In this document: one piece after another, positions 1 to 64,000 of the stretch | Position numbering within the stretch: position 1 is the first letter of the stretch | Layout: every line of letters starts with the position of its first letter | Assembly: GCF_964204645.1 (NCBI RefSeq) | Contig: NC_134028.1 | Span: 19,690,153 to 19,754,152 of the forward strand | Origin: Tubulanus polymorphus | Lineage: Eukaryota > Nemertea > Palaeonemertea > Tubulaniformes > Tubulanidae | Direction of reading: 5' to 3' | Length of the DNA stretch: 64,000 nucleotides | The notes under the pieces: generated by a model | Seen by the model: the letters and a program-made list of their open reading frames with translations, nothing else | What the model was told of the DNA's origin: nothing | Databases searched by the model: none | Program-made: the position numbers and the translations under genes

Positions 1-264
1 GCGACTAAAAAAGGTCCAGGACCCGTATCAGTTAATCTTAATGTATTCGATACTGAGAGAGTTTGTAGTTACCCTCGAGAAACAAGACATGTCGGAGTTA
101 GGTCTGATTGTGTGAGTTTTGAAATGTACTTTTCTCTGAAGTGAACGAGGAAATGTGGTTTCAATATCACTGATCATCTGGAACTAAAAACAGAACAAAC
201 ATCTTATCATAATTTCTATCCAGTTGATTATGATCGAGGGAGGGCGGCGCGGTGGAGGATTTAC

Positions 265-556
265 CTGCATGGCTAGACGTTTAAAATATGCATTCTTCTG
301 AATTTTATCAATGTCACCCACAGCGATACCGACCTACAAACAAATACAGAATCATTCATAACGACATTCTTAATCATTTACATCGATTTAACTTTTAATC
401 ATAAAATTTGAAATATAAAAATTCAATTTATCACGATCTATGAACGATATGATATTACAATGTATATATTCTACTATGTATAATTGAAGTAGAAATGCAC
501 GTATGTAAACTAGAACCATGCAGTTTAACAAAACCCAAATCAAATTGTCTCAAAAC

Positions 557-651
<95 letters not shown>

Positions 652-3600
652 TAACTAAATCAAAACTAAGGGTCCAGGGACATCATATGCCCACTTGATA
701 AAATGCTTGCAATCTGACAATTTGAATATTCATCACCCTCTATGGTGAACAAATAAATCAATACTAATAGAACTTTTCCTCTTAACTAGGATTCTACACT
801 TGACTGTCGTTAGAAACATATGCCTACAGATACGAATAAATATACATAATACCATTTTATTCCACTATTCAACGCCCCCGTGATCGAATAAAAAAACCAA
901 TCACTTTGGAATAGCACAATCGTAGGAAATGACACGTGCCACAATTTTGCAATTAATTGTTTTCATAGCATATCACTAAGTACCAATGTATATGGAAATT
1001 TTGTTATTCAACGCCCCCCTGGTGATTATAAACAGACACTTAATGGCTTTGGAACCAACCTCTATCGTAAATTTCACGAGCTACAAATATTAGAAAAAAA
1101 CTGGGTAACCTCAATTCCATGTGAGGAGATGAATCCTATGACAGTGATAACAATTATGAAATGTCAAGATGATGAGTTAAAACCTTTCGATTTTTTCCTT
1201 CAAAAACCGTTTTCCATCTACGATTGAGGACTGATTATTCATTGCGTGCAACATTGACTGATCAGAAAACTCGATCGTCTGATCTGGTATGTCAAGATCA
1301 AAGAATAGGCCTACCCACCACGATTTCTTATTCAGAAAAATACAAATCCTTTTAGTGAGCTATTTGGTCTCAGATTTCAGGCTGAACTTTGGGAAAGGAC
1401 TGCAGATGTGGATGATCGTATAAACCAAAATATGGAGACAATCCGTTGAAATTTCCGAACCGGATTCCGCCTATGGACGGATGGAAAAGTGAAATGCAAC
1501 AACCCGCTGCGACTTATTGGGTCATCAATTGGCTAAAAGCATATAAGCATCGCAGCATGGTGTTAAACGGGCATTCCAAACACATTCCATTATTAAACAT
1601 TCCAAATTAAGAGTTAACCGTGGGTTAAGGAATGGTGAGGTCGTTCTGGATGTAAGGTAGTTCAGGTTTTGGTGTAAAGTGGTGTAAAGTGGTTCAGATG
1701 GTTTTAGGTGTAATGGTTCAGATGGTTCTGGCGGTCGTAGTTATGAACATACCAATAGATTCATGATCATGATGGGCATCACAATAACGAATACAACTAA
1801 TAGAATAAAACCATCGTGTTTGAACGGACCCAAGTCTGAGTGTACAAAACTATCCATATAATTGATTTCGCCTAGAGTCATAATCATTACAGTCACCGTG
1901 TTTTCTTCAAACGTCTCAAATACCGGCTGAAAATACACATCATTATATATTCATACACATACATTTCATCCCGGTATATCGAGCCCCCCGTGGGTTCAAT
2001 TATCTCTCCGCCACCCCTCACCCCGAGTCGCTGTGGCAACACTAAAGGCATGTCCATCTATGCATGATCGTTTGGTATTATCTATAGCTCAGGCCGGGAT
2101 TTGCATAATTAAGCGAAGAAATTAAGCCTGGATTATCATTAAATAATGTTGCTGCTGCTGCACCTATGCGCCAACTCCAAAACAAAAAACACAACAATCC
2201 GATAAAGTGTAAAAAATGGGCATGCAGCCATGCGCAAAAACAAGAAATCCAATTGAAATAAATCAAAAACACCAATATGAAACACTAGGAGTTATTCGAT
2301 TGGTTTGATTTAAATTGGTTGGACGTGTTTTCTTGCTTTACAGAGGTCAGCACGACTAGCAGGCTGTTTATAATGTAATTACCAGCAAATTCATGATAAT
2401 TATAGGCATCAATATGACAAACATTAATAATAAAATGTTTGCGTCATGTACAAATGGCCCCAAATCAACATCGACGAAATTATCGATGTAATTGATTTCA
2501 CCGATTGTATTCACAGCGATACACACAACATTACTGATATAATCAGAGAATACAGCCTGAAAATATAGAATATATCAATCAGAGTGAGGGGCGGTAGAGG
2601 ATGCAACACAACCCAGACACAGAGCTCCCAAGTGAGGAGGGACGGTTCGGTTTGAGATACAACCTACCAATTTTCCCATAACGATGTAAAATGCGCTTCC
2701 GAATGCACAAATAAAAAAGAACACAATAACCAACATCTGAAATACAGAGATATGAGGATATAGATGTTAAGTGACAATATATACCCCACACTGTGGGTTG
2801 GGATGTCAACCCAGTCACATTTACCTTTATCGCTGATTTAAAAACTGCCGTGAACATTATCAGATAAATTCCCAACCAATCAACCCTGTGAATAGAAAAT
2901 TTAAACATTCAAATACATATAACAGCCTGTTCTATTCATAATCTATCATTATTTGCCATCAAAAAGGTATTTCAGTGCAAAATAAATTCATGCATTCATT
3001 CATCCGTAGTGTCCTTTGTGATGTAGATACTTAAAGTACCTCTCTTGAATTGTTCATCGTGAGAGTGCCGCCATAGTATATGTCCTACTTTATGTTTCAT
3101 GGTTGTGTCTAAGGTTTCTATGAAATACGTTGCTCCCCTCTTGAAAAATATTAGTGCTCTCCGTATCTATTTTTCCACACTTTAAAGTTGCCCGGATTGC
3201 ATTGTGATCTGAATGGCAGCATCATCGCTGATTCAAACTCATCGGCTGAGGAGCCGCTCGAGGTTTCGATTGTGTTGATGTCAATCCATTCATATGATGT
3301 TACTTCTGGTTGACAATATTCGGAGGAGAGGGAGGAAGCGAGGGGAGGAGGGGTGGTGGTTTTACCTGCGCATGTACATGATGAAATTAAACCAACTGAG
3401 GAACATAGCGATCCATCCACATCTCCACTGCATCAAACACGGTTTAGTCATTGGTGGAAATATATATCCACAAGTACTGATTAATAGCGCTAGCACCAGG
3501 TAGTTATACACATCAAGGAAATACGACATTTTCTACAAATAGAGATTATCGATAGATATTGAAACATTCTTTGGTAAAAACGTTAATTGTCGTTAATAAA

Positions 3601-6600
3601 CGTTATTTGGAGCGATTTTTTACCTGTCTAATTAGTGAGAAAACCTCGCGTACGAAGAACGTGACTATCATCACCAGCAACAGAACATCAACAACAGCGA
3701 AAAAAGTATAATCATGATCCTGACGCATTTCCCACGTCATCTGACCATTCTGTCAAATATCACATATCAATTCTTTGATTAATAAATAGCTAAATGTCAA
3801 ACTATTTGCAAGGCAAATACAAAGATTGTGTCATTCTAAAATATCGAAATCCTCATTAGAATTGAAACACCAAATCATTCATGAAAGTAGGAAAATTGGA
3901 TATATCTTACCTTCATGTAAAAATCCACTAATGTGGAGTTCAACATTTCAGTTTCATTGAGGTAAATTGGACAATGATTGACTTCGTCGAATAGAGTTGT
4001 GTTTATAGGAGAACCAACGACATGAGCCGTGTAGATATTCAATAACAATACAAACATCACATAGAATAACAGATTACTGTAGAAGAGATACCGAACACAT
4101 TTCACCCTGAAATTTAAGCAGAATATGGATGTTTGTACAAGTCATTCCATTCCGAACACATTATAGATATGGCTATGATAGACTTACCATTTAACTGAGA
4201 GTAGATTCTGGGAGAGAGGATGAGATAATAGATCCGTGGATTTAACCTTTACCATTGCCTGTTAATTAACAATCAGTAAACAATGAGTAAATCATAGGCA
4301 AATAATTAGTAAATGATAGGACTGAATGTTCTACATACATTCATAGCAAACCATCTTTGTTTTTGACACATCGGATCATCAGGTCCCGGATCTAAAAACG
4401 TGTAATCAAATGTCACCTGAAAAATGTGAATCTTTATAGTTTTATTCTGACGGGAGGCGGGGGCAGGTAGGTCGTGTAGACTATCTATAAATCGTAAATT
4501 AGTAGCAGGGGTGCATCCAGGAATTTTGAAAAGAAGTGCACGTGTCTGAGAAGCCAAATGTTTTGTAAGAGCAATTTTTTAATTTAGAAAACCCACGCAC
4601 ACCCCCGAAAGCCACCCCTGAATAGGACAGGGAGAGCATCACGGGAGGAGGAGGGTGGTGAGGTGTACAGTGAAATACCTCAAGATTTTTATCCTCATGA
4701 TCATCAGTTGATGCGCGGACGCAGTGGTCCATTACTACTTTAGCTGCTTCCGGTAAACGTTCAATCAGTCTCTGCATCGGTGTATATTCATTCTTATCCC
4801 TGATACACATTGACTTTCTCCAACTACAATATATAAACAATCACATTATCAGGGGCACCAGTTAGGGGTGCAGGGTGTATTCTTGATACGCTAGACCATT
4901 TCAAAGTATTGACCATAGACTGCATGACCAGTACAAGATACAGTTTTCAAAATCAATAACAATGTGCTCTTAACTTTTATTAATTTCAGAGAAAAATAAG
5001 CTAATCATGACGAATATTCTATGACTTTTTTCAATCTAATTAGAATTGGGTTTCGCGCCCGACGTACCTCTCAACACTATCCCAATTACATTTTTAGTCA
5101 GAAACGAAAGCTGCCCTATACTTGCGATATTTCTTTCGTTTGAAAGCACAAACTAACCAAAGCTCCAGGGAAAATTCGTTCTCATTCTTTATGCTCAATA
5201 ACTATCGTGTCGTGAATAAATCTATGTACAGATAGATATCTATAATAATAAGGTTTTATAAATTTCTTTCGTAAATCGTGAAATCTATAGGGCATTTTAG
5301 AATAAAATGATATTCATCTTCAAGATCATTTCCATTGCGAAATCTACAGTTCCTCTGTTGTCTCTCCACTGGAGGTCTTTGCCACCTCCCCGTTTCGATT
5401 AAGAAAATGTATGGCTACTCATTCGTATTTTAGCTAAATTCGTATCAATCAGTCTTAAATATGTTTCTTTTTAGAACATTGATTTTGATTCTCTGTAAAA
5501 TGTAACTTTTTTCTGTATTCATTTAACTTCCCATGCCAGGTTTGAATGAACTTATCTTAAATTATAGAACAAGTCATAAGCTAAGTATGTACGTACAACT
5601 TTGCAGTTGATGAATGTGAAAGAAATATGCATGAGCCTCAATAAATTGGAAATACTATGTAATTTCTCAATTTGACCACCCTTGATGGACGTATGGGGAA
5701 ACCAATGACCTTGATTTCCACCAGAATCGTAGAACGTGTCATAACAGACTAGGTTATTGTATACAATCTCCGAATATGAACGAGAACTGAGGAAACTAAC
5801 ACGGACGGGCCACTGAGTGCGTAACAATCGACTTATCCCAAAAACCCGTCTAATATATTGTTTTGGATCTTGATATAGGGATTAACAATGTTGTTTATTT
5901 GTTTGGTAGGATTTTGATTGATTTGTTCGACTATAAAGTCAACACTAACTGTTGGAAAAACGCATCATTGTTACATAATTAACTAGGGCTAGGGACACCA
6001 TAAAATGTTTGAACATATGACAATTTGAAAATTCAACGCCCCTAGGGAACGTATACAGAAACGATGACCTTGAAATTTGCTACAATCATGGGACATATAA
6101 GAAGCTACAACTTTGCAATTGAATTTGATAACAAAATACGCATAGATCCCAATATGAATTGAAAAACAACAATTCAACGCCCCCTGGTTAATGTATGCAA
6201 AACAAATGACTTTTTAAATCGCCATTTCATAGGAACGCATCATGATCTACAACTTTGGTATTGATTGTGATCACAAAAAATGCTTAATTTTCAATTTGAA
6301 ATGTTGTATTTGATATAATATAAGGTATCATAATTCAGCTCAGTTTCAATATTGTTGGGGAGAACAATACCGGGTAAGCCCAATTCCATGTACAGGCATA
6401 TGTCCAGGCGATATGTCCCGGTAATGCTTACAATATCGAACATCAAGACTAAGTTATAACATGTCAATATTTTCCTAAAAACCAACCCATATACGAACGA
6501 GAACTGATGGAACCAAGATGACTGCTGACTATATGAAAAATCAGCGTTTCGTCTATTTGTTCGTCAGTACTTTCATGGAATGGCATAGTTTACTGTCAAA

Positions 6601-9600
6601 ATGTGTAAGTGTAACGTCAATCAACACGTTCCCAAATGTTTTGATACTTTCTCAGTTTGTATCAAAAATATTGCCAATTTCTGGTCCTTAAGTCCTGAAA
6701 AATGATAAATTTACAGCGTAAAATCGTACAAACGTGTCAATTATACTTCTAAACGCTTTATTCGCGCACCAGTTGGCAATATTTTTGATAAAAACTGAGA
6801 AAGTATCAAAACATTTGGGAACGTGTTAATCGTGTTATTTCGGCTATACGACACAAGGGGTCGATCGATCCGGTAAGGATAGTATATTTGGTTTATTTTT
6901 GTTCCGACAGTCTATATATACATTGAGCCAATCAGATGCGTTGCTTCTCACTGTTTTTCACCAGCAACCTGTCCACCGAGGAAATTATGGGTGGTGTATA
7001 AGACCTAATAGTCAGAATATGAATTTGCAAACTATGTTCAAAATGATAAAAACCTTTTATGTTTAAGTAGCGCCAATGCAGCCTCATTGGCTAAGCTGTT
7101 TATTGCGACGTCTAGTGGCGAATGGCCGTGCGAATTCCTCAATGTGACGTCAGCATGGCGTTCTAATAGTAACCGAACTGCATCAGCGTGATTACTCGAA
7201 CAGGCGTGATGTAATGAGGTGTTCTACAAAATACAAACATGTACAACATTCACTTGTGACGGATGCGATCGCAGCCCAGCTTGTGTCGACTGCGCTCCGA
7301 ACTGACAACTGCAACGGCTCAGATGGTCGCGTGATAAGCATTTTGAGAATAAATTTGAATTATTTTGAATAATTAAGAAATATATTTCTATTAGAAAAGC
7401 TATTTATTTAAGATCTTTATCTTTCTTATTCTGTTTTGAATATAATGTGCGAGTGACATCATATAAAGATGGCGGCTCACACGATAATTCTACCGATTTC
7501 GTTTCTAGATCTTCGGTCACGTGACCATCTGAGCCGTTGCAGTTGCCAGTAATCGTAACCGACATAAGCAGGGAAGCAACTGGGAGGATCTCATATCCCG
7601 CTAATCGGCCGCAGTTGCTGGGGAATCGGAGCGCAGTCGACATCTGGGCTGCGATCGCAGTTGCTCTCGGTTGCGTCGGTAGGAGTCAGTAGGCGTCGCG
7701 TTGCTTTTCGACATAAGCCAGCCTAAAGAGCGCATGGCCGAGTCAGGCGCGGATCTAGGGCCATACAGTGACTACAGCACAGTGAAAAAAGGGCACCAAC
7801 TTTGAAAAGGGCCAGTATTTAATGCCCAGCGAGCGAGTTTGAGTTTGAGTGCATTCATTGGTATCATGCCATTAATTTGCATTCGATTTGATTGTGCCTT
7901 TTTTAGATTTTTGGCGAAATTTGCCCTTTTTTAGCAACAATAATGTCTCTTTTAGAATAGTGCCCTTTTGAGTAAAAAATGCCTTAGATTGCCTTTTATG
8001 ATTTTTGGCAATTTATTTCATTCACATTTTGCTTTAGACCTAGTACAGAAAGGCAATTATTTTTTATGGCGCACAAATTGTGTGCCCTTTTCTTTACTTT
8101 TTTCCCGAAACAAAAAATTTTCAAGGGCATTTGAAAACTGCGACTACCGCACGTGCTGCATGTGCGATAGTCTAGATCCGCGCCTGTGAGTGGATTTAGT
8201 TCTAATCAGGCAAGTGGTCATACAGCTTGTCGTGTATGCGTAATAAACAAACAGATAAGCAAACAAACAAAACGAGTGTTTTACGCATGCGGTGATCAGA
8301 CCACGTGACATATGATTAACATACCTTTACTTTATCGCCATCATTTACATTAGCATGATGATCTAACAATGTGATCATAGTCGGGGTGTTGCCATAGTGA
8401 GCGGCTAATATCAATGCAGTACAGCGGCTATCATCTCTATAAAATCAATTATAGAGATTTTTGATTAATTCTAACATACTTTTCCATTGATCTAAGAAAG
8501 TTTGATACTTACTTTGATGATGTATCTGCCCCCAAAGACAGCAATACTTTAACCACGTGACGATGCCCGTTAATACTAGCCAATAAGAGCGGAGTTCGGC
8601 CATCGATGTCATCGTCGTTTAATTCCGATTTGCTAGCTTCTATTAAACTCTCAGCGCAAGCTAAATTATTCGATTCAGCCGCGATGTGCAACGGAGTTTT
8701 CTCGTCAGTATCTTTAACACTAGCGTCAGCACCAGCTTCCAGTAGAATCCGTAACAACTAAACATCGAATAAATAACATATTTTGAACAGCTCGCCCCAG
8801 GATTCGATCCCCTCAGAAAATATGGTTTAAGTCTATCATCGGGACAGTTGTCAAAGTACAGTATAGAGTTAAAATTCAACTCTTTTCAAATGTTTGAAAT
8901 AAATCTTTTCCAGAAAATGTTTAATTTTGATAAGCAGAAAATAGATAAGATTATAAACAAAATTAAAGTCAAACGAATTCCGTTCGTTTTTTTGTCGCCG
9001 TAAATACCGTTACAATAATGTTTATGTACTTTGATAGCTATAGGTCCCGTGCGAGTAGATGTGCAGTATGTTATCGATATTGGCGTTTCGAAACAACAAT
9101 TACAATTGCGAATTTTGGGGATTATTCTATAATTAGATATGCTCATATTTTGTTTTTGATAATTGTTTTTTCGTGGATGGGGAGCATCTCAAAATCTCAA
9201 TAGATCTGTCAATTAGAATAACAGTCTTAATAGGTTTTAATAGTTCGGCAGTCGTGATGAATCCACCCAACCTCCTTCCGCGAGTTATTCTAATTGAAGT
9301 AGCTATCGAAATTTTGAGATGCTCCCTTAGTACACCATCAATATATCGGGGGCTAGACTGGTTGCCATCAACCTGCTGTCTGTTCACACCCTTAGACGTT
9401 CGATAGACATTCACCGTTTTCCCAAAAAGCCGTTCGTCCAGGCGTCGCCACCCCCTGTGGCAGTACCCCAGACATTTGTCATCGGTAATGAATTAGGGTG
9501 TCATGTCTGAACCATCAATAGACAAACATTCGACATTTGTGAAAAAATGTGTTTAGGCTTCGACATTGAAAAGGTAATCGCCCGAAGGGGTGCGTACAGT

Positions 9601-12600
9601 CAGCAGTTTGACTGCTGCATTAAAGGAGCGGACAGTGGGATACTGATAAAACACGTACCGAATTATTGCCCACATACGCGGCGTAGTGTAAAACAGTTTG
9701 ATCGTTCCTATCTTTTCTGTCTAAAATCGATTTACCATTCTTCTGCAAAATGCATAAATACACTGCATCGGTTAGAGAAACATTCCCCGCCGCCCGACCC
9801 CCTCAAATACCACCAGGCTCCATAAACTTACGGCTAATATAGACATGACAGTCATACTATGTTCACCTTCTACAGCCCAGTGAAGACATGTTTTTAAAGA
9901 TGTATCTAATGAATTGATTTGCGCTCCGTTATCCAATAGAAACTCAACAGCTTCCGTCTGACCTTTCCAACATGCCACGTGCAACGGACCTAGATTATTG
10001 ATGTCTTTAGCATTGATATCCGCTCCCTACAACGAACAATGGATAATTAACATCACACTCCCTGCAAAACGCATTAATAGCACCCAATTATTCATGCGCT
10101 GTACAAGTAAATTCCTTCATGATTCATAATTATCCCACCTGTCCAGACAGCACGTGGGTACACCACAGATGTGGTTCAACCTAGGAGAGATAATTGCGTG
10201 TACGTTCAACCAGGGAGAGAGGTGGTTGAACCCCAACTGACGGAAGAAAACAGTCTCGTGGATCTCGACATAACTACGTAGCCTGTGTTCAATACAATTA
10301 TTCAGCTGAACTATTGTGGTTATGAAGTGTAGAGCCCGGACTGATTGCCATTTGATCTTCTTTTGGTATACCCTTGGTTGGTGTTTGATAAACAACTGAC
10401 AAGACGCCTGATTTCGTGAATTACCTGATCCATGAGTATTTTAATGATATCCACACGATCATACATAGCCGCTTTATGAAGAGGAGTCATTTGTTCGCAA
10501 TCACGAGGGTCTATTTCCGCTTTCCAATCCAGGAGCAACTGAACTAACTCAGAGAATCCGTTCACTGCTGCGATATGTAACGGGCTCATTAGATTCGCCT
10601 GTGAAAAATTAATTAACATAGACATGAATGACGATTTGTCTTATTAAGCTCACGATACATTTATCGCTGTTTTTTAACCTTGGGTATCATTTGTTGGGTT
10701 GAAATCCCTTTTATCGTTTTTATATTCCAGTTGTATTTATTCCACAGCAAGCAAGTCGAAGTTATGGTGGTGGTGGTGGGGATAGGAAGTGGGGTTGATA
10801 GAAGTAAAGTGTTTCCCTGCCTCAAATTCTCAGTAGGGGGGATGTTAACCCAGCGATGTTTTGAATCTTCTTATTTACGGATTTTTTGTAGTTGTAAAGA
10901 TGAGACATGGGGGGGGGGGTGTATGTAGAGCGGGGGATTGTGCAGCTACTGTAGTAAAAATGTAAAAACGATCTTGTTAGGAATAAATCATTGCCCTTTG
11001 ATATAAAAGTAGTTATATATGCATGAGCCGTAGAGAGTGCGCAAAACTAACTCTGTTGAGGGGCTTAGGAGATGCCAGCTGTCAGGTTAAAAACGGAAGC
11101 ATTTACAAACTTACCGTGGTTTCATTTAAAGTAGTTAATTCCAAATCACTTCCCTATAGAATACATTCGTAAATACATGCAATAACTATACAACTGATAC
11201 ACATAAAGCATTAATGAAATACAGCTCCAGAAAACTACAAGCTAAGAATGAAATAAAACACAAATAATTTGAGTGAAATCAATGAGAATATTTCATGCGT
11301 ACCTTTCTAACATTAACATCGGCACCTTCATTCAGTAGTAGCCTACCACACTACAAAATGTAATGTCAAAATAGAATCAGCAGAATGTAGGGACGAACTT
11401 GTTCGAAATCATCGGAATGGAACATCAGCGAGATTCAATAAAAAAACAGCAACAAAACTAAGGTCAAACTGATGTTGAAATTTGCACATTACATTGCATA
11501 CTGACCTCTAAATTTCCGTTTTGTACAGCGTAATGTAAACTAGTATTGCCTTCATTGTCTTTTTTACCGATATAAAAACATTTATTCTCCGGTTTATAAT
11601 CTTTCGAATCAGTTACTGAAACATAATTAAAAATCTTCAAAAATGAATCCTTGGAAAACTATGACATTTTTCTCTATATCAACGTTGTGCTTATTTGTTC
11701 ATAATTACATTTCGCATATATGAATAAATGCGCTTTTCGATAGGGCCCCTATGTGTTCTAGTAAGATGGTGATGTCTCTAGCATGGACGAAAATATGCGC
11801 CTCCTTGAAGGAACGGCACGATCCGGAACAAAAGCTTATTCAAACAGGCTGCTGTTTCAAAAGACTTGAATTGCAAATATATATCGTTGGAATCGAATCG
11901 ACAGTGTGTAGATGGATGAAAATAGCTTATTCAAGTTCATTTAAAGCAAAAAACATTTGAGACTGCGTTTATAGTATTTAGTGGTTTTATAGTTTTATTA
12001 TGTGGGCCGGGAGTTTGTACCTGCATCGATCAATAATCTCATTACTTCTGGATGACCTTCACCTGATGCTAACATCAATGGCGTCATATCATTGATATCT
12101 TTAGCCAACGGATTAGCGCCTTTATCCAACTATAAATGAAGTGTGAATCAATTAGATTGAATCATGAACTCTAAAACTGATTCCTATTTAGAGTCCATGA
12201 GTGAATCAAATAGCAGTAATGCTTCACGAGCTCATCAATGATTGACCTACCAGGATCTTACAGGTCTCTGGACTACCATGCAGTGCCACCTCGTGGAGGG
12301 GCGTACTGTCATCATCGTCGGTAACATTAGCGTTGGTTATACCCTGATCTTTGGATTCCAATAAAATCTAGCAAATTAGAAAATCAATAATTACGAACTA
12401 TCTCAAATGACAGAGTCACTGCCTGAGACTTTTTATACAATACCTGAACCATTCGCTGAAAACCTCTCCTAGCTGCCACGTGAAAAGCAGTTTTACCTTT
12501 AGCATCAACTGCCATCACATTAGCCTTGAATTTCAATAAAATTTGCGCCACTTCACGGCAATCATATTTACTAGCTAACATCAACGGGGTCGAATTCTCA

Positions 12601-13833
12601 TTACCGCGAACATCCGGGTCTGCGTGTGACGTCACAGAGAGAAAGTAATTAACATATCACAAACAAATCATCATTAATTTACTTAAGTAAAGTATTCATA
12701 ATCTACTGTGTATTCAAAATATATCAAACTTAGTACAGGCTATTTTATGTATAATCGAAATAATTGGAATACCCTTTACCGAAAATGAGATATGAAAGTA
12801 ATCAATTCCTATATAACTTACTGGCTCCATTCTCGAGTAGGTATTCCACAACTTTAACTCGATTGTATCTGGCTGCATGATGTAGAGCTGATAATCCAGA
12901 TTGTGGTTCGATTGAATCTATTGCTGCTGGATTCTCTTTTATATGTGATTTTAGTACATCTAATAATCCTTCACGAGCCGCCTGCAAATAATCAATTCCA
13001 CCGCGCAGAGTTAGATACTTCAATGTAAATAATCAACGAAATGTTTACTATTTCATTTGATGTTTTATACACTTTCGACGTATGCTAACATCTGAAGAAA
13101 GTGCATTTTTTCTCCATTCCATTTTCTGCTAACTGTTTCTTCACATACATACGTATAAACTATAATCGTCTAGTTTATATGTCCATGAACTAGATTATAG
13201 TTTATGTCCACGCTTATAGGTTGACCTGTGTTTTACAGGACAATGTGTCTTATACTACATACACACATGTGCATATATTATATCTATCAAACCAAAGAAT
13301 ACACACAAACCCATATTGACCCTCTCAAATCATATTTTCGTTATATCATCTAGATAAAAAGTCCACCGACAGACAAGATGAAGTACGTAGTAGTAGAATA
13401 GCCACACTCGACGTGGAGGGCGCACGATATAATGAAACCCACTATTTACTGATCAAAAGTATAAAAAACGATGATTTATTGAAACAAAAAATATACTAAA
13501 ACACACGACCGCTAAATAACCCGGAAAATGATGAATAATGAAATATCGAGTTCTCGACTTTGACAACGAAGCTACACTTCGAATCAATCAAGTCGATTCA
13601 TTCTTTATCAAACTATTTGAGCCAATGTAGGCCTAACTAGCTGACTCCATCCACTTTGAATAACTACTTATGTCCTGATCATTCGAGTCGGATGGAAACA
13701 GTGGCATTATGTATAAAAACCGTATTCAGGATATTTCTTAAAAATTCCAACTGCAATTAATTCAGTAAATGAATAAACTTACTTTGATAAATGTATGTTT
13801 AAAACGATCTGCCTCTGAAAGATCTCCGAACAT
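265..13833 (-). CDS. TRPA1-like: TRPA-family cation channel (TRPA1-like), 24 exons, 3' end off the left edge
   Basis: This is a plasma-membrane, calcium-permeable sensory channel of the TRPA family. Exons, 5' to 3' on the minus strand: 13783-13833, 12822-12981, 12444-12619, 12251-12367, 12021-12129, 11506-11615, 11303-11350, 11115-11153, 10425-10598, 9832-10026, 9659-9742, 8513-8757, 8325-8436, 7054-7223, 4679-4823, 4339-4416, 4188-4258, 3911-4106, 3624-3749, 3366-3532, 2825-2885, 2668-2736, then 2383-2556 or 1753-1926, then 265-333. All joins are GT/AG and keep frame, giving 982 codons with one pore exon. Residues ~18-600 hold about 16 ankyrin repeats (TPLHIAA-type). S1 starts near residue 700 and is followed by a loop with three N-x-T sequons; S3-S4 has [14 protein letters not shown]5 is near 879-901; the pore has GEINY; the TRP region reads [12 protein letters not shown]. 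Start: the ATG at 13833 opens a 17-codon exon, so the N-terminus is short. Some 100-150 C-terminal residues are missing off the edge. It could be a basal TRPA paralogue rather than strict TRPA1. Confidence 0.93.
559..649. repeat. (AT)n microsatellite
   Basis: About 90 bp of uninterrupted TA dinucleotide lie 3' of the pore exons, in the intron before or near the last TRPA exons. Open frames of Ile-Tyr across it are artefacts. Confidence 0.98.
663..1610 (+). repeat. Interspersed repeat with ~150-bp modules, copy 1 (diverged)
   Basis: This is a diverged copy of a family seen five times in the window. The head reads GGGTCCAGGGACATCAT, followed by modules with CGCCCCCxxxTGA, 'caattttgcaattaattgt' and 'tgtatatgg'. 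The tail resembles the other copies (a 'gtgaaatgcaacaacccgctg' segment). It lies in a TRPA intron. No coding capacity is visible. Confidence 0.75.
1753..1926 (-). CDS. TRPA pore/S6 exon, version B (tandem duplicate)
   Basis: This is a second exon of exactly 58 codons, also phase 0 at both ends, with a ttttcag acceptor and a GTATGT donor. It reads [12 protein letters not shown] in the selectivity segment and ends IMIMNLL. It is identical to version A at 34 of 58 residues, and the invariant stretches are GEINY, DLGPF and MNLL. It has no stop or frameshift. Including both versions would give two pore/S6 units in one subunit, so mutually exclusive use is the natural reading. This is inferred, not shown. 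Confidence 0.9.
2383..2556 (-). CDS. TRPA pore/S6 exon, version A
   Basis: This exon of 58 codons encodes the pore loop and S6. The selectivity segment reads [12 protein letters not shown], and S6 ends IIIMNLL. It is flanked by a tttcag-type acceptor and a GTAATT donor, and both ends are phase 0. It follows the S5 exon (2668-2736) directly. It can splice straight to 265-333, giving MNLL-VGIAVGD, the normal TRPA continuation. A second version of the same exon lies 3' of it. Confidence 0.92.
5545..6540 (+). repeat. Interspersed repeat with ~150-bp modules, copy 2 (diverged)
   Basis: This diverged copy of the same family lies in the 2.2-kb TRPA intron between 4824 and 7053. Recognisable pieces are 'acaactttgcaattgaattt', 'caacgccccctggttaatgt' and 'gggctagggacaccat'. 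The remainder of the intron from 4824 to 5545 shows nothing recognisable. Confidence 0.7.
6611..6838. mobile_element. MITE with ~65-bp terminal inverted repeats
   Basis: The left arm (taacgtcaatcaacacgttc, continuing to ~6675) is mirrored by the right arm ending ggaacgtgttaatcgtgtta. The arms are near-perfect inverted repeats around a ~95-bp core with no open frame. It sits in a TRPA intron. The superfamily was not determined. Confidence 0.85.
7262..7664. mobile_element. Inverted-repeat (MITE-like) element
   Basis: A left arm at about 7262-7332 (tgcgatcgcagcccag, gcaacggctcagatggtc) is repeated inverted at about 7497-7664 (gaccatctgagccgttgc, ctgggctgcgatcgca). The right arm carries extra sequence. 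There is no transposase. It lies in the TRPA intron between 7224 and 8324. Confidence 0.75.
7744..8186. mobile_element. MITE with CAGGCGCGGATCTAG ends (hAT-like termini)
   Basis: The left end CAGGCGCGGATCTAGG is mirrored by CTAGATCCGCGCCTG at the right end. CAGxGGCGGATC-type termini are usual in hAT elements. The core repeats 'gcccttttt' several times and has no transposase. The flanks show only partial likeness (GAGT), so an 8-bp target duplication is not demonstrated. Confidence 0.7.
9180..9326. mobile_element. Hairpin MITE, ~44-bp inverted arms
   Basis: The left arm begins gggagcatctcaaaatctca and the right arm ends ttttgagatgctccc, with matching aattagaataac/gttattctaatt inside. It is about 147 bp long and non-coding, in the TRPA intron between 8758 and 9658. 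Confidence 0.8.
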
Positions 13834-14848
13834 AATGACATTTTTACTGTACATCTCATATGGAATTGCGACCCGAATTCGAGACACTAGACTATATCTG
13901 CTAAACGTCCAGCACTCTGGGATCTGATCTGATGTTCTGGTAACGCGTCGAGCCCCCTTCCAGCAGTCTCTGAGACTCTTTACTCACGTTACTGCAGTGT
14001 TTGTTTTATGAAGGTATCATTAGTAGCAATACTTTCCTCACAACTCACCCTCCTTCCTCGAGTAGCAGCTGGGTAGAATTTTCTCTGAATTTCTCTCCCC
14101 CTCCATCTCTCCCTTTCTCCCACTAATTTATTGCCTCGTGAACCGCGTTTGAACTACATGTATTTATATATTTGTAATATGGCGCGATGATCCGCAGTAC
14201 GATCGATTTTACTACTTGAAACTAAACCTGAATCCGTGGTGAAACTATCAGAGGAAATTTATTAATAGTTTCACCACAAGTTTAGGCGAAATGAAAGGTC
14301 ACAAGGACTTTATGGGCATTGAAGAACATATTCGTGGTCTAGTGATTTCAGTAAATCAAATATTAAACTTATTGAACTAACAGGTGAATTTCGAAAAAAT
14401 TCATTCAAATTTTATTGCAGGCCTAATATGTATTTGTTCTCAAATATTCACTAGAAACTGTAATGAATTGATCCGAGGTTTTAGTACGTACGCGTCTTGA
14501 CGGGTTCATTGGGTATAAAATTTTGACCTGGAATTTAAAAGCTGTAAGGATCGGTAATAATGATACACCTGGGATAATATTCATAAACCTACTTTCAACG
14601 AATAACCGCTATGTAGGAAATGGACTCTAATGATTGAATATCAGAATCACGGTTTTTAAACAATGAAATAACTTCACATATATCCATATATCTATTTCTT
14701 CATAAACACTTACAATCAATTCGATTCTATTCATTCACACAGCATTGCTAAGACTTTGCACAAACAAATCATATCTTCCCAACAATCATTTGTAAGGCGT
14801 TCCATCAGCAGCATGGCTCAAACATTTGTAAACTAATTAATTAATTTA
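13834..14848. other. TRPA upstream region, no gene seen
   Basis: This is the presumed promoter and 5' UTR side of the TRPA gene. I see no clear TATA box. A short inverted repeat lies at about 14221-14285 (gtggtgaaacta ... tagtttcaccac). Nothing else is recognisable. Confidence 0.5.
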
Positions 14849-14961
14849 TTAATGCTGATTATAATTGAATTTATTATATATTGCCTGAAGCCTGATTTCT
14901 GCGTAAAATGCATTCTGATTTGGATACTTACATGTGGATACTTCTATGTGGATACTTACAT

Positions 14962-15112
14962 CATAGGCTCGTATATCATATGTGACGTCATAGTGTATAG
15001 GTCCTGCGTTATCCTCTGATACTTTATATCTTTTAACATTGTTCGAAACTCGAAATATGTATTTAGCTTGTCTCCAACAGCGATTATCTAAGTCTGATAA
15101 ATCGTAAGCCAT
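14962..15112 (-). CDS. Possible first coding exon, unidentified
   Basis: An ATG in good context (aaaaATGG) opens a frame beginning MAYDLSDLDNRCWRQ. It runs about 50 codons to a consensus donor (GAT|GTAAGT, near 14962). The composition (mixed charged and aromatic residues) is protein-like. No following exon could be identified before the TRPA start at 13833. It may be a small unrecognised gene, an alternative 5' exon, or chance. Confidence 0.3.
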
Positions 15113-18100
15113 TTTTAGAAATATTTCTGATGTACATATGATCAGAACTGTTTTTAGCTCAGTCAGTAGGTCTCGCAGTTGTTAAAGATTAGTACTAGCC
15201 TTATTACTGTACTATTTGTAAAACCCAGGGGTACATCAAACATGTACAATACATGTATAAATTGAAATGTGGCAACCGCCGGTGTATTGTGAAATTCTGT
15301 CGAAAGTTCTCTCAAGCGAAATAAATACATTGGAATATATGTATATATCACCTGTTACCTAACTGTTACCTAACTGTAAGTCAATAATAGACCCTGTTAT
15401 ATGTTGAATATATGCGTTTTATTAATCTATTTTTAAGATAGAAAGAAATGTCATTCATGTAGCAGGCGAGGGTGGTGAGGCAGGCGCGGCAGGTGACGCA
15501 GGCGAGGCAGATGAGGCAAGCGTCTTAATTTGTCTCAGTAAAAGTTCGGCGTGAGTGACTCATGATTTTCCTTTTTACTCTTACTGAAGATGAATTGAAT
15601 TGATTATGCTATCAAGGGCGGTAGCTAGGGCTGTTGTATAGGATATAATGACATTTGGGTCATTCTCCGATAATCTTGTCATTTCCATGAATGGAATTGA
15701 AAACTTGACTTCGTTCCTTAAAACTCCAGATTTGTTTTTTTTTTGGGCTGAAAAATGTCCCTTGCTATTTTGAATTCAGCAGCGATGCTTTTACAACTGC
15801 CTTAATGCAGCTTCTATCCTCATAATTCATGACATGTCAGGTTAAACATCAACTCCGTAACGGCCATGAGGCATAACGTTACTAATGGAAACTCTCGAAA
15901 ATAAGGTATTTCTAGCACAAATATATTATGCTTAATTCATTCCAAATTCAAAAATCTTATATTTTGTCAAGTTTCCATACACTTTAGAGATGTTATGACC
16001 CCTACCGATGGTGCTAAGCAACAAAATGATTTTACTATAATTTATCAATAGGCATCTAGTTTCACTTGCAAAAATAGTAATTTTGGTATGTATATACAAA
16101 GTAGTATTTATTTACATTTCAAGGGTATTTCATCATGGGTTTATTTGATTGTTTGAAAGAGAAAACGCAATTGAATCATTCGGAGTTGAGCCAGTTACGG
16201 AGCTGAGACGGAACTTCTATCAAAAATTGAAAATTGTTCAAATGTAAGAGAAATATGTATTCAATTCATTCTAAAAGACCTTTTAGAGCAAATATTGAAC
16301 CAATTGTCATTGATGAGGTGAGCTACAGCATTAACAATCCAATTCATAAAGCGTATTCAAGTTAAACAAACTTACCGGATCATATGGGGCTCGAATTTAA
16401 GATCACTTAAAGGGGAGGGGGCATATCAATCATCCCCACAGTTGAGCAAACTTATTTGGATCAAAGTTACTCTTAAAATCCGTCAGAAAATAATAGTGGG
16501 GGAGGAGCATTTCAATCAACTCCGTAACGAAAAAAAACCTCCGTACCATATATACGTAAAAGGGCAAGTTGCACATTCGTGGTTTAAGTCCAAAAGTGGT
16601 CTTAAATCTTGAAACCAATCTTAAGTGGTTAGATTGGCTATAGCAATAAATTGGCCATAGACTAGTCTTAAGTCTAAACGCCGTAACTGTACAACCGGCC
16701 CATGGAGTTGAATGTATGGAGTTGAAAAGTATTTTAAAAGTATTTTATTGAGTTCTTTGGCATCAATAACTCAGACGTCAGCGGGTTGAGCATGAGACAA
16801 TACATCCGTCATTCATTTTTCTTTAGATAGAACGAAAAACATGTGCGCTAAAGTTCCATTTCACAGAAATATCTGTGTTACGGGTTTGAACTTACATAAA
16901 CGTACGGAAGACCCTTTCCATTTAAAAAGTAGTTTAATTCGTTATTATTACCCGTTCTGATGTCAAATCGAGATGTGAAATGGAGACATCGTTCCGCGAA
17001 TGCCTCGCATCACAGCAATACAAAATGACGTCACAGACATATTTTCCCGCGCCGATGAGACTTTTCGTTACGGAGTTGATTTGGATTGATTTGACGACAA
17101 GTTGTAAAACCCCCAGACATTTGGAAATTGTCATTTCATTTCATTTTATCAACTTTATTTCTGAATGAATCATAATCAATACGTACAAAAATAGATAAAC
17201 TAAAAGAGTGTAACAATATTTATCATTACAGTCAAACCTCGATTTAAAGCCCCCCCTTCACCGCCAACCTTGCCTACCGCCTGGATTGCATGGGAAATTG
17301 AACATTCGTATCTAAAATGTACAGAAAAAACCCCGATTTACCGCCCCTCGCATACCGCCACCGCAAACGTAATCTCCTGGTACAATCCTATCCAAATAAT
17401 CTATTACAATATTTCCCGATTTACCGCTATCGTTAAAGTTGAGTAACTCGTTCCTTAATCATATTACGATTCGCCATCATAAAACTATACCGAAGACTTC
17501 GTTCATCGGTCCGATGAGCCTCACTGTGTCGCCCTCCAGTAAGGCACGGTAATTAAAATATTCTATTAGATGGCACCGACACCGAAACGAATTGAGTTAA
17601 CGGTAAAAGAAAAATGGGAGGAATAAAGATCCATCGCAACAAAAAATTGCTGACCATTTTTTCCATGCGATGGAATAAGACAATTATTCAATTATTTACG
17701 TACGGCGATATATGCATTAAACGCGGCGTACAGTGCAATGGCGATGTCTATTTACGAATCGATCTACAGCGATTGGTATCGTAGTATGAACCGTAAATGT
17801 CGCATGTGATTTGATTCCTATTCTATAGCCTACGATGTTTTCCTGATGATGCGCCCCGATGTTCATTATGTAAAAAGTTTTTAATTGCGAAAGGATGTTT
17901 TTTAAGATGTTTTTCTTAATCGAGGTATAACTGTGCATGTAATATATAATTCTAAACAGCAAGGATACCTTCATTTCATCTGTTATCTTTGTGAGAAAGC
18001 GAGGAGATATATATTCCCCGCTTGAATACAGATAAACGTGAACGGCTGGGGTTAATCAGAGCAAATACACTCCCACCTCCCCTGTCAGAGTAAGGATTCC

Positions 18101-19380
18101 GACCGTGTGAAACATGCAGTATGAAATTGCGACATGCGACGTCTACGCACAAGGTCCTGGAATCCTAAATAATTATATGCATGCATGGAGACACACCTGT
18201 ATTTGTGGTATTTGATATCTATTTTCATAAATTGATAAAGTTTTTTACTTCCGATTATTAATGACGTAATAATTATGTTCCATAGTTGTGCAACATGCAT
18301 CTGACTAGATTATTGGCGAATGAACCATTTGTAAAACGGGCATTTTTTCCAAAATGTCTGGGGGAAACTGCCCCCACCAAACACGGCCCTGAGTTCCTGA
18401 TGCGTAGTATCAGCTGTTTAGTTACCTATTGTAGCCAAATTGATTATCGGTGTAATACTTACAGCGAAATAATGGTTTCTCAAACTATAAACTATATCCC
18501 CTTGTAGTGGCGCTAGGTGGCGCTGTTGTTTACTGAGGGAGCCCTGCCACCTGACAGCTTGTAAAACTATGGCTCCTTGTTTAGCGAATGACTTCATCTT
18601 CTCTTCACTCGCGGATTTATTTAATTGTTCAATAACCCTACGTTAACATTCTAATCCGTGCTGGTTTCTGATAACGTTAGCTTTTCACAATACGAATGTT
18701 TTAAGCAAGTTTTCAATACTAAATCCCTCCACAGCTCACGAGTAATTTCAGAGAGCGTACGAACTATTATTTCCAGGAGTAGGTCTAGAACCAGCTGCTT
18801 AAATACAGGTGCATTAAATGAATTTCAGTTAATATATTTTACTGCACTTCAACAAATGAATATACAACAAATGAACCTGTTCTTTATATGCAATACATTT
18901 AAATGTAACGGCAAAAACCACTTTACCTTTCTCTCAAACAAACCTTGAGACTGTGGACAAAAGAATCCTTTCTAATCGACATAGATTTCAATAAATGAAA
19001 TGAAATAGGTTCCATAAAGGTCACGGGAAATATTTCTTTACTTCAGCTCAAGACGTCGTGCGAACGCGTCATTCAGTTCAGTATCAGTACTATAGAGGGC
19101 GATACTCTATATTAGAATTAGTTTGAGATCTCGACTTAAGGTGGCGATACTCATGATATCAGTTTTGGAACCTACGTGACAGGGATAAACCAGCTAGCCG
19201 AAAACTATATTTGTTTGCCGAACGAAATAAAGTTATATTCGTAACGGCAGAAGAGTTTGTGTTTTGGTGACAGATCTTGAAGCGCTGATCATCTACGCCA
19301 TATGGAGATATACAGTAACAGTAATTAGTTATTGGAAAATACTGTTGCTAAATTGCTGACCGGACATCGCTGAGTACGGA
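15113..19380. other. Intergenic, repeat-rich, no gene recognised
   Basis: I see no convincing gene here. The stretch contains short recurrent phrases such as 'aactccgtaacg' (15.85-16.55 kb), a G-rich short tandem near 15470-15525 (gaggcag), and a block at 17228-17440 with 'gtcaaacctcgatttaaagc' and 'ccgatttaccgc' phrases that resembles decayed pogo-like MITE ends. Confidence 0.5.
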
Positions 19381-19381
19381 C

Positions 19382-20339
<958 letters not shown>

Positions 20340-20358
20340 TTTTGGTGCCGTGACCAGG

Positions 20359-22731
20359 ATGGGGTCAGAAGGAAGGCTAACGGCAATCAGAAGGGCCCAA
20401 CGGGGCCAAATGACGAAGATTTTCGGAAAAACGGAAGAAAAACTAGCAGAGATTCTACTCGTCGATGAAAGTTCAAGAACTCTGGAAACTGTTCAACCGT
20501 TCTCCACTTTAATCGACGCGCTGTTCACAAAATTCGAATATTTACGACAATTAGACCAACAATTAATGGATGAAATCGCTGATGAAACCGAGTTAACTAA
20601 CACTATAGTTGAATCAGATGATTATCTCACTGAGATACAAATCAAACTCGGTCGATTCAAACTGAACTTGGATAATCTACTAGCGAAGATACCAAAACCA
20701 CAATCGCTAAACGAATCTGTAAGTACCATCAATCGAAGCAGTACTACCTCAACCGGCAGTAAAAAAGTCAATCTACCAAAATTGGCTCTCCCAAATTTCG
20801 ATGGTGACATTTTGAAATGGTCTACTTTCTACGATAATTTCATCTCAGCCGTCGATAGCGATCCGCATTTGGACGATATCCAGAAGTTTCAATATTTGGT
20901 CGCACAACTCACTGACGAAGCAGCGCGTACCATAGAAGGTCTGCAAATAACTAGCGCTAACTACAAAGAAGCTCTGACGATCTTAGTAGAAAGATACGGT
21001 CAACCTCACAAGATCGTGAACGCGTACATCAGAGCTTTATTAGATTTGCAGCCACCGCAGGATCACGAGAGTCTACGCGAATTTTACGATTCTTTGGAAA
21101 CATATATTCGAGGATTGCGCGCGCTCGGGAAATCGGAAGATGCGTTCGGTGACATACTCGTTCCGGTAGTCTTCGATAAGCTACCGAGTCCCGTCAAAAC
21201 ACAAATTTCACGGGAGCACGGAGACCGCGCCTGGACACTTAAAGAACTACGCGACGCGATCCGAAAGGAAATACAAGCTACACAGGCAGGAGCGAGCTGC
21301 GTCAACTTCGATAATGAAAAATTATCCGCTCTTCATATAAGCACTAAAACGAGGAAAAATCCGGCCTCGAAAAACAACAGTTGCGCGTTCTGCAAGGGTC
21401 CACATACGGCGTTCTCATGCGATATAATCGTTAACCCAAAAAAGCGACAAGACATCATAAAGGCAAATCGTAAGTGTTATAACTGTTTTGGCAATCACAT
21501 GGTAACAGCTTGCCAATCGAAATATCGTTGTAAGGTTTGCAAAGGCAAACACCACACTGCTATTCATATAGATCGAAATACTGATACGCATATTGAATCA
21601 AAAAATATTCATGTCAATATAGCTCCAACTTCAAGTCCTGTTCTCTTGAAATCGGCTATTGGTCAAATAAATTATGGTTCGAATTCGACCACGGTAAATA
21701 TCTTGTTTGACGAAGGAGCGCAGTGCTCATTCATCACTAAAAAGTCGGTAAATGAATTAGGTGTCCGATTGGACAAATTTGAAAAGCAAGATGTAAATAT
21801 TTCCACCTTTGGTGACAATTCGCCTGGGGCACGTACTCTACGGAGTATAGATTTAAAACTTCGTACGCGTAAAGGCGAAATTGGTTTACGTGCATTAGTT
21901 GTACCGGAAATATGTCCACCAATTCAGAACAATGTAAAACTTGCTGTGACAAATCACCCGTACCTTCGAAATTTACCATTAGCACCGTACGTCAACACCA
22001 GCAATTGTGAAATTAATCTATTAATCGGTGCTGATTATTACTGGTCGATCGTAGAGAATGAAGTGGTTAGAGGAGCTGGCCCGACAGCTGTCAGTTCCAA
22101 ACTCGGGTTCCTTCTATCAGGACCCATCAATTTGAACGCGAATACATCGGTACTCCATACTACCTGTCTTTTGAATACTATACATTCAAACGATGAATTC
22201 TCAAAATTATCTAACTACTGGGATCTTGAAGTAATTGGCATCAAGGAAACGATTAAATCTGAAACAATGAATTTTGAAACGTATCGAGACAATTACCTTA
22301 AACGCGATACCAGTGGTAAATATATAGCGAATTTACCTTGGAAAGAAGATTATCCACCGCTCCCTACCAATTTTGATATTTGTACCGCTAGAACTAGATC
22401 TATGGTTAAACGCTTGTCTCCAGAACTGAGGCAGAAATATAATGCGATAATAGCAGAGCAACTTTCACGCGAATTTATTGAGATAGTAGAAAATGATGAC
22501 AAGAGCCAGGGCCATTACATACCCCACCACTCGGTTAAAAAGGAATCAATCACAACACCGATTAGAATTGTTTATGATTGTAGTTGTAAACAAGGGGATA
22601 ATCCTAGTTTGAACGACTGTCTCGAAAGCGGTCCTTCATTAATAAATGATCTTGTGCAGATATTAATCCGCTTTCGCACGAATAACGTCGCATTTACAAG
22701 TGATTCTGATATGAAATTGGAAATTGATTAA
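20359..22731 (+). CDS. BEL/Pao Gag-protease-partial RT polyprotein
   Basis: This is a 790-residue frame from the first ATG (20359, MGSEGRL) to a TAA at 22731. The N-terminal part carries the DUF1759-type gag region (LPNFDGDILKWSTFYDNF, ERYGQPHKIVNAYI). Three zinc-knuckle-like motifs follow (CAFCKGPHTAFSC, CYNCFGNHMVTAC, CKVCKGKHHTAIH). Next is a DUF1758-type aspartic protease with DEGAQCSFI at its active-site position. The RT starts (PIRIVYDCSCKQGDNPSLND) but the frame ends soon after NNVAFTSD, before the catalytic YxDD region. The element therefore cannot copy itself without help. Gag and protease are fully open, which fits a young non-autonomous derivative. Confidence 0.92.
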   Translation: MGSEGRLTAIRRAQRGQMTKIFGKTEEKLAEILLVDESSRTLETVQPFSTLIDALFTKFEYLRQLDQQLMDEIADETELTNTIVESDDYLTEIQIKLGRFKLNLDNLLAKIPKPQSLNESVSTINRSSTTSTGSKKVNLPKLALPNFDGDILKWSTFYDNFISAVDSDPHLDDIQKFQYLVAQLTDEAARTIEGLQITSANYKEALTILVERYGQPHKIVNAYIRALLDLQPPQDHESLREFYDSLETYIRGLRALGKSEDAFGDILVPVVFDKLPSPVKTQISREHGDRAWTLKELRDAIRKEIQATQAGASCVNFDNEKLSALHISTKTRKNPASKNNSCAFCKGPHTAFSCDIIVNPKKRQDIIKANRKCYNCFGNHMVTACQSKYRCKVCKGKHHTAIHIDRNTDTHIESKNIHVNIAPTSSPVLLKSAIGQINYGSNSTTVNILFDEGAQCSFITKKSVNELGVRLDKFEKQDVNISTFGDNSPGARTLRSIDLKLRTRKGEIGLRALVVPEICPPIQNNVKLAVTNHPYLRNLPLAPYVNTSNCEINLLIGADYYWSIVENEVVRGAGPTAVSSKLGFLLSGPINLNANTSVLHTTCLLNTIHSNDEFSKLSNYWDLEVIGIKETIKSETMNFETYRDNYLKRDTSGKYIANLPWKEDYPPLPTNFDICTARTRSMVKRLSPELRQKYNAIIAEQLSREFIEIVENDDKSQGHYIPHHSVKKESITTPIRIVYDCSCKQGDNPSLNDCLESGPSLINDLVQILIRFRTNNVAFTSDSDMKLEID

Positions 22732-22816
22732 TTTCTCATTTTTTACGTAGGCTTATTAACCTCATAGGTATTCCTAATTGATTATACATCCTATCTTTTC
22801 TTCCCGCCGCCGGGAG

Positions 22817-23010
22817 TGTTTCGAAAGTTCGGTTACTAAGCCGCTCATCTGGTTTGTGTTTATATATTTACTGTGGATGACATCTTGTTTATGTTTATTC
22901 TCCATCTATGTGAAATAAAATCAGTCACTTCCAAGGTTTCGTAGTAACCAGACGTGTTGCTTCTTTCTCTCGGATCTGTCCCCTCTGGTCGAATCGAACC
23001 TTTCACGACA
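22817..23010 (+). repeat. BEL element 3' LTR
   Basis: It is base-for-base identical to 20146-20339 as far as read by eye. There is no purine tract directly upstream (cgccgccgggag precedes it), consistent with a deletion that reaches close to the LTR. Confidence 0.95.
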
Positions 23011-23489
23011 ATATTTATATTTATCAGTGTGTCACAAGACCATGGCAATCAATCCACGATCTTTTTAAAAACATTGTAAAACAACCTCTAAAAGATAGAT
23101 ATATTCAGTCATTGAGTGAAGAATTTCAAGATAGTGACACGTGTTAATTATAGAATATTCAGACTTAAATTTGGATATGAGAAATATTTACCGGACCATC
23201 GCATGTATAGTCTCGCTGAAATCTGGATCGTAATTAGATGAAAGTAGAACTTTCTCGATATCTCGATATCTGGAAATGCACGTGTAGCTAATCTGCAGCA
23301 GAGGCTCGATGTAACTTCTAGTTATTGTAAATTTAGAAAATTAATTACCAATACCGATATAAACGAAAGTGATGATATTCGAAAAGCTCGAAACGTCACC
23401 CAACTTTCTACGTAGACGGTTATGAAATAAAAACTGTAAACGATTTTCGGTACCTATAAGGATAATATTCAACTACGCTTGGTCTTTTA

Positions 23490-24330
23490 GGAAGTGTAAG
23501 AAAAGTATGTGTGAACATGCCAAGAAAATTATATTTTTTGTATTTAAAAAGGTGCAAGAACAGTTACTAGATCTGGATGTAGCTTTTCAGCCATTTGACT
23601 CTATGGTTGCAGCAATTTCAACTTTTGGGGCTGAGGTTTGGGGTTTCGAGGATATGTGCAATGTTTTGAAAGAGTCCATCTCCTTTTTCGCAAATATACC
23701 AAACTCAAACGGTCAACCCCAAATGCTATGATATACGGGGAATTAGGTCGTTTCCCGCTTGAAATAATAATCAAGGTAAGGTTAATAAAATTCTGGGGCA
23801 ATCTAGTCTCAAGACAAGAGATGTAGCTGGTAAACTTCATCAAGTTTTATTAAATAACATTATAATTCCAAATGGATGACTTTTGCTAAATCAATTCTTG
23901 AAAATTGCGGCCTCGGTGAATTCGGGATCTATCAAAATTTACCAAGTGTAAAGTACCTTGGTCGCCTGCAAGACCTATTTATTCAAAAATGGCAAATCGA
24001 TATCAACCCATCCAAATGCTCGATGTATGGGAATATTGAGCTAGATCGGGGCCAAGAAGAGTATTTTTCTTTTTTATCATCACGTCATTTCATTTCCACG
24101 TGTACATTTAGATGCTCAAACCATAAGTTTCCAATCGAAATTGGTCGGTCGCTATGACAAAATAAACAGGGAAGGTCGAATTTGCACCAAATTCTATAGA
24201 AATAAACTGGGTGACGAGTATTATTTTATTACCCAGCGCGACGTTGATAACCAAACGAGAGAACGTTATCTCCCTGGCTATTTCTTAAACAGACCAAGCT
24301 TATACGTATATGCCATGCAAACAATTTTCA
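23490..24330 (+). pseudogene. LINE reverse-transcriptase C-terminal remnant
   Basis: Broken frames give FKKVQEQLLDLDV, FDSMVAAISTFGAEVWGFED, then after a shift STPNAMIYGELGRFPLEI with IKFWGNL, then SILENCGLGE, DLFIQKWQIDI and FRCSNHKFPIEIGR, and finally LGDEYYFI. This order (FDxxVxPIxxYGxEVWG, ELGRxPLEI, FIQKW, HxLPIExGR, zinc-finger GDExHxIF) is the C-terminal thumb and tail of non-LTR RTs of marine invertebrates. Several frameshifts kill it. An AT-rich 3' tail runs to about 24590 with an aataaa near 24572. It may be the other half of the ORF1 remnant at 19.4 kb, split by deletion and the BEL insertion. Confidence 0.75.
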
Positions 24331-24735
24331 GTGTGAAGAAATTTGTATACGGGTTATCAGTATATATCGGACAAGCCGGCCGGTTTTATGTGAACTTATC
24401 AATATTATTGTGTAATATGTATATATGTATATCTGGACGGGTACGTGTTGGTAAATGTCTGTATTTTGTATATTATTGTATATTATTTATGTATGCTACC
24501 ATCTTGTCATTGTCATTGTAATTTGAAATATACTATTTATCTGTGCCCATTATATTCACTTTATACGCAAGCAATAAACTGAAAACGAAACAGAATTATA
24601 GGGAACAGTCCTTCTGCCAGCTTCAACACACTGATGAACAGCGCACTGTCATATCATGTATCTAACTGTTGTCGAATCATTTATTTCATTTATCTCTTCC
24701 AATCAGGAAATTGATTTTATCATATTTTGCGAAAG

Positions 24736-24855
24736 TGTTAGGAGACTGAGATATATTGTTATTAGGAATTTGGGGTAAAAAGCTGAAACTTGGTACTAGG
24801 TCACAGGGTCATTTACACATGACAGTTCATGTGAGTATGTGACGTATTAGGTAAT
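24736..24855 (+). repeat. Truncated LTR copy (matches the start of 27397-27963)
   Basis: About 115 bp beginning TGTTAGGAGACTGAG are nearly identical to the first part of the LTR at 27397. The match ends shortly after 'gtgagtatgtgacgta', where the sequence diverges. It may be the residue of the 5' LTR of the same element. Confidence 0.8.
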
Positions 24856-27396
24856 ACCATGGACGTTCTATACGTCCATGCTGGAGGGTAGCAGCAGATG
24901 GTCGCTATCTTTTATCATCCATGGACCCTGTATGGACAATGCATTGTGCAAACCGAAGAGTAAAGTCAATCACGGCCTGTAAGCTTTGTGTCATGAAAGT
25001 TCCTTGTTTTTGTTCTATCATAGCTTCATCGTTTAGAGTTCCTTTCAAATTAACTGGTTGTGCATTTGATAGTGCCGCTACGAAAACCACCGTCCTTCAT
25101 GTAGTAAACCTTCCAGTATTGCATACTCTTTTTTCCAATTCAAAGGACTTAGCACAAGTAAGAGGAAATGAACTTTCTGAAAACCCCTTGATAGAAGTGC
25201 CTCCGTTAAAACTTACCGAGGGAAATTGGGAAAAGGGTTGCGAAAAAGGAATCAACATTCTCTACCGATTTTAAGAAATTGACACATGCTCACAAAAATA
25301 AGTTATATGCTTCAAAAGCCGACGCGTTAAAGAATCAGAGAGATGATTTCGAATTCACAGACTATATTTCCTACTTCACAAATGGGACAATTTTTCCGGG
25401 GACATTTTTTCCGGGGACATTTTTTCCGGGACATTTTTTCCCGGGACATTTTTACCGTATACCTTTCCTCACCTACTTCAGTTGGGATGTTTTCAATACC
25501 GACTATATTATCCATCCTTTCAATAATTTTGTCAGTGTATTTAATTTGTACAAGAAGAATGTCTACCCGAAATTATTTGCCAGTTGCAGCTGCTGCAATG
25601 GCTCAAAATGTTCCCATGGCAAAAGCGGTTGTTGTCTCCTCAAATAGAACATTTGAATTTATCGGTACTAAAACTGAAGTCAGTCAAACTTTGAAAGAAA
25701 TCAATATAGACCTCTCTATGATACGTTTATGCTAGTTGCGGTTATTTATTGTTTAGTTCATTATATATATATATGATGATGTTAGGTACATATGTTCCCT
25801 ACTATGGTCATGTAAATCGTTTAGAACCTGTCCATCTACGATTGTCATAGAAGTATCGAACGGGAGTGATTGTGTACTATTACCTCTACTTGAGATATGC
25901 GCATGTCCAGGAGACATTATTTTGACTATGCCTCCTGCCCTAAAAGGAGTTAGCTTTTCGAATACCATTTTTAGACGTTGCATTAGGTTTAGATGGGCTA
26001 CTGCTGTCAACGTATCGTCTGGATGCAATCAGTTCCCCCTTCCAGAAGAAGTAATTGTCCGTCCATCTGCATTTAAACATTTTAAGAGAATTTTTGAAAA
26101 TACAAACGGGTTACGGTTGTATGTCCGACACTATGACTTCTTAACACCTTTGATCTCAGACCCTAAAGCAAACTCCTGTCTGAAATTTTTGCCTCGATGG
26201 GATGACCATGCTGTCTTCCCGGACGGGACACGGTCTATGGCTTTGAGACCGTTATTACAGAAGGATTCCAAACTTTACCCCGATTTGCCGGCTTATGAAT
26301 GATGACTGAGCCTATATTAACGACACACGTAACGAGGGTAGGGTGTTACTTAGAATAGATTTTATCATTATTATACAATTCATATAAAAAGGGAATTGCT
26401 CGTATATCGTTCGGTGTATTCGTGGGGGAGTTTTTGGGTTGCTAGGTCTACTGTGGAGGCCACCCTTCACTGCTAATACTGAGCCTGGTGGGATGCATCA
26501 CAAGGCATGCGTGTGTGTGAACGAAACTCCGCATGAGGATGTGAAAGATGGTGACGTTTAGCTAGATCAGGAAATACGAGTGTACATTGTGTTGGTTCGA
26601 GATGTGTAGGTACAGTAGCTGCGGTGTGATCTTCGCAGGTAGCCAGAATACGAAGTTTTAGTGTACTTATGATAAATGAAAAGCCGAAAATTCGAAATCG
26701 TTATAGCGAGTGAAAGTGCGAAGAATAAAGCTAAAAATTCGAGATCGTTATTGCGAGTGATAGTGCGAAGAATTAAGTCGAAAGTTCGAGATCGTTATTG
26801 CGAGTGATAGTATACGAAAAGCAAAAATTTAACGATCGGTAGTGCGAAGAAAAGCCAAGAATTCGTCGATCATTATTACAGTACTAGCGAGAAGAAAAAA
26901 AGCCGGTCGACGATCGGTAGTGCAAAGAAAAAAGCAAAAAATTCGACGATCATTATTGCGAGTGCGAAAAAGCCGAAAATTCGATGCTACTTGTTGCAGT
27001 CGATCCCTAAATATAAAACAAAAAAGAATTATCTGACGAAATAATCCATAATGGTAGAACAAGATAAGACTTTTATTAGATTATTGAAAAAAAATGAATA
27101 AAAAAGAAATTTTAAAAAAAAATTTTTCTTCTTTACATTAAATTGGTGTTTGAATATATTATGTAAATTATAGCTTAGATACCTGAAAAGATGTAAGCGA
27201 ACTTTAAGATATAATGATAATGATTGAAAGGTAATGGAAATAACTGATGTGTGATAATATAATAATTGGTATGTAATAATGTGACATTGAATGTAATTGG
27301 AATAATGTAATGTATGCGAATGTATCACTTATGTCCTGTAGGGTCATCTGACTTGACTGGGTTTTTCGGGACGAAAAAAAATTAAATGTGGGGGAG
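24856..27396 (+). mobile_element. Interior of a decayed LTR element
   Basis: This lies between the two LTR copies. It contains frames of unknown identity, the best being 25922-26302 (126 aa, ending LRPLLQKDSKLYPDLPAYE), which I do not recognise. It also has a 15-bp tandem (ccggggacatttttt, ~4 copies, 25396-25455) and a degenerate ~45-bp tandem array (26650-27000). A purine tract (aaatgtgggggag) directly precedes the 3' LTR, as in Ty3/gypsy elements. No RT or integrase motif was found. Confidence 0.55.
26650..27005. repeat. Degenerate ~45-bp tandem repeat
   Basis: About eight units carry the phrases 'aagccgaaaattcg', 'gatcgttattgcgagtg' and 'agtgcgaagaa', with unit lengths of about 32-48 bp. 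They lie in the 3' non-coding part of the LTR element. Confidence 0.8.
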
Positions 27397-27963
27397 TGTT
27401 AGGAGACTGAGATATATTGTTATTAGGAATTTGGGGTAAAAAGCTGAAACTTGGTACTAGGTCACTGGGTCATTTACACATGACAGTTCATGTGAGTATG
27501 TGACGTAGGTAATACTCACGTCAGATCACGTAATTCTATTTAGTGACCACATATGTTTCTGGGGAAATAGTTGAGGAATTAGTTGTTCAAATAGGGTGGA
27601 TTGGTATTTACGTAACACTTGGATTATTAATGGAATGTGGGGAAATGTGTTCAAACTTGGTCATCAGCTGTAGTCAAAACAGACCACAGTATATAAGGGG
27701 GACATATCGAATGTAGAGTAGAACCGGGACTGACTGCCGACCCTACAGGACGAAAATACAGAAGTTATAAATAAAAACTACAACCATCATAACTACACAT
27801 AGCTGTTCCTCGATAGTAAGGACCTATCAAAGGTACCACGAATTAGCGGTGAGAGTTTTGTTCAGCTCGAGAAATGTAATAAATGTTTTGTATTTACATT
27901 GTTTAGTAATAAACTACTTTGTTTTAGCAATAAACGTATATTTATCAGTTTTACTATCTAACA
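27397..27963 (+). repeat. 3' LTR of a Ty3/gypsy-like element
   Basis: This is 567 bp from TGTTAG to CTAACA, so the ends are perfect inverted hexamers. A purine tract lies immediately upstream. Inside are a TATA-like 'agtatataag' near 27690 and aataaa signals near 27770 and 27910. The flanks of the two LTR copies do not match, so a target duplication is not seen. Confidence 0.8.
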
Positions 27964-28007
27964 ATAAATGATTGATGTTTAGATTCATCTATCCAGGTTT
28001 TAAATAA

Positions 28008-28144
28008 TTAAATCCATTTAAAACTTTGATACTCTGGATAATGTTTGAGCACTTTACTTGTAAGGCATACAGTAGTATGCGAAAGCTAACAAGTAAGTGC
28101 TCAAACATTTAATCCAGAGTATCAAAGTTTTAAATGGATTTAAT
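28008..28144. repeat. Foldback repeat, ~54-bp arms
   Basis: The left arm (ttaaatccatttaaaacttt through gcactttacttgt) is mirrored by the right arm (acaagtaagtgctc through aatggatttaa), with a ~27-bp loop. The flanks share 'acaataaatgat' on both sides (27961 and 28147), like a direct duplication. Confidence 0.88.
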
Positions 28145-28313
28145 TAACAATAAATGATGATCCCGGGGCAGTTGCGCAGTCATGACCTAGCAGTCTAGAC
28201 CAACTTAGTTCTATAGCTTATCTAACTACTGAGACCAATCTTAAGATATAAGACCACTTGGACATAAGTCGCAATGTGCAACGTACGACCCTGGTTTCCA
28301 TTAGCGTTAAACT

Positions 28314-28550
<237 letters not shown>

Positions 28551-28551
28551 T

Positions 28552-28766
<215 letters not shown>

Positions 28767-28799
28767 AAAGTAATAAAAGTTAATGACTCTGATGAATGA

Positions 28800-29400
28800 C
28801 GTATAAAGACAGATCGGTATTAACCACCATTAACTCTTTATCGAACTGTTAATCATGAAAAATAATCCTTTCATTACAATCAGCTCATTCTTTTAAAGTT
28901 AGTAGTCATAATGGGCTCTTAGTGACTCGTGGGAAACACAAACTCTAGCGCCGGGGTCAGCCCGGGTATTATCAACCAGCAGGGTGACTAGCCAACGGGG
29001 TGAACGTATCAGCCGTAACTCTAACTCATAGCTCTCATGATTAAGCTAAACCTCAGCAGGACTCAAACCTATAGTATCTCCAGCATTCCAATTGAGCATG
29101 CTAATACGCTAATACGCTAATACGTAAGTAGTGGTCGAGGTAGTTTGAAATTTTATCTGGTCAATGGGTGACCATAATCATATATCAGTGCCGTTATCAG
29201 TCATGCGTGGTGACTCTATTCACTACCCGCCATCACTCTCTAAATACGCGCGATCAGGCCCATTGCTAGCAAGCATAGTCATTGGTACTGAAAAGGAAGG
29301 CACTTTTTCCACCAACGAAGTGGAACATTGTGGCATAGCAAATACTTACATACCTTTTTGGAAATAAGATTTCAAATCTTTGATAAATATTGATTTAGTT
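28800..29400. other. No gene recognised
   Basis: This stretch is non-coding as far as seen. It contains a small (ctaatacg)3 tandem at about 29100-29122. Confidence 0.5.
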
Positions 29401-29409
29401 ATCACTTAC

Positions 29410-29481
29410 CCAAACTTTGAAAAAGACATTAGAATTATTAGAAACAAACACATAAGAATTATTCATCGTCAGTTTCTTTAG
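29410..29481 (-). CDS. Possible internal exon (24 codons), unidentified
   Basis: The sequence tttcag|CTA...TGG|GTAAGT gives an open phase-0 exon reading LKKLTMNNSYVFVSN... to FFKVW. It is phase-compatible with the exon at 30605-30946 on the same strand, so it could be its second exon. Splice sites are good but the short length makes chance possible. Confidence 0.3.
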
Positions 29482-30039
29482 CTGAAATAAAATGTTTTTT
29501 GAGCAAATATTGATGAAATAATGACACATTTGAAAAATATTGAAAATTATTTGAATAAATTGATAAAAATTGATTCGTGAAATGTTTGAAGTTTTTCGAA
29601 AAAACTCATTTTTAAAAATAACGCACTTCAAAGTTGAGCACCCTGAACTCGCAAAAACCGTGCACATTTTCTTATATCGCTCTCATGTCGCTTTGTTGCA
29701 AATTAAAAAAATTAATTTTCGGCATTGCTGAAAAATTGAGATTCACACGGTTAGATTGCTCTAAAGCTATCAAAATCCATCTATGGACCAATGAAATATG
29801 ATAAAACACGCAACACAAATAGTTTTCAAAAAAGTCAGAGAAATAACCAGATAGTACAGGATCAGGACGAAAGTGCCCTAACAAAATGGCGGCTAGCAAC
29901 TGCGAAATGGTTTATTACGTAATCTGCATACATAGACCGCGACTGGTCTAAATTGATTTCGTTATTGATGAAATGTATTGATATATATACATTCAATCAA
30001 TCGGCCCCACTTTGTCACCGATTTATACTTTAAATGTAC

Positions 30040-30219
30040 TAGGATCAACCCCCGATATACCGCCCACATCGGTGCGGAACGATTTTGGCGGTATAGAGAG
30101 TATGGTGGTTTATCGGGGGTGATTTACTATGTTTTTGTATAGAGATGTACATTGAGAAAACCTGGCGGTAGGCGGGATTGGCGATATATGGGAGGGCAGT
30201 ATATCGGGGGTTGACTGTA
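30040..30219. mobile_element. MITE with AACCCCCGATATACCGCC ends
   Basis: The left end (atcaacccccgatataccgc) is mirrored by the right end (gcagtatatcgggggttgac). An internal 'ggcggtatagag' repeats the motif. It resembles Tc1/pogo-type MITE ends (CAGTCAACCCCCGATATA). It is about 180 bp and non-coding. Confidence 0.75.
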
Positions 30220-30604
30220 TATGATAGTAGAACAGCCACAACCGAACGTGGAAAACATACAGTAAGTTTAAAACCCACTATATACAGAATTGAAAATCAA
30301 ATCGTATTTGTGAAGAAACGATCAGATGACCTCGAAATTTCGAAGCGTCGTGTAATTTCAATTCTTGATGAATGAAATTCGATTTTAATCTTGTAAATTC
30401 TTTTTAGTGGGTTTTAAACTTACTAGTATATGATATTATAATCTCCACAAATATTTCCGCTGAGCAGTGAAAGGGCATTTCGTATTTAAGGGGGTTTGTA
30501 TGGGATCTTTTTATTCACCTTAGTAGTACAGTACTGTCTACTACGCACCTTTTCCCTTCTCCACTTATCCCGCGTCCCACTTCCTGCACCCCTACTCTAC
30601 TCAC

Positions 30605-30946
30605 CTGATGAATTGTAAATCTCTCTTTTTCTAAATCTGATTCGTCCAACCATTTGTAATTGATAGCTTTGAATATTTTAGTCATATGAGCCGACGATTT
30701 CAGTTTGGTCAAACTCGTCGCCTCTCGCTGTGGATCAGCCGTTAGATTCATCTCCAGCGGTGACGCTATCAGAGTTAGTGAATGTCTACGGGTATCCCTC
30801 CCCTTCTCGTCAGCAGTCAGTAACTGAGGAGCCAACGCTAGATCACCCCGAGTATCTTCAGGATGTACGACATCTACAGGTGTTAGAGTTAAATCCGGGT
30901 TCAGGTTCGCTATTCCTGTGGAATCGTTCGTATTGCGCGAACTCAT
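30605..30946 (-). CDS. First coding exon of an unidentified gene
   Basis: The ATG at 30946 opens 114 codons ending at a consensus donor (CATCAG|GTGAGT). The protein starts MSSRNTNDSTGIANLNPDL, is hydrophilic and rich in Ser/Thr/Asp, and ends with a more ordered part (MTKIFKAINYKWLDESDLEK). It has no signal peptide or membrane segment. I recognise no family. The gene lies downstream of CLCN7 on the same strand. Later exons should lie below 30604 but are not evident amid the repeats, except possibly 29410-29481. It may be a decayed or partly lost gene. Confidence 0.45.
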
Positions 30947-31017
30947 GTTTAAAATCCGTTTTCTTTAGATTTCTTCGTTTCTTTAGTTTATTTACACAAG
31001 AAATATTCAGTAGCTGA

Positions 31018-33185
31018 GATTGAATTCACAACGCGTTGAACATTGATTCACAATCAAAAATACAGAAATAAAAACTATCGGTAGTTTGAATAATAGAATC
31101 TAAATCCACACATAACTGTAATATATCTATATATCTAAATATAATATATTCCACCTGTCTCAATTAAAACCGGAATGAATTCGGTTTTGATTTTCGCAGT
31201 TAAATTCTTTCTCACGACGTAGTTTTTCAAACTCGTTGTGATCTGTTTGACGCGTGTCTCGTCGCTGTCAAATACACGAGTAACTGTTGTAACCGCGCGA
31301 GGATCAACCTGCCAGCGACCACCTGTGACTCCGTGGGGCCCATATCGCGGGGCGTTTATCGACTGTTTCTGTCAGAAGTAGCCACTTAACTTCGCTTAAA
31401 ATGCATAATTTACCATCTGTAGGCCTCTTTGGTAGGAATGGTAGTTAGGAATATTCAATTGTAAGTTTTCGGCAATACAAACTATAAGATTTACCTTCAT
31501 TTATGTATACCGTTAAATGGCAATTCTTAATTCAAAAGCTGTGACTTTTCAAAAAGGGTATGTCGGCAAAACTAGAATCTATAATTCATATTTGCATGAT
31601 ATTGGACTATTTGTATTACTCTTGAGTTGTAGCTTGATATTTTATGGCAGTTCTTTTTTTTTCAAAGGTGTACTTTATTTAGGCAATAATTCGTGATTCA
31701 CATTAATGAAACTAAAGCTACCGGGTTCCACCGTCAACCGATAGAAATGTTAAGCAAAATAGATAGGGATCATTTAATTTTGGTCGAAAACGGTGAAGGC
31801 TACGCCTAAGAAACTGCATCCAGAGTTTAGAACAAGTTTCATTTAATCCAAAATGGCCACAAGTTAGCCATTTTCGATATAACTACATGTATTTCATTAA
31901 TAAAACATTGATAAGAATTGCAATACACGTTGCATTCATTCATGATGCCCTACACAGATGCAGCCTACATATTTAGGCCCACAGCATGTAAATATGAAGG
32001 CTGCATCAATAATGATGCATTTCGATAATCCGTATGACCGCCAGTCAACCAACTTGAATGGAACTACCGGTACGAACGGTTGTTGAAAATTCATGAAGTT
32101 TGATGTATACTTCATTACGTCGTATCAAATTACCAGTATCCCTTTTAATCATTATTTCAGCCATCATCGTCCTCAGGAACACAAGAATGGGATCGACGTA
32201 GACCGAGCTGTCATCGCAATTATCAAAACGACTACGGTACAAACGTTTGTTTTCCCGACCCTGCCAAATCAAATGTTATAGCGAGAAAACTAAACTTCAT
32301 CGCGAGAAAACAATAATCTAACGCGAGAAAACAAATTATTTTTGTCTTCTCGCACTAAATCTAAATTTTTGTGATATTTTTTTCAGATTTTTTGGTCGAA
32401 ATATTTCGAAGACTACCCGAACCTTGCCTGGTTTATGAGGGTTAATCACTCCGTCGGCACTGGCTTCATCGCTTGATAGTTCTCTGGCGTTACGTTACCC
32501 ATTCACGGTCTCTTAGAAGGGTTGCGCAAAATGGGGTCTCACAGGAAGCGTCTTAGGAGATGTTGGATTGCTCATTGACGAAGTTCAACCCATATGATTT
32601 GAGAAAATTTGCGCGCTGATCCCAAAAGATTCACTCATTGGTAACAATTCTTCATTTGTGTTTGTTCTATAGATGCACATGCTTCCACACTAACTGTATT
32701 TTAAATCAAATGATTTTAAAACTGAAAGTTTCACCCCAAGTTGTGAATTTGCTCATGATCTGTGCATCTAATTTTCAAAGATTTTCTGCACAAGTACTCC
32801 CAGGACCCGACATTTACGCAGGTAACTCACTCTGCTCGAGAGGGAATCCTCATTCTGTTCTAATGTAGCCTACTAAGTATTATTGATTAATATTGTGTAT
32901 AAATGTTCTTTTATTATAAAGCGATTGAACACAATATATACTGGTATATACATATTGATGTATACATATAGAAATTTGTTCAATGTAAATGAATAGTATA
33001 AAATTGAATATAATCTAAATGAATTACTGATGCTTATACAGACAGCAGCAGTTCATACTCCGTTGCTAAATATTAGTTATAAACACATTTCTACACAAAT
33101 CAATGGTATCTTACAAAATCACATTAAAGCCAGTTTCGATGAACAGAATGTTTGCAGTAACTCAGTGAATGTTTGCAGTAACCCT
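31018..33185. other. Intergenic region 3' of CLCN7
   Basis: No coding sequence is recognised. Visible items are a hairpin at ~31956-32016 (gatgcagcctacatattta / taaatatgaaggctgcatc), three copies of 'gcgagaaaacaa' at ~32280-32335, and a minus-strand AATAAA at ~32913 that could serve CLCN7. Confidence 0.5.
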
Positions 33186-36100
33186 CTAACCATGTGATAT
33201 CTGTAGCTCCTCGAGTCCCATCCGCCCTCGGTGAGTCCAGATTCGATATCGGGCTAAATCTTTACGCGTTACAATTCCAATTACCTGAAAACATAGCAAG
33301 GTGGAAAGGAGGCTCATAAATGGCTAAAGGACAGCAGTGGTGCCCAGGTCCATGCCGAGGGGGGTTCAGGTTTTTAGCAAACAAACCCCCTAAAACGTGC
33401 CCTTCAAAAAGTTTGTGTCAAAAAATCTGGGTCAAGTTCGAAATTTGGCTATAATTATAATTTTTTTTTGTAATTATAAAGTAATCCATTCTAAAATGAT
33501 TTATTCAGTTTCCCGGACACTTCATATTCAAGATATGGCCTTTTCCAATGAGAAAGACCTCCTTTTTATGGTGAAAAGTGCCCTTTCTCTTGAAATAGAA
33601 CTGCCCATAAAAAAGCTCAACACAGGCCAGAGGAGCGGGTATTAGCAGGCATGGTACTTACATTATTTTGATGATCAATAACTACAGTGTGCCTCAACCC
33701 TAAACCACGAAATAATTTAAACAATCGCGGCAGAGACATTGTCTGAAATACACAACAAATACACATGTCCTGTATCAACACGCTATACATATTGACCACT
33801 GTATGAATATATGAATACAGATAAACGTTGTAAGAAACATACCTCTAATACAAGGTAAGGAGCAGGATTCATGTATGGACGCAGGTCTATATAACATTCT
33901 CTTTCATGTCGAGATATATGAATTTGCTGAAACGTTGAAATATGGAACATTAAACAGCAGAAATCAAGCGAAATGTTTGAATTAACAAGCCACAAGATCA
34001 ATACGTACATGAATGGATGGAAATCTCGGATATTCTTCCCTAAAATCACTAGATTTTAATTTTTTCGCAGCCTCATGACCGGTCATAGTCTCTTGAAATA
34101 CCTGTCAAAATAAATATCGTTGACGAGGGGAGCCGCTAGTGATTTGAATAGTTGCTTGATTGATCAAGTCAAAACTGTACCTTCATCTTTAGCAGAACAA
34201 TCAGTTGATTTCTGAGAATTAAACCTTGAAACGTCCCAAAACACCCAGATTCATTGGGGGCCTAGAAAAATCAAACATAGTACCAAGTACGGAGTTTAGG
34301 AGGCACAGCAAACCCCCAAAACACAACGCATAGTACGTGGTGGCGCCAACAGCACTGCGGGCACTCCGAATCACAAACACATAGTACATTGTACAGCCTA
34401 CAGGGGGCACTACAGATCCCCTAAATAAAAACACATAGTAAATTGTACCGCCTAGAGGTGGCACTGCAGATATCCAGAAAAACTGCGAGCCAGGAAAACA
34501 TACAGTATATCACAGTAGGCCTATAAACGCATGCATCTGCACACCTGGTCTAGTGTGGCAGGGGTTCGTGCTGTGGCTGAGTGTGGCGATGCCCAGGTTT
34601 GAATACCTGCCGAGGATGTAGGGAGCACAGAAGGCCTAGAAAACATAGTAAATTGTACTATCTAACGCAGATACGCGAGGCCAGTAAACACTAACACATT
34701 AACAATACATTGTACACTGTATATTGTACTGTACACAGGGGGCGCTCTAAACATAGAACAGTACATAGAACATCATATAGCACCAAAAGAGGCAGAATAA
34801 CATGAACATTATACCTGTTCAGGATCGATATCACAGACTACCGGGAAACCATTATGAGTTTCTTTCTTCAAAACGTCTACAATTCTTCCAACTTTTTCAA
34901 CAGTTCTTAACACGACCACAGGATGACTCATCACCTCTCTACAGATATACAACAAAATTCCTTACAGACAGAATTTCCCTTATATAATATTTACATTAAC
35001 CTGGTTTAACACTTACGTAGCGGATATATTAGCAGATATCGGCGGAGCGTCCCACAGTAATAGAGGTACACTCTGCAATTGTATGTGTATATCATACAAA
35101 CCCTACATAAAAAAAAAACATGAATAATAAAGTCATTACACAAACACTAAACCAGGATTAAAATAATACAAACCTCATTAAAATAATCCCCGACCCACTT
35201 GGCAACCATCAATATAATCATTATAGGTAAACCGAATGTGATACTTCCAGTTGCCTCGATGAGTATTACAGTTAAACTGATAGTCATTCTGACAACACCG
35301 CCTAACATCGCAGCAGCGCCTAATAGAGCGTATTTACCAGGGAGAGCCCAAGCCTACAAATACACATTATAATCAACAATCTATTAATAATCCTGGATTA
35401 GAGCGCGACGGAGGGGGAGGGGGTAATACTCACTAGATTCGGCCCGAGATATTGCACTAGTATTCCGATAAGACGACCCCAGGCAGCACCGGTCAGTAAA
35501 CAGGGTATAAATAAACCACTAGGTACAGATACACCGTACGTCCAGCAGGCTAGTAGAAAATACGCAATACAAAATACAGCTACAGTCACTGGCTGAAACG
35601 ATCCTACAATACAGGAATACAGCAATACAGAATTACAGCTCAATTCACCAGTAGAAATGATAGCACATTAGGTTTGATGACGGTTCATGGTAAAATTTAC
35701 AGTATAGTTTATAGGATGCGTCTTTTATCACCCCCAGGTGTTCTCTTACCTGCAGGGTCATGAAACAATGCGTGAACACTGCCCTCTGGTGTCTTAAAGA
35801 ACAGTGATGACATCGCATCATACTCGCCATCATTACAGAACATCTGTAAGAATATACAACAATTAGAACCAACTGGTGTGGGGTGGTACCGGGAGGGGGC
35901 TGGTACCAGTTGGTGGGGGAGGGGGGATGATTCTATACCTGTATAGGATGCTCATTGTCATCTTTACCAAGTGGTTGACAATCTTGCGAAAAATAAATCA
36001 AAGTAAATGCTACAGTAGCACTTAAACCAGCCACAATCATAGCTTCGAGTAACTGAGTCCATTTATGATAAACGTGTCTGAAAATATAAACATCAATTGT

Positions 36101-39100
36101 TATTATAGCACAGACCATAGAATCAATATCAAATTTTGTAGAACAGACTATGATAGAAACAACCTCTAGGGATCATTCATTTATTACGTACGCATAAAAT
36201 TTGAATTTTTCAACCCCCCTCCCCCTCTGTACGCCAAATCGGCCATTTTTTCATATACAGTAAGCATTACAGTACGCAATTGCACTGACCCCTCCCCCCT
36301 CCCTTGATGCGTACGTAATAAATGAATGACCCCAACTAATATCGATGATTGAGACTTACTTAATTCTAAAAACAGTCAGTTTATGATTGATATGATTAAA
36401 CAACGCTCCCAATAAGCCACCTAGAAATATAAAAACATCTGAGACATTAATACCGTTAAACTTGACTCAGATCAAAACTGAGATCAACAATTACCTATCA
36501 CTCCCATTAATATAAATATAGGTATCTCGACTCCACTGTAATTCAAACTCTACAAAAAAATAAACGCAAAACACATTTAATTACAAACTAGGGGTCCAGG
36601 GACACCATGCCCATTTGGGAAGTGGTTTCAAATGCCCAACAATCTAACAATTTCAATATTCAATATGGTCACCCCCTGGTGACCATATACAAAACCCAAT
36701 GATCTCGTAACTCACCACAATCATAGAATATGTCATGAGCTACAATTGTGCAATCGATTGTGGTAACAAAATATGCATAAGTACCAATGTAATATAGAAA
36801 TACAAAGTTATTGTATTATTTAGCGCCCCCTGGTGACCATATACCAAAATCACAACAATAATAGAACATGAGCTACAACTTTGCAATTGATTGTGGTTAC
36901 AAAACATGCATAGGTACCAATACAAATAGACAAATTGTTTAGTCAATATTGAACTGCCCCTGGTCTGGTGGCAAGAGCAAAGAATTGGGCGATTCTGATT
37001 CTACGTGAGATGTATCTTATGACAATAATAATCAAATATCAAGACTGTAAGTGAAAACCTGACATTTTCCTCAAAAAACTTTTTTCCGCCTACGAATGAG
37101 TACTGATGACACTATGATAGCCCCCAATTGCGTGATAATTGGCTGATCATTAATACAAACAGTGGAAAATGGCAAACCAGTAGGAAGCTACAAGACTCAG
37201 AATTTGGGCAAAAATTTTTGGGCACAAAAAAGGTCACAGGGTGGTTATCTTGAGTCTGATTGACCCAATTTTACTAATACCGATGGGCCCTTTGGATATA
37301 CAAGCATGCATGAAAAATCAAGTTAATTGATCAAAGTTTTTTCAAAATTTCCCTCGAAAACTTCAACTAGAGGTCCAGGGAGACTGTGCCCACATGGAAA
37401 GTCGTTTCAAATGCATAAGAATCTAACAATTTCAATATTCAATGCCCCCTGGTGACCATATACAAAAACCAATGAAACTCACCACAATCATAGAACATGT
37501 CAGCAGCTGCGATTTTTTAATTGATTGTGAACGTAATAGCCCGCTAAAAAGTGGGCTAAAAACCACTAGACTTAAACTGATCAATGCATAACTTACCTCA
37601 AACTTTCCGAAATTGATAAGACCAGGATAAGACAGTTCCCACGGATGACCGTGATAATAGCTTAGTAAAACATTCAAGGTGAAAGTGGAAATCATTGATG
37701 CAAAAAACTGAAAAAATACAAGATATGATCAAAAGGACCTATTGCTACCATCTATACACAACAGCTGGAACTACTGATTCTTACATTTCTCCAAGTTAGA
37801 GCTTGATTCCAAAAGCTAGCACCTTCTTCTAAACTAAATAATACACCACCTACAGGTGCACCAAATGCAGCTGCAACTCCAGCAGACGCACCTGCAGATA
37901 CAAAATCTCTCTTCTCCGTGTCTGAGCGGAAATATTCAAACACCTGAAAAAATTTAATCCGAAATATAGATTCAAATATGGGTGAATAATCAGTGATCAA
38001 GACTTCAACTTACTTTAAAATCGAATTGAAAAGTAGTAGTTCTACCCTGAGAGACACCAGCAGCAACAACTGCACCTGAGTGAATCATTGGACCTTCCTA
38101 AATACAATAATGAACTACTGGTTAATGAAAATTCTAAACTGCGATCAACAATAGAAATTGATATAGACAGCTACCTTGCCAACAGCTAGACCGCCGACTA
38201 CCGACATCATCACTCCGACCACTTTACACACTAACGTTCTAAACCGGACGACGTGAGGCACTTTTACACCGTTTAGAAAACATTTAATTTGTGGAATCCC
38301 GCTTCCAGCGGCAACTGACTGTAAAACAACAAACATCAATGAGCATCAGCAGCATCACCGTCTCCCTGAAACATTCTCTGAAACTCACTTACCTCTCCGA
38401 ATACAACACAGCAAGACGCAATCGCCACCGCAATCACGCTTATACCAAACCAGATGAGAAACGGTACAGACAAACATCCATCGTGCACGCATTTATCAAT
38501 ATCTGTGTATGGTGCACCGAGTGAAGGGTTCTGATAACACATAACTAACTATCTCAAATCAAATCGCAGATATTTCAGTAAAGGATACAATATTTGATAC
38601 ATGAGAATTTATATTTTGACAATTCAGTGATAACAACATCGATCAAAACAGCGATCATCGCAGTGAAAACACCAATCATAAATGCCACCCACCAGCGGGC
38701 CATCTGACACCTTAATACTGCCTAGAATACAGAATACAATACACAATCAATCAATCATAAACTCCACATTTAGGCCTAGTCCATTTATTAATGGATGATT
38801 TTAAAACCTGTTTTCCCGGGACTATTTCGCTTACTTTTTCGGGTATATACCCGGTGCCTCATTTAGGTCATAACCTGACCACAAAAATTACGGACAACCA
38901 CTGAATATGCGATGTCATTCCAGTTCTGTACCAATTAGAAAGATTGCCAACAAGTCTTTTAATCAAGTTAAATCACACAAAATATTTTACATTTTGTGAA
39001 ATTTCTTGAATTTGAACATTGCAATCCTTCTAATTGGTACAGAACTGGTATAGGCGTTATATCAGATATTCAATCGTTTTCATGATTTGGTATTCTGTTA

Positions 39101-41441
39101 AGATCTAAATAAGGTATGTTCCCCAAAAAGTACGCAGTATCCCAGAAAACAGGTCTCATCGATTAATAAACGGACTACGATACAGTGTCCCAGAAAACGG
39201 TTCCTCTGAAATGATCAAATATTTAGTTAATCTATTAATCTAGTTAATCTATATAGATGAATTTTTGTGATGGATTAGTAACAATCAGTAGGATATCTTC
39301 TTTTCATCTTAGGGATAAAGGGTCATGTAGACCTCGCCTGGCTGGTTTTCAAACACTAATTATTTCAAAACAAAACTTGATAAATAAAATTAGGCAGTTT
39401 AAATAGTAAAGCGGGTATATATTAAGGGCAGGTATCCGTTTGCAAAAAATTCCATTTTACGGAAAATTGAATTGAGTGATACATAATTATGTTGTTAATT
39501 GTTTTCTATTGATCATATGACAATAACACCTTGAAATCCTAAAGTCTCAAATTGACTGTAACTTATTGTGTCATGCACTGTACTCAAATGGACATTTGCT
39601 TGTTCTTGTTGGAATTTTCTTTTACGTAGATTCTATTTTTGACTGTTCTTTTGAGAAATAGATTTTCTTTATTGCCAGAGTCATTGACTTGGTTTTGGTG
39701 CTTTTACCATTATTTGTAAAAAGCCTAATTTCATTTATCAATTTTGGTTTTGAAGTAAAATGGAGTCAACCCTGCATAAGTTGTAGCTCTCGGGACTGCC
39801 GATTTTTCTACGACTTACGTGATGTACGAGTCATGTGTAAGTCGTATTTTTACGAATTATCTTTAAGTCGTGGTTTTATATGAATTCCACGAATAACTCG
39901 TGAAAATACGATATACACGATGCTCAGATTCCAGCAAGCTTCGTCATGTTCCCGGTCGTAGATCCTATATCGCTGAAATCTACCCTTGAGACCAAAATAA
40001 TCATACGAGAGATGTGATGATACGACTTATTCGACGACGACTTATGCCGTATTGACTGCACGTTGCTTCATAATTAGTGTTTGAAAACCAGGCGGGCGTG
40101 GTCTACTAGACCCATTATCCTTAATGTAAAGAAGACATCCTACTGATTACTAATCCATAACAAAATATTTTTTATTGACATATTCAATCATTCCAGAGAA
40201 ACAATTTTCTGGGACACACTGTATAGGCCTAGTTGAATTTCGGGTGAGAACAGTAGATATGGATTGTACTGGGATCATACCTGATAATTAGAAGTCCTTT
40301 GTTCTTTCTGATACAAACTATTTTCACAGTAATCATAATCCAAACTCTACAAAGAAATAATGTAAATCATCAACGATTAAATAACAGCGAATCAAACCAG
40401 GACGCAGTTCGCCAGTTGTTGCCTCAATTCGTTAAACGCTTTTGACCATGGAGTGAAATATCGAAGGAGGACTACAGTAGACTCCGCCCAAGTCGGCTCC
40501 GATCAACTCGAATAATCCTTCTACTCAATATTTTTTGTGACACTACGATGGAACCTCGTAATAACGAACTCGGATACAACGATTCATCGGATTCAAAAAA
40601 TATAGAATTTCGTCCCGAGTAAGAAAATTCAATTAATTTCATATTGGATATGAACGCACTATCGGTTATAACAAACAGATTTTCTGGTCGCGTTAAGTTC
40701 ACTGTAACGAGGTTCCACTGTATTTATGTACCGGTAATACACAACATCAAACTCGGATATTACTCAAGTCGGACACATTTTTGCGGTCCCAAAAATTCCG
40801 ACTTGAGTGGAGTCTACTGTATATGGATTGTGGATCGTGTGTGTGGACAACCTCATATTGTTGACTGAGAAGTTTCTCTTGAGTCGTTGATTCTGAACTG
40901 GTTCCGGAAGCGTCGTCGTCCTCCTCGTGCTCCTCCTCTATGTTACCATGGTGGTGTATTACATTTCTACTGCCCGAGTTGACCGTGTGTGCCTAAAAAA
41001 CAAAATATATATAAATTAAAACCTGGAAATACACTTTAAACATAGTATGAATACCGGGTACCAGATGATGTACGGGTTACCCTGGAACAACGGCTAGACA
41101 CTAGCCTACTAATATGATAATTAATCATGATAATTATTAATCACCATCAAATACGATTTTTCAGTTAATTCTTCCTTCGTTTTGCAACAACAAAGTCTAC
41201 TCCATATAAATCTCCGCGGAGCAGGGTTAGGGTAAGATCCGATATCAGCACCATTACTCCTAGACAGTCCGGCGGATCTCCTCGCAGGAGCGGGGTTAGA
41301 ATTTGAGTTAGATCCAGTAGGCGGGGTATCGTTATCCCATCGCGTCCCATGTTGATTTCTGGGGTCAGAATTATTATCAGCCACGTGATTCGTTTGATTT
41401 TGTGCGGAGATTCTTTTTAAATCAGTCATAGCTAAATACAT
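33186..41441 (-). CDS. CLCN7: ClC-7-type Cl-/H+ exchanger, complete, 22 exons
   Basis: This is a lysosomal/late-endosomal 2Cl-/H+ antiporter. Exons: 41145-41441, 40852-40992, 40281-40346, 38601-38721, 38393-38544, 38175-38318, 38014-38097, 37785-37943, 37597-37707, 36495-36549, 36360-36420, 35939-36077, 35750-35843, 35434-35603, 35174-35353, 35017-35102, 34815-34938, 34181-34261, 34009-34101, 33843-33926, 33662-33742, 33186-33284. All frames join, giving 873 residues (human ClC-7 is about 800). Landmarks in order: [37 protein letters not shown] with the gating glutamate; [12 protein letters not shown] with the proton glutamate; [11 protein letters not shown]; two CBS domains, ending [12 protein letters not shown]. 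Both key glutamates mark an exchanger, not a channel. ClC-7 rather than ClC-6 follows from [20 protein letters not shown] and the C-terminus. The N-terminal exon is long and low-complexity; the second has a His/Glu/Asp-rich run. The exon 4/5 junction (acceptor at 38545) has a weak pyrimidine tract and is the least certain. Confidence 0.95.
34262..34800. repeat. Imperfect ~65-bp tandem in a CLCN7 intron
   Basis: Phrases 'aacacatagtacattgtac' and 'gggggcac' recur several times between about 34310 and 34760. They are non-coding. Confidence 0.6.
36169..36333. mobile_element. MITE family GGGATCATTC, copy 1
   Basis: This ~165-bp element has inverted ends (gggatcattcatttattacg ... gtaataaatgaatgacccc) and a C-rich core (cccccctccccctctgtacg). 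It lies in a CLCN7 intron. Two more copies lie in or near ERCC1. Confidence 0.9.
36593..37565 (+). repeat. Interspersed repeat with ~150-bp modules, copy 3
   Basis: The head is 'aggggtccagggacaccatg'. Modules start with ccccctggtgacc at ~36672, ~36824 and ~37442 and carry 'gagctacaa(c/t)ttgtgcaa' and 'aaaatatgcataagtacc'. The tail includes 'cctacgaatgagtactgatg', 'aattgcgtgataattggctg' and 'aatagcccgctaaaaagtgg'. It lies in a CLCN7 intron. Confidence 0.88.
38775..39178. mobile_element. MITE with ~75-bp inverted ends, containing a second inverted repeat
   Basis: The outer arms are 'cctagtccatttattaatgg ... acctgttttcccgggac' and 'cccagaaaacaggtct ... attaataaacggacta'. Inside, 38919-39048 has its own arms (ccagttctgtaccaattaga / ctaattggtacagaactgg). 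It lies in CLCN7 intron 3. Confidence 0.82.
39183..40221. mobile_element. Tc1/mariner-type non-autonomous element, ~170-bp terminal inverted repeats
   Basis: It begins CAGTGTCCCAGAAAACGG and ends TTTTCTGGGACACACTG, flanked by TA on both sides. The inverted likeness extends through 'ctggttttcaaacactaatt' at ~39345-39364 and its mirror at ~40072-40091. The core has no transposase frame. It lies in CLCN7 intron 3. Confidence 0.85.
40474..40824. mobile_element. Two nested pogo/Tc1-like MITEs
   Basis: The outer ends are ACAGTAGACTCCGCCCAAGT and ACTTGAGTGGAGTCTACTGT. The inner ends (about 40542 and 40722) are GATGGAACCTCGTAATAACG and AACGAGGTTCCACTGTA. The inner element lies wholly inside the outer. 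Both are TA-flanked-type termini without coding sequence. They lie in CLCN7 intron 2. Confidence 0.8.
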
Positions 41442-42390
41442 CGAAACTGTTCAGCTAGAATCCAGCAGCAGCAGTATAGCCGTAATACTCTACGAATAGG
41501 CCTATACAAGTCATTTCAGGAACAACCGCTAGACACTATACCATAGCACCAGGAGTAAGTCATACTATTATGATACAACAGCGGGAATATTTAATAACAG
41601 GACTGGTGCTGCACTGGATTAGATAGATTTATTCATGAGGGGATTATAAACAAGTTCATCCCAGAGCAGTGACAGCTGTGACCGATAAGCCACCAGAGCA
41701 GACAGAGATGGGAATCGCAAGTGGTGGCTCCGTCCAAGCCCAGCAAACAGAGGGGGGTGTTAATCTTCTCTCAGAATTCTAATACAGAATTCTTATGGTC
41801 ATTTTGAGGGCTTGGCGTCCATTATTTGGTAATGCGCCACGGCATAGCAGGCGACTTGTTGGTCTTACGGGGTGGACTCTAGGTGTTTGATCTGATCAAT
41901 TAATTATATGAAAAACCGTATTCCAGAGTGGATTAATTCAGATTGGATGGATTCGCATTTGTGTGTGCCAATAATTCAACAGTTCAAAAGGAGATTTAAT
42001 AAAAATACTCTCTCATCTCAGACCATTTCAATGGTATCAACACTTACAAGTCCAATACTGTTTCTCCTATGAGTTATCAATGGAGTTTTCTCATCTAAAA
42101 TATCTTTCATTTCTCTAAATACTGACATCAGAGGCTGGTCATCTATTTATTTACTTTCCCAATCAAATGTCATAAGACCAATTCAATTCAATCAGATTGT
42201 ATTTTCAAGTTCAAAAAGTGACCGGCGGGGAGTGGTGTTCTTTGTAAATAGCTCAAATTTGTCTCTCTCCTTTTATGTTATGTTATCATTTGTCATTGTC
42301 TCTTTGTATTAATATTCTATTGCCGTGTCTGTCCTATGTAATTTTGTCGTTATACGGATGCAATAAATTTTTGAATTGAATTGAATCAGA
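41442..42390. other. CLCN7 upstream region; LINE 3' tail at the far end
   Basis: There is no gene here. Up to ~41600 is the presumed CLCN7 5' region. At 42240-42388 lies a LINE-like 3' tail ending 'gcaataaatttttgaattga' with a (TTGAA)n terminus, plus orientation. Confidence 0.6.
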
Positions 42391-42426
42391 TGTTGTTGGG
42401 AGAAGGGTCATTCTTAAGAATCCGCA

Positions 42427-42484
42427 GACCTGCCCTGAGAGGCCACATGGCTTCTCAGGGCAGGAACCTGCCCTGAGAGGCCAT
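42427..42484. repeat. Inverted satellite unit, left margin
   Basis: CCTGCCCTGAGAGGCC, then GGCTTCTCAGGGCAGG, then CCTGCCCTGAGAGGCC again: direct, inverted, direct copies of the satellite core. It mirrors the block at 45783-45853. Confidence 0.85.
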
Positions 42485-42872
42485 TGGCGCAATTAAGCAG
42501 TATAAATGGAAAACTCGGCTATAATTCTGATGAAACGGCGAACTTTCTCGCCGATGTTTGACATGCACATTGTCGAGTCGAAATTAAATGGATTAAAATG
42601 AAATAAATTAAACGTATTGATATATCGACACTTAACAAATAAAATGAAAGTAATATTTCAATCAAAATTCATTCATAATAAGAAATGTATTTTCAAAAAG
42701 TTATGTAGTTAACCGACAACAAAAGTTATGGTGATTATATAAATTTCAAAGCATCAATTTAATTATTCAAATATCCTATAGGCCTACATAAACAATTTGT
42801 GTCGTCCACTGATATTAGTGCGTTTCAATATGCTGTATATTCTAATTCAACAGTGAATTTTTCGGGGGTTTC

Positions 42873-43620
42873 TATAGTCTGAATACCAGTCGTTGTTACG
42901 GCGTACAACGTTTGACGCTACTAAAGTATCATATAGAGGTTAACTCCTGTTAATTGCAATGCAACAACTGATTTTAGTGTCAAATCAAACCTTTGTACTA
43001 AAATAAATGAATTAGTTACCTTGTTGACTTTGAAAACGTGTTTTAGAATAAATTTTTTGATGATTTAAATCGCGAATCGGAGAATTTATTGATTTGATTT
43101 GATTTGAATTGATTGCCGCTATCGGGATTTCCAATACGGACTAAATTAATAAAATGTGAAAATTCAATATGTCTCTCTAAAATTACTCTAAATGTTATTT
43201 TTTGTTGATAAAACGCATAAATTTTGGTCAATTTTAACCTTAAAAATTTGAAACAAGAATAATATCTGTATTGGCATCAATGTCAGTCCAAGTTTAAGTT
43301 CGAATCCGTAATTTACACTCCCATCATGCACCACGAAAAGCCGCCATATTTGTTATGGTGCTTCACTTCAACTATTTTTTGAGGCGACTAGTCAAAAGTT
43401 TTGAGCTACTACGATCGTCAAAAGCTACTTAGGATTACAAATTTATGCACAAACAATAGTTAACTTCCATCTGATTACAGAACAGTCAGTTTGAGGTAAG
43501 TTTATGGTGTTTTAAGGGGTGAAATAGACGCTCAGAGCCTCGTCCCTCAAAATGAGGGACGAAAATTAACCTTATATGAGCACTTTCGCCCTAGACGTTG
43601 TTTCAGGAACAACGGCTAGA
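42873..43620 (+). repeat. ~750-bp dispersed repeat, copy A
   Basis: Non-coding repeat from 'ctgaataccagtcgttgtta' to 'aggaacaacggctagatact'. A copy in opposite orientation lies at 50936-51715. No terminal inverted repeats or frames are evident. Confidence 0.88.
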
Positions 43621-43887
43621 TACTAGTTTAGGGTTCCTACTGCTTTTGCAGAAACTCTATTGTAATTCTGCTGATCATATTTTTCTTCTCCGGGGTAAGG
43701 GTTGGTTGATCATATGTCATATTTCGTTAGGTTAATTACCTGTGAGCAGGCCAACTTTAATCAGTTTTATACTTTATCTAATGACAATGGTATAATTATA
43801 GTTGCCACATGCAATAAGGCATACCCAATTGAATCTAATCTGATCAGCCCTGCGGGTGCAATTATAGACGTAGTCTACTGTCGTCAA

Positions 43888-44938
43888 CCTGCCCTGAGAG
43901 GCCAGTTTCATTCTGCAGAAATCAACCTGCCCTGAGAGGCCAGTTTAACTGCTGCAGTTTGAGTTCTGCAGATCACCTGCCCTGAGAGGCCAGTTCAACT
44001 GCTGCAGTTTGACTTCCGATATCAACCTGCCCTGGGAGGCCAGTTCAACTGCTGCAGTTTGACTTCTGATATCAACCTGTCCTGAGAGGCCAGTTCAACA
44101 GCTGCAGATTGACTTCCGATGTCAACCTGCCCTGAGAGGCCACTTTCATTCTGCAGAAATCAACCTGCCCTGAGAGGCTAGTTAAACTGCTGCTGTTTGA
44201 GTTCTGATATCACCTGCCCTGAGAGGCCAGTTTCATTCTGCAGATATCACCTGCCCTGAAAGGCCAGTTCAACTGCTGCAGTTTGACTTCCGATATCAAC
44301 CTGCCCTGAGAGGCCAGTTTCATTCTGCAGATATCACCTGCCCTGGGAGGCCAGTTCAACTGCTGCAGTTTGAGTTCTGGAGATCACCTGCCCTGAAAGG
44401 CCAGTTCAACTGCTGCAGTTTGACTTCCGATATCAACCTGCCCTGAGAGGCCAGTTTCATTCTGCAGAAATCGACCTGCCCTGAGAGGCCAGTTGAACTG
44501 CTGCAGTTTGAGTTCTGATATCACCTGCCCTGAGAGGCCAGTTTTATTCTGCAGAAATCAACCTGCCCTGAGAGACCAGTTCAACTGCTGCAGTTTGACT
44601 TCTGATATCACCTGCCCTGAGAGGCCAGTTTCACTCTGCAGATATCACCTGCCCTGAGAGTATAGTTTAACTGCTGCAGTTTGACTTCCGATATCAACCT
44701 GCCCTGAGAGGCCAGTTTCATTCTGCAGATATCACCTGCCCTGAGAGTCTAGTTTAACTGCTGCAGTTTGACTTCCGATATCAACCTGCCCTGAGAGGCC
44801 AGTTTCATTCTGCAGAAATCAACCTGCCCTGAGAGGCCAGTTTCATTTTGCCTAAATCAACCTGCCCCGAGAGCTGCTGCAGTTTAACTTCCAATATCAA
44901 CCTGCCCTGAGAGGCCAGTTTCGTTTCGATAATACAGA
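43888..44938. repeat. Satellite array, 24 units of two forms
   Basis: Every unit starts with CCTGCCCTGAGAGGCC (few variants). The short form (37-38 bp) continues 'agtttcattctgcag(a/t)(a/t)atca'. The long form (49-50 bp) continues 'agttcaactgctgcagtttg' then 'acttccgatatcaa'. By hand count there are 24 units, with short and long forms often alternating. Frames through it are artefacts. Confidence 0.95.
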
Positions 44939-46530
44939 TTTTTCCTACACTTGCAATCTAGGCTAGGCCTCACGCATGTTACCAAAATGAGTTTAGAAAA
45001 TGTGTCGAATGTTTTATATTGACGTAATGAGCAATTGCGGCGTGCTCTCCTCATCTCTTCGTCACCACCCATTAATGTGTGAGCAAGCCGATAGCCAGTT
45101 TAATTACGATGCGATAAGGACTTTGTTATTTAACACAAGTGCATTCATATTTATTGATGCATACAATGTATAGAAATACGTATGCAAATGTAACACAAGA
45201 AAGTGAAGTGCAAAGAAATTAGAAGGAACATATAGCACGTTAATCGTAAATTATAGATTACAGATAAAAACAGCGCCGCTTGGAATCATATTATTTAATT
45301 TTTACAAAAACTTGTATCATCGTTATCATTAATTACCTAACATAGCAGCAAAATTCTATTCCTGAGAATAATTGTGATTTTCTTCTTCATTAAGTTATAG
45401 ATGAAATTTTTTTATGAAGTTTTGATAAGAAATGTTCCCACAGAGAAAAGTTTTTTCATTTCTTTATTTCTATGAAAAATATTAGTATTTTTTAATTTGT
45501 TTCTGAAAAATACCAATTTTAATTATATTTTCTTATATATTTCAACAAAAATTCATGTTTTGATTTTAGGTAACTTTTGTTTCCCTATCGTCTTGAATTT
45601 TTAACTGTTTTAGCTTAATATGATTAAAAGCATTTGTATTTCTCAATTTATTTCTATAGAATACAGCGTAGTCTTCTATTGTATGATCGAAAACTTTAGT
45701 TTGAATCTGAATATCCCGATCACCTTGCCACCATTTCAGCTCACTCTGTTGAATGGGTTTTCATTTTCTATTGATTCAAACCACTGGCCTCTCAGGGCAG
45801 GTCCCTGCCCTGAGAAGCCATCTGGCCTCGGTGGCCTCTCAGGGTAGGTTCTGGAAAATCTGCAGAATGACTCATATGGTTGTTGTTGGTAAACGACCTT
45901 AAACTCAAGGTTAATTTTAGCCGTAGAAAAATTCTAACGTTAAATCTAGACCTATCCGAACTTTTATGAAATTTTGGTCTAAAATTTAATACTCCAATTA
46001 GCTTGATAACCTCTGAGAAATAGGATTTCAAACGACATAGTACAAACTAGCCCAACGCTTGTTCTGAGACGGGCTACATCTATCACAATGCGCCATCTAT
46101 CGCATTGTAATGATGTCACATATATCTTGAAAAACAGGGGATGTCCTCTTGCATTGCTACTGGCGATTCTAGTAAAAACGCCTACCCTTATAATCATAAG
46201 GGTTATCCCCATTAGATTCTAACAGTCTAGCTACCAATGGGCTGTCCTGGGTTTCGGTTTCAGCATGACAATTCACCCAATCCAGAGTCTTGAGAATGAG
46301 AGGTTCTCTCTGACCTAAAAACGGCTGCAAGATGCCAGATTTTGAAACGAAAGGCAAGCGAGGTGTCCTAAATTCTCACAACAGGTCACCCAGATTGAAA
46401 GGGTGTCATAAAAGTTTTAAAATCGAGTAAACAACTGTTTCAGATACTGAATGAAAATAGGTTTCAGTGAAACAATCCCAATCAAGTTCAAACTCAAGGG
46501 TAACTTACAAATACTTTTTACAAAGTGGCT
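44939..46530. other. Non-coding, AT-rich; inverted satellite margin inside
   Basis: No gene is recognised. 45783-45853 repeats the satellite core in inverted-direct-inverted order (GGCCTCTCAGGGCAGG, CCTGCCCTGAGAAGCC). A small hairpin (cccttataatcataaggg) lies near 46189. Confidence 0.6.
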
Positions 46531-46537
46531 ATTTTAC

Positions 46538-46543
46538 TTTTTA
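46538..46543 (-). terminator. Poly(A) signal of mRpS23
   Basis: The minus strand reads AATAAA, 55 bp downstream of the mRpS23 stop codon. Confidence 0.7.
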
Positions 46544-46597
46544 TTACAATAACGATTCATCATATACATGAAATTATAAATATTGTATGAATAAGTT

Positions 46598-47242
46598 TCA
46601 TCGATTAGAATCAATGTTTGTGTCTTCACTCATAAAGTCTCCATCCTCGTCGTCTATCTGTAAATCAGCGGCACTCCTCGGGGGAGACCGGGACCCAGCC
46701 GGCTGCCGCCTTTTATCACCGAATAAATCCTGAGCCGAAACGTTGAATTTCTGTTCGTCGAAACGCTGCGTTCCCCTCGTCATATTTTTATCCTGTTTCG
46801 CTTTGATTTCGATTTTCATTTTCTCTTGTTTTTCCTGTTGTTGTTGTTTGACGGTTTTCAATTCGATCCCGTGAACGGTTTTTAAATTCGCGGCGACCAT
46901 TTTGAACAATCGCGTCTCCGACATGCCGTCCTCGTACAATCGGAAACATTCATTCACGAATCTCTCGCTGATCGTTTCCGATTTCTGATCGTTCAAATCT
47001 ATAATTCCGGGACTGCCGTAAACGCGGTTGAATCGAGCTCGGAAGAAATCCTCGGAAACCATCAGATTTTTCACTTTGTTTTCGGGTAAAATTCGGTTGT
47101 ATTTCGGTTCGATTTTCGGCGGAAAGGCTTCGTAAACATCGAACCAGATCGGTTTGTCGACATCTTTCAGAGCACCGGCTCGCAATAAGCCCTGAACTCG
47201 AGAGTAAATCGTTCCAATTTTGTCTAACCGGCTTCCAGCCAT
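46598..47242 (-). CDS. mRpS23: Mitochondrial ribosomal protein S23 (mS23), intronless
   Basis: This is a small-subunit protein of the mitochondrial ribosome. The frame is 214 residues (human about 190), uninterrupted, starting MAGSRLDKIGTIYSRVQGLL. The family signature follows: RAGALKDVDKPIWFDVYEAFPP, then EDFFRARFNRVYGSPGIIDL, then RFVNECFRLYEDGMSE. The C-terminus is a lysine/glutamine-rich helix and an acidic tail. Start context is AAAGATGG. An AATAAA lies 55 bp past the stop. The gene begins only 53 bp after the ERCC1 stop codon on the same strand. Absence of introns is notable next to intron-rich neighbours; an intronless retrocopy is one explanation. There is no sign of decay. Confidence 0.93.
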   Translation of the reverse strand: MAGSRLDKIGTIYSRVQGLLRAGALKDVDKPIWFDVYEAFPPKIEPKYNRILPENKVKNLMVSEDFFRARFNRVYGSPGIIDLNDQKSETISERFVNECFRLYEDGMSETRLFKMVAANLKTVHGIELKTVKQQQQEKQEKMKIEIKAKQDKNMTRGTQRFDEQKFNVSAQDLFGDKRRQPAGSRSPPRSAADLQIDDEDGDFMSEDTNIDSNR

Positions 47243-47295
47243 CTTTGTTCAGTACGCGGTGTAGTGTACAGGTGGCAGCACCGCCCAGTCAGAAC

Positions 47296-50281
47296 TCACC
47301 GGGGCGGTATCGGGCCGGACCCGGGCACTTGTAATAATCGTTTCACCGGTTTCTTGAAGGGAATATTAAACACTTTATACAATCTATCAGCCTGAAAAAA
47401 ATGAATTCAAAATATTTACTTTCAATTTCGAAATTCATCATACAATTGAAATTCAGGAAAAACTCACTTTTTGAGGCCCGAGCCCGGGACAGGCTGACAG
47501 TGTATCACGGTCTGATTGAGCTATATTCTTGAAATTCTACAAAATAAACATAAAATTGAAGTAAGGGATCATTCATTTATTATGTACGCATAAAATTTGA
47601 ATTCTTCAACCCCCTTCCCCTCTGTACGCAATATCGGCCATTCTTTCATATATAAACATTAAGCATTACAGTACCCAATTGCACTGACTCCTCCCCCTCC
47701 CCTAATGCGTACATAATAAATGAATGACCCCTTACTGTATTAGATTTAAAGACGAATTCACAGTAATTGGATAAATAAATACACCACTAGCTAGGGCCAT
47801 TTTTTCATTAAGTTGGATTACGGAATTGATGTACTTCAAACAATCGGAGAGTAGTAAAAAGATTTTTTCAGTAAATCATTTTTTCTCAAAACATTGGATT
47901 CAATTGCGTGATTAAGATAAATTACTAATCAAGTGTTTGGGAAAGGGGATTAAAAAGAAAAAATTTTCTTAATGGCCGGCATGGATAATGATATCCGAAT
48001 GTTGTATATTTATCGCCTCACATACCTGATGCCGCCATTTTTTGCAAGTCACAAGTATTTACTTCTATTTTCCTATCTATGCTTGAAGATAAGGGGGCGG
48101 CGGGAAAAGAATAAATGAAAATAATTTCTTTTATACCTAGAAATCGAAAAAAAGTTCATTGACGGATCCGTAATCCAATCAATTAGAAAAAAAAACAGCC
48201 TAGATAGGTTGGTGTCTTTTCTAACCCCAAATTTCGACATTAAAGTCGATGCATCCGTTTTATTCACTGATTTCACACTCGTCAAACAATCAGTCATCTG
48301 AAACACAGAGAAAGAGAGTGGAAAATCACGGTTGAATTTCAGAATAGTAGATACCCGCAGACCCCGGGGGCTCGTGGCTAAGAATAACAGACACTAACCC
48401 TAGATAAAAAATTCTTATCAGTTTTTTCTTTCAATGAATCTGCTGGTTTATGTTCATACACTTTATACGCTTCTATGTACTTCCCTGCTTCTTCACAACT
48501 GAAACAAACAAACAAACACAACATTTAAAAATTTAGCTGCTATTTAAAAATTCATGGAAATTGATGACCCTCGATTATCAAAGATTTTCTATTCCTTGAA
48601 TTATTCAGTATTGGCCAGATGCTGAGATGAGAATCAGGGAAAATAGAAGATTTTACTAATTCACTTAGATTCTAAAATGAAATAATTTTCCAGTGTTACT
48701 TTCTGAAACCTGGGTCCCCCCATGTTAAACTGTACCTCCACGCCAGTATCAGTGTATACTCGGCCAATATACAAATCTTAGTCAATTCCTTCAAAGCATG
48801 GTGTGGATCTTTCTGCGAATAGAAAACAGTGGTATATTGTTTAAGTTAACTGATCTCATTCTGAAAAGGCTAAAAAATGATACCTCCTTTCTTATTTCTG
48901 CTGAGCTTAAAAGTTGACCTGGCCAGCTACCAGGTACTTTTTCAAGATCATGATCAAGCTAACAATAACAGATAGCTATGGATCATTCATTTATTACGTA
49001 CGCATAAAATTTGAATTTTTCAACCCCCCCTTCCCCTCTGTACACAAAATCGGCCATTTTTTCGTATGCATTAAGCATGACAGTACGCAATTGCACTGCC
49101 CTGCGCATGTAATAAATGAATGACCCCTATGAAATGTAGTGATTTCAAATGTTATTAAAAATGACCAAGCTGATTAGGAGAGACAAGGTATCATTTCTAG
49201 CCATAATTTCAGATAAAAATACTTACTATGTCAACTTGTACCAGTAAAATCCGTAAATCATAACTTTTACCCAGTTCCTTCATTCTCTCGTGAATATAGT
49301 TACCATTTAGATTATGATACCTCAGGCTGTTAATTAAAGATTAATCAAATCAATCGATAAATTGTATGAGACTCAGATAGGGAATGAACAACTAATAAAG
49401 GTACGAAGGGTCAATTACCTGAGGAATAAAGCGCAGTTAGATTTGCCCATCTGATAATCAGGGATTATATCCCCGAACGACCACGGTACATGTTTAACAT
49501 GTTTTAATAAAGGATTTCCTCTCTGTCTGACACTGACTAACAGCGAATTCGAGTGACCCAAAGCAGCTGCTGCTGCTGAACTCTGAGGTGCTGGTGCTAC
49601 TGTTACTATTTCGGATGCTGTAAGGTTAACTTTACATGGAGTTTGAATTGTGGCTTTCATCTGTTTACTGAAAAACATTCAGGAATACATCAATTAATTG
49701 ATTTAGTAATTCAATTTGATTTATATAGTATCCTTTTCACTGTTGTGATACAATGTTCAACGGCGCTTTCCATCAAATCGGTATTATTACCCCCAGCCTA
49801 TAAACTCTAACCATTTATCCAGTCATCTCTCCCCGAGTTGAAGACACATCCGAGCAGCTACTTATAGGCGCTCAGGAGTCATCTATCAGACCAGGTAACT
49901 TTTTACTTGTGGGTTAAAAGAGGAAATGAGGATAAGTGTCTTGTCCTGGGACACATCAGTTAGTAATGTATGGGTTCAAACCCACAACCTGGCTTTCCCA
50001 GAGTGGAGCGCCCTAACCACTCGGTCAAAGGTTAAATGGTGCGATAGTTGGCATACAATTAGATATCTGTACCTGTCTTTGAGTAGATTAGATGAAGCTG
50101 GAACCTCAGACTGCTGCAGCTGCTGCTGGTCACCAGTGACCGCGTCACCACCAGCACTACTGACATTCTCAACATTCTTCACTTCACCACTTCTTTTGCC
50201 CTTTTCTATTGTTAGTTTTTCGGTTTTGTATGCATTGAATAACGTGGAAGGCTGAATTAAGATGAGAAGTTCACCTTTCAT
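47296..50281 (-). CDS. ERCC1: DNA excision-repair protein ERCC1, 8 exons
   Basis: This is the non-catalytic partner of the XPF nuclease in nucleotide-excision and crosslink repair (nucleus). Exons: 50073-50281, 49419-49667, 49227-49326, 48736-48812, 48399-48498, 48226-48297, 47468-47536, 47296-47391. All joins keep frame, giving 323 residues (human 297). The N-terminus is variable. The central domain reads [60 protein letters not shown], then ILLVQVDI and [12 protein letters not shown]. The tandem helix-hairpin-helix end reads [20 protein letters not shown] and [20 protein letters not shown]. Start: first ATG in the frame at 50281; a possible acceptor just upstream means a further 5' exon cannot be excluded. 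No AATAAA occurs between its stop and the mRpS23 start. Confidence 0.95.
47565..47731. mobile_element. MITE family GGGATCATTC, copy 2
   Basis: It has the same inverted ends as 36169-36333 (gggatcattcatttattatg ... ataataaatgaatgacccc). It lies in an ERCC1 intron; the flanks extend the palindrome (gtaa/ttac). Confidence 0.9.
48980..49127. mobile_element. MITE family GGGATCATTC, copy 3 (shorter)
   Basis: It has the same ends and core and is slightly deleted on the right side. It lies in an ERCC1 intron. Confidence 0.88.
49725..50036 (-). mobile_element. tRNA-headed SINE in ERCC1 intron 1
   Basis: On the minus strand the head reads GACCGAGTGGTTAGGGCGC (A-box-like) and, 32 nt on, GTGGGTTTGAACCC (B-box-like), resembling a Ser/Leu-type tRNA. 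A body follows with 'cccaggacaagacacttatc' and 'tcctcatttcctc', then an 'aaagcgccg' and AT-rich end. This is the usual build of tRNA-derived SINEs. The 3' limit is approximate. A true tRNA gene is unlikely: the acceptor stem is not paired. Confidence 0.7.
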
Positions 50282-50328
50282 TTTTAATCGATTCAATTAA
50301 ATCTACGGAAGTGGATATTTTTATGCTG

Positions 50329-50465
<137 letters not shown>

Positions 50466-50935
50466 GGATATACTATATTAATAAAATATATAAAAACATA
50501 AAATAGAATTGGCTTTAAGGGTTAGGGTTCAGTGACAGATCCAGGGATCAAATCTGAATATGACTCAAAAGTAATATTGTGTCTCGCAAGTAACTGGCCG
50601 AAGGCCCGACCCCCTGGCGCAGATTTGGGGACCCCTCTCCCATAATAATTTCTCTCCCCAAAGAAATTTTAGGTGCTCTCAGACGCTATTTCAGCAATTT
50701 TAAAACAGGGATTAGTATTTTTTTTAATTGGCAAGATGGATGCCTCGAGTGTCTGTATGTGGTGCACCGATTCACTACCAGTTAGGTACCACACGTGCGA
50801 CAAGTATTGGAGACAGAAATATTACATGCAGGCAAATATTAACTACATTGAAAATGTTGTGGGGAAAATCTTAAGTACCGCGTAGTCTAGTACGTCATTG
50901 ACTGTAAAAAACGTCTGGTATTCAGAATATGCTCA

Positions 50936-51715
50936 AGCCGTAGTAGTCTAGTACCTAGCCGTTGTTCTACAAAGTCTAGGGCGAAAGTGCTCTTATAAGG
51001 TTAATTTTTGTCCCTCATTTTGAAGGACGAGGCTTTGAGCGTCTATTTCACCCCTTAAAACACCATCAACTGACCTAAAACTAACTGTTCTATAATCAGA
51101 TGGAAATTAACTATTGTTTGTGCATAAATTTGTAATCCTAAGTAGCTTTTGACGATCGTAGTAGCTCAAAACCTTTGCCTCGTCGCCTCAAAAAATAGTT
51201 GAAGTGAAGCAACATAACAAATATGGCCGCTTTTCGTGGTGCATGATGGGAGTGTAAATCACGGATCCGGACTTGAACTTGGACTGACATTGATGCCAAT
51301 GCAGATATTATTCTTGTTTCAAATTCTTAAGGTTAAAATTGACCAAAATTTATGCATTTTATCAACAAAAAATAACATTTAGAGTAATTTTGGAGACATA
51401 AAGGCCTATTGAATTTTCACATTTTATTCATTTAGTCTGTATGGGAAATCCCGATTGTGGCAATCAATTCAAATCAAATCAATAAATTCTCAGGTTTGCG
51501 ATTTAAATCATCAAAAATATTATTATAAAACAAGTTTTCAAAGTCAACAAAGTTACTAATTTATTTATTTTAGTACAAAGGTTTGATTTGACACTAAAAT
51601 CAGTTGTTGCATTGCGATTAACAGAATTTAACCTCTATATGATACTTCAGAGTCAGACGTTGTAGGGAACCGGTAACAACGACTGGTATTCAGACTAAAG
51701 CCGTAGGGGCCTACT
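50936..51715 (-). repeat. ~750-bp dispersed repeat, copy B (inverted relative to A)
   Basis: Reverse-complement copy of 42873-43620, for example 'ctcaaaaaatagttgaagtg', 'gtgcatgatgggagtgtaaa' and 'aaggtttgatttgacactaa'. The phrases 'ctggtattcag' and 'aagccgtag' occur at both ends of this copy. Confidence 0.88.
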
Positions 51716-51757
51716 CACGGTATCCGCCACTGGGGTTACAATAGGCTAGGGGTTAGG

Positions 51758-52543
51758 CACAGGGGTTTGACGATGGGCTTGGATTTTATTTCCGGGTTGT
51801 TGATAATCTCGCGAGAATGGCGCTAAATATGAACTGCGAATAAATTCAAAATATCACGGAAATACCTTGTGTTTATATTGTTTATTTATCCGCTATAAAG
51901 TTTCGATAAACAATTGGTCGTTAAGAATCATTATCAGATGGTCGTCAGACGGCTATATAAAATAACAAGGGATGAAACGCCTTCAGAGTTGTGCCAGCCA
52001 GAAAGTTGGGACAGTCACGTGACTTAACGCTTCTTATTTGACTGAACGCGAACCTGAAGCATATTAGATAGAAACTATGATACGAAAAATATTTAAGAAT
52101 AACTTACATTCAAATGCATTTTTTGACTATGAATTATATATTTCATCATAATTTATTCTTTATAAGTTATTTATTTCATATGAATCATAATCTGACAATT
52201 GATATCGGTCTGTGAATATGTTAACTTTTCGTGTTGAAGTTTTAAATGCGATGACGTCATCAGAATGTCACGTGACTGTCCCAACCTTCTGGCTGAAAAT
52301 TTAAGTACAGCGGAGGCCTGGCGTTTCATCCCTTGTTATTTCATATAGCCGTCTGACGACCGTCTGATAATGATTCTTAACGACGAATCGTTTATCGAAA
52401 CTTTATAGCGGATAAATAAACAATATAAACACAAGGTATTTCCGTGATATTTAGAATTTATTCGCAGTTCATATTTAGCGCCATTCTCGCAAGATTATCA
52501 ACAACCCGGAAATAAAATCCAAGCCCATCGTCAAACCCCTGTG
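51758..52543. mobile_element. hAT-like foldback element, 8-bp target duplication GGGTTAGG
   Basis: This 786-bp element has inverted arms of about 270 bp (cacaggggtttgacgatggg ... cccatcgtcaaacccctgtg). The 8 bp on the left (51750-51757) and right (52544-52551) are both GGGTTAGG. An 8-bp duplication and CAGGGG-type ends fit the hAT superfamily. The core has no transposase, so it is non-autonomous. Confidence 0.92.
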
Positions 52544-52551
52544 GGGTTAGG

Positions 52552-54250
52552 GTTACCAATTAACACTCTATAGTCGTCGGCATGAGGAATAATGGCTGCC
52601 TCGCTGGCAAAAATATCACCTGCCTACATATGAACAAATTCTTTAGAAATTCGGATAGGCCTAGGAGCCCTCAAAAAGTCTAATAAAAAGATCCACTCTC
52701 ACTCAGAATCAGAAGAAAAGACAATCCATCGCATCGGCCTGATGAATTTGGCTCGAGTAGAGGGAGGTTGAGGGACGAACCTGATATTGTGATGAATTAG
52801 TTTTATTTATTTCCTCTGATGATGGAATTTTAAATCTTCCTCCAGACATTCTTCATTAGTCCCGACTTCTTCGATTGATGATATGACGATGAATAAATTT
52901 CAATATTTGTAATATGAGCGTCAACCTTTACGGAAATCGCGCGCCTAAAATCCATTCCCTTCGTAACCGATCTCAGTTGCGCGACTGCAAGTCACATGCC
53001 AGAGTTTGCCTGAAACACGGCCTGGCACCCGGGCCAGTTTAACCGGGAGTTTAATACTAAAAACAAATAAGCTATTATTGGTTCTCGTTCTAAATTCGAA
53101 TCTGCAGGCTTTGAATGTCCGGGGCCCATTACGAGACCAACTCTTGTCTCATAAACTCTCGCGATTCCCGACGGCGGCCCACGGCGTAACGAGAGGCCCA
53201 GCCGGTTAATACGTACCTCAGAGAATTTATTCAAATGGAACTGCATGTTTGAAGTTAATATGTTTGATGATCGAAATATGAAAGAAATCATAGATTGTAG
53301 CGCTGTGAGGCCATTGACATGAGTAAGATACTCGGCTTTGATCCAGGGCCGGAGACGCGCCCAATGCCGTCGGTCACGTAAGGCGAATTCTGCCTTTTAT
53401 TGTAAAATGCCGCGCGTCGTGGCTTTGGTCAGGGATGCGGATTTTGACGTGTCATGTGTCATGTCACTCTAAAGCACTGCCACGTGTGTGACTTCGAAAA
53501 TTTAACGAAAACTGAGTTAGTTGGTGGGTGGGTCTCAGGCCTACTGCATTTGATTTACTTGCAAAATAAATACTTGCAAATAGATTTTGCAACTCTGAGG
53601 CAAGTAAAAAAAAATTCGCCTTTTTCTGGAAAGATCTTTTTAGTTGTCTTGACACTGTCCGAGCAGCCCCTAAATCCTGCCCCTAATGCCGGCCGGGACT
53701 AGTCGCAATTTATACCGCTTGCGAAGCCCACAATGGTCAATCCTCACCGCTGGCGGCCAAGGACGCTTTCCCGCCGGAGCTAACACAACGCCTGGCAAGC
53801 GAGGGTGATGGAATTTAAGGGGCGAACAGCACAGCTAATATGATTTTTTTTTTGTATGGGTGCTAGCGTTAAGCGGCCTTTCTGGCTTTGCTAGGCCTGT
53901 GTAGATTGTATATATGTTTACATATTGTATTCTATCCAAATAAATCTATGAAATTGAATTGAATTGAATGATTTCAGTTTGCATTATCTAGATAAAGGTT
54001 TTGCCAAAATACAATGGCGCGATATTTCTGAATAGCAAGAAGAATACACTGAATCGATCGCAGTATTTGCTATATGATTCTTGCTTTTCTGCAAAGCCTT
54101 ACGGCCATGCCTTTCTTATTCTACAAAACTTAACGATATCATAGAATAGCAAACCCATTTGTCATTCCTGTTTAGACAATAAAGTACCATAAAAATTTCC
54201 GCTTAAAACTGCACGGTTGAAAATCCTAAATCGACGACCGAACCAACGAT
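52552..54250. other. Non-coding; LINE 3' tail near 53850-53970
   Basis: No gene is recognised. The segment 53880-53968 ends 'aataaatctatgaaattgaa' plus (TTGAA)n, like the tail at 42388. GC-rich blocks at 53.0-53.8 kb look like older repeat sequence. Confidence 0.5.
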
Positions 54251-54254
54251 GAGA

Positions 54255-55365
54255 AATAGGGGTTCAGGGACGCCATGTCCACTGGGGAAGTGGTTTCAAA
54301 TGCTCAACAATCTAACCAATTTCAATATATAACGCCCCCTGGTAACCAATGACCTTAAAACCCACCACAATCATAGAAATGGCAGCTAGGATTGTAATTG
54401 ATTGTGATAACAAAATATGCCTCGTTACCAATTTGATACGGAAATACTAAGTTATTCTACTATTTAACGCCCCTGGTGACCATATAGAATAACTAAAATG
54501 TCCTTAAAACTCACCAAAATCATAGGAAGATGTCATGAGCTACAACTTAGCAATTGATTGTGGTTACAAAATATGCATTGATACGAATATAATATTACTA
54601 AGATATTGTATTATTCAACGCCCTCTGGTGGCCATATATACAAAAACCAATGACCTTGAAACTCACCACAATCATAGAAAACGTTATGAGCTACAAGTTT
54701 CTTATTGATTGTGGTAACAAAATACGCTTATGTATCAATTAAATGTGGAAAAACTTTTTCCCACCTACGAATGAGTACTGATGACACCAAGATTGCCGCC
54801 AATTGCGTCATAATTGGCTGATCAAAAATACCTGTCTCAGGTATAAAACATCCCTTTCCAAAGGATACCCATCACAAATTGCAATGAGAAATGGCACAGT
54901 AGGAAGCTAAAGGACCCAGAATTCCGGCCAAAATTGACATTTTTGGAAACTAAAAAGATCCTAATAGGACGACCATCTTGAGTCCGATCGACCCATTTTT
55001 TGTTATGCTGATGGGCCCTTGGTAGATTCAAATATACACGAAAGATCAAGTTCATTGATCAAAGCGTCTTCAAAATTTTCCTTAAAAACTTCAAAAACGT
55101 GTAAAAGTGCTGATTTTGGCGAACAACAATGGCTGCCAGTCGGCCATCTTGATTCTGACAGGGCCAGTTTTTGGGCTGAAGATGTGTCTAGGGTAGTTAC
55201 ATGTCTAAACCAAATATCAAGACATTACATTGAAGCGTCTTCAAAACTTCCCAAAATAACTGGATTCCGTCTATGTACGGACGAACGGACGAACGGATGG
55301 ATGACGGACGAAAAGTGAACGCAATAGCCTGCTGGGACTAAAGTCCCAAGTGGGCCAAAAACGTT
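54255..55365 (+). repeat. Interspersed repeat with ~150-bp modules, copy 4 (most complete)
   Basis: The head is 'aggggttcagggacgccatg', followed by three modules starting at about 54330, 54468 and 54618 (cgcccc(c)tggtgacc-type). A long tail follows with 'cctacgaatgagtactgatg', 'ggacgaacggacgaacgg' and 'gcaatagcctgctgggac', ending 'cccaagtgggcca'. Head 'ccact.gggaagtgg' and tail 'cccaagtggg' are weakly complementary. Confidence 0.88.
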
Positions 55366-56430
55366 CTTTCAATTTCAAACGGGAGCGAAACAGGGGCAAA
55401 CATCCATGTTGTTTCCATACAATAAAGATAAAATCCTAAAGAATGGTGTCTTTCTGTTGAAAATTTTCTGCCTGATCTTATAAAAAAGTGCCCTTTTCTA
55501 CTTTATTATTGTTGATAGAGACGACGATCTACAATGCGTACGTTATAATGAACGACCCTTTTTTACGATTTGCAATCTTATTTACACTCTTACCATTCCT
55601 ATTACACATATATAAATATTTACAAAACTATACTCAAGTGATAAAATGTAAAGAATAACGTAACGAAACATATATACATTAACTATTTACAATACATACT
55701 ATTGGAGGGATCTATCTACATCTAGGCCGGTTTTAATGAATTTAGCCAATTGGACCGTTGGGTTTTATCAAAATATCATGGGTATGAAAGATATTCAAAC
55801 TCAGTTTTTTCGGGGTTCATCAAAGTCAAACAGAAAATGTACCTTAAGTATTACAAGCGGGGCATATTCTACGAGGTCTGTCTAAAGGAAGGTTTGAAAA
55901 TTTGATCACAGGATCGAAAAATGTAGGACCCGGCTTATCCAGTGCCGCTAGCGACAACACAACTGATAGATCCTCCTGTAATCCTCGCTTATTATATTAG
56001 CGGTGCCGGTGCCTAATTTGCTTATGTTATTACTAAGGTCTCGAAAAGCCGCGAAGACACCACATTAGAATCAATTTCTACGAGATCGTAAATGAGGGCC
56101 ATTTAACAATCGCTGTAAGTATCGCTTTTCTAACTGGAGTTAAAATAACGCCGAGATCTTTTCTCCGGAACTTCGTTACAACGAACTTCAGGAGACCAGA
56201 AATTCTGTTCGTTAAAGTTTAGTTTAGTTATTCAGTGAGTGGCGCGTAAAATGTCCTGGGAGGAAAATAAAAGAAACAAAATAAAGAGTAATTGACGTTT
56301 CAACTCGATTCCGAGCCATTTTCAAATCTTAAAGTTGTTTTAAAAATGGCTCATGAAAGGTCACTGCCTTTCTAAGTTTTTCTTAAAATGATGGCTATTC
56401 AAACAGTCAAATGATGGGAACTAGCCTTCA
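55366..56430. other. Non-coding; left part of the serpin duplication unit
   Basis: No gene is recognised. About 55980-56230 is similar to 61850-62000 ('cacattagaatc', 'gatcgtaaatgagggc', 'cgaacttcaggagaccagaa'), marking the duplicated segment and a decayed pogo-like end. Confidence 0.55.
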
Positions 56431-56938
56431 AATCTAACTCACAAATATTCGTAACTGTGGCTCGACTTGATTTCAGTATAGTGCAATATTGTCACATGCT
56501 CGCATGCCGGAGGAGGTCTCCAGGTGCGGAACAGCCTATACCGTTACCGCTTGTCGAGCGGCAGGCTTCTCGTGAGATACAAAACGGCAAGGCAGATTTT
56601 TTCTTCGAAATATTATGGATCAATGTGGGAAAAATTAGCGTCCTCACAAACGCCTGATCACACGGCCATAAGGGAGTGTGGGGGAGGACCCCACACTGGC
56701 TCAGCCCCTGGTCTCACATTGTTACATTACGTGTCAATCATTTTTCGCGAGTCAGGCCCCTCTCCAAAATCATACTCGTGATATTAACTTCGTCTTTATC
56801 CGTTACTTTGGCACAATTTCATAATAGATCTTATCAAAGCTTTGATATGATACTGTTCATAGTATTTGTGATTTATACATGGAACTGAAAACCGAAAACT
56901 GATAAATTTATGCTTTGGAGTTTGTGGTTTAGATCTTT
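56431..56938. repeat. Duplicated 3' flank of serpin copy 1
   Basis: Matches 62680-63409, for example 'cgtaactgtggctcgac', 'ttgtcacatgctcgc' and 'gtctccaggtgcgga'. Part of the tandem segmental duplication. Confidence 0.8.
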
Positions 56939-58093
56939 TTAGGACGTCGGATCAGTCACCTGGCCAAGAAACAGAAAGGCCATCGTGCGATTGTCACGAA
57001 TGAAAAACATGAACGGACGATCAGCTCTGAATTCAGGCGGCATGGAATAGCTATCTACCATAATTCCGGTTGCCGCCGCGGCCTCCGTACCTTCTTCGTT
57101 CACTTCAATGAATGCTTTATGAATTCCACGACTGACGTACAGTTCCCTAGTACCGTCCATACCGCTCAGATCGGCAACTCCCTCCGTGAACAACTTCCTG
57201 ATCCCCATCGCCTCCAGCACATCATTCAACTCAACCGTCTTCTCGAATTTGAATTTCGGCAGCGAGACCATCACGTTCGTTTTCCTCACACCGACGCTCT
57301 TCGTCAACCTGTCCAAGAATTCGACCGATAGGCGGCGCTCGACCTCGGCAAGGCCGCCCTTTCGCGTCGGTAAAACGATAAACATGCTCAGCTCCTCTTT
57401 CACATAGGGTAAAGCAAGTATTTCGCAGCCGGATTCTCGATCGAATCCGAACGGAAATCGATCTTGTTGATGCATCATATCGACTACTTTCCATTCGGTT
57501 TCGTTGACCTTGAACTCGCCCTTACGCGTAGCCCTAACCTCGAATTTCTTGTCCCAATTACCTTTGAAATAGATGGCGTTTACCAGTACGAGTTTAGTGA
57601 ATTCGTACAGCACACCGGGCGGAATAATGTCCTTGATTTTACCGGACGTTTTATCTTCGACCCATTTATTGATGACGTTTCTCGATTTCAACTCGTCGGC
57701 GAAATTCAACCGCTCCAAATCAGCGCCGAAATATTTCAAACTATCAGCGAGGTATTCCTCGAGGAAGTTGTACCTCTCCGCCCCGAATAGTTTATTAGCA
57801 GTTTTCAGCTGGTACGCTGATTCAGCACCAGACGAATTGTTCAACGTTGCCAGAAATTCGCCAAACCGTCCGTGAATATTATCGATGTCCCGGATGTGCA
57901 TCGCCTCGGCCATCTCGTTTGACGTGTCACCCCTAGCGCCCAGATTACACAGAGCCAGTGCTGCCGATATACAAACCGGGGACAATAGTATGTTACCCGA
58001 ATTAGCTTTCATTTGTTGCAGGTAGAATTCGACGGCGAATTCCGTATTGGCTTTGACGATAGGGGCGTGTACGTCAACGGTGTTGATTGCCAT
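56939..58093 (-). CDS. Serpin (serine protease inhibitor), intact copy 1
   Basis: A single coding exon of 384 residues, typical serpin length. Start: ATG at 58093 (MAINTVDVHAPIVKANTEFA); a ttttcag acceptor ends 8 bp upstream, so a 5' UTR exon is spliced on. No signal peptide is seen, suggesting a cytosolic (clade B-like) serpin. Family landmarks: NILLSPVCISAALALCNLGA, NKLFGAERYNFLEEYL, VLVNAIYFKGNWDKKF, FIEVNEEGTEAAAATG and PFMFFIRDNRTMAFLFLGQV. The hinge GTEAAAAT fits an inhibitory serpin that inserts its loop. Aligned with alpha-1-antitrypsin by hinge and the MPPEF segment, P1 is Tyr and P1' is Ser, predicting chymotrypsin- or cathepsin-like targets (inference). A second copy lies 6.47 kb away. 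Confidence 0.95.
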   Translation of the reverse strand: MAINTVDVHAPIVKANTEFAVEFYLQQMKANSGNILLSPVCISAALALCNLGARGDTSNEMAEAMHIRDIDNIHGRFGEFLATLNNSSGAESAYQLKTANKLFGAERYNFLEEYLADSLKYFGADLERLNFADELKSRNVINKWVEDKTSGKIKDIIPPGVLYEFTKLVLVNAIYFKGNWDKKFEVRATRKGEFKVNETEWKVVDMMHQQDRFPFGFDRESGCEILALPYVKEELSMFIVLPTRKGGLAEVERRLSVEFLDRLTKSVGVRKTNVMVSLPKFKFEKTVELNDVLEAMGIRKLFTEGVADLSGMDGTRELYVSRGIHKAFIEVNEEGTEAAAATGIMVDSYSMPPEFRADRPFMFFIRDNRTMAFLFLGQVTDPTS

Positions 58094-58344
58094 TTTGGAT
58101 TCTGAAAAGGTAAAGGTAAACACAAAGAAATCAATTAATGCAGAAATGTCCCTGGCATGTGAGACTGTTTTGAAGGGGCTGACTGGGAGAGACTTCTGCA
58201 GACTAGTCTCCTTTCCGTCCAGACAAGGGGAGTTGACCCGTTAGGAGACACAGTCTGGAAAAGTGATCTCCTCCTGATAAGGAGACACCGCCTAGACTGG
58301 GAGAGTGGTATTCTAACCATTAGGAGACACCATCCAGACAGGGA

Positions 58345-59110
58345 GAGTGTTCTTCATGCCCACTTGGGAAGTGGTTTCAAATGCTTAACGTTCTAACAGT
58401 TTAAATATTCAACGCCCCTTGGTGACCATATACAAAAACCAATGACATTGAAACCCACCATTATGGTAGAATATGTCAAGAGCTACAACTTTGCTATTGT
58501 GGTTACAAAATATGCAGAGGTACCAATATAATATGGAATACTAGTTAATCCTACTATTCAACGCTCTCTGGTGACCATATACAAAAACAAATACCTCGAA
58601 ACTCACCATAATCATAGAAAATGTTATGAGCTACAACTTTGCAATGGATTGTGGTTACAAAATATGCCTACGTAGTACCAATATAATATGGGAATACTAA
58701 GTTGTAGTACTATTCAATGCCCCCTGGTGACCATATACAAAAACCTTGAAACCCACCAATATAATAGAACACGCTATGAGCTACACGTTTGCAATTGATT
58801 GTAGTTACAAAATATGCATAGGTACCATTATAAGCAGACAAATTATTCAATATCTAACTCTCCCTGGTGTCAAGAACAAAGAATTGGGTGATCCCATGTA
58901 TTCCATGCGAAGATATTTGTCCTATGACTGTGCTTACAATAATCGAATATAAAGGCTATAAGTTTTAACCTGCTGTTATTTTCCTCAAAAAACCTTTTTC
59001 CACCTACGTATGAATGAGTACACTAAGACGGCCGTCAATTGTGTCACAATTGGCTGATCGAAAATACCTGTCACATGCATTAAAGATCCCTTTTCATAGA
59101 ATACCCACCA
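58345..59110 (+). repeat. Interspersed repeat with ~150-bp modules, copy 5
   Basis: The head is 'catgcccacttgggaagtgg', with module starts at about 58412, 58561, 58716 and 58856 (cgccccttggtgacc and variants). The tail begins 'cacctacgtatgaatgagta'. It lies between the serpin 5' end and the element at 59317. Confidence 0.88.
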
Positions 59111-59316
59111 CAAATTGCGATGAAAAATTTACATGAGCGACTACACCGTGTTATTGCTAGACCTAGCTGTTATACAGTACCATGCATGCTATGTAGGCCT
59201 AGTTGATACCACGGTGTATTAGTGTTGCTTCACGATCGAGCGCTACGCTGTAAAACCTGCTGTAATATAAAATGTAGTTTATCAGAAAATCAATGACGTG
59301 ACTGTCTGATATAGCT

Positions 59317-59640
59317 TAAAGCCGGGCATAGGTCGGCCTTGCGACTCACTACGACGCGATTCACTGCGACCGCCAGCGACGATCGCGTCGCAACGACTCA
59401 CTGACCAACGCTACCTTGCGACTGTCAGCGACGGGTTGCGACTCGCAGCGACGCCAGTCGCAATGAGTCGCACATGTTCTACTTTGTTAAACTTTGTTCT
59501 ACTTTGTTCAACTAGTCATTTGGGAGCAACTTAGTCGCACACAGTCGCTGGAAATCACATCGCAACCGACTTACGCCCCTACTTGTGACGCAACCGACGA
59601 TTACGTCGCGTCACAAGGTCGACCTATACGCCCGGCTTTA
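59317..59640. mobile_element. MITE with TAAAGCCGGGC ends
   Basis: Ends TAAAGCCGGGCATAGGTCGG and CGACCTATACGCCCGGCTTTA-type are inverted over about 30 bp. The core is rich in gcgac/cgcaac words. It abuts the mariner-like remnant directly. Confidence 0.88.
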
Positions 59641-60543
59641 GGGTGTCCCAGAAATTACTATAAAATAAAGAATCTAGAATCTACAAACATTGATCAATCA
59701 TTTTGATACTTGGTCAGAAGGTGCATCAGTAAATTTTTCTGTTGCCCTGGTGACCAGATTGATGTCTCCTTGACAACAATCTATTGTTACCCTTAAGTGA
59801 TAAATTTCAAAAAAAATTCCCAGAGTGAAACTAGCATCATTAGGCCCTTCAAAGTTGATAATTTGTTTCACATCCAAACCTCTTTTCTAGAAAGCCATTC
59901 ATGACCTGGTGAAAAAGTTTGAAGCAACTGGTTCACCAGGTCATAAATGGCTAAAGGACCCAATTTTTATGAGCAGAATGGAGAAGCTGTTACCATAAAT
60001 GGAGCACGCTATAGGAGTATGCTAACTAAATTCTTCATTCAGAAGCCCAGGCGTCTTTTAGGGAACAACATTAAAAATGCATGCAGGCTTTCAACAAGAT
60101 GGGCCACAGCCCATACTGCAAAACTGACATTAGATGTTCTACGCCAGCCAATTTTGGAAAGAGTGAATGGCTGGTCCCCCTATTCACCAGATCTGAATCC
60201 CCTTGATTATATTTTTTGGATATCTCAAAAACAATATCTATAAAGGCGCACCAACAACTATTGACCTTTTGAAAATAAACATTCGGCAGGAAATAGCAAC
60301 CATAGGGGTCGATGTATTGAGAAATGTGGTGGACAATTTTGTTAAAAGAAGTTGTAGTAAAAAATCTACAGGGATCACATATTGAGCATATCTTGTAAAT
60401 CGTCTGAAATAAAATGATTGTTGATTAACAAAAAAAAAAGACTTACCACTTTCACCAATGTCTGGTATAAGTTTGGTGTATCTATCTTAAAAATGAAAGT
60501 AGGGAGAGCAATTCTTTATTTTGTAGTCATTTCTGGGATACCT
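59641..60543 (+). pseudogene. Tc1/mariner-like transposon remnant with terminal inverted repeats
   Basis: Inverted ends: gggtgtcccagaaattacta at 59641 and its mirror (tagtcatttctgggatacct) ending at 60543. Inside are a helix-turn-helix piece (DLVKKFEATGS), then GPNFYEQNGEAVTINGARYR, then SPYSPDLNPLDYIFW and, in another frame, NNIYKGAPTTIDLLKINIRQ. The order matches mariner-type transposases (VTVNGERY, PxSPDLxPLDYxxWGYxK). The region between HTH and catalytic core is deleted and the frame is shifted, so it is dead. Confidence 0.85.
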
Positions 60544-62009
60544 GTAGAACCTAGACACTTCGTCGGTCTGGTGAAAAAACACCTTAAAAATGGAATGTCT
60601 GCAGTAATTCAGGTGGTTCCTCGCGGTCCAAGCTCTCGTGTGGCGACTTAAAATCGAATACTAACCAGAACATGTTACTCAGCAAAAAGGACAACGCGAA
60701 GAAAAAGCCCGGATCATCATCACCGAGGCGTTAAAATCGACCCGATGAAATAACGATTCCACGAAGAAGAACCAAATCCCGAAATAAGATCGATATTGAA
60801 AAAAAAACTGGAAGAAGATTTGGCACTCGCCCAAAAGTGCCTCGACAAAATTTAGAATCGTTCAAATATTAGGTCTAAAATTCATCCGCTTTACGGAAAT
60901 TCTGACAAAAAATCATTTTCGTTGTTTATTAATGAACAATTGGACTGCAAATATTGTCCGGATAAGACCAAAATCCGGATCAAGCCGATCCTGATTAAGG
61001 TGGGTATGACTGTAATTTCTATATCGTTAATCGACTTTACATTTGTTGTCCAATCGTTTGTGAATTTCCCGATTGGGTGAAGGTATGAGACCACAATTAT
61101 TAGGTCAGTATGCCTCGAGACGCGTAGAACAGGACCCCGAAAGTAGTACCTCAAATCAACAGTAGGGCTCCCATATAAGTTGCCATGGTTACACAAATAG
61201 AATAAATGACGGTTAGGCCTACCTGTTATATGTATGAAATCTCTGGGTACTGAGAGACAGATTGATAATGAAATCGAGGATTTCTTGGAACTATTTTCCC
61301 TGGAGTGATAGCACTAGACACGGTGGGGACCCTGTGCAATTCGGCTTCAATGTACTGGTATACCTGACACTGGAATGCTCCTAATGTATAAAAGTTTTAT
61401 TATTTCAAAAGTTAGGGTATAAGTTAGCTTGGGCTACGAGCAATTATCTAAACGTTTAGATAATTGCTCGTAGGGTTGGGTGGGCGAAAACTACTGCAAT
61501 ACGTACGTAGCTGGATTTCCCCTGGATTTACGCGGTTATATGAAATAAACCCTTGAATTCCGTGTTTTTACTTTAGGATATAGAAGAATTTGGAATAGTA
61601 GTTTGAGCTCTGAAATACGGGGCTAAGAGTTTGAAACTGTTCCAGGCACTGGCTACCTATAGCTCGGCTCGTGACAATTGTAAAAAATAGTTAAGTCGCA
61701 TGGTGGTGTTGGAAAGCTTTGAAAAGGATGATAATTAAATTAGAAGTAAGAACATCCAACTGCGGACGACCAGTTGCCAGTCTACAGTTAGTCGTTTTGT
61801 TTAACCACTAGCGACATCTGGTGATCCTCACGTAATCTTCGCTTGCCGTAGTAGTGAAGCCAGTGCCTCATTTTTTTGCGTTTGTTTTTTCAGGTCACGA
61901 AAAACCCGCAAGACACCTCATTAGAATCGGGTTGGACGACATCGTAAATGAGGGCAACGAACTCCAGGACACTAGAAAATCAGTTCGTTATAACCGATAG
62001 TTCTATATA
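60544..62009. other. Non-coding; perfect palindrome inside
   Basis: No gene is recognised. 61434-61473 is a perfect 40-bp palindrome. From about 61850 the sequence matches 55980 onward (segmental duplication). Confidence 0.6.
61434..61473. repeat. Perfect 40-bp palindrome
   Basis: The left half CTACGAGCAATTATCTAAAC is followed without spacer by its exact reverse complement. Confidence 0.97.
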
Positions 62010-62176
62010 CAGTGAAACCTCGTTAAAGCGAACTTCAGGGCACCAGAAAATCTGCTTGTTATAACCGATAGTTCGTTATGTTCAGTATGAAATTATTAAA
62101 ATTGTCCGATTTTGGATGAAATTTTCAAGGGTGTGTAGAAACCGCTATATCCAAGGCTGTTATAACGAGGTTCTAC
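62010..62176. mobile_element. Pogo/Tigger-like MITE
   Basis: The left end CAGTGAAACCTCGTTAAAGC is mirrored by TATAACGAGGTTCTACT at the right end. About 165 bp, non-coding. CAGTxxAACCTCGTTATAACGA termini are usual for pogo-like elements. Confidence 0.75.
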
Positions 62177-62679
62177 TCTGGAACGAAACGATAAGTGGCC
62201 TAACCCTGAAACTTAATTTCGGTTTCATGGTATACCTAAACACATGTAATTAGCGAATTACTCGTAAAAATGTCCTGGGAGGAACAATTGAAAAAAAAAC
62301 ATGAATCTAAAGATTATTCTTAACTCAAGAGCTGTTTTTTTCCATTTTTGCTGCTGCTGTCCTAATGTTTTGTTCAAAAATCCCCAAATCAAAAACTAAA
62401 ATTTTCTAACGCACAATTTTTATGAAATGCTTTATTGGTTACAATCAGACACTATATTTTCTTTTCAATATTGATGTAAAACAAAAATGATTTGAATCTA
62501 TTTAGAATGAAACAATAATTAGTCATATACGTATAAATCGATACAATTACCAGTAATAAGCAAAAACATCTAGAGCCAAAAACAACCACAATCATGAGAA
62601 AAACATAAAGAATATTCAGACGTTTCAACTCAAAATCGCTCATGAAACGTCGATATGCTCTGTTATTTTCTCTTAAAAT

Positions 62680-63409
62680 GGTGGCTATTTTTTCAATTGA
62701 ACTATACACAGTCAGTTTATGGGAACTAGCCGAACCCCAGTTCAACGGTTATGAGTTCAAATTTGACTCCAGAATAATCGACTTTAATAAGAGTCAAATT
62801 AAACCCACACAGTCGTAACTGTGGCTCGACCGATCTCAGTATAGTGCACTAATTGTCACATGCTCGCCTGCCAGAGGACGTCTCCAGGTGCGGAAACAGC
62901 CTATACCACACAACACCAGAGCATATTTTTTTTCGAAATATTATGGATCAGTGCGGCTCAAAACGCATCTGGAGCTTGTAAAAACCTTAAGTTCTCTGGG
63001 AGGGGGGACCTCCACACTCCCCAGGTCCTGATGATGTCTTCAAACTCAGGATAACAGGCTGGCTTAGCCCCTGGGCCCAGTTTCACGAAAAATTGTAAGC
63101 AAAAAACGGTTACGTTTGAATTGTTGTCCTCATTGAAAACATTAAGTAACCAATAGCAATTACACTCGTTAAACTTTTTTGGGAAACTGGGCCCAGGTCT
63201 TTCACTATTACATAATACGTGTCAATCAAATTTTTGCCAGTCAGGCCCCTCCCCCAAAATCAGACCCGTGATATTGACTTCGTCTTATCAATTATTTTGG
63301 CACGATTTTATTATAGGTCTTATCAAAGCTTTGATAGAACACTGTGTTCATTTTGAATATGGAACTGGCTGATAGATTTTTGGTTAGGAGTTTGTCGTTT
63401 GAATATTTT
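62680..63409. repeat. Duplicated 3' flank of serpin copy 2
   Basis: Similar to 56431-56938 (shared 'cgtaactgtggctcgac', 'ttgtcacatgctcgcctgcc', 'cttatcaaagctttgata'), with extra inserted sequence near 63050-63190. Confidence 0.8.
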
Positions 63410-64000
63410 TTAGGAAGTCGGATCAGTCACCCTTCCAAGAAACAGTAAGGCCTTCGTACGATTGTCACGAATGAAAAACATGAACGGACGATCAGCTCTG
63501 AATTCAGGCGGCATGCAATAACTAACCACCATAATTCCGGTGGCCGCCGCGGCCTCCGTACCTTCTTCGTTCACTTCAATGAATGCTTTATGAATGCCAC
63601 GACTGACGTACAGTTCCCTAGTACCGTCCATACCGCTCAGATCGGCAACTCCCTCCGTGAACAACTTCCTGATCCCCATAGCCTCCAGCGCATCATTCAA
63701 CTCAACCGTCTTCTCGAATTTGAATTTCGGCAGCGAGACCATCACGTTCGTTTTCCCCACATCGACGCCCTTCGTCAACCTGTCCAAGAATTCGACCGAT
63801 AGGCGGCGCTCGACCTCGGCAAGGCCGCCCTTTCGCGTAGGTAAAACGATAAACATGCTCAGCTCCTCTTTCACGTAAGGTAAAGCAAGTATTTCGCAGC
63901 CGGATTCTCGATCGAATCCGAACGGAAATCGATCTTGTTGATGCATCATATCGACTACTTTCCATTCGGTTTCGTTGACCTTGAACTCGCCCTTACGCGT
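63410..64000 (-). CDS. Serpin copy 2, C-terminal half, continues off the right edge
   Basis: The last 196 codons of a serpin paralogue, open to the window edge. It differs from copy 1 at 9 of 196 residues. The hinge GTEAAAATG is kept. In the reactive loop the aligned P3 is Val instead of Asp and P1' is Cys instead of Ser, while P1 stays Tyr. The stop is at the same place (VTDPTS). No frameshift is seen, so this copy looks functional in the visible part. Confidence 0.93.
   Translation of the reverse strand, partial: TRKGEFKVNETEWKVVDMMHQQDRFPFGFDRESGCEILALPYVKEELSMFIVLPTRKGGLAEVERRLSVEFLDRLTKGVDVGKTNVMVSLPKFKFEKTVELNDALEAMGIRKLFTEGVADLSGMDGTRELYVSRGIHKAFIEVNEEGTEAAAATGIMVVSYCMPPEFRADRPFMFFIRDNRTKALLFLGRVTDPTS

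Follow-up and report, generated by a model that had tools for sequence, protein, structure and literature searches.

According to the accessible parts of the reports cited here, ion channels are enriched in swaps of tandem exons, some of which are convergent (PMC9741552). In NALCN, exons 15a/15b and 31a/31b are tandem duplicates that cover pore helices and the filter, with exon 15 extending to proximal S6, and the two pairs likely arose in separate events; such pairs are described from molluscs, annelids, and others, and in snails the existence of two mutually exclusive variants is borne out by cDNAs (PMC3557258). Within the TRP family, mutually exclusive exons tune sensing by the TrpA1 channels of Drosophila and mosquito (PMC11471635, PMC8541009), and long and short pore-loop variants of TRPM3 alter divalent permeability and the responses to heat and agonist (PMC7959729). 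A literature search through titles and abstract openings, with subscription papers mostly outside its reach and hence with weak force as evidence of absence, returned no switch of pore exons in a TRPA gene. To our knowledge, the TRPM3 pore-loop variants are not encoded by tandem homologous exons. TRPA receptors are sensors of irritants and temperature.

The window analyzed here is a stretch of 64,000 nucleotides from Tubulanus polymorphus (contig NC_134028.1, forward-strand positions 19,690,153 to 19,754,152), whose first 13 kb hold a TRPA channel gene, termed T1, on the minus strand. We placed 27 exons of T1, both pore exons included, with exons 26 and 27 lying past the window start (locus L006). 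The frame that uses pore exon A is unbroken for 1,106 codons and has a stop at its end; at the 5′ end of the model, no exon carrying the start codon could be located. Following this frame, exons 1 to 14 of the model (4679..12981) encode the ankyrin-repeat region, whose N-terminal array matches Ank_2 (E 2.7e-97, seven stretches in 525 residues), and exons 15 to 19 (3366..4416) encode the region from before S1 to S4. S5 starts in exon 20 (2825..2885) and ends in exon 21 (2668..2736), the upstream neighbor common to both pore exons. Pore exon A (exon 22, 2383..2556) and pore exon B (exon 23, 1753..1926) are separated by an intron of 456 nt (1927..2382), and their common downstream neighbor is the VGIAVGD exon (exon 24, 265..333), which carries the end of S6 and a TRP-like helix and is followed by the C-terminal exon 25 (73..183). 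Elsewhere in the window are a retroelement-like frame with a DUF1759 domain (20248-22731, plus strand; BEL/Pao type by eye), an open frame with a match to mitochondrial ribosomal protein S23 (46598-47248, minus strand), and a serpin in one open frame that covers profile positions 2-370 of 370 (56939-58240, minus strand).

An earlier note on this DNA had assigned the gene to the TRPA group, and this identity is borne out by the ankyrin repeats, by an ion-transport domain, and by matches among solved sequences that are exclusively to TRPA1. The membrane part scores against PF00520 with 33.6 bits when B is used and 30 when A is used (cut-off 25). With either pore exon, nine of nine matches of the S5–S6 region at E<=0.01 are TRPA1, the best of them having an E value of 5.1e-18 with A and 1.5e-20 with B. 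The marks of TRPA membership, a G-(D/E) pore motif and a TRP-like helix after S6, are likewise present (GEINY aligned to [13 protein letters not shown]...KRLAMQ aligned to IGLAVGDI...KRIAMQ).

Exons A and B are each 174 nt long (58 codons), in phase 0-0, free of stops, and bordered by AG acceptors and GT donors, in agreement with the minus-strand coordinates, lengths, and phases given in the earlier note. Each begins directly past S5 and runs through pore helix 1, the GEINY filter, the outer loop, and S6 to MNLL, which in the alignment with TRPA1 spans approximately residues 896-956. A recount returned the identity first reported, with 34 of 58 residues (59%) shared and 24 different. The changes leave the filter untouched (0/5) and affect 12/15 positions of pore helix 1, 7/17 of the outer loop, and 4/18 of S6, along with position 1, so that the proposal of a swapped pore helix and S6 around a fixed filter is upheld region by region. 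With these regions, whose limits were set by the analyst, pore helix 1 is changed more often than the remainder (12/15 versus 12/43, p=0.0007). The position equivalent to F909 of TRPA1 is Ala in A and Met in B, and A has one acidic residue before the filter, compared with three in B. We take TRPA1 residue 909 and its neighbors to line an antagonist pocket, and residues 957 and on to form the lower gate.

All five junctions given in the earlier note (2668->2556, 2383->333, 2668->1926, 1753->333, and 2383->1926) are in frame, and B, having equal length and equal phases, can replace A in the T1 frame, so either exon can join both the S5 end at 2668 and the VGIAVGD start at 333. The description of both exons as having good splice sites needs to be amended: it fits A, whose acceptor ranks 4/27 in T1, and does not fit the acceptor of B, which ranks 25/27; the donors rank 10/26 and 16/26, respectively. 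That the pore exon was duplicated in tandem is confirmed by the presence of homologous neighbors with compatible phases. When B was used as a tblastn query against four TRPA loci, A was found at E=1.5e-18, and the A–B comparison shows saturation at silent sites (pS 0.93) and a far lower pN of 0.286 (Fisher one-sided p=2.8e-13). The likeness of the two exons is therefore not due to chance, and the saturated pS beside the low pN argues for an old duplication under lasting coding constraint.

We read T1 as carrying an old tandem duplication of a pore–S6 exon, in which S5 would be spliced to A or to B and then to the VGIAVGD exon, never to both, and we give this reading a probability of about 0.8. 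In the proposed mechanism, the spliceosome would join exon 21 to one of the two pore exons and that exon to exon 24, and the exchange would preserve the lower gate as well as the GEINY filter while replacing most of pore helix 1. Such a swap would be expected to alter filter-linked gating, the response to ligands or antagonists that act at the pore-helix pocket, and the electrostatics of the outer mouth, and to affect basic selectivity less. The strong acceptor of A and the weak acceptor of B suggest that A would be used by default and that regulated repression of A would release B.

A search of the whole genome with exon A returned five matches, namely, A, B, and three at a paralogue, T1′, which lies 120 kb from T1 on the same contig and spans approximately 42 kb outside the window (C4:19567643-19609721; loci L007, L008, and L046). 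T1′ aligns with T1 in blocks along its length; a distance of 29 kb separates its first exon homologue from the second, which lies downstream. Of the 27 T1 exons, 26 have homologues in T1′ that are open and have AG and GT borders where applicable, as judged from codons that introns do not split; those of exons 1, 3, and 27 differ in length from their T1 counterparts in frame, and no stop was seen in any exon homologue other than that of A. Over 22 gap-free exons (2, 4-21, and 24-26, thus leaving out A and B), the two genes differ with a dN of 0.0295 and a dS of 0.153, for a ratio of 0.19. In a neutral simulation on the T1 sequence at half this dS, a mean of 10.0 stops arose and none of the 500 runs was free of stops.

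In the pore pair of T1′, the homologue of B (B′) is open and the homologue of A (A′) has decayed. A′ carries a one-base frameshift, a replacement of the conserved asparagine of MNLL, and a weaker donor, which scores 3.9 compared with 8.3 in A; its acceptor score equals that of A (11.4). Because the frameshift sits in a homopolymer run, an assembly error could explain the frameshift alone, but the replacements would stand. Differences between A and A′ comprise about 0 synonymous and 10 nonsynonymous changes (0.5 and 10.5 unrounded), compared with 78:60 in the 22 exons (p=0.0004). Seven of the nine changed codons can be polarized by B and B′ together, and in all seven the changed side is A′, with A of T1 keeping the residue common to B and B′. 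The B–B′ comparison (dN 0.076, dS 0.264) yields a synonymous excess (p=0.014) that is modest when taken alone. The polarized changes indicate that T1 still guards A, and that T1′ seemingly operates on B′ alone. This contrast between the genes is the best evidence at hand that each pore may serve in a channel. Both T1 copies thus bear signs of coding constraint in the A–B, A–A′, and B–B′ tests, and the selection tests together with the paralogue indicate that both T1 pores are probably used, presumably one at a time.

A search with the B pore led to T2, a second TRPA gene on contig C1, which has a pore exon pair of its own on the minus strand of locus L018: X1 (1698-1510, 189 nt) and X2 (1443-1243, 201 nt). 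The borders of this pair are those of the T1 pair, namely, past S5 and then past MNLL at phase 0, and the S5–S6 region of T2 with X1 has TRPA1 as its best match (E 3.1e-27), with TRPV next from 5e-6. X1 and X2 also differ less at nonsynonymous than at synonymous sites (pN 0.325, pS 0.70, p=4e-5). Given that T2, too, has a pair, the additional exon in T1 is unlikely to be a product of chance or junk sequence. A TRPA-like gene on contig C2, T3, has the same borders as T1 and T2 and a single pore exon as far as was seen (C2:25132256-25132457, L038), in which the G-D/E filter motif is unrecognizable by eye and reads QLEDI. Queries with the T1, T2, and T3 pores across the genome revealed no further TRPA gene of this kind among the best candidates scored, and a scan of viral contigs for relatives found none. 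Queries for COX1 and for the molluscan haemocyanin domain likewise gave no match, a result that does not demonstrate absence.

Several other ion-transport matches were recorded in the genome. Two segments of contig C5 (18654412-18654609 and 18654623-18654823) hit one and the same portion of the Ion_trans profile and are separated by 13 nt; the second contains an internal stop, and the two are possibly another tandem pair of exons in a channel gene. Approximately 5 kb past the window end lie two ion-transport matches (C4:19759067-19759417 and 19760889-19761071), the second of which is below the family cut-off. Three TRP-like loci (C3:5558977-5559243, C5:3298563-3298835, and C6:4154914-4155309) lie within long frames that run uninterrupted for 616-686 aa and are apparently intronless.

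Pore identities are higher within genes (52% for X1–X2 and 59% for A–B) than between T1 and T2 (33-38%). Trees in which A groups with X1 or with X2 were rejected in three runs, with p-AU values of 0.0005, 0.00006, and 0.0001, the last two being from runs with the T3 peptide trimmed of five or six intronic residues or left out. Unconstrained trees supported the T1 group at 97-98 and the T2 pair at 86-89. B is somewhat closer than A to other TRPA pores, as judged by a shorter branch and higher scores, although support for the node that sets B and B′ against A is weak (46-50%); we infer that B has stayed closer to the ancestral pore and that A has diverged. Rejection of the shared-origin trees implies that this exon was duplicated separately in each gene, unless a shared event was hidden by gene conversion, and the T2 pair apparently derives from a duplication separate from that of T1. 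The presence of T3, with one pore exon and the same borders, indicates that these borders existed before either pair arose. We somewhat favor the wider reading that the TRPA pore–S6 exon was duplicated independently in two genes, each spliced one at a time to form a repeated pore cassette, and that T1′ lost pore A after gene duplication to become a dedicated pore-B channel.

The introns were also inspected for features that might enforce exclusion. For OGDH exons 4a/4b, an enzyme gene, the accessible part of the report presents an exclusion model in which the branch point lies closer to the donor than about 50 nt (PMC7969005). The T2 X1–X2 intron is 66 nt long and has a branch-like CTAAC whose adenosine is 40 nt from the donor, a spacing below the limit discussed for OGDH (PMC7969005). 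It is shorter than all 26 T1 introns (76-2,230 nt) and than the 24 usable introns of T1′ (75 nt and up, with the exon 2-3 intron left out). These features suggest, without being decisive, that exclusion in T2 could operate by steric hindrance. Two observations weigh against this: T1′ has an intron of 75 nt, and in the presumably constitutive T1 intron 26-27, which is 78 nt long, the sole branch-like motif and the donor are 38 nt apart, so that the steric limit is possibly lower in this animal.

The T1 pair differs from OGDH (PMC7969005) in that its A–B intron, which is of a length that can be spliced, showed no close donor-branch spacing; no convincing pairing was seen either. Exact complementary 9-mers were counted against mononucleotide shuffles: the S5–A intron shared 0 with the A–B intron (0.35 expected), the A–B intron had 2 with itself (1.0 expected) and 9 with the intron after B (3.45 expected), and the S5–A intron had 4 with the intron after B (0.5 expected). 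RNA pairing was dropped as the exclusion device of T1; the last two counts are excesses, but mild ones, and the listed examples are AT-rich. Rbfox-type GCATG motifs occur twice in the A–B intron (0.3 expected) and once in the intron after B (0.71 expected), and the tested introns of T1′ and T2 have none; these motifs were likewise dropped as a T1 signal.

Four other explanations were weighed against these observations. If a single pore exon were used in T1, the other would be an intact-looking relic of an old duplication. The weak acceptor of B would fit such a relic, and the decay of A′ demonstrates that loss occurs. Against this stand the saturated silent sites of two copies that nevertheless remain open with proteins 59% identical, the seven common residues kept by A, and the retention of B′ in an otherwise constrained T1′, so that we regard a relic as improbable. 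In another reading, A′ would not be silent in T1′ and would act as an off switch, its inclusion yielding a truncated, degraded message. Its acceptor is as strong as that of A, though its donor is weaker; for T1 the proposal is inapplicable, as A is open and kept the common residues, and for T1′ we hold it to be very unlikely. Less probable still is the presence of A and B together in some transcripts, which would encode two pore–S6 units, perhaps dominant-negative or unproductive. The phases and lengths of the exons (both multiples of three) would preserve the frame in this case, and the 456-nt intron could be spliced. However, the product would gain a re-entrant loop and one membrane segment, which would leave the TRP helix and the C-terminus on the outer side, and in T2 the spacing is possibly too short for joint splicing. 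Because joint inclusion would flip the C-terminus and skipping both exons would remove the pore, use of one exon at a time is the sensible reading of T1.

The remaining explanation concerns origin: the T1 and T2 pairs could both go back to a single ancient duplication of the pore exon, in the TRPA gene ancestral to them, with later homogenization within each gene. The identical exon borders of T1 and T2 are compatible with this history, and gene conversion inside each gene could mimic independent duplications, especially as the compared sequences comprise 58-67 residues only. Yet trees uniting A with X1 or X2 were rejected at p-AU values of 0.0005 or less, and the borders shared with T3 would predate both pairs. 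We therefore consider a common origin unlikely, although it is less so than the three explanations above, and continue to favor separate duplications.

If the proposed one-at-a-time use of A and B is correct, a sensory cell could change gating linked to the pore helix, and its pharmacology, while the stimulus-sensing ankyrin part stays the same, and tetramers with mixed pores would be possible. Such a naturally occurring exchange of pore helix and S6 around a fixed filter would offer a test of how the pore helix and the upper part of S6 determine gating, desensitization, permeation, and antagonist binding, for which the T2 pair would serve as an evolutionary replicate and T1′ as a paralogue in which one pore was given up. 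T1 resembles NALCN in having tandemly duplicated pore exons; however, NALCN is a four-domain leak channel in which the filter residue itself is swapped (E/K), whereas in T1 the filter is fixed and the pore helix is altered (PMC3557258). Unlike in NALCN, every subunit of the presumed T1 tetramer could change. The exons of insect TrpA1 described in the accessible text encode the N-terminus and the region between the ankyrin repeats and the membrane segments, whereas the T1 pair encodes the pore (PMC11471635, PMC8541009). TRPM3 shares with T1 the site of splicing within a TRP pore, but it belongs to another subfamily and, as far as the accessible report describes, uses long and short forms of one loop (PMC7959729). 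In comparison with these systems, what appears to be new here is the occurrence of a known splicing design in the pore of a TRPA channel, where it apparently arose twice within a single genome.
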